A stretch of 38,583 nt of DNA, taken from positions 1-38,583 of the forward strand of contig NZ_APMH01000038.1 in assembly GCF_000359585.1 (NCBI RefSeq), in the 5' to 3' direction. This document shows, piece after piece, positions 1 through 38,583 of the stretch. Every line of letters begins with the position of its first letter. Within the stretch, counting starts at the first letter, position 1. Source of the DNA: Clostridium tyrobutyricum DSM 2637 = ATCC 25755 = JCM 11008. Its GTDB lineage: Bacteria; Bacillota; Clostridia; Clostridiales; Clostridiaceae. The notes under the pieces are model-generated. The model saw only the letters and a list, made by a program, of their open reading frames with translations. It made no database searches and was not told where the DNA came from. Both the position numbers and the translations under genes were made by a program.

Positions 1-23
1 TCTATTGACTTTTACTAGCTGGT

Positions 24-1511
24 CTAAAATTGAGAATATATAAATTGTTCAACATTATAATCAGATCCATATGCACCAAATATTAATATAATCAATACAG
101 ATGCCAAATATAAAGACCATCTAAATACTATATTTTTAGTTAATAATTTATCCGAAATACCCTCTCTTCTCTGAAATAAATCAACAATTAAAACTATAGC
201 CAAACTCAAAATTGCTACTAAAAAGTTTAAATGGTCCAACCCAAGTTTATATAAAGAACCATTAATAAATATTTCGGGATTAAAATATACCATATTTTTA
301 ATTAATACCAAAGAACTTTTGAAAGAATTCGCTCTAAAAAATAACCATGCAAAATCAACTAATCCAAAAGTGATTATTACTTGTATCAATTTATAAATAA
401 AAATATTTGTTTTGATATTAAATCTTTTTATAAATTTATTTTTTACAGGCTTAAGCATATCTTCAATTATATAATATGTACCATGTAATAAGCCCCAAAT
501 TAAAAAAGTAAAACCTGCGCCATGCCATAAACCACTTATTACAAACACAACCATAACATTAAAATGTTTTCTTAACTTACTGCATCTACTTCCCCCTAAT
601 GGGAAATATAAATAATCCATAAACCAACTAGTAAGAGACATATGCCAGCGTCTCCAAAATTCCCGTATTGATTTTGAAAAATATGGTCTCTCAAAATTTT
701 TAGATAAGCTAAATCCCATAACTTGTGCTGCACCTATGGCTATATTCGAATAGGCTGAAAAATCACAATAAAGCTGAAATCCAAAAAATACTGTGGCTAT
801 TACTATTTCAAATCCTTTATAATTTCCTGGACTACTATATACAGTATTGACTAATTGTCCTATTCTATCTGCAACCATAGTTTTTTGAAAATATCCCCAC
901 ATCATTAATATAACACCATTTTTTACCCTATTATAATCAAAATAATGTCTCTCATCAATTTGATGTATAAAGTTTTTTGATTTTTGAATAGGACCTGATA
1001 ATAATTGTGGAAAAAATGATACAAATAAAGCATACCTTCCCAAATTTTTTTCTACTTTAACATCTTGTCTGTAAACATCAATAGTATAACTTAAAGCTTG
1101 AAATGTATAAAACGAAATTCCAACTGGAAGCAAAAAATCAAATGTTGGCATATGTACAGAAATATTAAACTTAGAAAAAAGATGTATTAAACTTGTACTA
1201 AAGAAATTGTAATACTTAAATAATGCTAAAATACCTATATTACTTGATACACTTAAGAACACCAGAAATTTTTTTACTTTAATTGAACGTTTTTTATCTT
1301 TTATTAAATTTGCTTTTTCCATTAATAAACCAATAATATATGTAATTATTGTAGTTGTAAATATTAAGGCTACATATTTAGGATTATAACTTATGTAAAA
1401 ATAATAACTTGCTATAAGAAGCCAAATCCATCTCAATTTATATGGTATAAGAAAATATAAAATAACTACAATTGGGAAAAATATTAAAAATTGAACGGAA
1501 CTAAAAGACAA
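24..1511 (-). CDS. MBOAT family membrane-bound O-acyltransferase (AlgI/DltB-like)
   Basis: A 495-residue polytopic membrane protein of the MBOAT family, which moves acyl groups onto exported polysaccharides or cell-wall polymers. The two family landmarks are visible: the RRWHMS motif with His290 and GLWHG with His330, the usual catalytic histidine. FWRRWHMSLTSWF and the following LGGSR resemble alginate O-acetyltransferase AlgI more than DltB. The start is TTG at 1509-1511, supported by a CAAAGGAGG ribosome site 8 nt upstream. The partner normally found with AlgI-type proteins (a DltD/AlgJ-like secreted protein) would lie to the left, outside the window. The acceptor polymer cannot be told from sequence. 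Confidence 0.88.
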   Translation of the reverse strand: MSFSSVQFLIFFPIVVILYFLIPYKLRWIWLLIASYYFYISYNPKYVALIFTTTIITYIIGLLMEKANLIKDKKRSIKVKKFLVFLSVSSNIGILALFKYYNFFSTSLIHLFSKFNISVHMPTFDFLLPVGISFYTFQALSYTIDVYRQDVKVEKNLGRYALFVSFFPQLLSGPIQKSKNFIHQIDERHYFDYNRVKNGVILMMWGYFQKTMVADRIGQLVNTVYSSPGNYKGFEIVIATVFFGFQLYCDFSAYSNIAIGAAQVMGFSLSKNFERPYFSKSIREFWRRWHMSLTSWFMDYLYFPLGGSRCSKLRKHFNVMVVFVISGLWHGAGFTFLIWGLLHGTYYIIEDMLKPVKNKFIKRFNIKTNIFIYKLIQVIITFGLVDFAWLFFRANSFKSSLVLIKNMVYFNPEIFINGSLYKLGLDHLNFLVAILSLAIVLIVDLFQRREGISDKLLTKNIVFRWSLYLASVLIILIFGAYGSDYNVEQFIYSQF

Positions 1512-1692
1512 ATTAAATACCTCCTTTGACTACAGAATTTATAATATACCCTAGTATAGATTATTACACTAATATGACAAAACAGTGACAAAATAATTAC
1601 AAAATAAAATTTATGTATTTATATATTTATAATTTACATAATATTGAAATTCATGTCATATATTTAATATTTACTTTTTAAATTAAAATTAA

Positions 1693-1743
1693 AAACATTC
1701 ACTTATTTACTGTAATAACTCTACAATAAACAAATGAATGTTT
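1693..1743 (-). terminator. Possible weak terminator after the PIG-L gene
   Basis: AAACATTCA (1693-1701) pairs with TGAATGTTT (1735-1743), a 9-bp AT-rich stem with a 33-nt loop. Read on the minus strand it is followed by a T-rich run. The long loop and the base composition make it weak. The rest of the 1512-1780 gap shows nothing else. Confidence 0.25.
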
Positions 1744-1780
1744 CTAATAACAGTAATCTATTAAAAAATTAATAAAGTTC

Positions 1781-2815
1781 TTATAATCCAATATTACCAA
1801 TCTTCAACCATATATTACTTATATGTTGAATTGTAAGTAAAATGCGTTTTACTATGGTATTCATCGTATTTTGTGAATAAGTTCTATACGGTGGAACTTC
1901 AATAAGTCCTTCATCCATAACTTTGATATCTTTTACGGGTATAAGCATACTAACCTTATGTTGAGTAACATTAGCAAAATAGTCCTTTACTGAATTATAT
2001 CCAACAGCATAGTCAGCATCCCTTGGATTCCATAAATTATAAGAATTGAGTGCATCTAAAAATGCTAAAGTAAGATTTGGATTACTACCTTTTATAGGTA
2101 CCTCAATACTTTTCATATCTATGGATGTTACTACATTATTAATTTTACCATATATAGTCTTATCCCATTCCTCAGGGCTTAAAAAGAATGCCGCATCTTT
2201 TATTATCCCTTCCTCATTTAATTTAAAAAGTGCTTGACCTAAATGCCTGTGATCTGGATTCACATCAAATGTAGATGTAGTTCTACCTGATGAATTTGGA
2301 AACATTTTTTTATATTTTAGCATTGTCTGTTTACATTCTAACTCAGTGAGTTTACCGGACCTAAAATCTTCAAAATGAATATTCTTAGGTTTTATACCTA
2401 AAATTAAGGAAGCCCTCATAAATTCTACTAGCCTAGCATTCGCCATATCTCTTCTATCTATAGTATGGTATTTTCTAAATATTATATGATATCTATTTAT
2501 TTTAGTATTTATATTACTAATGGCACCTGAATCTTCACCTTCAGTAAATAACACTACCTGAACATTTTTGTCATCTTTAATATCATTTAATATAGATATT
2601 CCCATACTTAATGTTTCATCATCAGGATGAGGTATATAATATATTACTGTATTTTCCTCAGTGCTATAATCACTAAAATAATTCTTATTATTGTTAATAC
2701 TGGAATTAATACTTCTATAAACATCTTTGCTCTTGAATAATTTTTTTATTGGTATAGGTATTAGAATAATAGCTGCGATTACAGCTATCAATATTAATAT
2801 GAATTTATTTTTCAA
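1781..2815 (-). CDS. Membrane-anchored PIG-L/LmbE family deacetylase
   Basis: A 344-residue protein with an N-terminal hydrophobic anchor (about residues 5-23) followed by a lysine patch, so the catalytic part is probably outside the cell. HPDDE at residues 63-67 is the zinc-binding signature of the PIG-L (LmbE) N-acetylglucosaminyl deacetylase family, and NPDHRHLG later in the protein resembles the second metal-ligand motif HPDHxxxG. The family removes N-acetyl groups from GlcNAc-type sugars. The start is TTG at 2813-2815 with an AAAGGA site about 11 nt upstream. It precedes the MBOAT gene on the same strand, with a 269-nt gap, so a joint role in modifying a surface glycan is possible but inferred. 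The substrate is unknown. Confidence 0.82.
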   Translation of the reverse strand: MKNKFILILIAVIAAIILIPIPIKKLFKSKDVYRSINSSINNNKNYFSDYSTEENTVIYYIPHPDDETLSMGISILNDIKDDKNVQVVLFTEGEDSGAISNINTKINRYHIIFRKYHTIDRRDMANARLVEFMRASLILGIKPKNIHFEDFRSGKLTELECKQTMLKYKKMFPNSSGRTTSTFDVNPDHRHLGQALFKLNEEGIIKDAAFFLSPEEWDKTIYGKINNVVTSIDMKSIEVPIKGSNPNLTLAFLDALNSYNLWNPRDADYAVGYNSVKDYFANVTQHKVSMLIPVKDIKVMDEGLIEVPPYRTYSQNTMNTIVKRILLTIQHISNIWLKIGNIGL

Positions 2816-3000
2816 TTTATTTAAGTTCCTTTCTTATAATATATATTATAAGAATACTGTAATATTGATATAATATGGTAACATTTTAATTTCAAAAATA
2901 ATACTTTTTATTTAAAATTCTAGGAAATATCAACCTTTAGATTAAAATCATCAAGAACTTATAAAAAATGGATATAACTTTCACCTCTTATTAGAAAGGT

Positions 3001-3105
3001 GTTGTTTGCCCCGGTTTTTTCATAAAAATAACGGTTGTAGTTTATACAACCGTTGATATAACTGGTGCTCCTAACAGGAGTCAAACCTGTGACCCCCTTG
3101 ATTAC
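3001..3105 (-). repeat. Left attachment-site copy (attL-like): degenerate tRNA-Thr 3' half plus terminator
   Basis: About 105 nt matching 6397-6500 with roughly eight substitutions and one indel. It contains the tRNA from the anticodon loop to the CCA end (minus strand, about 3105 to 3062) followed by the same terminator hairpin. The tRNA 5' half is absent, so this cannot encode a tRNA. This is the footprint expected when an element integrates into the 3' half of a tRNA gene; divergence from the intact copy suggests an old event. Confidence 0.88.
3030..3054 (-). terminator. Duplicated tRNA-Thr terminator hairpin
   Basis: AACGGTTGTA / TACAACCGTT, 10 bp, loop of 5 nt, followed on the minus strand by ATTTTTATG. 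The stem is identical to the one after the intact tRNA-Thr gene; only the loop differs at two positions. Confidence 0.75.
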
Positions 3106-3358
3106 AAAACATTAAAAGTATAAATTTATTAAAAAATATAAAATAATATTATATACTGTAAGCATTGATATTATTAAGTTTGTAAACATTTTAGGAAACC
3201 TAATGTAATATTAAAAAATATAATTATGCCAACAAAAGTGCCAACATGATAGCAATAATTTTATTTTTTATATCATTTTGTCACTTGGTCAGGAACTTTT
3301 TATTGTCAATTAATTTCTATATATAATAGTAGGTAGAAATTTTTTAGATGTTATATTA

Positions 3359-3387
3359 CCTATTAATTTTTTATAAAGATTAATAGG
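3359..3387 (-). terminator. Possible terminator of the MFS gene
   Basis: CCTATTAAT (3359-3367) and ATTAATAGG (3379-3387) form a perfect 9-bp stem with an 11-nt loop just after the MFS stop codon. No clear T run follows on the minus strand, so it may only be a 3'-end stabiliser. Confidence 0.4.
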
Positions 3388-3389
3388 CT

Positions 3390-4577
3390 TTATCTTATTC
3401 TATAAATTATAAAATGAAAAATAATAGCTAATGCCTGAAAAACAAATCCCATTATACAAACACCATACCATCCAAAGCTCTGCCAGAAAAATGTGCCCAA
3501 AAAAGAACCTACTGCACCACCAATAAAGTAAGAGAACATAAATACAGTATTGTTACGGCTTCGAGCCTCATTACCTAAAAGTTGTACTCGTGCCTGATTT
3601 GATACCTGCCCACATTGATTGCCAAGATCAAGAACAACTACACCTATTATAAGACCAGCAATATGGTAACCAAAAACAAAAAAACATATATAAGCCACAG
3701 TAGATAATATTACTCCTATTCCCACAGTGAATCTAGGACTTTTTTTGTCAGCTATCTTTCCAATAAGCGGTGCAGCTAGTGCACCAGCTACTCCTAAAAG
3801 CCCAAATAATCCAGTCTCCCTAGCACCCATATTATAAATTGGTGTCTCGAGTAAAAAAATAAGTGAAGTCCAAAATATACTGAATGAACCAAACATAAAA
3901 AATCCGTTCACCGCTGATTCACGTAAAGAAACTTGCTTCTTTATTAAATCTGGAATAGATTTTAAAAGTCTTTTATAAAAAGTTTCCCCTGTTGGTTTAT
4001 CCTTTGGAAAAAGTTTTAAAATAAGAATAAACAATATAACAATAAAAACTGCACCAAAAATATAAACAATCCTCCAATTAAAAATTGAACTTATAATTCC
4101 ACTGAAAGTACGTGAAATTAAAATTCCTATAAGGAGCCCACTCATAACACTTCCTATAACTTTACCCTCCTGATCTTTCGGTGAGAGATTAGCAGCATAT
4201 GGAATTATAATCTGCGGAACAATGGTTGTAAGGCCTATTGTAAACATAGCTAAAATCATAACAAAGTAGCTTCTTGAAAATGCAGTTGCAATCAAAGATA
4301 ATGCTACTAAAATCAACATATGTAATATAAGTGAACGCCTTTCAAACATATCACCTAAAGGTACTATAAATAAAAGACCAAGTGCATAACCTAACTGAAT
4401 AGCCATAGCAGCTATTCCAACTAAATTTTGAGATACTGAAAATGTATTTGCAATTTGGGATTCTAATGGTTGAATATAATACAAATTTGCAACACAAATT
4501 CCACATGTAATTTCCATTAACAATATTAATGACTTGCTTAAAAGCAATTTGTTTCCTTTATTATTGTAATTATTCAA
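3390..4577 (-). CDS. Major facilitator superfamily efflux transporter (DHA1-like)
   Basis: A 395-residue protein with about 12 hydrophobic segments and the MFS motif A in the loop between helices 2 and 3 (LGDMFERRSLI, near residues 74-84). Length and layout fit proton-driven drug/metabolite efflux proteins of the DHA1 group. The start is TTG at 4575-4577, with AAAAGGAGG about 11 nt upstream (4589-4597). A MarR gene lies 89 nt upstream on the same strand, and a GTATA-N5-TATAC palindrome sits between them, so expression is probably controlled by that repressor. The gene lies inside the tRNA-Thr island and is its only apparent cargo function. The substrate is unknown. Confidence 0.88.
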   Translation of the reverse strand: MNNYNNKGNKLLLSKSLILLMEITCGICVANLYYIQPLESQIANTFSVSQNLVGIAAMAIQLGYALGLLFIVPLGDMFERRSLILHMLILVALSLIATAFSRSYFVMILAMFTIGLTTIVPQIIIPYAANLSPKDQEGKVIGSVMSGLLIGILISRTFSGIISSIFNWRIVYIFGAVFIVILFILILKLFPKDKPTGETFYKRLLKSIPDLIKKQVSLRESAVNGFFMFGSFSIFWTSLIFLLETPIYNMGARETGLFGLLGVAGALAAPLIGKIADKKSPRFTVGIGVILSTVAYICFFVFGYHIAGLIIGVVVLDLGNQCGQVSNQARVQLLGNEARSRNNTVFMFSYFIGGAVGSFLGTFFWQSFGWYGVCIMGFVFQALAIIFHFIIYRIR

Positions 4578-4627
4578 TAATATTAAAGCCTCCTTTTAGA
4601 ATTTAACTTAAATAGACCCTCTATATC

Positions 4628-4642
4628 GTATATGTACTATAC
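4628..4642. promoter_or_regulatory. Putative MarR operator upstream of the MFS gene
   Basis: GTATATGTACTATAC: inverted arms GTATA/TATAC around a 5-bp centre. The same arrangement overlaps the promoter-like sequence of the MarR gene at 5121-5135; the 17-mers starting at each site share 13 positions. The pairing supports one regulator acting at both sites. Confidence 0.5.
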
Positions 4643-4655
4643 ACTTATATCAGAG

Positions 4656-4680
4656 AAAAACTTTTCTTAAAAAAGTTTTT
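4656..4680. other. Stem-loop overlapping the MarR stop codon
   Basis: AAAAACTTTT (4656-4665) and AAAAGTTTTT (4671-4680) form a perfect 10-bp stem with a 5-nt loop that includes part of the MarR stop codon. It lies between marR and the MFS gene and could be a weak terminator or attenuator. There is no long T run after it on the minus strand. Confidence 0.4.
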
Positions 4681-5146
4681 CCAACTTATTTAAGAAACTG
4701 TAAATAGTATTAATGTCTCTTTCAGATTTTCCATTTATGCATGATAAAATAATTTTATTAATATTCTCATGATATTTCTTATGTTGACAATAAGCTATCC
4801 AGCCCTTTTCCGTTAATGAAATAATAATCTGTGACTTGTTCTTCGAATTCAGTGCTTTTATAACAAGTTTTTTATCCTCCAATCGAATTAATGTTTGTGA
4901 AATTGCCCCCTTTGTAACATTTCTTCTACGTGCTATTTCTGATACAGAAAGGTTTTCATTGTTGCCTATAAATTCAATAAGATGGATTTCTGAAAGATGC
5001 AATACTGTATCTGTTCCAAAATTTCTTGCTTTTTTATCAGTTTCATTGAAATGATTTATAACATTTAATAATTTTCTTGGTAACCTATCTATATATAATT
5101 TGCTATTCATATTATCAATTGTATACATGCTATACTCTATTGTCAA
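4667..5146 (-). CDS. MarR family transcriptional regulator
   Basis: 159 residues if read from TTG at 5144-5146. A winged helix-turn-helix is clear around residues 67-100 (LSVSEIARRRNVTKGAISQ, then the RLEDKKLV wing), with helical dimerisation ends, as in MarR repressors that respond to small phenolic or antibiotic ligands. It lies directly upstream of the MFS gene, the usual arrangement for a repressor of its neighbouring efflux pump. The start is uncertain: TTG 5146 has only a poor ribosome site (TAGGTG, 16 nt away), while ATG 5128 and ATG 5110 are in frame. A TTGACA-17-TACAAT promoter on the same strand (5146-5118) would place the transcript start near 5111, favouring the ATG at 5110. Confidence 0.85.
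   Translation of the reverse strand: MTIEYSMYTIDNMNSKLYIDRLPRKLLNVINHFNETDKKARNFGTDTVLHLSEIHLIEFIGNNENLSVSEIARRRNVTKGAISQTLIRLEDKKLVIKALNSKNKSQIIISLTEKGWIAYCQHKKYHENINKIILSCINGKSERDINTIYSFLNKLEKLF
5118..5146 (-). promoter_or_regulatory. Putative marR promoter with overlapping operator
   Basis: On the minus strand TTGACA (5146-5141), a 17-bp spacer and TACAAT (5123-5118). The palindrome GTATACATGCTATAC (5121-5135) covers the -10 side and much of the spacer, consistent with autorepression. If this promoter is used, the annotated TTG start would be untranscribed and translation would begin at ATG 5110 with almost no leader. Confidence 0.45.
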
Positions 5147-5180
5147 TAATAATTAATACCAACACCTATATAACTAGGAT

Positions 5181-5263
5181 AAAAGCTTAATAAGTACTAT
5201 GCTAACTTTATAAATTATAGACTCTATAAAAGGTTAACTGTATCATAAGATTATTAAGCTTTT
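5181..5263. repeat. 13-bp perfect inverted repeat upstream of marR
   Basis: AAAAGCTTAATAA (5181-5193) is repeated in inverted orientation at 5251-5263, 57 bp apart. No gene lies between. It could be the trace of a small insertion or a paired binding site. Nothing else is visible in 5147-5348. Confidence 0.55.
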
Positions 5264-5348
5264 TATAGCAGTAACTAAAGCTTAAAGTGGAGAATTATTA
5301 TAAAAATGCTCTAGCATGACTATATACATTTTATAAAATAATTTAAAT

Positions 5349-5382
5349 AATAAAAGCCTTGGTATAAACCAAGACTTTTATT
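5349..5382. terminator. Strong hairpin after the transposase remnant, possibly bidirectional terminator
   Basis: 15-nt arms (5349-5363 and 5368-5382) with a single C:A mismatch and a 4-nt loop; the core is CTTGGT/ACCAAG flanked by AAAAG and CTTTT. A-rich and T-rich flanks make it terminator-like in both directions. It lies 28 nt beyond the end of the IS3-type remnant and may derive from that element. Confidence 0.6.
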
Positions 5383-5409
5383 GAAAAGAGGTCAATTAAT
5401 GAAGAAAAT

Positions 5410-5622
5410 TTAGAATTTTTGTATACTTTTATTATATATAATGTATTGATAATTGCAATGGATAAAGAATGAACTTTTTATATGTAATGTTAATTTTGAA
5501 GTAATAAATTTACATCTGGCAATCTCACTTTTCATCTTACCATTATGATAAAGTTCCACTATTTGATTTTTAAATTCCGTTGTATAATTATGTCTCTTCT
5601 TTGTTTCCTTTTTTTCAGACAT
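5410..5622 (-). pseudogene. IS3-family transposase OrfA, N-terminal remnant
   Basis: From ATG 5622 (AGGGGA site 8 nt upstream) the first ~38 residues read MSEKKETKKRHNY, then TTEFKNQIVELYHNGK and MKSEIAR. This is the start of the helix-turn-helix in OrfA of IS3/IS150-type transposases. After that the similarity fades, and the reading frame ends after about 70 residues without the rest of OrfA or any OrfB. It therefore looks like a degenerate fragment. It lies directly beside the point where the recombinase gene loses its 5' end, so an IS insertion with later deletion is a plausible cause of that truncation. Confidence 0.65.
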
Positions 5623-5693
5623 GACCAATTTCCCCTTTTTTATAATTATTTTATTATATCATGTTCTTAAAAAAGTTGTTTTATTTATTGTAG

Positions 5694-6368
5694 CCTATCC
5701 ATAATACTGAACAACTTAATAAACTTTTAGATGCTATTAAAGATAAGACTATTTTCACACCTGTAATGTTAGCAGCTACCACAGGAATGCGACTTGGTGA
5801 GATATGCGGTCTTAAATGGGAAAACACTAATCTTGAGAATGGATTTATACAATTAGAGCACCAATTGCAGGAAGAAAATAAAGACCTAAAATTAGTACCG
5901 TTAAAAACACTTAGCAGCCAACGAAAAATTGTTTTGCTTGATTACACTATTGAAGAATTGAAAAAACTTAAATTGAAGCAGGAAGAGAATAAAAAATATT
6001 TAGGTGACAATTACCATGATGAAGACTTTGTGGTATGTCAAAGTAATGGATTGCCCTATCATCCTACATATATATCAAGGAACTACAGACGTATCCTAAA
6101 GGACAATAAATATAGGATTAATGTAAATGGTAAGGCTAAAAATGTAAGTCTATATGAGGCACTAAAAATACCATTGATAAGATTTCATGATCTACGCCAC
6201 ACTCATGCAACTTTCCTACTTTCACAGAATACAAATCCCAAAATCGTAAGTGAAAGACTTGGACATTCCAGTATAAAAACAACTTTAGATATTTACTCTC
6301 ATGTATTACCTGGTATGCAGGAGCACGCTATAGATAACTTAAATAAAAAGTTTCCACCAAAAGAGTGA
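5694..6368 (+). pseudogene. Tyrosine recombinase (phage/ICE-type integrase), 5'-truncated catalytic domain
   Basis: The frame is open from 5694, preceded by a TAG at 5691-5693; the first ATG is 5766. The text before that ATG (HNTEQLNKLLDAIKD) is typical integrase sequence joining core-binding and catalytic domains, so the gene has lost its N-terminal arm- and core-binding domains rather than starting at 5766. Numbered from ATG 5766, the catalytic set is complete: Arg9 (TGMRLGE), His141 and Arg144 (HDLRHTH), His167 (LGHSS) and Tyr177 (DIYSHV). There is no ribosome site. It ends 29 nt before the right att copy and points at the tRNA gene, the standard position for a tRNA-targeting integrase. 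Confidence 0.85.
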
Positions 6369-6396
6369 GAACTTTTCTTTTTGAGTCTCAATCCCG

Positions 6397-6500
6397 GTTG
6401 TTTTCCTCGGTTTTTTCATAAAAATAACGGTTGTAATTTCTACAACCGTTGATATGACTGGTGCTCCTAACAGGAGTCGAACCTGCGACCTCTTGATTAC
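6397..6500 (-). repeat. Right attachment-site copy (attR-like) within tRNA-Thr
   Basis: Counterpart of 3001-3105. It runs from the sequence after the integrase stop, through the terminator, to the anticodon loop of the intact tRNA. The integrated element has thus restored a full tRNA gene at this end. Confidence 0.85.
6426..6450 (-). terminator. Terminator of tRNA-Thr
   Basis: AACGGTTGTA / TACAACCGTT, perfect 10-bp stem with loop ATTTC. On the minus strand it is followed by ATTTTTATG. It begins 8 nt after the tRNA CCA end. Confidence 0.85.
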
Positions 6501-6534
6501 GAATCAATTGCTCTACCAGCTGAGCCATAGGAGC
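6459..6534 (-). tRNA. tRNA-Thr (anticodon CGT)
   Basis: 76 nt including an encoded CCA. Acceptor arms GCTCCTA/TAGGAGC, D arm GCTC/GAGC, anticodon loop TTCGTAA (CGT, decoding ACG), and T arm GCAGG-TTCGACT-CCTGT all fold as a normal cloverleaf. The first anticodon-stem pair (27-43) is an A-G mismatch. The 3' half is duplicated at 3001-3105 as the scar of element integration. Confidence 0.95.
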
Positions 6535-6716
6535 AAAATAACATATTCATTGTAATACAAATATAAAACATAATCAAATTTTTTACCTTTTTTTGTATTA
6601 ATATTTAAAATAGCTTAAATTACGTATTCTATTCTTAAATATTTTAATTATAATGAATTATATATTTAGATCTAATATTACTATACATTATTAAGTTTAA
6701 TCTTCCATTTATAAAC

Positions 6717-6746
6717 TTTGACTTTCTTTGACTTTTGTTGTATTAT
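6717..6746 (+). promoter_or_regulatory. hsp18 promoter with CtsR-like operator
   Basis: TTTGACT-TTC-TTTGACT (6717-6733) is on the other strand AGTCAAA-GAA-AGTCAAA, the tandem heptad arrangement of CtsR repressor boxes. It covers the -35 element TTGACT (6718-6723), which is spaced 17 bp from a -10 TATTAT (6741-6746). CtsR binding would block this promoter. Downstream, ATTACCT/AGGTAAT (6763-6769 / 6777-6783) forms a 7-bp leader hairpin. Confidence 0.72.
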
Positions 6747-6811
6747 AATAACTGTAATAAGGATTACCTAATAAAAAGGTAATAAAAAATATTTGTCAGG
6801 AGGTAGTTAAT

Positions 6812-7258
6812 ATGTTTGATATGGTTCCATTTAGAAGAAATAATAGTGTAAGAGGTAATGATGATTTTGGAGGTTTCATGGATTCATTTTTCAATAATGA
6901 TTTCTTCTCATCTCTTAATTTACATGGTTTTGGCAACGGCTTTAAGGCTGATATCAAAGAAACTGATAATTCCTACTTAGTAGAAGCTGACCTTCCTGGA
7001 ATAAAAAAAGATGCAATAAGTGTAGATTATAATAACAACTATTTAACAATTTCAGCTAAAAGAGAAGATTCCAAGGAAGAAAAAGATGAAAATTTTCTAA
7101 GACGTGAAAGAAGTTATGGAGAATTTAGAAGAAGTTTTTATGTTGATGATGTAGATAAAAACAGTATTAGTGCTTCATTTGAAAATGGTGTATTAAAAAT
7201 TGATCTTCCTAAATCAGAAAAGGGTAAAAATAATGACTCAAAAATAGATATAAAATAA
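6812..7258 (+). CDS. hsp18: Small heat-shock protein Hsp18 (Hsp20/alpha-crystallin family)
   Basis: 148 residues, the usual size of clostridial Hsp18. A variable N-terminal part is followed by an alpha-crystallin domain (about residues 45-140) with LPGIKKDAISVDYNNNYLTI and the hallmark FENGVLKIDLPK. A C-terminal I-x-I motif (IDI, residues 145-147) is present for oligomer assembly. It holds unfolding proteins in the cytoplasm without ATP. The ribosome site AGGAGG lies 8 nt before ATG. The upstream promoter carries a CtsR-like box, so heat induction by derepression is likely. It converges on dnaB across a shared terminator and is one of the few left-arm genes on the plus strand. Confidence 0.93.
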   Translation: MFDMVPFRRNNSVRGNDDFGGFMDSFFNNDFFSSLNLHGFGNGFKADIKETDNSYLVEADLPGIKKDAISVDYNNNYLTISAKREDSKEEKDENFLRRERSYGEFRRSFYVDDVDKNSISASFENGVLKIDLPKSEKGKNNDSKIDIK

Positions 7259-7271
7259 TTTAAATTTTTCC

Positions 7272-7312
7272 AACATAAAACACTATGAAATTTATCCATA
7301 GTGTTTTATGTT
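7272..7312. terminator. Bidirectional terminator between hsp18 and dnaB
   Basis: Perfect 16-bp arms (7272-7287 and 7297-7312) with a 9-nt loop, core CACTATG/CATAGTG, flanked by T-rich sequence on both strands. It serves the convergent hsp18 and dnaB transcripts. Confidence 0.92.
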
Positions 7313-7319
7313 TTTATAT

Positions 7320-8654
7320 TTACTCTTGATGGACTACATCCAAATTTCCGAACTTACTAAATTGTCCAAGCCATGCCAATTTAACAGTACCAGTTGGACC
7401 ATTCCTCTGTTTTGCAAGAATACATTCTGCTACATTTTTGTCTTCTGTTTCTTTGTCATAGTATTCATCTCTATATAAAAACATTACAATATCAGCATCC
7501 TGTTCAATAGAACCAGATTCCCTCAAATCTGATAGCATAGGTCTATGGTCTGTTCTAGCTTCAGGAGCACGAGACAATTGAGAAAGAGCAATAATTGGAC
7601 ATTGCATTTCTTTTGCAAGTGCTTTAATTGATCGTGATATCTCTGATACTTCTTGTTGCCTATTTTCAGATCCTCTTCTTCCACTCATCAATTGAAGATA
7701 ATCTACAATTATTATATCTACCCCATGTTCAATTTTAAGTCTTCTACATTTAGATCTCATTTCCATAATTGATATTCCTGCAGTATCATCTATAAATATA
7801 TCTGATGCAGCAAGTGGTCCAGAAGCTCTGGCAATATTTTCCCAATCCTTGTCACTTAAATTTCCTGTTCTAAGATTTAACATATCTACATGAGCTTCAG
7901 AACAAAGCAACTTATATGCAAGCTGTTCTTTTGACATTTCAAGAGAAAAAACAGCTACCTTTTTTCCTTCTCTTAATGCTGCATATTCTGCTATATTTAA
8001 TGCAAAAGTAGTTTTACCCATAGATGGTCTTGCTGCTACAAGAACCATATCTCCTTTTTGAAAACCTGATGTTTTGGCATCCAGTTCTCTAAATCCTGAT
8101 ATAACTCCAGTAGTTTCACCTTTGTTATTGAAAAGCCTTTCTATTTCAAGAAATCCTCTTTCAAGAACAGCATTCATAGGTTCAAAGTCTGAAGTATCCC
8201 TATCATTTGATAAATCAAATATAGATTTTTCGGCTAAGTCTACTACAGCCTCCACATTATCCTGACTTTTATAACTTTCCTCTATTATTTTAGTAGAAGA
8301 TTTAATAAGTTCTCTAAGTGTAGATTTATCTTTTACAATCTTTATATATGATTGTAAATTTGCAGTAGAAATAACTGATCCTCCAAGTTCACTTATATAG
8401 GTTATTCCTCCTGCAGATTCTAATTTATCTGTAGATTTCAAATTTTCAGTAAGGGTTATTATATCAACTGCTGTATCTTTTTGATACAAATCCAATATAG
8501 CCTGAAATATAATTTTATGTGCATCTTTATAAAAATCCTCAGGTTTCAGAACTTCCATTACCTGAGCTATTGATGCCTTATCTATAAGCATTGAACCCAT
8601 TACACTCTGTTCTGCCTCTATATTATGAGGCATACTTCTAAGAGGTGCATCCAT
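7320..8654 (-). CDS. dnaB: Replicative DNA helicase DnaB
   Basis: 444 residues, full length for the ring helicase that unwinds DNA ahead of the replisome. The N-terminal domain (PHNIEAEQSVMGSML, about residues 9-23) binds primase; the RecA-like C-terminal domain has Walker A ARPSMGKTT with Lys214 and Walker B IIIVDYLQLM. The start ATG 8654 has AAGGAGAG upstream. It is the last gene of the operon that also holds gdpP, rplI and lonC, with only 19 nt separating it from lonC, and ends at the strong shared terminator. The name dnaB follows Gram-negative usage (dnaC in Bacillus subtilis). Confidence 0.97.
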   Translation of the reverse strand: MDAPLRSMPHNIEAEQSVMGSMLIDKASIAQVMEVLKPEDFYKDAHKIIFQAILDLYQKDTAVDIITLTENLKSTDKLESAGGITYISELGGSVISTANLQSYIKIVKDKSTLRELIKSSTKIIEESYKSQDNVEAVVDLAEKSIFDLSNDRDTSDFEPMNAVLERGFLEIERLFNNKGETTGVISGFRELDAKTSGFQKGDMVLVAARPSMGKTTFALNIAEYAALREGKKVAVFSLEMSKEQLAYKLLCSEAHVDMLNLRTGNLSDKDWENIARASGPLAASDIFIDDTAGISIMEMRSKCRRLKIEHGVDIIIVDYLQLMSGRRGSENRQQEVSEISRSIKALAKEMQCPIIALSQLSRAPEARTDHRPMLSDLRESGSIEQDADIVMFLYRDEYYDKETEDKNVAECILAKQRNGPTGTVKLAWLGQFSKFGNLDVVHQE

Positions 8655-8673
8655 TAGTCTAATCTCTCCTTAG

Positions 8674-10584
8674 TTATTCAAAAACAATTTCAATAAGTTC
8701 TTCAATATCAGATACAGCTTTTACATCTATATCATTGGTATCTACTGGTACTTCATTTAAATTGTCCTTAGGTACAACTATCAATTTTATTCCTTTCCTT
8801 CTTGCACCATAGACTTTTTCAAATATTCCCCCTACCGGCTTTATCTTTCCTCTTAATGATATTTCACCAGTTACAGCTATATCCTGTCTTAAAGGCTTAT
8901 TTAAAAGTGCACTTATAATACATATTGTTATAGCTGATCCTGCAGAAGGTCCATCTATTCTTCCTCCACCTACTGCATTTACATGTATATCATAATTTCT
9001 TATATCTTTATCTGTTATCTTTCTTATTACTGATGCAGCATTGAATACAGAATCCTTTGCCATACTGCCTGCAGTATCATTAAATCTTATTATTCCTTTT
9101 TCCTTGTCTCTTGCAGGAAATACAACTGCTTCTATTTCTATAGTTGAGCCTATGTATCCACTAACACCAAGTCCGTATATGTGACCTATATCATATTTCT
9201 TATCTGATTTTATATCCTCAAAAGGTACAAGTCTTCCTACGGATATAACCTTATTTAAATCTTCCAAAGATATCTTTACATTTTTAATGTCTTTTATATC
9301 AATATCTGAATCATGATTATATAAAGCATATCCATATGCATCTGATAATATGTTAATGGCCTTTCTTCCTTCAATAGTATATTTGCTAATGATTTCAGGA
9401 ACACCGGACTCAAGTTCTATATTAAGCTTTTCTGCTGCATTCTTCACTATAGTTTGTATATCCTTCACCGTAAGTGGTTCAAAGTATACCTGAGTACACC
9501 TAGATCTCAAAGCAGGATTTATCTCACTAGGTTCCTTTGTTGTAGCTCCTATAAGTAGAAAATCTGCCGGTGCGCCATTTTCAAAAAGGTATTTTACATA
9601 CTTAGGTGTATTCTCATCATCTGGATCATAATAAGAGGATGAAAATTCAACTCTCTTATCTTCTAAAACCTTTAATAGTTTGTTCTGGAGCATATCATCC
9701 AATTCTCCTATTTCATCAATAAACAATACCCCACCGTGTGCTTCTGTAACAAGTCCAAGTTTTGGTTCTGGTATTCCAGTTTCTGCTAGATCCCTTTTTG
9801 TACCTTGATAAATAGGATCGTGTACTGAGCCTAAAAGTGGATTTGTTATCTCTCTTGGATCCCATCTCAATGTGGTACCATTTACCTCAACAAACTTTGC
9901 ATCTTTATCAAAAGGAGTGTATTTTAATTTTTTAGCCTCTTCAAGAGCGATTCTAGCTGCTGTTGTCTTTCCTACTCCTGGAGGACCATATAATATAATA
10001 TGCTGAGGATAAGGCGATGCTATCTTAGATAGTATTGCTTTAATCGCTCTCTTCTGACCTACAATTTCCTTAAAAGAATGAGGTCTAAGCACATCTTGTA
10101 TACTTTTACTCAATCTTTTCGAATCCAATACTTCAAGTTCAGCATACTTTTTTAGCGTTTTAGCATTTTCAGGGCCCTTACGTTTCTTTATAATGCCCAT
10201 CCTAATTTCATCCATATACTTAGATTGCTTTTCTATAAGGTTTTTTTCCACTTCTCTTTCAATTCTATTTCTAACATACCTTCTACTTAGAAGCTCTGTA
10301 ATGGATTTATTTGTATCTTCTATCACACCATTTACATTTGAACTGTCAGGTACATTTTTTATTCCATTTCCCTCATTTACAATTACATTTATTGCATATA
10401 ATTTATCATATATATTATTACTTTTTACAAAACTACTAAGTTTATATTTAGAGATTCTAGATTTAACAATTCTTTCACTTATAATTTTAAGCATAATATC
10501 ATTTAGGGCATCTATTTTATCCTCAAGTGATATACTGCCTTTTTCTATTTCTTTATTTAGCCCCTCAATAGATTGTGATTTCAC
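8674..10584 (-). CDS. lonC: Lon-family ATP-dependent protease, spore-former type (LonC)
   Basis: 636 residues, much shorter than classical Lon (about 780) because the long N-terminal substrate domain is absent. An AAA+ domain carries Walker A GPPGVGKTTAAR (Lys206) and Walker B LFIDEIGE. The C-terminal Lon protease domain has the catalytic Ser547 in GPSAGSA and Lys590 in EKVYGARRKG, so it should be active. The start is GTG 10582-10584 with AAGGAGG 7 nt upstream. Members are typical of endospore formers; the substrate is not known. It lies between rplI and dnaB on one transcript. The alternative name LonB cannot be wholly excluded. Confidence 0.88.
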   Translation of the reverse strand: MKSQSIEGLNKEIEKGSISLEDKIDALNDIMLKIISERIVKSRISKYKLSSFVKSNNIYDKLYAINVIVNEGNGIKNVPDSSNVNGVIEDTNKSITELLSRRYVRNRIEREVEKNLIEKQSKYMDEIRMGIIKKRKGPENAKTLKKYAELEVLDSKRLSKSIQDVLRPHSFKEIVGQKRAIKAILSKIASPYPQHIILYGPPGVGKTTAARIALEEAKKLKYTPFDKDAKFVEVNGTTLRWDPREITNPLLGSVHDPIYQGTKRDLAETGIPEPKLGLVTEAHGGVLFIDEIGELDDMLQNKLLKVLEDKRVEFSSSYYDPDDENTPKYVKYLFENGAPADFLLIGATTKEPSEINPALRSRCTQVYFEPLTVKDIQTIVKNAAEKLNIELESGVPEIISKYTIEGRKAINILSDAYGYALYNHDSDIDIKDIKNVKISLEDLNKVISVGRLVPFEDIKSDKKYDIGHIYGLGVSGYIGSTIEIEAVVFPARDKEKGIIRFNDTAGSMAKDSVFNAASVIRKITDKDIRNYDIHVNAVGGGRIDGPSAGSAITICIISALLNKPLRQDIAVTGEISLRGKIKPVGGIFEKVYGARRKGIKLIVVPKDNLNEVPVDTNDIDVKAVSDIEELIEIVFE

Positions 10585-10596
10585 CTATTTTCCTCC

Positions 10597-11040
10597 TTAC
10601 TTTTCTTCAATTACCACCTTTATTTTAGTTGATATTTCTGGATAAAGTTTTACTTCAATATCATAGGAACCAACCTTCTTTATATTATCCATAACTACCT
10701 TCTTTTTATCTACACTTATACCAAAATCCTTTTTTAATCTATCAGATATATCCTTACCAGTTATAGAACCAAACAATCGTCCATTTTCCCCTGATTTTAT
10801 ATCTATTTTTATTTGTTTTCCCTTTAAACTTTTAGCTATTTTTTGTGCTTCTTCTATTTCCTCTAATTTTTGCTTTCTTTCAGCTTTTTTTTGATTGTTC
10901 AATACATGAAGATTTGAATCATTTGCTTCCTTTGCCAATCCTCTAGGGAGTAGAAAATTTCTAAAATATCCATCTGAAGCATTTACTACCTCTCCCTTTT
11001 TTCCCAAAGCTTTTACATCTTTCACTAATATAACCTTCAT
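10597..11040 (-). CDS. rplI: 50S ribosomal protein L9
   Basis: 147 residues. The N-terminal domain [36 protein letters not shown] is diagnostic for L9, followed by the long central helix rich in Lys/Glu and a C-terminal RNA-binding domain. L9 binds 23S rRNA at the base of the L1 stalk and helps hold reading frame. Its ATG shares one base with the gdpP stop (TAATG), so the two are translationally coupled; the GGAGG site lies inside the gdpP end. Confidence 0.97.
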
Positions 11041-13025
11041 TATTTTTTGTCCTCCTTTATATATACATTAATAGCCCTTTTTAAGTCATATACGGTTTTT
11101 TCTATACTGCATGACTTCAATCGTGCCCCTGCTATTGTCATGTGTCCACCTCCACCTAAAGACTCAAGTATAAGTTGAACATTTATATTTCCAAGAGATC
11201 TTCCACTTATGAATATCTCATCTTTTATTTTAACAAGAACAAATGAAGCCTCAATTCCTGTAATATTTAATAATTCATCTGCAGCTTGTGCAGCTAATAC
11301 AGTATCCTGTATTTTATCAGGACATACAGCTATTGCAATATTATTATATATTTGAGCTGACCTTATAATTTCAGCTCTATCTAAATAAGTTTCTAAATCA
11401 TAAGAAAAAAACTTTTTTACATCAATAGTCTCTGCTCCCAGCTTTTTTAAAAATGAGGCCGCTTCAAAAGTTCTTATTCCAGTTTTAAAATAAAAGTTTT
11501 TTGTATCAACACAGATACCTGCAAGTAATGCATCAGCCTCTATTGTTTTTAATCTAGGTTTATCAACTATATATGGTATCATTTCTGTAACCAATTCAGA
11601 TGTAGATGATGCATAAGGTTCAATATAACTTAGAAGATTATCTTCAATAAAATCTACAGCTTTTCTATGATGATCTATAATAACTATTCTATCAAACTTT
11701 TCAACTAATTTCATGTCCTGAACATAGCTTTTACTGTGAACATCAACAATTATCAATAGACTATTTCTATCTATCTTTTCTTCACACTCTCTACTATGGA
11801 TGAATACACCCTCATAGTCATTATCCTCTCTTATTTTAGTAAATATAGGCTTTATACTTACATTTACATCATCTAATATAATATTACATCTCTTTTTCAG
11901 CGTACTAATTATACTATGAATCCCTACTGCAGAACCAAGACAATCAATATCTGGTTTTTTATGTCCCATTATAAAAATATTACTGCTATCATTTATAATA
12001 TCCAAAAGCGCATGGGCTATAACCCTTGCTTTTACCTTAGTTCTTTTTTCAACTTCCTTTGTTTTTCCACCATAAAATAAAAGTTTATCTCCATTTTTTA
12101 CTACTGCCTGATCTCCTCCACGACTGAGGGCTAATTCTTTGGCAGATACTGAATAATTTTCATTTTCAAGAGGTGTCTCACCACTGCGCCCTACCCCTAT
12201 ACTAAGAGTTAGTGGATTTTTGTTCCCTATATTTATATTTCTAACTGAATCCAATATATCAAATCTTTTTTCCATCTCTATATCTATATATTTATTTTGT
12301 ACTGAAAATATATATTTATTGGATTCATACTTTCTGACCATGGCATTTAACTTCTGTCCATAAATATTTATAGTTCTTTCTAATTCAGCTATTATAAGTG
12401 GTCTATCATCTTCTTCAACTGTTCTTATTACATCGTCAAAATTATCAACTTCTATTAACATAATACTGCACTTTTTTTCTTCTATAGAATTTATTGTTTG
12501 AACTAATTCTGTAGTATCATAAAAATATAGAAGCAATATTTTACCTTTATCATTTTCAGATGCATCTATCATATTAGTATAGATATTGTAATATCTATCT
12601 TCTATTTTCATGCTCTTGAATTTAGTATTTCTTCCAGACATAGCCTGTTTTATATTAAATCCTCTTATAATTGTTTTTATGTTTTTTCCCAATACATCTT
12701 TCTTATTTAAGTCTTTCAAAAATTTTTGATTATACCAAATAACATCTCCATCACTTCTTATTATTACCAAGGGAAATGGAAATTTTACAAGAGTGCTCCT
12801 TGTAGCAATATCTAATCTTGACGAAAAATTTTCTATGAATTTTTTCCACTCATTTTTTTTGAATTTAGTATTTCTAATATTATAAATTACAAGAATTCCA
12901 TATAAAATTATAGATATTACACCAAGTAATATATGTCCATATAAAATTACAATTACTATAAATACTGCAATTATTATCATATATAGTTTATTGTTCTTAA
13001 TAAAATAATTATCGCCACTTTCCAT
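11040..13025 (-). CDS. gdpP: Cyclic-di-AMP phosphodiesterase GdpP (DHH family)
   Basis: 661 residues. Two N-terminal membrane segments (about residues 13-47) are followed by a PAS-like domain, a degenerate GGDEF domain (with the [12 protein letters not shown] stretch usual in this family) and a DHH/DHHA1 phosphodiesterase. Metal-binding motifs are intact: His355-x3-Asp359-x-Asp361, DVHSK, and Asp451-His452-His453-Arg, with [11 protein letters not shown] in DHHA1. The enzyme hydrolyses c-di-AMP to pApA and so affects potassium balance, wall stress and beta-lactam tolerance. GGAGG precedes ATG by 8 nt. It is the third gene of the operon, 18 nt after the DUF2232 gene. Confidence 0.95.
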
Positions 13026-13043
13026 AAAGTAGGCCTCCTATTA

Positions 13044-14015
13044 CTATCTCTTATCTACTATTTTATATGGATCTAATTTTCTGAAATCTGCTATCATATC
13101 TATGATTCCTAAAATAATATAAATTAAATAGGAAAATAAAGTTACTATTAAAATAACAGCAATAAGCTTATTGCTCATATTAAACTTTCGTTTTAGATAA
13201 TATGCAGCTAAAGATACTCCATCTACTATAAGTACAAATTGAATCATAAATTTCCCGAAATTTATAAAATAATACCCTAGTTCCATATTGCTTCTATTCA
13301 TCAATAAGCCTATAATAATAATGACTACAAGCACTGTACCAACCCTTGTACTCATATATATTTCACCGAATGGCTTTGTAAGCACATCATAATGCAATTT
13401 CTTAAGAATCAAATTTCCTATCAAATAACATATATAAGCCATGAGAAATGAAAATACCACAAATGATGCTGGTATAATTCTTAATATAATCTCTGGTTTA
13501 AGATAAGTTAGCATACTTTCCATATAACTAATCTGATCTTTAGGTACACCCATCTTATTATACATATCTATAGATTCTTTAAAAGGTTTTATTATAGAAC
13601 TATCTATAAATCCATATATTCCTTGATTAGTTATTATATTTATATATACTAGTAAATATATAATTGTTCCTATAAAAATACTTATAGATAACAATATAAT
13701 AGTTGTATTAAACTTCTTTTTATTTTTTACACAATATCCAAATACAAGGCCTGGCAGCCCATTTAGGACCACACCTGATAGCGAAACTACTGGATTATAC
13801 AATATACCTATAAAGATTGCACTAGCTACAATAGAAACTAGAGTAACTTTAAAATTCTGTCTTATAAACAATATTGCTATTGGTATTGGAAGGATAAAAT
13901 TTGTAAGCATTGATAATATAGGTACATATACGCATATCAATGTAATTACTATAATAATAGCAGTTGTTAAACCTGCTTCTACTATAGCTTTTGTATTATA
14001 ACTCTTATTTGGCAT
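13044..14015 (-). CDS. DUF2232 (YybS-like) integral membrane protein
   Basis: About 323 residues with roughly eight hydrophobic segments, starting with a run at residues 12-50. It belongs to the DUF2232/YybS family commonly found beside gdpP and rplI in Firmicutes. Function is unknown; the compact multi-pass form resembles ECF-type S components, but no ligand can be inferred. I prefer ATG 14015 because GGAGG lies 5 nt before it; an in-frame ATG at 14030 overlaps the upstream stop by 4 nt but has only a poor site. Coupling to the MazG-like gene is likely either way. Confidence 0.85.
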   Translation of the reverse strand: MPNKSYNTKAIVEAGLTTAIIIVITLICVYVPILSMLTNFILPIPIAILFIRQNFKVTLVSIVASAIFIGILYNPVVSLSGVVLNGLPGLVFGYCVKNKKKFNTTIILLSISIFIGTIIYLLVYINIITNQGIYGFIDSSIIKPFKESIDMYNKMGVPKDQISYMESMLTYLKPEIILRIIPASFVVFSFLMAYICYLIGNLILKKLHYDVLTKPFGEIYMSTRVGTVLVVIIIIGLLMNRSNMELGYYFINFGKFMIQFVLIVDGVSLAAYYLKRKFNMSNKLIAVILIVTLFSYLIYIILGIIDMIADFRKLDPYKIVDKR

Positions 14016-14026
14016 TTTTACCTCCA

Positions 14027-14341
14027 TCATCTTTCTTTAATGTGATTATATAGTTTACTTAAATCCTTTCCATCTTTTTCTATTTGATCGTCTTCAATTA
14101 TCCCAAGTTTCAATTTTTTCTTCATTGTTTCATCTACTGCAGTATGGGAATATCCTAATCTTTCTGCCAATATATACAGTATTATTATTGCCCCGGAAAT
14201 GGAATCAAGTATTGCTTCTTGTGCTACATTGCTGCCTTTTGTGAGCAACTTAAATAGGTCCCCTATAGTAACTATAAGATTTGCCTTTAATTCTTCTATT
14301 ATTTTTACATTGTACATAATATTAAAATCTTTTTTTTTCAT
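14027..14341 (-). CDS. MazG-like family protein
   Basis: A small (104 residues) cytoplasmic protein matching the clostridial MazG-like family, with a helical core around SISGAIIILYILAERLGYS and a VDETMKKKLKLGI tail. MazG relatives are nucleotide pyrophosphohydrolases, but the ExxE metal-binding pattern is not evident here, so catalytic activity is doubtful. Two ATGs are possible: the first (14350) abuts the AAAAGGGG site with zero spacing, so ATG 14341, nine nt from it, is the better start. It is the first gene of the gdpP-rplI-lonC-dnaB operon and overlaps the next gene's alternative start. Confidence 0.78.
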   Translation of the reverse strand: MKKKDFNIMYNVKIIEELKANLIVTIGDLFKLLTKGSNVAQEAILDSISGAIIILYILAERLGYSHTAVDETMKKKLKLGIIEDDQIEKDGKDLSKLYNHIKER

Positions 14342-14473
14342 ATGAATCATCCCCTTTTGGCTCTTACTATCATTTTAATTATTTTTAAAGGTTTATGCAA
14401 CAAAATAGAATATATTTGAATCTTTTAATAAATATGATTATATATTTAATTTTAGCCAACTATACGTATTTTA

Positions 14474-14513
14474 TTAAAATAAAAAGTCATCAGCACTATA
14501 TTGCTAATGACTT
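14474..14513 (-). terminator. Terminator of the rpsF-ssb-rpsR operon
   Basis: AAGTCAT-c-AGCA (14484-14495) pairs with TGCT-a-ATGACTT (14502-14513), with one mismatch and a 6-nt loop. The minus strand continues into TTTTTATTTT (14483-14474). It separates the ribosomal operon from the gdpP operon. Confidence 0.92.
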
Positions 14514-14532
14514 AATCAAAATGAATATTATA

Positions 14533-14790
14533 TTACTCTGTTGTAAATGGTAATAATGCTATGTTTCTTGCTCTCTTTATTGCATCAGTAAGTTCTCTCT
14601 GATGCTTAGCACAATTTCCTGAGATTCTTCTTGGAAGTATCTTTCCTCTTTCAGTAACATATTTTCTTAATTTATTTATATCTTTATAATCTATAGATTC
14701 AGATTTATCCATGCAAAATGCACAAACTTTTCTTCTTGTTCTTCTCATTCTGCCTGAATTTCTTTTTCCATTTTCTCTACCGTTTGGCAT
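14533..14790 (-). CDS. rpsR: 30S ribosomal protein S18
   Basis: 85 residues; [20 protein letters not shown] and the [11 protein letters not shown] end are diagnostic for S18, which pairs with S6 on the 30S platform. Cys23, Cys26, Cys60 and His63 form a zinc-binding set, so this is the zinc-containing (C+) form of S18. GGAGGG lies about 11 nt before ATG. It is the last gene of rpsF-ssb-rpsR, followed by a strong terminator; S18 with S6 probably also represses the operon through the leader at 15577-15613. Confidence 0.97.
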
Positions 14791-14817
14791 AATATATCTT
14801 CCCTCCTTACCTTATTA

Positions 14818-15261
14818 TTAGAATGGAATATCACCATCATCAACTGGTGTTATATCCTCTCCATAATTATTTTCATCAAAGCTTTGAGTATTTCCAAAAT
14901 TATTAGATTGAGAATTCATATTATTAGATGATCCTTGAGATTTTTCGCCCCATTCCAAGAATTGAACCTCATCTGCAATAACCTCTGTAACATATCTTCT
15001 CGTACCGTCTTTAGCTTCATAATTTCTAGTTTGGATTCTTCCGCTAATTCCTATGAGTTTACCTTTACTCATATAATTTGCTGTAGACTCAGCTTGTTTT
15101 CCCCATACAACTACAGGTATAAAATCGGCTTCTCTCTGTCCATTTTTAGAAAATCTTCTATCAACGGCTATAGTAAAGGTGGTAACTGCTGTACCATTTC
15201 CAGGAGTAAATCTCAACTCAGGATCTTTGGTCAATCTTCCAATTAAAACAACTCTGTTCAA
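14818..15261 (-). CDS. ssb: Single-stranded DNA-binding protein
   Basis: 147 residues. An N-terminal OB fold ([17 protein letters not shown] ... [12 protein letters not shown]) covers about residues 1-105, followed by a Ser/Asn/Gln-rich linker and the acidic tip DDGDIPF, which recruits replication and repair partners. It protects single-stranded DNA at the fork. The start is TTG 15259-15261 with AGGTGG 8 nt upstream. It sits between the S6 and S18 genes, the usual Firmicute arrangement. Confidence 0.97.
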
Positions 15262-15273
15262 TTAAAACACCAC

Positions 15274-15561
15274 CTATTTTTCATTATTTACTATTATGTG
15301 TCTTACAACACCATCTGTAATTCTAAATACTCTGTCTAACTCTTTTGGTAATTCAGGATCAGCACTAAAATTTATCAAAGTATAATATCCTTCGTTAACT
15401 TTTTTTATTTCATAGGCAAGCTTTCTCTTACCCCAAACATCAACGTTGTCTATTACTCCTCCACCATTTTCTATTACACCTTTAAACTTTTCGATATTAG
15501 CTTTACAAGCCTCTTCGTCTAATGACGGATGCAATATAAATATAGTTTCGTATTTTCTCAT
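15274..15561 (-). CDS. rpsF: 30S ribosomal protein S6
   Basis: 95 residues starting MRKYETIFILHPSLDEE, with VDVWGKRKLAYEIKKVNEGYY in the middle, both characteristic of S6. It binds with S18 to the central domain of 16S rRNA. A GGAGGAGG ribosome site lies directly after the S6:S18-type leader, so binding of S6:S18 to the leader could hide it. First gene of the operon, with a good promoter at 15626-15654. Confidence 0.97.
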   Translation of the reverse strand: MRKYETIFILHPSLDEEACKANIEKFKGVIENGGGVIDNVDVWGKRKLAYEIKKVNEGYYTLINFSADPELPKELDRVFRITDGVVRHIIVNNEK

Positions 15562-15576
15562 TAGATTTCACCTCCT

Positions 15577-15613
15577 CCCCTTGGACTAACGGCTGTAATT
15601 TTTACAGCAGGGA
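15577..15613 (-). promoter_or_regulatory. S6:S18 autoregulatory leader (rpsF leader)
   Basis: On the minus strand: CCCT (15612-15609), then hairpin GCTGTAA/TTACAGC (15608-15602 and 15598-15592), then a CCG at 15592-15590, and AAGGGG (15582-15577) closing an outer helix with CCCT. Two helices flanking a 3' CCG is the known motif by which the S6:S18 dimer recognises its own mRNA. The outer helix abuts the GGAGGAGG ribosome site. Confidence 0.8.
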
Positions 15614-15625
15614 TTACAAGATTTT

Positions 15626-15654
15626 ATTTTATCATACTTTGATATATATATCAA
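15626..15654 (-). promoter_or_regulatory. Promoter of rpsF-ssb-rpsR
   Basis: Minus strand TTGATA (15654-15649), 17-bp spacer, TAAAAT (15631-15626). The predicted start near 15619 leaves the leader motif at the very 5' end of the transcript. The -35 lies in the palindrome GATATATATATC. Confidence 0.7.
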
Positions 15655-15656
15655 TA

Positions 15657-15860
15657 TTAACTTTCGTCTTGGTAGTTTTGTTTTATTACTTTTTTTACAC
15701 TCTTTTCAAATTTGTTTCTGCTAAGCATTACTATTCTTCCACATCCTAAACATTTTATTTTTATGTCTGCACCTAGTCTTATAACTTCCCAATTATTACT
15801 TCCACATGGATGACCTTTTTTCATTTCTACGATGTCACCAATATAAAAAACTTTCTTCAT
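15657..15860 (-). CDS. DUF951 family protein
   Basis: 67 residues, MKKVFYIGDIVEMKKGHPCGSNNWEV..., a compact beta-rich protein of the DUF951 family. Cys37 and Cys40 (CLGC) with Cys19 suggest a small zinc site. Its role is unknown; the length and fold suggest nucleic-acid or ribosome contact, but that is inference. GGGGG lies 9 nt before ATG inside the end of mscS, and only 3 nt separate the two genes, so they are co-transcribed. Confidence 0.85.
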   Translation of the reverse strand: MKKVFYIGDIVEMKKGHPCGSNNWEVIRLGADIKIKCLGCGRIVMLSRNKFEKSVKKVIKQNYQDES

Positions 15861-15863
15861 GTT

Positions 15864-16751
15864 TTATTGCCCCCTTGTAATCTTTACTTCTTTATATGGT
15901 AATTTTATATTATCTTTCTTTAACGCTTTAATGATTTCATCTCTCAATTTTACTTCCATTTTCCACTGCTGCATAGGTTGGGTCCTGCCTATTATTCTTA
16001 TTGTTACGACTCCATCTTTTATTTTAGTTATTCCCAAAACACTTGGCCCATCAGTTATTTCTTCATTATTAGTACCAAACCTTTTACAAAGATCTGACAT
16101 TTTTGATATGACATTGTCAGAATCTTCCTCATAGGAAATATCTATATCGACCAAGATTTTAGAACTTCCCCTAGAATGATTGGTCGTTTCAGTAATAAGT
16201 CCATTTGGAATTATATGCAGGTCTCCATTTAGATCTCTTATTTTAGTAATCCTAAGCTCCAAACTTTCAACAATGCCACTTTTATCCCCTATGTCCACAT
16301 ATTCACCTACAGAAAACTGATCTTCAAATAATATAAAGAATCCATTTATTACATCTTTTATAATGCTTTGAGCTCCAAAGCCTACAGCTACACCTCCTAT
16401 GCCAGCAAAGGTAAGCCCTGTAGCCCCAACTTTCGGCATAATAATCGATATTATACCAAATACTCCAAAAAAATAAACACAATATTTTAATACGCTTTTC
16501 AATATTGCTCCTACAGTTTTGACCTTTCTATCATCTAGTGAAAATTTAAAGTATTTTTGTTTTTTTACATATCTATTTATAATCATATTGCCAATTTTTA
16601 TAATAATATACATGATTATTAGTATAAGTATTATTTTTATAAAACCAGATATGATACTATATATTTTTTCTTCAGATATAGGAAACCTACCTATAGTAAT
16701 TCCTCCATTATAAGTAGCAATTTTAAAAATAGAAAATAATTTTTCTTTCAT
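15864..16751 (-). CDS. mscS: Small-conductance mechanosensitive channel (MscS family)
   Basis: 295 residues. Hydrophobic segments at about 30-52, 78-100 and 105-130 are followed by the pore-helix signature GGVAVGFGAQSIIKDVINGFFILFEDQF (I give only the key part GFGAQSIIKD) and a beta domain with VGEYVDIGDKSGIVES. It opens under membrane tension to release solutes during osmotic downshock. AGGT lies 7 nt before ATG. It is the middle gene of DUF3343-mscS-DUF951. Confidence 0.93.
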   Translation of the reverse strand: MKEKLFSIFKIATYNGGITIGRFPISEEKIYSIISGFIKIILILIIMYIIIKIGNMIINRYVKKQKYFKFSLDDRKVKTVGAILKSVLKYCVYFFGVFGIISIIMPKVGATGLTFAGIGGVAVGFGAQSIIKDVINGFFILFEDQFSVGEYVDIGDKSGIVESLELRITKIRDLNGDLHIIPNGLITETTNHSRGSSKILVDIDISYEEDSDNVISKMSDLCKRFGTNNEEITDGPSVLGITKIKDGVVTIRIIGRTQPMQQWKMEVKLRDEIIKALKKDNIKLPYKEVKITRGQ

Positions 16752-16756
16752 TAAAC

Positions 16757-17017
16757 TTACCTACCTTTAATATCAATTAACTTATATCCTCCTGAATTTC
16801 TCAGGTATATATTTTTAAAAGAAATTTTTTCTTTTTGGAATAAAAACTTAACTTTGTCCAAATTTTCAACATCAAATTTTATACTTATACCACAACTTTT
16901 AGTTATTACTACTGGAGTAGGCATAACATCTATGGATATATTCTTATTTCTAAAAAAAGTTTCTCCTGCTATTGCATCATGGGTATTTTTAAATGTTATT
17001 ATATAATATCTATTCAT
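16757..17017 (-). CDS. DUF3343 family protein (putative Se/S-carrier-like)
   Basis: 86 residues; YYIITFKNTHDAIAGE at the start and VITKSCGISIKF in the middle are typical of DUF3343, which includes proteins annotated as putative Se/S carriers. Cys42 falls in the conserved loop. The biochemical role is unproven. Five nt separate it from mscS. Its only good ribosome site (GAAAGGGG, 17047-17054) lies 29 nt from ATG, with a perfect 20-nt palindrome between; see the structured-leader feature. Confidence 0.82.
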   Translation of the reverse strand: MNRYYIITFKNTHDAIAGETFFRNKNISIDVMPTPVVITKSCGISIKFDVENLDKVKFLFQKEKISFKNIYLRNSGGYKLIDIKGR

Positions 17018-17054
17018 ACTATAATTATAGTTTAATTAAACTATATCCCCTTTC
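17018..17054 (-). promoter_or_regulatory. Structured leader of the DUF3343 gene: SD, palindrome, start
   Basis: GAAAGGGG (17054-17047), one base, the palindrome TATAGTTTAATTAAACTATA (17045-17026), ATTATAGT, then ATG. Folding the palindrome (8-bp stem, AATT loop) would reduce SD-to-ATG spacing from 29 to 9 nt. No other ribosome site is visible. Confidence 0.5.
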
Positions 17055-17259
17055 TAAAATAATTACTAATATATGGTATACAGATATAATATATTAGTTT
17101 ATAATTAATATATATATAATATTGATGCATTTATTATACAATTTACATCAAATATATATATAGATGTACATTATTCATTATATATTATAATAACATAATT
17201 TAATATAATTTCATTACTTACATACAACTAAAAGATAAAGAAGGGGGTAACTCTAGAAA

Positions 17260-18315
17260 ATGGATTCATTAATAGAAAAAGTAAATAAGTTAATCTTATT
17301 TTTTATAATATATACAGGTGCATTTATAATATTTTTTGGTACACTTCATTATACGCTTCCATTTGTTTTGGCATTAGTTTGTGCTTTAATACTTAAGAGG
17401 CCAACAGTGTATATTTCAAAAAAATTAAATATAAAACCATCTGTAGCTTCATTAATTACTACTATAATATTTTTCGCAATAATAATTATTGGTCTTGTAT
17501 TTGGAATTGTTCACTTAACTCAAGAAACGATACAATTTGGAAAAAATACTCAAACGTATATATCACAAAATTCTAATAATATATTAAATTCATTTTATAA
17601 ATTACAAAAATACTATAATAATTTGGATCCCAACATAATAAATGCTATAAATAAAAATTTCACTAGTTCTATTACAAAGCTATCAAATGTTGCAGTATCT
17701 ATCTCAGGTAAATTTGTATCCTATATAATAAATCTTGTTGCCACTATACCGTATATATTAATGGTTATATTATTTACACTTTTATCTACGTATTTTTTTA
17801 CAAAAGATATGTTAACAGTAAAAAACAAGCTAATAACTATATTACCTGAAAATAAAGCTAATAAATTATTCTCAATTTACACTGAAACAAAAAAAATGTT
17901 GTTAACCTATATTATATCCTATATGATAATAATTTCTATTACATTTGTAGAAACTCTAGTAGTATTTATGATATTCAAAATAAAATATGCTTTAATATTA
18001 AGTTTAGTATGTGCAATAGCTGATTTACTTCCTATTCTAGGTATTGGTACTATATATATCCCTCTTGCTTTAATTTATTTTTTTATATTCAAAAATTATC
18101 TTGTAGCTTTAGGGCTTGTTATAGCCTATGTAGTAGTTTCAATAATTCGACAAATAATAGAACCTAAATTGGTATCTTCTTCATTAGGATTAAATCCTGT
18201 AGCAGTATTAGCTTCTCTTTTCATAGGATTAAAAGCATATGGAATCATAGGAGTGTTATTTTGTATATTTTTAGTCATGTTTTATAACATATTAAAAAAA
18301 TCAGAAATACTCTAA
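17260..18315 (+). CDS. AI-2E family transporter, YtvI-like sporulation membrane protein
   Basis: 351 residues with about eight hydrophobic stretches and the family's C-terminal block of small-residue helices (DLLPILGIGTIYIPLA, RQIIEPKLVSSSLGLNPVAVL). This is the AI-2E exporter/permease family; in spore formers the close relative is YtvI. No transported substrate can be assigned. AGGGGG lies 12 nt before ATG, rather far. It runs against the replication direction, with yyaC 76 nt downstream, which fits a small separate sporulation-linked unit. Confidence 0.82.
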   Translation: MDSLIEKVNKLILFFIIYTGAFIIFFGTLHYTLPFVLALVCALILKRPTVYISKKLNIKPSVASLITTIIFFAIIIIGLVFGIVHLTQETIQFGKNTQTYISQNSNNILNSFYKLQKYYNNLDPNIINAINKNFTSSITKLSNVAVSISGKFVSYIINLVATIPYILMVILFTLLSTYFFTKDMLTVKNKLITILPENKANKLFSIYTETKKMLLTYIISYMIIISITFVETLVVFMIFKIKYALILSLVCAIADLLPILGIGTIYIPLALIYFFIFKNYLVALGLVIAYVVVSIIRQIIEPKLVSSSLGLNPVAVLASLFIGLKAYGIIGVLFCIFLVMFYNILKKSEIL

Positions 18316-18391
18316 AATTATTAGCTTTTATATTGATTATGTATAAGAAACCTTATTATGGTTACAATTTATACCATAGGAGGTTTTTTAT

Positions 18392-18985
18392 ATGTCTAAA
18401 AAAACAATTATAGATTCTAATAAAAGAAATTCCATAATATCTTTAAGAGATAATCTAAGTCATATACTATATCCATTGGTAAAATCAGGTAGGACTATAA
18501 TAATAGTATGCATTGGAACGGACAGATCCACGGGTGATAGTCTTGGCCCATTAATAGGAGAAAAATTGAAATTTCTAGTTAGAGATCAAGTACATATATA
18601 TGGAAATTTAAAAACTCCTGTTCACGCAAAAAATCTTGAGGAAATTGTTAATAAAATAAATCTAAAATATAAAAGCCCGTATATAATAGCTATTGATGCA
18701 TGTCTGGGTAGTCTACAAAATGTAGGTAAAATAATACTAGAAGCTAAACCGCTCCATCCCGGATCTGCAATGAATAAATCTCTCCCATCAATAGGAGATT
18801 TAAGTATAACCGGAATAGTAAATATATCTGGTGTTATGGAATTTATGGTATTGCAAAATACAAGATTATTTATAGTAATGCAACTTGCTGATATAATTTC
18901 AAGGGGAATATATCATGCAATAATAAAAACAGTAGGTGGAAAAAAATCTTCAAATCATAGGCATAAAATTATGGAGAATATGTAA
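18392..18985 (+). CDS. yyaC: Spore protease YyaC family protein
   Basis: 197 residues. The core IIVCIGTDRSTGDSLGPLIG followed by IIAIDACLGS and the GDLSITGIVNISG segment is characteristic of YyaC, a sporulation protein with a fold related to the germination protease Gpr. A good AGGAGG site lies 8 nt before ATG. Its 3' end overlaps the convergent ykuS-like gene by 17 nt. In Bacillus subtilis yyaC also lies next to soj/spo0J, so the neighbourhood is conserved. Confidence 0.9.
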   Translation: MSKKTIIDSNKRNSIISLRDNLSHILYPLVKSGRTIIIVCIGTDRSTGDSLGPLIGEKLKFLVRDQVHIYGNLKTPVHAKNLEEIVNKINLKYKSPYIIAIDACLGSLQNVGKIILEAKPLHPGSAMNKSLPSIGDLSITGIVNISGVMEFMVLQNTRLFIVMQLADIISRGIYHAIIKTVGGKKSSNHRHKIMENM

Positions 18986-19241
18986 TTTTATTTATCACAT
19001 TGTTATAACTCTTACTATATAAAATATTATCTATATCTTCTATGTTTTTCCCAGCGACATCAATTATTATAGTTTTTCCAAATTTAATAGTGTTGCTCAT
19101 ATTTAATTTATTTAATCCACCATCTTTCAAATCACAAATAATAGCATCAAAAATATCTTCTTTTTCCGAAATTACATTATAGCCTTTTTTTTTCAATCCA
19201 TCACTTATTTGACTTAATTCACTTGAAACATAAACTTTCAT
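18969..19241 (-). CDS. YkuS/UPF0180-like small protein
   Basis: 90 residues: MKVYVSSELSQISDGLKKKG..., with an alternating beta-alpha pattern, a DAIICDLKDGG turn and a NTIKFGKTIIIDVAGK strand. It resembles the YkuS (UPF0180) family of small proteins of unknown function, though only weakly. Its AGGAGG ribosome site is part of the 3' arm of a terminator-like hairpin after the DUF4446 gene, and the T run immediately precedes ATG. Its 3' end overlaps yyaC on the opposite strand by 17 nt. Confidence 0.7.
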   Translation of the reverse strand: MKVYVSSELSQISDGLKKKGYNVISEKEDIFDAIICDLKDGGLNKLNMSNTIKFGKTIIIDVAGKNIEDIDNILYSKSYNNVINKITYSP

Positions 19242-19244
19242 AAA

Positions 19245-19287
19245 AAAGAACCTCCTTAAGGATATTATTACCCTCAGGAGATTCTTT
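19245..19287 (-). terminator. Terminator-like hairpin that includes the ykuS ribosome site
   Basis: AGGAGATTCTTT (19276-19287) pairs with AAAGAACCTCCT (19245-19256), with one mismatch in 12. Read on the minus strand it ends ...AGGAGGTTCTTTTTTATG, so the 3' arm holds the AGGAGG site, the T run follows, and ykuS starts at once. It can act as terminator of DUF4446 and as a block on ykuS translation. Confidence 0.72.
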
Positions 19288-19294
19288 ATGTATA

Positions 19295-19804
19295 TTATTT
19301 ATCAATTTTTTTATTAATACATTCTTGTAAAACTTGATTTTCTTCATTAGATAATTCATATCTAGACATACCCTTATCTATAGGCTTAGCATAAGTTGTA
19401 CTTTCACTTCTACCATATATTCCTGTGATTATAACACCACTATTATTCCCATCTAAAATTGCTACTGAAAAGCTCAAATCACTACCAACGTCTTCAAATG
19501 CCCTGTATCTTATAATAGAAATTTTTTGGACACAAGTATTATATTTTTGGCTTAATTTTTCAAATTTTTCTTTCATGAAATCAGTTTCCTGTTTTGCTTC
19601 ATCTATATTATCTAAATATCCTATAATAAGTTGTTCCAAGTTTTTATTATCTACTCCTCTCATAAGTCGTCTATATTTATTCTCAACTTTATTTAAAGCT
19701 TTAGTTAATACTGCAACTATTATAAATAATATTATAATCAATACAAAAAGAACAGCCATAATATAAATTTGAAAATTGCCTATATTTTTTAAAATATATT
19801 CCAT
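19295..19804 (-). CDS. DUF4446 family protein
   Basis: 169 residues from ATG 19804, which has GGAAGGAG eight nt upstream; the ATG at 19822 lies before that site and is unlikely. One N-terminal membrane segment (about residues 13-35), then a coiled-coil-like stretch, then the conserved VGSDLSFSVAILDGNNSGVI domain of DUF4446. The role is unknown. It is found with parAB in clostridia, here following parB with a parS site in the 72-nt gap, so an origin- or envelope-linked function is possible but not shown. Confidence 0.85.
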   Translation of the reverse strand: MEYILKNIGNFQIYIMAVLFVLIIILFIIVAVLTKALNKVENKYRRLMRGVDNKNLEQLIIGYLDNIDEAKQETDFMKEKFEKLSQKYNTCVQKISIIRYRAFEDVGSDLSFSVAILDGNNSGVIITGIYGRSESTTYAKPIDKGMSRYELSNEENQVLQECINKKIDK

Positions 19805-19827
19805 GTCTTTTTCTCCTTCCATAAAAA

Positions 19828-19843
19828 TGTTTCATGTGAAACA
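19828..19843. other. parS site 1
   Basis: TGTTTCATGTGAAACA, 15 of 16 matching the Bacillus consensus TGTTTCACGTGAAACA (read on the other strand TGTTTCACATGAAACA). Symmetric flanks extend the arms to AAAATGTTTCA/TGAAACATTTT with one offset. It lies between parB and DUF4446. ParB (Spo0J) loads here. Confidence 0.92.
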
Positions 19844-19876
19844 TTTTATTTATGCTATGATTCATTTCATCAAACC

Positions 19877-20731
19877 TTAAACTTTTAAAATATCTAATAT
19901 TCTCTGTAAATCATCTGGTGAATAATATTCTATTTCTATCTTTCCCTTATTTTTTTTATCATTTAATGTAACTTTAGTACCAAATAATTCTTTCAACTTT
20001 TCTTCTATATCAATATAATATGGATTACTTTTTATTTGTCTGTTTCCTATATCCTTTTTAGCATGTTTAATATCCTTAACAAGCTTTTCCACTTGACGTA
20101 CAGTTAAATCATTTTTTATTATACTTTTAGCCAATTCATATTGTGAATTTTTATCTTCCAAAGTTAAAAGTGTTCTTCCATGACCTTCTGTTATTAATCC
20201 ATTAATTAAATAATCTTGAACTCTACTATCCAAGTTTAATAATCTCATACAATTTGTTATTGCTGTCCTGGATTTACCTATTTTATTTGCCAATTCCTCC
20301 TGTTTGAGTTTGAAATCATTAATCAGTTTTTTATATGCAATGGCTTCTTCTATTGGATTTAAATCCTGTCTTTGTATATTTTCTATTAAAGAAATTTCAA
20401 GTATATCCCTATCTGATAAACTCATTACTATAGCAGGCACTTCTTTCAATCCTGCTAATCTAGCTGCTCTCCATCTTCTTTCACCTGCAACTATTATATA
20501 TTTATCTTTTTCTCTGTTTAATATAAGTGGTTGTATTATGCCGTGTTCTTTTATAGATTGAGAAAGTTGTACAATCTTACCCTCATCAAAATTTTTCCTA
20601 GGTTGTTCTTCATTAGCACTTATAGACTCTATATTAATTTTTTTAACAGTAGTTTCAGTATCACTATTATTTAAAATATCATCAGGTATTAGTGCTCCTA
20701 ATCCCCTGCCTAACCCATATTTTTTATTCAA
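19877..20731 (-). CDS. parB: Chromosome-partitioning protein ParB (Spo0J)
   Basis: 284 residues beginning MNKKYGLGRGLGALIP, the ParA-stimulating N-terminus of Spo0J-type ParB. ENIQRQDLNPIEEA and AGERRWRAARLAG form the CTP-binding clamp domain, followed by a helix-turn-helix (KQEELANKIGKSRTAITN) that reads parS and a C-terminal dimer domain. It slides from parS, recruits SMC and works with ParA. The start is TTG 20729-20731. No ribosome site is next to it, but AAAGGGGG lies 55 nt upstream beyond a 9-bp hairpin; see the leader feature. It follows parA by 114 nt. Confidence 0.96.
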   Translation of the reverse strand: MNKKYGLGRGLGALIPDDILNNSDTETTVKKINIESISANEEQPRKNFDEGKIVQLSQSIKEHGIIQPLILNREKDKYIIVAGERRWRAARLAGLKEVPAIVMSLSDRDILEISLIENIQRQDLNPIEEAIAYKKLINDFKLKQEELANKIGKSRTAITNCMRLLNLDSRVQDYLINGLITEGHGRTLLTLEDKNSQYELAKSIIKNDLTVRQVEKLVKDIKHAKKDIGNRQIKSNPYYIDIEEKLKELFGTKVTLNDKKNKGKIEIEYYSPDDLQRILDILKV

Positions 20732-20794
20732 AACATATTTACTGCTGCCTAAAATACAGATAAGATGTTATATCCTACAGCAGTAACCCCCTTT
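20732..20794 (-). promoter_or_regulatory. Structured leader of parB: SD, hairpin, TTG
   Basis: AAAGGGGG (20794-20787) is followed directly by TTACTGCTG (20786-20778), a 30-nt loop, CAGCAGTAA (20747-20739), ATATGTT and the TTG start. Looping out the 9-bp hairpin gives an SD-to-start spacing of 7 nt. There is no start codon suitably placed after the SD for a leader peptide, and no T run to suggest a terminator. Confidence 0.55.
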
Positions 20795-20845
20795 CTTTAT
20801 AATTCTTTAATTCCCTAATTTTAATTTACAAATATTCTATGTACA

Positions 20846-21625
20846 TTAATTGATCAATTTACATTTTTGTCTCTTTAAAAACTCCTCTGTTAAATTATCA
20901 TAAGCTTTAGCTCCTCTGCACTTATCATCATAAAGTGCTATAGGTAATCCAAAGCTTGGTGCCTCAGCTAATCTTATATTACGTGGTATTGTAGTTGTAT
21001 AAACTTTATCTTTAAAATATTTTTTTACCTCTGATGCTACTTCATTAGATAGTCTTGTCCTTCCATCATACATACTCATAACTACTCCCTCAACATCTAA
21101 ATCAGGATTTAAAGATCTTTTTACTAGTTGTATAGTATTTACTAGCTGACCAACTCCCTCTAAAGCGTAAAATTCACATTGTATAGGAATAAGAACGCTA
21201 TTTGAACAAGAAAGTGCATTAATAGTTAGAATACCTAATGATGGAGGACAATCTATAAATACAAAATCAAAGTCTTGCTTCATACTTTTTATCTTATCTT
21301 TTAATATACTTTCTCTATTGTTTACATTAATTAACTCAACTTCTGCTCCGGCTAATTCCATAGTAGATGGAATCATATAAAAATTATCTACTAATTCAGA
21401 TTTTTTCATTACTTGATCAATATCTGAATCTGAACACAATATGTCATATATAGATTTATCTATACTTGACTTATCAAATCCCAAACCACTTGTAGTATTA
21501 CCCTGAGGATCAATATCAATATTTAAAACTTTATATCCTTTAACAGCTAAATAAACGCTGAGATTAATACTTGTAGTTGTTTTTCCAACTCCACCTTTTT
21601 GATTAAATATAGAAATTATTTTCAT
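20846..21625 (-). CDS. parA: Chromosome-partitioning ATPase ParA (Soj)
   Basis: 259 residues from ATG 21625, which has AAGGTGG eight nt upstream; GTG codons at 21637 and 21634 are part of that site, so an earlier start is unlikely. The deviant Walker A KGGVGKTT (residues 10-17), DIDPQGNTTSGLG and FIDCPPSLGILTINAL are typical of Soj. The ATPase binds DNA when dimeric, is stimulated by ParB, and in Bacillus also regulates DnaA. It is followed by parB and preceded by a parS within a long palindrome. Confidence 0.97.
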   Translation of the reverse strand: MKIISIFNQKGGVGKTTTSINLSVYLAVKGYKVLNIDIDPQGNTTSGLGFDKSSIDKSIYDILCSDSDIDQVMKKSELVDNFYMIPSTMELAGAEVELINVNNRESILKDKIKSMKQDFDFVFIDCPPSLGILTINALSCSNSVLIPIQCEFYALEGVGQLVNTIQLVKRSLNPDLDVEGVVMSMYDGRTRLSNEVASEVKKYFKDKVYTTTIPRNIRLAEAPSFGLPIALYDDKCRGAKAYDNLTEEFLKRQKCKLIN

Positions 21626-21706
21626 AGCATTCACCACCTTTTTATTACTTAATTTTAATTATATATTTTTCTCTACTATAATTAAAGAGTTTTTATTATT
21701 AATTTA

Positions 21707-21754
21707 AAATGAAATAGATTAAATGTTTCACATGAAACATTTAATCTATTTCAT
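21707..21754. repeat. 48-nt palindrome enclosing parS site 2
   Basis: parS TGTTTCACATGAAACA (21724-21739) lies at the centre of a palindrome with 23-nt perfectly complementary arms; only the central CA is asymmetric. The outer arms (AATGAAATAGATTAA and its complement) have nothing to do with the ParB consensus. It lies in the noc-parA gap on the side of parA. Confidence 0.9.
21724..21739. other. parS site 2
   Basis: TGTTTCACATGAAACA, one base from the consensus (A for G at position 9), the same variant as site 1. The two sites flank parAB, 1.9 kb apart and about 8-10 kb from dnaA. Confidence 0.93.
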
Positions 21755-21759
21755 TGTCT

Positions 21760-21795
21760 AAAAAAGGACATTTAAAGTACAATATTTAAATGTCC
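21760..21795 (-). terminator. Terminator of the mnmE-mnmG-rsmG-noc operon
   Basis: GGACATTTAAA (21766-21776) and TTTAAATGTCC (21785-21795): perfect 11-bp stem, 8-nt loop. The minus strand continues TTTTTT (21765 to 21760, approximately). It begins 12 nt after the noc stop. Confidence 0.9.
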
Positions 21796-21806
21796 CTAAA
21801 TTATTT

Positions 21807-22583
21807 TTATTTTTTAGGAATTGTTATAGTTATCTGTATTTTATCTTCCATATCTTTAGATGAATATTTGGCTTTTAATCCATATTTGTCAAATACCTGT
21901 TTAACCGTATTTACATATACTCTAGGAGAAAATATTCCCTTTATTCTTTTCTTTTTTTTCTTTCCTTTTTTATCAATTAATCCTTCTAGTTCTTTTTCAA
22001 TCAATTCTTCTGTTTTCTTTACATTTAAAGATTTTTTCAATATAATATCAAGTATCTTTATTTGAAGTTCAACAGATGGAAGTTTCAGTAAAGCTCTTGC
22101 ATGCCTCTCTGTTAAATTATTTTTGAGAATTATTTCTCTTACCTGTTTATTCAACTTAAGAATTCTAATTTTATTAGCAATAGTTGATTGTTTTTTACCT
22201 ATAACCTCAGCTAGTTTTTCTTGAGTATATGAATGATCCTTTATCAAATTATAATAAGCTTCTGCCTCTTCCAAAAAATTTAGATTTTCCCTCTGTAAAT
22301 TTTCAAGTAATGCTATTGCTGCTGATTCTTTATCACTTATATTAACTATTATAACAGGGACTTCCTTAAGTCCTATTTTTTTAGCAGCTCTTAATCTTCT
22401 TTCACCTGCTATTAATTCATACTTATACTCATTCAATTTTCTTACAGATAGTGGTTGAACTATTCCATAAGATTTTATAGATTGTGCTAACTCATTTAAA
22501 CTTTCTTCATCAAAATATTTTCTTGGCTGATATATATTAGGTGAAATTAAATCTACAGATATATAATTAATATTTTTTTGCAT
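21807..22583 (-). CDS. noc: Nucleoid occlusion protein Noc (ParB paralogue)
   Basis: 258 residues. A ParB-type N-terminal domain (NIYQPRKYFDEESL, AGERRLRAAKKIG, ENLQRENLNFLEE) and helix-turn-helix (YTQEKLAEVIGKKQSTIANK) are followed by a very basic linker (DKKGKKKKKRIKG) and a C-terminal dimer domain. Lack of the GLGRGLG start seen in ParB, and position next to rsmG, mark it as Noc, which binds its own sites and keeps the division septum off the nucleoid. GAGGG lies 10 nt before ATG. No Noc-binding site was recognised nearby. It ends the operon at a clear terminator. Confidence 0.9.
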   Translation of the reverse strand: MQKNINYISVDLISPNIYQPRKYFDEESLNELAQSIKSYGIVQPLSVRKLNEYKYELIAGERRLRAAKKIGLKEVPVIIVNISDKESAAIALLENLQRENLNFLEEAEAYYNLIKDHSYTQEKLAEVIGKKQSTIANKIRILKLNKQVREIILKNNLTERHARALLKLPSVELQIKILDIILKKSLNVKKTEELIEKELEGLIDKKGKKKKKRIKGIFSPRVYVNTVKQVFDKYGLKAKYSSKDMEDKIQITITIPKK

Positions 22584-22682
22584 AGCTATCCATCCCTCTT
22601 ACACTTCCTATTATTAACATTTCTCCATTGTAACTTAAAATCCTTCTTATTTTTGTAAATTTCGTACGACAAATTAATAGTT

Positions 22683-23402
22683 TTATTTTAATGGTTTCTT
22701 TGAAACAGTTCCAGCTTTTCTAGGATATAATTTTGGGGTACTATTTATCTTTTTAATTATTACTAGATTATGATTTAATTCACTATTTTCCATATCAACT
22801 TTAATGATATCTTCTATATGTCCACCTAATATATCAATAGCATGTTTACTCTCATTAATTTCTTCTTTTAAGGAAGGTCCTTTCATAGCTATAAAATATC
22901 CTCCTATTTTTACATATGGCAAGCAAAATTCACTTAATACTGTTAAATTAGCTACTGCCCTTGAAACTGAAACATCAAATGATTCTCTATATTCATTTTT
23001 TCTACAAATATCTTCAGCTCTTCCATGTATAGTTTGAATATTTTTCAAATTCAATTTGTCTATAACTTCATCTAAAAATTTTATTCTTTTGTTTAGGGAA
23101 TCCAAAAGCAAACCATTTATATCTGGTCTGATTATACCCATTGGTATACCCGGAAAACCAGCTCCACTTCCAATATCAATAAAATTATGACTATCTTTAA
23201 TTGGAGAAAACTTAAATATTTTTATACAATCTATAAAATGTTTTTTAATTATTGCATCATCTTCAACTATAGCAGTAAGATTAATTTTTTTATTCCATAC
23301 TTGAATTAAATTTTTATACTCCAAAAAATCTTTATATTTTTTTTCGTCAAAATCAACTCCTGAATCAAGACAAGCACTTCTCATAATTTCAAAATAATCC
23401 AT
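22683..23402 (-). CDS. rsmG: 16S rRNA (guanine527-N7)-methyltransferase RsmG
   Basis: 239 residues. The SAM-binding motif [17 protein letters not shown] (about residues 73-89) and NKKINLTAI near the N-terminus are diagnostic for RsmG (GidB). It methylates N7 of G527 in 16S rRNA; loss gives low-level streptomycin resistance. GATAGGAG, inside the end of mnmG, lies 10 nt before ATG, and only 3 nt separate the genes. It is followed by noc after a 99-nt gap. Confidence 0.96.
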
Positions 23403-23405
23403 AAT

Positions 23406-25304
23406 TTAATTACTCCTATCTAAATTATTTTGTCTTCTTATCTTTTCCATATAAATCATTAGAACAGATATATCAGCAGGAGAAACTCCTGAAATTCTAG
23501 AAGCTTGCCCTATATTCATCGGCTTTACTTTATTTAACTTTTGAATAGCCTCAATCCTCAATCCCTTTACTTCATCATATCTTATATCACCAGGTATAAC
23601 TTTATCTTCAAATTTTTTAAATTGTGCTATCTGCTGTAACTGTTTATCAATATATCCCTCATATTTTGAAATAATATTTACTTCCTCTTGAATATCTAAA
23701 TCCAAATTTGGTCTATCTTTATCCAATAGTGCAACTCTCATATAATCCAATTCAGGTCTTTTTATTATATTATATAAACTTTCTGTTTTCTTTAATTCCG
23801 AAGAACCTATTGAAGTTAAGAATTCAATTACTTCTTTCTTAGGTGTAATATTTATCTTTTTAATTCTATCTATTTCATGAAATATTGAATTCTTCCTGTT
23901 TATAAATCTTTTATATCTTTCTTCGGTAACAAGTCCTATGCTATATCCTAACTTTGTTAATCTAAGATCTGCATTGTCCTGTCTGAGTATTAGTCTGTAT
24001 TCAGCTCTTGAGGTCATCATCCTATATGGTTCTTCCGTACCTTTTGTGACTAAATCATCTATTAAAACCCCAATATATGCATCAGACCTTTTTAAAATAA
24101 GTGGTTCTTTATTTCTTGCTTTAAGTGCAGCATTGATTCCTGCAATTAATCCTTGAGCTGCAGCTTCTTCATAACCTGAACTTCCATTTAATTGACCAGC
24201 TCCAAACAATCCATCAATATTTTTAAATTCTAATGAAAGCTTAAGTTGAAGTGGATTAATACAATCATATTCAATAGCATAACCAGTTCTTAAAAATTCT
24301 ACATTTTCGAGTCCTGTTATAGTTTTATACATAGCTAATTGAACATCTTCAGGCATAGATGTAGATGCCCCATCCACATATAACTCGTCTGTATTTTCAC
24401 CTTCTGGTTCTATAAATATTTGATGTTTTTCTTTATCTGGAAATCTAACTATTTTATCTTCAATTGAAGGACAATATCTTGGCCCCACAGACTTAATAGA
24501 ACCATTATAGAGTGGAGATCTATCTATATTTTCCTTTATAACTTTTATCGTATTCTCCGTAGTATAGGTTAAATAACAAGATATTTGCTCTCTATCTAAT
24601 GACTCCGTCATAAATGAAAATGGAATTATCCTTCTGTCACCTTTCTGCTCTATCATTTTAGAAAAATCGACACTTCTTCTGTTTACTCTAGCAGGAGTAC
24701 CAGTTTTAAATCTTCTAAGTTCTATATTCAAATTCAATAAACTTTGAGAAAGATCATTAGCCGGCATAAATCCATTTGGTCCTGAACTATAGCTAACATC
24801 TCCTATAATAACTTTACCTTTCAAATAGGTTCCTGTTGCTAGAACTACACATTTTGATTTAAAGCATGCCCCATTTTTAGTACTTATACCACATACTTTA
24901 CCTAAATTATCTGTTTCTATATTAAGTACCTCTAATTGTCTTAAATATAAATTAGACTGTTTTTCCAATACTCTCTTCATTCTTCTAGAATAATTACTTT
25001 TATCGGCTTGGGCTCTCAATGAATGTACTGCTGGTCCTTTAGAAGTATTCAACATTCTGGATTGTATAAAAGTATTGTCAATATTTACTCCCATTTCACC
25101 TCCAAGTGAATCTATCTCTCTAACTAAGTGTCCCTTTGCCGTTCCACCTATATTAGGATTACATGGCATAAATCCTACGCTATCCAGGTTCATCGTACAT
25201 ACAAGTGTTTTACATCCCATTCTAGCTGCAGCAAGCCCTGCTTCACATCCAGCATGTCCTGCTCCTACTATTATTACATCATAACTTTCTGAAAAGTATT
25301 TCAT
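23406..25304 (-). CDS. mnmG: tRNA uridine-5-carboxymethylaminomethyl modification enzyme MnmG (GidA)
   Basis: 632 residues, full length. The FAD-binding GxGxxG is at Gly14-Gly19 ([10 protein letters not shown]); [22 protein letters not shown] and GTGTYLKGK-like blocks are typical, and the C-terminal helical domain carries [13 protein letters not shown]. With MnmE it installs cmnm5 on wobble uridine 34 of several tRNAs. It follows mnmE by 9 nt. AGGT lies about 8 nt before ATG. Confidence 0.97.
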
Positions 25305-25313
25305 TGAATATAC

Positions 25314-26699
25314 CTACTTTCCTAAACAAAATTTTGAAAATATCTTATGAATTATATCTTCTTCAATGGTATCACCAGTTATTTCTCCAAGACTTGACCA
25401 AGCATTTCTAAGATCAATTGATGCAAGATCAATAGCTTGAGTATTATTTAAAGTATTTATAGCATCTATACAACTATCTTTAGACTTAATTAGAGCTTCT
25501 TTATGTCTTGTATTCGTCACCAAAAAATTATCTGATTTTATTTCCCCATTAAAAAATAATTTTTTTATACAATCCTTTATATCCTTAATGCCAATTCCTG
25601 ACTTTAAAGATGTCTTTATTACAAAATCTAAATTTAAATTCTCATCCTTAATATGATTTAAGTCTATTTTAGCATTTAAATCACTTTTATTTAACAAAAT
25701 AATATACTTTTTATTCTTTATATATTGTATAATTTCTTCATCAAGTTCATCTAACTCATTGCTTGAATCTAACATCAATATAACCAGATTAGCCTCATTA
25801 ATTTTTTGCTTTGATTTTTCTACTCCTATTTTTTCTACTACATCTTCCGTATTTCTTATTCCAGCAGTATCAATTATCTTTATTGGAATACCTTCTATAT
25901 TTATATATTCCTCAATAACATCCCTAGTAGTACCTGGAATATTTGTAACTATAGCCTTATTCTCATGTATAAGTGAATTCAAAAGAGATGATTTGCCTAC
26001 ATTGGGCTTTCCAACTATTACAATATTTAATCCCTCTCTAATTATCTTTCCTTCATCAGAATTCCTTAAAATACTCTCTATATCCAATATTATTTTTTTA
26101 ATCTGAGGAGTAATTTTATCTGATGTCATTTCTTCCAAATCCTCTTCAGGATAATCAACTGTAGCTTCAATACGTGCAATTATATCCAATAGTTCTTCTC
26201 TTAATGGATTTACTCTATTTGAAATACTGCCTTCAGCCTGACTAAGTGCCGATTTCATGGAAATTTCAGTTTTTGCACGTATTATATCTATAACAGCTTC
26301 AGCCTGACTTAAATCAATTCTATTATTTAAAAAAGCTCTTTTTGTAAATTCACCGGGTTCTGCAAGTCTTGCTCCACATTTAATTACTTCTTCAAGAATT
26401 TTATTTGTAGTAATAATTCCACCATGACAATTTATTTCAACAATATCTTCAGCCGTGTAACTTTTAGGACCTTTCATAAAACTTACTATAACTTCATCTA
26501 TCAATTCACCATTTTCTTTTCCAACTATAAAACCATATCTCATAGAGTATGACTTTATATCCATTAATTTTCTATCATTCTTTCCTCTAAATATATTATT
26601 AACTATTTTAAGAGAATTTTCACCGGAAATCCTTATAATAGATATGCCAGCTTCACCCGGAGAAGTTGCAACTGCTGCTATGGTATCAAATTCTTTCAT
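25314..26699 (-). CDS. mnmE: tRNA modification GTPase MnmE (TrmE)
   Basis: 461 residues from ATG 26699, which has GGAG eight nt upstream; a GTG at 26708 is less likely. The N-terminal formyl-THF-binding domain starts [17 protein letters not shown]. The GTPase domain has GKPNVGKS (residues 230-237), DTAG and NKSD, and the protein ends FCLGK with the conserved Cys458. It dimerises, uses potassium-activated GTP hydrolysis and acts with MnmG. First gene of its own operon, after the jag terminator. Confidence 0.97.
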
Positions 26700-26741
26700 T
26701 AGCTTCACTCCATTTCAAATTTAAAATTTAGAGCTTGTTAT

Positions 26742-26770
26742 ATTATAAATAAAAAGAAAGCCATTATCAG
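26742..26770 (-). promoter_or_regulatory. Candidate mnmE promoter inside the jag terminator
   Basis: Minus strand CTGATA (26770-26765), 17-bp spacer, TATAAT (26747-26742). The -35 half falls in the loop of the jag terminator and overlaps the jag stop codon. The -10 is a full consensus match; the -35 matches four of six. Confidence 0.45.
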
Positions 26771-26779
26771 GCTTTCTTT
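26753..26779 (-). terminator. Terminator of the rpmH-to-jag operon, overlapping the jag end
   Basis: AAAGAAAGCC (26753-26762) and GGCTTTCTTT (26770-26779), a perfect 10-bp stem with a 7-nt loop that contains the jag TGA stop. The minus strand continues TTTTTATTTATAA. The gene end and terminator are therefore the same bases. Confidence 0.9.
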
Positions 26780-27393
26780 AAAATAACTACAACTCTTCTA
26801 AAGGGTTCCTTACCTTCACTATAAGTACTTACTAAAGAATCATTTTGGAGTGTGGAATGAATTATTCTTCTCTCATATGGATTCATCGGTTCAAACTTCA
26901 CAGTTCTACCTGTTCTTTTTACTTTTTCACACACTCTTCTAGCAAGCTTTCTTAATGTTTCTTCCCTCTTACACCTATAATTTTCGGTATCTAATACAAC
27001 TCTTTTATATTCCATATCATGATTCTTATTTACTACTAAGCTCATAAGATATTGTAGTGAATCCAAAGTTTCACCTCTATATCCTATAAGTATACCCATA
27101 TCTTCCCCTGCTAAATCTACTTTTATTATATTATCTTGTTCTTTTATTGTAATATCAGCTTTCACCTTCATACAATACAAAATATTTTTTAAAAATACTC
27201 TTACATCATTTATGTAATCTCTTTTTAATTTTACTCTTATTTTGGCTGGTCTATTTCCAATTAAACTAAATAAACCTTTATTACCTGAATCTAAAACCTC
27301 AAATTCAACTCTATCTATATCTACTTTTAATTCTAATAGGGCATTTTTTAAAGCATCATCTACCGTTTTTCCGGTCATTTCTAAAACCTTCAT
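26767..27393 (-). CDS. jag: RNA-binding protein Jag/KhpB
   Basis: 208 residues with the three parts of the family in order: Jag-N domain (KVLEMTGKTVDDALKNAL), a KH domain with GYRGETL (residues 104-110) and an R3H domain with Arg175-x3-His179 (ERRIIH). It binds RNA and is tied to YidC/SpoIIIJ-linked membrane and sporulation functions. GGGGGTGG lies 10 nt before ATG. It follows yidC by 24 nt and ends in the operon terminator. Confidence 0.95.
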   Translation of the reverse strand: MKVLEMTGKTVDDALKNALLELKVDIDRVEFEVLDSGNKGLFSLIGNRPAKIRVKLKRDYINDVRVFLKNILYCMKVKADITIKEQDNIIKVDLAGEDMGILIGYRGETLDSLQYLMSLVVNKNHDMEYKRVVLDTENYRCKREETLRKLARRVCEKVKRTGRTVKFEPMNPYERRIIHSTLQNDSLVSTYSEGKEPFRRVVVILKKA

Positions 27394-27417
27394 ACCGTAA
27401 TAGCCACCCCCTAAGTT

Positions 27418-28074
27418 TTAGTTATCAACAACTCTCTTTTCTTCAATTCTTTTTATAACAAAGTTTTGAGCAACTTGAATCAAATTACTAACAACCCAAT
27501 AAAGTACTAGTGCAGATTTCAATCTCCAACTTATGAAAACCATAAAAATTCCCATACCTATATTCATCTTGCTACTCTGACCAGCTTGAGGATTATCTCC
27601 TGAAGGCATTATCAACCAACCAGAAAGAAATGTGGTTAAACCAGATAAAATTGAAAGAACTATGTCTGGCTTTGATAAATCCTTAACCCATAAAAAGCTA
27701 ATTCCATTCAACCCTGTAAGATGATTAAAAACATAATATAAGGCTACAAGTATAGGCCATTGAATTAAAAGTGGAAGACATCCACTAAATGGACTGGCTC
27801 CTTTTTCTTTATAAAGCTTCATCATTTCCTTCTGAGCTTTTTGCGGATCATTCTTATATTTATCTTGTATTTTCTTTACTTCTGGCTGAATTTTATTCAT
27901 TACAAGTGAAGATTTAATTTGCTTAATGCCTAAAGGAAGTATTATTACCCTAATTATTACAGTCATTAAAATTATGGCTATACCATAAGAAACATTTGGA
28001 TTAGGAAATACAGAAATTACTCCTCCGTGCAAATAATTAAAAAAATGCACAAAAGCATTATTTAAATATTTCAT
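27418..28074 (-). CDS. yidC: Membrane protein insertase YidC (SpoIIIJ/OxaA)
   Basis: 218 residues, a short form typical of clostridia. Five hydrophobic segments; the conserved positive residue in the first core helix is Arg42 (TVIIRVIILPLGIKQ), and the cytoplasmic hairpin KIQDKYKNDPQKAQKEMMKLY is standard. No lipoprotein signal is seen, unlike Bacillus SpoIIIJ. It inserts membrane proteins with or without Sec. GGAGG lies 5 nt before ATG. It lies between yidD and jag. Confidence 0.96.
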   Translation of the reverse strand: MKYLNNAFVHFFNYLHGGVISVFPNPNVSYGIAIILMTVIIRVIILPLGIKQIKSSLVMNKIQPEVKKIQDKYKNDPQKAQKEMMKLYKEKGASPFSGCLPLLIQWPILVALYYVFNHLTGLNGISFLWVKDLSKPDIVLSILSGLTTFLSGWLIMPSGDNPQAGQSSKMNIGMGIFMVFISWRLKSALVLYWVVSNLIQVAQNFVIKRIEEKRVVDN

Positions 28075-28091
28075 ATTAACCTCCTGATGAT

Positions 28092-28301
28092 TTATTTAAC
28101 TGGATCATACCCACCCTTGCAAAACGGATTACATCTTAATATTCTCTTTATAGACATAACTCCACCTTTTAAAACTCCATATTTCTCAATCGCCTGTAAG
28201 GCATATTCTGAACAAGTTGGATAGAATCTACAGCATGATCTCTTCAAGGGTGATATATATTCTCGATAAAATTTTATTAGATATATTAAAATTTTTTTCA
28301 T
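28092..28301 (-). CDS. yidD: Membrane protein insertion efficiency factor YidD
   Basis: 69 residues: [31 protein letters not shown] and [13 protein letters not shown] are unmistakable YidD (COG0759) signatures, with an amphipathic N-terminal helix. It assists YidC insertion. Its ATG overlaps the rnpA stop by 4 nt (ATGA), so it is translationally coupled; the site AGGG is weak. Confidence 0.96.
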
Positions 28302-28627
28302 TTATATAACCCTGATTTTTTTATCAAATTTTTAACACTATTGCTTATATTACTATAATCCTTATTATTTGAAGCATTTCTAGCTATAAATACTAAATCA
28401 TACCCAGTCTTAAAATTATCACAATTAAGTCTAAAACTTTCTTTAATTAACCTTTTAATTCTATTTCTTATAACACTTTTACCTACTTTTTTACTTACAG
28501 ATATACCTAGTCTATTAAAATTTTTTCTATTTCTATATACATAAAGAACTAACAAATTATTTGAAAAAGATTTACCTCTTCTGTAAACAGCTCTAAATTC
28601 TGCATTTTTTCTCAATCTATAAATCAT
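28298..28627 (-). CDS. rnpA: Ribonuclease P protein component
   Basis: 109 residues from ATG 28627, which has GAGGAG ten nt upstream; a longer frame to 28675 begins before that site and overlaps a hairpin, so I reject it. [45 protein letters not shown] (only key parts given) and DLVFIARN are typical of RnpA, which binds RNase P RNA and helps cleave tRNA 5' leaders. It follows rpmH and overlaps yidD by 4 nt. Confidence 0.96.
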
Positions 28628-28664
28628 TACAATATTACTCCTCTTTTTTCCCTTCATTGCAGAA

Positions 28665-28686
28665 AAAGGCCACAAAAGCGGCCTTT
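28665..28686 (-). terminator. Hairpin between rpmH and rnpA (attenuator or partial terminator)
   Basis: AAAGGCC (28665-28671) and GGCCTTT (28680-28686), 7-bp stem, 8-nt loop, then TTTTT-like sequence on the minus strand (GGCCTTTTTCTGC). Its first arm overlaps the rpmH stop codon. It could lower rnpA expression relative to rpmH. Confidence 0.65.
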
Positions 28687-28819
28687 ATGCTGATAATCTT
28701 TTTCTACCTTTTCTTCTTCTTCTCTTAATAACGTTTCTACCAGACAAAGTTCTCATTCTTTTTCTAAAACCATGTTCTCTTTTTCTTTGTTTCTTTTTTG
28801 GTTGATATGTCATCCACAT
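28685..28819 (-). CDS. rpmH: 50S ribosomal protein L34
   Basis: 44 residues, [17 protein letters not shown] then [12 protein letters not shown] and a basic C-terminus ending KRLSA: a complete L34, too short for many gene finders. ATG 28819 matches the usual clostridial MWMTYQP start; an internal ATG at 28813 is also possible. No adequate ribosome site lies next to it. AAGGGAGG is 87 nt away at 28907-28914, with a stem-loop between. First gene of rpmH-rnpA-yidD-yidC-jag, diverging from dnaA. Confidence 0.96.
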
Positions 28820-28914
28820 AATAATCTAACTACTACTCTAATAATATATATATAATAAATGTAGTTTATTTATACATTATTATATTTTTTATTATATAGT
28901 AGTTTGCCTCCCTT
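28820..28914 (-). promoter_or_regulatory. Structured leader of rpmH: SD, large stem-loop, start
   Basis: AAGGGAGG (28914-28907), CA, AACTACTA (28904-28897), a 61-nt segment with further internal pairing (AATGTA/TACATT), TAGTAGTT (28835-28828), AGATTATT, ATG. Looping out gives 10 nt between SD and start. No start codon follows the SD at normal distance. Only a weak GAG is near ATG. Confidence 0.55.
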
Positions 28915-29054
28915 CTATACTTTAAATTTCTAGTTTTTATTTATAATCAATAAATACCTACAGTTTTTAGATTTATCGAACTCTAAAAATTAAGACATTA
29001 AATATTGTACTACTAGTCAATATATCTTTATCAATTTTAAAGTTTTACTATTAA

Positions 29055-29083
29055 ATTATATATTCACTGTACTACAATGTCAA
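29055..29083 (-). promoter_or_regulatory. Consensus promoter of the rpmH operon
   Basis: Minus strand TTGACA (29083-29078), exactly 17 bp, TATAAT (29060-29055): a perfect sigma-A match. Predicted start near 29048, giving a ~230-nt leader to rpmH. Confidence 0.85.
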
Positions 29084-29167
29084 CACTAATTAATAATTTA
29101 CAATATGCCTAAAATTTATAATTAACTAAACTAAATATTTTATATACATGCAATATAAATACATTTT

Positions 29168-29277
29168 TGTGGATAACTTCTTGAATCGGCGTTTTTATTT
29201 TGATATTATTAATAGAGTATGTGTATAATTTATAAAAATATTGACTTATCCACAGTTGTTGATAAAGTTGTGGATAA
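29168..29277. other. oriC DnaA-box cluster upstream of dnaA
   Basis: Boxes matching TTATNCACA or one-base variants: 29168-29176 (minus, TTATCCACA), 29220-29228 (minus, TTATACACA), 29246-29254 (plus, TTATCCACA), 29257-29265 (minus, TTATCAACA) and 29269-29277 (minus, TTATCCACA). The last three are packed within 32 bp. With the cluster after dnaA this forms a bipartite origin. Confidence 0.92.
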
Positions 29278-29309
29278 AATGTGTAATCCTGATATTATTT
29301 TATTATATC

Positions 29310-29339
29310 TTTACATATTACCTCGTATTCTACTATAAT
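29310..29339 (+). promoter_or_regulatory. Candidate dnaA promoter
   Basis: TTTACA (29310-29315), 18-bp spacer, TATAAT (29334-29339). It lies just right of the DnaA-box cluster, consistent with DnaA autoregulation, and leaves a ~170-nt leader. Confidence 0.65.
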
Positions 29340-29368
29340 AGACAAGTTAATAAAATTAATTATTACTT

Positions 29369-29466
29369 GTTTATAATTTTATTTTATTAAATTAAATAAA
29401 CAAAATTATAAACATGTGAATATTTTTATAAACATATGGAAAGTAATTATAATACTTTGTTTATAA
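29369..29466. repeat. Four GTTTATAA motifs in the dnaA leader
   Basis: GTTTATAA at 29369-29376 and 29459-29466; its complement TTATAAAC at 29406-29413 and 29426-29433. The first pair extends to a perfect 12-bp inverted repeat, GTTTATAATTTT (29369-29380) with AAAATTATAAAC (29402-29413). Confidence 0.6.
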
Positions 29467-29514
29467 CTTTGTTTGTATATTGTGAGTTTATTATCTAAGA
29501 CTGGAGGATATAAA

Positions 29515-30855
29515 ATGAATGCCTATCTAAAAGAATTATGGGATAAAACTTTAAATATTATAAAAGGTGAACTTACAGAAGTAAGTTTTAACACATGGCT
29601 TAAAAGTATTACACCCATATCGATAGAAGATAATGTACTAAAATTAAGTGTACCAAATGAACTAACTCGAGGCGTTCTTGATAACAAATATAAGGAATAC
29701 ATTATTAAAGCTTTAAAAATTCTTACTTCTAAAAATTACACAATTGAATTTTCAATATATCAAGAAGAAGCATTTACCTTAGATGAAAAAGATACTCAAC
29801 ATAGACAAGAAAAAATAAATAACGAATCATCAACTCTATTAAATCCAAAGTATACATTTGATTCGTTTGTTGTTGGAAATAGCAATAGATTTGCTCATGC
29901 AGCTTCATTAGCTGTAGCAGAATCTCCAGCTAAAGCCTATAATCCATTATTTATATATGGTGGTGTAGGTCTTGGTAAAACTCATTTAATGCATGCTATA
30001 GGTCATTACATATTAAAAAATAATCCATCATTAAAAGTTGTATATGTCTCATCAGAAAAATTTACAAATGAACTTGTAAATTCTATAAAAGATGATAAAA
30101 ATGTAGAATTCAGGGATAAATACAGAAATATAGATATATTACTTATAGATGATATACAATTTATAGCCGGAAAAGAACGAACTCAAGAGGAATTTTTTCA
30201 TACTTTTAATTCATTATATGAAGCAAATAAACAAATTATTCTATCTAGTGATAGACCGCCAAAAGAGATCTCTACATTAGAAGATAGATTGGTTTCTAGA
30301 TTTGAGTGGGGCCTTATAGCAGATATTCAACCTCCAGATTTTGAAACTAGGATTGCCATACTTAAGAAGAAAGCTGATGTAGAAAAACTCAATATTCCAA
30401 ATGAAGTCATGGTATATATAGCTACAAAAATAAAATCCAATATAAGAGAATTGGAAGGAGCATTAATAAGAATTGTAGCTTTCTCATCACTTACGAATAA
30501 AGAAATAAGTGTTGATCTAGCAGTTGAAGCATTAAAAGACATAATTTCCAGCAAACAGTCTAAACAAGTAACAATAGGATTAATTCAAGAAGTAGTAGCT
30601 AATTATTACAACCTGCAGATATCCGATTTCAAATCTGCAAGAAGAACAAGAAATGTAGCTTTTCCAAGACAAATAGCAATGTATCTTAGTAGAAAGCTAA
30701 CAGATATGTCACTTCCTAAAATAGGGGAAGAATTTGGAGGTCGTGATCATACAACTGTAATTCACGCATATGAAAAAATATCTGGAAATTTAAAGGTAGA
30801 TGAAAGCCTTCAAAATGCAGTAAGTGAGTTAACTAAAAGAATAAATCAAAAATAA
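29515..30855 (+). CDS. dnaA: Chromosomal replication initiator DnaA
   Basis: 446 residues from ATG 29515, which has CTGGAGG seven nt upstream; an in-frame codon at 29473 has no such site. Domain I ([23 protein letters not shown], first ~80 residues), linker II, AAA+ domain III with Walker A GGVGLGKT (149-156) and Walker B LLIDD (Asp212, Asp213), and DNA-binding domain IV with [15 protein letters not shown] (from 408). It binds the boxes on both sides of its own gene and opens the unwinding region before dnaN. Confidence 0.98.
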
Positions 30856-31056
30856 TTATAAACAATTGTTGATATTTTTATTATAAAAACATGTTGATAA
30901 AAATAAATACTAAATTTATATTCTAATTATGTGGATAAAGTCAAATTTTTATTAGTTACTTATCCACAATTATTTTTCTTATTTTCTGTTACAATATCGA
31001 CGTTCGCTAATATTATCTACATATCCACAGCCCCTACTACTATTACTATAAGATAA
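30856..31056. other. oriC right half: DnaA boxes, GC cluster, DnaA-trio and unwinding region
   Basis: Boxes at 30892-30900 (minus, TTATCAACA), 30930-30938 (minus, TTATCCACA), 30960-30968 (plus, TTATCCACA) and 31021-31029 (plus, ATATCCACA, one mismatch). The last is followed by GCCCC (31030-31034) and repeating C/T-TA units (31034-31048), whose complement reads GAT-GAT-GAT-AAT-GAT 3' to 5', a DnaA-trio. AT-rich sequence with the palindrome AGATAATTATCT follows. This is the same order as the Bacillus subtilis unwinding site. Confidence 0.92.
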
Positions 31057-31113
31057 TTATCTAATTATCTATCTTATTACAAAAAATATTTATACCCAAA
31101 GGAGGATACTTTA

Positions 31114-32217
31114 ATGAAGTTTATATGTGAAAAATCAAATCTACAAGAAGCTGTTTTTACAGTACAAAAAGCAATAACAGGTAAATCTTCCATGCCTATA
31201 CTTAATGGCATACTAATAGAAACAAATGGCAGTGAATTAATATTAACAGGTTCAGATATAGATCTAAGTATAACTACAAAAATTGAAGCAACTATTTTAG
31301 AAGAAGGTTCTGTAATAATAAATGCAAAATTATTTGGAGAAATAATAAGAAGATTACCTAATGATGATATAAACATCGAAACTATAGATGACAATACAAC
31401 TCAAATATTATGTAAAAAATCAAAATTTAATATAATAAATATGAATACAAATGATTTTCCTGAACTCCCTAATATTAATGAAAATATGTTATTTTCAATA
31501 CCTGAAAATATACTTAAAAATATGATAAGGGAAACAATATTTGCAACAGCACAAGATGAAACCAGACCTATACTTACTGGAATTTTATTTGAAATAAAAA
31601 ATAAAACTATAAATTTAATTGCACTTGATGGATATAGATTAGCTCTTAGATTTGAAACATTAGATAATGATAATGAAATAAATGCAGTAATTCCAGGTAA
31701 AACACTAAATGAAGTATCAAAAATTTTAGAAGATAGAGAAGATAATGTTGATATTACATTTACTCCTAACCATATACTTTTTAACTTAGGAAAAACTAAA
31801 ATAGTGTCAAGACTTTTAGAAGGAGAATTTATAAAATATAAATCAATAATTCCTGAAGAATTTAATTTGAAAGTTACAGCTAAAAGAGAAGAACTCTTAA
31901 ATTGTATTGAGAGGGCATCTCTTATGGCTAAGGACAGTAATACAAATTTAATAAAATTGAATATTGAAGAAAATAATATGATTATAACTTCAAATTCTCA
32001 ATTAGGAATGGTAAAAGAAGAAGTTAATATAATTTTGCAAGGAAGCACTCTGCAAATTGCATTTAACTCGAAATATTTAATAGATGTACTTAAAATAATG
32101 GATGAAGAAGAAATAATATTAAATTTTTCAAGTAGTGTAAGTCCATGCGTTATAAAAAATAAAGATAAGAATAATTGTACTTATCTTGTTCTTCCAGTTA
32201 GGCTTTTAAATAATTAA
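31114..32217 (+). CDS. dnaN: DNA polymerase III beta sliding clamp
   Basis: 367 residues, full length for the three-domain clamp. MKFICEKSNLQEAVFTVQKAI, PILNGILIE, LIALDGYRLALR and the end CTYLVLPVRLL are characteristic. Two copies form a ring that tethers polymerase to DNA. AAAGGAGG lies 8 nt before ATG. It follows the unwinding region and leads the dnaN-rlbA-recF-remB-gyrB-gyrA series. Confidence 0.98.
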   Translation: MKFICEKSNLQEAVFTVQKAITGKSSMPILNGILIETNGSELILTGSDIDLSITTKIEATILEEGSVIINAKLFGEIIRRLPNDDINIETIDDNTTQILCKKSKFNIINMNTNDFPELPNINENMLFSIPENILKNMIRETIFATAQDETRPILTGILFEIKNKTINLIALDGYRLALRFETLDNDNEINAVIPGKTLNEVSKILEDREDNVDITFTPNHILFNLGKTKIVSRLLEGEFIKYKSIIPEEFNLKVTAKREELLNCIERASLMAKDSNTNLIKLNIEENNMIITSNSQLGMVKEEVNIILQGSTLQIAFNSKYLIDVLKIMDEEEIILNFSSSVSPCVIKNKDKNNCTYLVLPVRLLNN

Positions 32218-32244
32218 AAAAATAAAAAATGGAGATAATAGAAA

Positions 32245-32451
32245 ATGAAAGAAATAAAAATAAATACAGATATAATAAAATTAGATTCTTTTTTAAAATG
32301 GTGTGGTGCAGTTTCACTTGGTTCAGAAGCTAAAATGCTTATACAAAATGGATCAGTAAAATTAAATAATGATATAGAAACAAGAAGAAGTAAAAAATTA
32401 TCAAGAGGGGATATAGTTGAATTAAATGGAATACAATATAAGCTCATATAA
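32245..32451 (+). CDS. S4-domain protein YaaA/RlbA
   Basis: 68 residues: LDSFLKWCGAVSLGSEAKMLIQNGSVKLNNDIETRR and RGDIV, a stand-alone S4 RNA-binding fold. The gene between dnaN and recF in Firmicutes (yaaA, also rlbA) is thought to act on the ribosome, possibly in assembly. GGAG lies about 10 nt before ATG; 27 nt after dnaN. Confidence 0.93.
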   Translation: MKEIKINTDIIKLDSFLKWCGAVSLGSEAKMLIQNGSVKLNNDIETRRSKKLSRGDIVELNGIQYKLI

Positions 32452-32468
32452 ACTGTAAATATCATTAA

Positions 32469-32496
32469 TTGTGCAATCTCCATATTGTGATATAAT
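32469..32496 (+). promoter_or_regulatory. Candidate internal promoter before recF
   Basis: TTGTGC (32469-32474), 16-bp spacer, TATAAT (32491-32496), 18 nt before the recF ATG. A consensus -10 with a moderate -35; may supply recF and downstream genes independently of dnaN. Confidence 0.45.
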
Positions 32497-32514
32497 TAAA
32501 ATTAGGTGTTTTGT

Positions 32515-33606
32515 ATGTATATAAAGTATTTACAACTTGTTAATTTTAGAAATTACAAACAATTGTCTATTGAATTAAACAAAAATATAAATGTGTTTAT
32601 AGGAAATAATGCACAAGGTAAAACCAATATATTGGAAAGTATATATTATTGCAGTATAGGTAAATCCTTTAGAACCAATAAGGACAAAGAACTAATAAAA
32701 TGGGATGGAAAAGAATCATATATAAAAGCTTATATATCAAGAAAAGGCTTGGATAAAACAATAGAAATAAAAGTATTTAAAGAAGGAAAAAAAGGCATAA
32801 ATATAAATTCTATAAAAGTAAATAAATTATCTGAGTTAATGGGAATTTTTAATGTAGTTATGTTTTCACCTGAGGATTTAAAGATAATAAAAGAATCTCC
32901 AATCTTTAGAAGAAAATTTTTGGATATGGAATTATGTAAATTAAATAAAAAATATTATTTTAATTTGGTCCAATACAATAAAGTTTTATCTCAAAGAAAC
33001 ATAATACTTAAAAGATGGAATAAAAAAAATATTAATATGCTCGGTGTATATGATCATCAATTATCAAAGTATGGATCAATAATTATAGATCTTAGAAATA
33101 AATATATAAAAGAGCTTAATGTAAAAGGAAAGATTATACATAAAAATATAACTTCAGGAATTGAAAAAATAGAATTTAAATATATAACCTCTATTAAAAA
33201 TTTGGATGAAATTGAAGAAGGAATACTAGATAATTTAAAAAAGAGTAGAAATAATGATATAGAAAGGGGTAATACATCTACAGGTCCTCATAGAGATGAT
33301 TTTAATGTATATATAAATGGTGTTGACGTCAGAAATTTTGGTTCTCAGGGACAACAGAGAACCTCAGTTTTAACTATGAAGTTTGCTTCTGTTGAAATAA
33401 TAAAGGACCAAATAGGAGAATATCCTGTCTTACTTCTCGATGATGTCTTATCTGAGTTGGATAAAAATAGACAGGAGTACATATTAAATTCTATAAATAA
33501 AATTCAAACTCTTATATCTTGTACAGGGATTAACAACATAAAAAAATATATTGAAAATAAAGCTCAATTATTTGAAGTGAATAATGGAAGTATAATTAAA
33601 GTCTAA
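32515..33606 (+). CDS. recF: DNA replication and repair protein RecF
   Basis: 363 residues from ATG 32515 (AGGTG 7 nt upstream); a GTG at 32506 is part of that site. Walker A GNNAQGKT (residues 30-37), the ABC-type signature region GSQGQQRTSVLTMKFA and Walker B PVLLLDDVLSELD are all intact. With RecO/RecR it loads RecA at single-strand gaps. Confidence 0.97.
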   Translation: MYIKYLQLVNFRNYKQLSIELNKNINVFIGNNAQGKTNILESIYYCSIGKSFRTNKDKELIKWDGKESYIKAYISRKGLDKTIEIKVFKEGKKGININSIKVNKLSELMGIFNVVMFSPEDLKIIKESPIFRRKFLDMELCKLNKKYYFNLVQYNKVLSQRNIILKRWNKKNINMLGVYDHQLSKYGSIIIDLRNKYIKELNVKGKIIHKNITSGIEKIEFKYITSIKNLDEIEEGILDNLKKSRNNDIERGNTSTGPHRDDFNVYINGVDVRNFGSQGQQRTSVLTMKFASVEIIKDQIGEYPVLLLDDVLSELDKNRQEYILNSINKIQTLISCTGINNIKKYIENKAQLFEVNNGSIIKV

Positions 33607-33627
33607 TAGTTTGAAAGGAGATTTTTT

Positions 33628-33891
33628 ATGTTTTTACATTTAGGTGAAAATATAGTTGTTCCAATAAAAAATATAATTGGTATATTTGATGTAGAAACTT
33701 CGATGTATGGTTCTGATACCACTCAATTTTTAAGAATGGCAGAAGAAGATGGATTTGTTCAGAGAATTACTAAAGATAAACCAAAATCATTTATTATTGC
33801 TGAAGTTGATAAAAAGAGCAAGATTTATTTATCGCCCATATCTTCATCAACATTGACCAAAAGATCAGAATCTTTATATTATGAATCTTAA
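33628..33891 (+). CDS. remB: Extracellular matrix regulator RemB (DUF370)
   Basis: 87 residues: MFLHLGENIVVPIKNIIGIFDVET and the FLRMAEEDGFV segment fit the DUF370 family, placed between recF and gyrB as in Bacillus (yaaB/remB). In Bacillus it belongs to a pathway controlling matrix genes; the role in clostridia is not established. AAAGGAG lies 8 nt before ATG. Confidence 0.92.
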   Translation: MFLHLGENIVVPIKNIIGIFDVETSMYGSDTTQFLRMAEEDGFVQRITKDKPKSFIIAEVDKKSKIYLSPISSSTLTKRSESLYYES

Positions 33892-35823
<1,932 letters not shown>

Positions 35824-35841
35824 TAGAGAGGTGTAACATAC

Positions 35842-38283
35842 ATGTTTGACGAAGGAAAAATTTTACCCGTAGACATAAGCAATGAAATGAAAAAGTGCTA
35901 TATAGATTATGCAATGAGCGTAATTGTAGGTCGTGCACTTCCTGATGTACGTGATGGATTAAAACCTGTTCATAGAAGAATATTATATTCTATGTATGAG
36001 TTAGGACTTACTCCAGATAAAGGATATAGAAAATGTGCAAGAATAGTAGGAGATGTTTTAGGTAAATATCATCCTCATGGTGATACAGCAGTTTATGATG
36101 CACTTGTTAGAATGGCACAGGATTTCTCAATTAGATATACCTTAGTAGATGGACATGGAAATTTTGGTTCTGTAGACGGAGATAGTGCAGCTGCCATGAG
36201 GTATACTGAAGCAAAGATGAATAAAATAACTCTTGAAATGTTAAGAGAGATAAATAAAAATACTGTAGATTTTGTACCTAATTTTGATGGAGAAGAGAAG
36301 GAACCTTCAGTTTTACCATCAAGATTTCCTAACCTTCTTGTAAACGGATCTGCAGGAATAGCAGTAGGTATGGCTACCAATATTCCTCCACATAATCTTA
36401 GAGAAGTTATAAATGGTGTAATTACCATAATAGATAATCCTGATGCAACTATTAGTGAAATTATGAATGAGATAAAGGGACCAGATTTCCCTACTGCAGG
36501 TATAATAATTGGAACTTCAGGAATTAAAAGTGCATATGAGACAGGTAGAGGAAAGATACTTGTAAGATGTAAAGCTGAAATAGAAGAAGAAAAGGGAAGA
36601 GAAAGAATAATAGTAACTGAGCTTCCTTATCAGGTAAACAAATCGAAACTAATAGAAAATATTGCTAGCCTTGTAAAAGATAAGAAAATCGAAGGCATAT
36701 CTGATATAAGAGATGAATCTGATAGAGAAGGCATGAGAATTGTTATAGAATTAAAAAGAGATGCAAATTCAAATGTAATTCTAAATCAATTATATAAACA
36801 TACTAAAATGCAGGATACATTTGGTATTATAATGATTGCACTTGTGAACAATGAACCACACGTATTAAACTTAAAAGAGATATTAACACACTATTTAGAA
36901 TTTCAAAAACAAGTAATAAGAAGAAGAACTAAATTTGATTTGGATAAAGCTCTAGCACGTGCGCATATACTCGAAGGACTAAGAATAGCTTTAGATCATA
37001 TAGATGAAGTAATAAATCTTATAAGATCTTCCAAAACTACAGATGAAGCAAGAAATGGATTGATGTCAAATTTTCAACTTTCTGAAAAACAAGCTCAGGC
37101 TATTTTGGATATGAGACTTCAAAGGCTTACAGGTTTAGAGCGAGAAAAAATTGAAAATGAATATAATGATCTTATGAAAACTATAAAATATTTAAGAGAA
37201 ATACTTGAAAATGAAGAATTACTTTTAAGTATAATTAAAGATGAACTGAATCAGGTAAAGGATAAATATGGTGATGAAAGAAGAACTCAAATACAATTAA
37301 GTAATGATGATATAGATATTGAAGATTTGATTCAGGAACAGGAAATAACAATAACACTTACCCATTCCGGATACATAAAGAGGATCGCAGCTGATACTTA
37401 TTCTTCTCAGCGAAGAGGTGGAAGAGGAATACAGGCTATGACTACAAAAGAAGACGATTTTGTAGAACATATATTTATTACTTCAACTCACAATTATATA
37501 TTGTTCTTTACTAATAAGGGTAGAGTATATAAATTAAAGGGGTATGAAATTCCTGAAGCTGGTAGAACAGCAAAAGGAACTAATATAGTAAATCTTATAC
37601 CTATAGATAGAGATGAAAAAATTCAAGCAGTATTAACTTTTAGAGAATTTAAGGAAGATAACTATTTTATAATGGGTACCAAAAATGGATTAATCAAAAA
37701 AACTCAGATAAGCAAATATTCTTCTATAAGGAAAAAAGGATTAAATGCTATAAATTTAAGAGATGAAGATGAACTTATAGGGGTTAGAATGACTACTGGT
37801 AATAGTGAAATTATTGTATTTACTAGAAATGGTTATGCAATAAGATTCAGTGAGAAAGATGTAAGACCTATGGGTAGAACTGCATCAGGAGTTAAGGCCA
37901 TAACATTGAGGGATGATGACATAGCAGTTGGTATGGAGATAATAGATAAAGATGCAGAAGTTTTAGTAATAAGTGAAAATGGTTTTGGAAAGAAAACTCC
38001 TATATCTGAATATACCATCCATAGAAGAGGAGGCAAGGGTATTATTACTTATAAGATAAGTGATAAAACAGGCCTTATTGTTGGAGCGAAGATGGTAAAA
38101 GACGGAGATGAAATGATGTTGATAAATAGTAGTAATGTAGCTATAAGACTCAATGTTTCAGATATATCTACAACTAGTAGAAATGCGATGGGTGTTACTT
38201 TAATGAAGACAGAGGATAAACAAAAAGTAGTAGCAATTGCAAAAATAAATTGCAGTGATGAAATTCCAAAAGAAGAAGTATAA
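35842..38283 (+). CDS. gyrA: DNA gyrase subunit A
   Basis: 813 residues. The catalytic Tyr121 is in RYTEAKM; the quinolone-pocket helix [17 protein letters not shown] has Thr82 and Asp86, the ordinary clostridial state. Six C-terminal beta-pinwheel blades include the GyrA-box QRRGGRG ([13 protein letters not shown]). It cuts and passes DNA with GyrB. GAGAGGTG lies about 9 nt before ATG, 18 nt after gyrB. Confidence 0.98.
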
Positions 38284-38393
38284 ATAAATTAAGTTTAAAA
38301 AATATAATCTGGATTTTTAGTTATGTTAATATTAGCTATAATCTGGGTTATATTTTTTATAATGAATAATTTTTAATTTTATTAAAAATTATG

Positions 38394-38422
38394 TTGACAT
38401 TAATCTAATAAGATGATATTAT
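38394..38422 (+). promoter_or_regulatory. rRNA operon promoter P1
   Basis: TTGACA (38394-38399), 17-bp spacer, TATTAT (38417-38422), followed by ATAAAAGTCG, which is repeated after P2. Confidence 0.82.
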
Positions 38423-38479
38423 ATAAAAGTCGCATGGGTTGCGGCAGACAATTAATAAAAAAGTTAATGAAATTAATTG

Positions 38480-38508
38480 TTGACATTTGATTGATTGTTA
38501 GTTATACT
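38480..38508 (+). promoter_or_regulatory. rRNA operon promoter P2
   Basis: TTGACA (38480-38485), 17-bp spacer, TATACT (38503-38508), then ATAAAAGTCG. An early hairpin GTCGTCT/AGATGAC (38515-38521, 38527-38533) would form at the 5' end of the transcript. Confidence 0.85.
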
Positions 38509-38583
38509 ATAAAAGTCGTCTGAACAAGATGACATGAAACAAGAATATAGAATGATCCTTGAAAATTAAACAGAGTAAAATAA

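Follow-up and report, generated by a model that had tools for sequence, protein, structure and literature searches.

How is translation of rpmH started in Clostridium tyrobutyricum, if the only strong Shine-Dalgarno (SD) sequence of its leader lies 87 nt from the start codon? The gene is found, together with dnaA, rnpA, parB and their neighbours, in the window analysed here, i.e., the whole stretch of 38,583 nt from contig NZ_APMH01000038.1. A sequence-only reading of this DNA had suggested that a looped-out stem brings both elements together. Judging from the comparison of genomes, rpmH and other genes scattered over the chromosomes of the genus most probably (about 85%) hold split ribosome binding sites, working by the mechanism of genes 38 and 25 of phage T4.

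The rpmH leader

The leader comprises the following elements, all on the minus strand:

29055..29083, minus strand: predicted promoter, with TTGACA (29083-29078), 17 nt and TATAAT (29060-29055), matching exactly in 13 of 13 genus genomes
28907..28916, minus strand: distal extended SD sequence AGAAGGGAGG, with the same 10 letters in the four species that hold the hairpin
28896..28904, minus strand: 5' arm of the stem, AACTACTAT, pairing with 28836-28828
28837..28895, minus strand: loop of 59 nt, AT-rich and with internal pairing; the loops of the sister species have 12, 24 and 25 nt
28828..28836, minus strand: 3' arm of the stem, GTAGTAGTT, with a helix probability of 0.95
28685..28819, minus strand: rpmH, ribosomal protein L34, 44 aa, ATG start at 28819-28817 (Pfam Ribosomal_L34, E 9.2e-21)

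The stem consists of 9 bp, including one G-U pair; 2 nt separate AGAAGGGAGG from AACTACTAT, and 8 nt lie between the 3' arm and the ATG. Closing the stem shortens the distance from GGAGG to ATG from 87 nt to 10 nt, and the arms, the 8 nt and the folded spacing are as the sequence-only reading had described them. Its claim that a strong SD lies far from the start and none beside it is borne out by the pairing energies with the anti-SD GGATCACCTCCTTTC (read in loci of genome G006 only), which amount to -15.7 kcal/mol for the distal AGAAGGGAGG vs. -2.8 kcal/mol for the best match beside the ATG. Dinucleotide shuffling of the spacer yields an equally stable stem in the same frame 4 times in 2000, and the predicted ensemble, in which the helix dominates, leaves the SD unpaired with a probability of 0.83 and the start with one of 0.50.

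Two other functions were considered for this structure. A terminator or attenuator was rejected, as no T-run is visible by eye after the 3' arm. A known Rfam leader was rejected as well: at the gathering score the window yielded a single tRNA, and none of the 10 matches obtained from five loci with E up to 10 falls on the leaders.

The rpmH leader among relatives

The rpmH gene is present in all 13 genomes of the genus. Four of them (G000, the species of the window, together with G001, G010, and G011) hold the hairpin layout, consisting of AGAAGGGAGG, a stem, 8-10 nt and the ATG; the remaining nine carry an ordinary SD (GGAG, 11-13 nt before the ATG), and by eye no such stem was found in their rpmH leaders. 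Among the 206 genomes of the family, 202 have an rpmH match, and the 17 leaders read outside the genus all exhibit an adjacent SD. A dnaA-based search for named relatives, which kept 80 mostly distant loci, contributed five more rpmH leaders, each with an adjacent SD-like stretch.

The four species form one side of a branch of the ParB tree (support 100/99) and have long end branches in it (0.27-0.48). SD and stem are kept among them while the loop ranges from 12 to 59 nt. Position 5 of the stem is A-U in G000, G-C in G001 and G010, and G-U in G011; variation extends to positions 8 and 9, and the three sister species share the 5' arm AACTGCT, with matching 3' arms. The check proposed along with the sequence-only reading, a search for compensatory changes in the arms of relatives next to a conserved SD outside the stem, was run and gave this result.

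In all 13 genomes the exact TTGACA-N17-TATAAT lies upstream of the SD position. The objection that a transcript starting inside the spacer would lack the SD is met by this predicted promoter, but not settled by it: a promoter within the spacer was rejected on these grounds, a second start being still conceivable. The -10 box is located inside a block, ATATATAATTTAATAGT (window 29040-29083 region), that is identical in the 13 genomes and recurs in part in several leaders of the family, which is more than a promoter needs.

The same layout at other genes

Each of the 13 genomes of the genus exhibits the split layout at the SEC-C gene (PRK05590). Outside the genus, 17 SEC-C leaders were fetched and 16 read (L312 was left out), and all 16 hold a plain adjacent SD. 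The pattern GAARGGRGG-N0-5-ACTGCT was searched in the 13 genus genomes, with the reversed pattern as control, and gave 18 matches vs. none. Seventeen separate the SD of a gene from its start codon and can pair with a 3' arm there: SEC-C (seven), the gene of a protein starting with VRKKPSIFSK or a variant (four), rpmH (three), and spoIIP, an FeFe-hydrogenase-like gene and parB (one each). The layout does not fit the remaining match, in G005. The VRKKPSIFSK gene has its split site in G000, G001, G010, and G011. The gene (L298, L286, L296, and L300) starts with GTG; its product, a putative membrane protein with a hydrophobic stretch, found only a sub-threshold DUF6377 match in Pfam.

Two further sites within the window, parB and a DUF3343-type gene, had been named as sharing the layout:

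20787..20796, minus strand: distal SD of parB, AGAAAGGGGG, -16.0 kcal/mol vs. -2.7 beside the start
20739..20786, minus strand: parB hairpin, TTACTGCTGT (20786-20777) and GCAGCAGTAA (20748-20739), with the TTG start at 20731
17047..17055, minus strand: distal SD of the DUF3343-type gene (Se_S_carrier by Pfam), AGAAAGGGG
17026..17045, minus strand: hairpin of this gene, TATAGTTT and AAACTATA, loop AATT, with the ATG at 17017

The layout is indeed present at both, with some qualifications. The parB stem (10 bp, -11.2 kcal/mol) is matched by 2 of 2000 shuffles, and it is restricted to the species of the window: in the remaining 12 genomes of the genus the bridging stem is absent and the SD of parB overlaps the end of the preceding frame, by likeness parA. 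Ahead of parB, the species of the window is also the only one with a gap (window 20731-20846) that contains a hairpin site. The DUF3343 stem, as stable in 33 of 1000 shuffles, is by itself little above chance; at that position G001 forms another stem (57 of 1000), G011 a weaker one (48 or 120 of 1000, depending on the chosen start), and in G010 no stable stem was found at this gene.

Elsewhere in the window, a frame of 200 aa (5766-6368, plus strand) resembles by eye the C-terminal part of a tyrosine integrase and adjoins a tRNA-Thr (cgt; 6459-6534, minus strand). Together with a short transposase-like frame at 5410-5628, they are perhaps the remnant of an integration site.

Samples of about 400 kb per genome, taken from five genomes (that of G000 including the window), were scanned for genes without an adjacent SD, gene starts being taken from open frames. 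With looser settings, 13 bridged cases were obtained in the five genomes. Those of G000 precede parB, the DUF3343 gene, a GntR-type gene and the VRKKPSIFSK gene, and one in G010 resembles a T-box in its motif; in G006 three cases compare with 3.46 in shuffles. Under tighter settings, with a stem of -4 kcal/mol or better, G000 has 394 genes, 78 of them without an adjacent SD; seven of these hold a distal SD and four are bridged, vs. a shuffled mean of 0.15. Two of the four are the parB and DUF3343 genes already named; without the window, two of five are bridged vs. 0.1 (1 of 200 shuffles as high). The other genomes gave 3 vs. 0.14 (G001), 4 vs. 1.45 (G006, reached by 7 of 200 shuffles), 1 vs. 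0.13 (G010), and 1 vs. 0.14 (G011); the last two do not stand out clearly, being reached by 22 and 27 of 200 shuffles.

A covariance model built from 17 leaders, which carries their SD, start and ACTGCT bias, returned 43 matches in the genus at E <=1, of which those within the loci at hand and in 8 additional stretches were read. These added pyrG, encoding CTP synthase (G006 and G012), a small membrane protein (G001, G010, and G011), spoIIP and a SpoVAC-type gene (G000), and a DUF2229 protein (G001), while others are coding-like, weak or lack the layout (L353, L355, L363, L369, and L370). Due to the bias of the model, stems of other sequence were sought only within the five-genome samples. Candidate split sites were also seen in G006 before a NUDIX gene (L250 4720; GCTGCTT/AAGCAGT, 21 of 1000 shuffles) and before a DUF1779 gene (L258 10017). 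Among 24 further leaders put to the shuffle test, five escaped the text pattern and come without a chance value (malic enzyme, two MazG-type, LrgB, and DUF503).

Covariation, spacing and SD strength

The 13 SEC-C leaders alone have 83.5% of their cells paired, two rows being one column off in the MAFFT alignment, and reach a covariation of 0.321 vs. 0.159 when shuffled, with none of 500 shuffles as high and 0.139 for the best slid version. A set of 17 chosen leaders, representing five gene families, is paired in 96.6% of its cells, and 12 cells have changed on both sides; the covariation of 0.382 exceeds that of shuffled alignments (0.262, 0 of 500 as high) and of slid versions (at most 0.083). 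This set omits seven of the 24 leaders (SEC-C from G000, G002, and G005, three rpmH leaders with longer loops, and parB) and keeps one misaligned row (spoIIP); a further alignment, A3, was dropped because its arms were shifted. As most leaders were found through the 5' arm, and the structure was drawn from the same sequences, pairing and arm conservation are favoured in these values.

The stems might also be inverted repeats arising by chance in AT-rich leaders. The stems at pyrG and DUF3343, which 25-120 of 1000 shuffles match and which are individually weak, agree with this explanation, which may apply to single cases. For the pattern as a whole it is hardly credible, and at rpmH and SEC-C a chance repeat is unlikely, given the presence of the SEC-C layout in 13 of 13 genomes with covariation, that of the rpmH stem in 4 of 4 hairpin species, and the reversed and shuffled controls. 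Across the 24 leaders, as good a stem is found in 0-29 of 2000 shuffles per leader, and the predicted helix probability is at least 0.70 in each; the predicted ensemble partly hides the SD or the start in several of them, with unpaired probabilities of 0.02 for the spoIIP start, 0.10 for the start of the VRKKPSIFSK gene in G000 and 0.26 for its SD in G001.

The linear distance from SD to start in the 24 leaders is 25-87 nt, beyond the normal range, and the hairpin restores a near-normal one: the effective spacing is 7-14 nt, with a median of 10, in a stem search that allowed 0-7 nt before the stem and 3-13 nt after it. In 740 ordinary genes of the same samples the median is 8 nt (5-95%, 4-12 nt, measured within 2-20 nt), so that the split sites are 2 nt longer than usual. 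Together with the pairing kept among relatives, these leaders share a strong distal SD (-11.9 to -17.0 kcal/mol) without a strong one beside the start, where the best match ranges from +0.7 to -6.4 kcal/mol.

A leader peptide translated from the distal SD was ruled out, as no other start codon lies 3-12 nt after it in 23 of 24 leaders; the lone exception is a TTG in SEC-C of G002. The sequence-only reading, which had excluded such a peptide at rpmH, holds in this respect, with the reservation that the rpmH loop contains an ORF of three codons (ATG TAT AAA TAA), 29 nt past the SD.

The start codons could also be served by weak SD-like letters beside them or without any SD, the distal one stabilising the mRNA or loading the ribosome in the manner of a STAB-SD or standby site. 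Some 3' arms do hold a weak SD-like stretch at normal distance (AGCAGGA in SEC-C, -4.1 kcal/mol; -6.4 kcal/mol in G010), which implies that a little initiation might occur without the hairpin, and the adjacent match lies between -4 and -6.4 kcal/mol for 10 of the 24 leaders. However, such matches are weaker than -4 kcal/mol in the other 14, far below the distal SDs, and an adjacent SD is absent or very weak at parB and at rpmH of G000, G001, and G011 (three of the four rpmH hairpin leaders have adjacent matches of -2.8, -0.8, and -0.8 kcal/mol). This explanation, which leaves the retention of the stem and its bracketing of the spacer without a reason, is very improbable. The STAB-SD that stabilises the cry1Aa mRNA of Bacillus thuringiensis is likewise an SD-like sequence well upstream of the start, but a second SD adjoins the start codon there, while the adjacent matches of the Clostridium leaders are weak and a stem links the distal SD to the start.

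A recurring arm

In the alignment of 17 leaders, the 5' arm stays ACTGCT, the 3' arm changing by way of G-U pairs (columns 19, 20, and 22). Most leaders with ACTGCT were found through that arm, but CTGCT also appears in leaders found without it, i.e., in the 5' arm region of 11 of 13 SEC-C orthologues, found by protein, and in the 5' arm of 5 of 12 matches of the first scan, the T-box one excluded. Pairing alone does not explain this recurrence.

These observations speak for a regulated switch, in which the hairpin acts as a sensor of temperature, a protein, or a small or antisense RNA (the sequence-only reading had mentioned temperature, a factor or a ribosomal protein as possible triggers); the folded state would be ON, and melting or binding would move the SD away and turn the gene OFF. 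This possibility, compatible with the split-site reading as an addition to it, is rather doubtful: the genes involved (those for L34, SEC-C, SpoIIP, the SpoVAC-type protein, CTP synthase, ParB, and the FeFe-hydrogenase-like protein) belong to no evident common pathway, the leaders searched gave no Rfam match, and by eye their loops have no common motif.

Genes without relation to each other carry a nearly identical module, made of an extended SD and ACTGCT with 1-5 nt between them, which in rare cases is also seen in other genera. This could alternatively point to a small mobile or duplicating hairpin with a tendency to land between the SD and the start codon, where it would be tolerated as it folds out; the layout would then be a by-product. 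By eye, however, nothing is shared beyond the SD and the arms, and at the DUF3343, gntR, and malic enzyme genes this position is occupied by different stems. Moreover, the exact hairpin CTGCTACT..AGTAGCAG, with sites in 16 of the 206 family genomes vs. 6 for the reversed control, is a split site in only 1 of 16 cases and lies elsewhere in 15, hence it is no marker by itself. A mobile origin is considered improbable. A genus-wide search for a stem behind a loose GGG mostly returned sites without clear meaning, as well as many in the reversed control.

Beyond the genus, this module is rare. At E <=0.01 the covariance model matches 20 of 206 family genomes, 13 of which are those of the genus. The other 10 matches belong to 7 of the 193 non-genus genomes, with about 2 expected by chance at that E-value, and eight of them have the layout before an open frame (one of 74 aa, one of 93 aa). 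By Pfam these genes encode MazG-type, glycogen debranching, Ppx/GppA, AAA-type, LrgB, and DUF503 proteins and, by likeness, a second MazG-type protein and a second ATPase. In 391 genomes of the class, the model found no match outside the family.

Comparison with known systems

According to a review on the subject (PMC3014915), RNA structure shortens the SD-AUG spacing in T4 gene 38 (22 to 5 nt) as well as in gene 25 (27 to 11 nt), and changes that destabilise it lower initiation; for gene 25 this has also been demonstrated by reporter and DMS probing, and its arrangement is conserved only in close T-even phages. The gene 25 stem-loop, cited as a precedent in the sequence-only reading, is in agreement with that source. 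The Clostridium sites resemble both T4 genes in having an SD too far from the start and an RNA structure in between. Unlike them, they are chromosomal, belong to several unrelated genes within one genus, and are predicted from genome comparison; their linear spacing reaches 87 nt and they often share the 5' arm ACTGCT. A literature search covering few subscription journals found no chromosomal split site, the proven cases that it turned up being the two T4 genes.

The extended SD of Staphylococcus aureus (PMC13009471) offers another parallel, with a long SD pairing and a spacing 2-3 nt longer than in E. coli. As a difference, neither a hairpin nor a stem-loop is mentioned in the main text of that paper.

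Proposed mechanism and implications

The split layout of rpmH is a real observation and part of a larger pattern, for which genome comparison establishes layout, covariation, recurrence, spacing and the lack of a strong SD beside the start. In the mechanism proposed from it, the 30S subunit would bind the strong extended SD while the hairpin between SD and start stays folded and looped out. This would place the start codon at a nearly normal distance from the SD, some 10 nt away, allowing the 30S subunit to initiate. We infer that initiation requires the hairpin, present on the ribosome in its folded form; selection would act on the stem, leaving the loop free in length and sequence. Structure-dependent initiation, as the sequence-only reading had proposed for rpmH, appears to be the best reading of these comparisons.

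Usual analyses of start sites can miss such sites, as illustrated by a 2018 study of transcript starts and translation efficiency in Clostridium ljungdahlii, where SDs were sought only within 25 nt upstream (PMC6203783). The conservation of the layout at housekeeping genes of a bacterial genus suggests that structure-dependent initiation may be a normal option on its chromosomes. More tentatively, the split site might constitute a distinct RNA element of the Clostridiaceae. Its stem, with the 5' arm ACUGCU following an extended SD, would be recognised by its sequence and would have arisen repeatedly, at genes without relation to each other; a trans-acting factor might read it, or it might dock on the 30S platform. 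If this were true, initiation at a whole set of genes could be tuned together.
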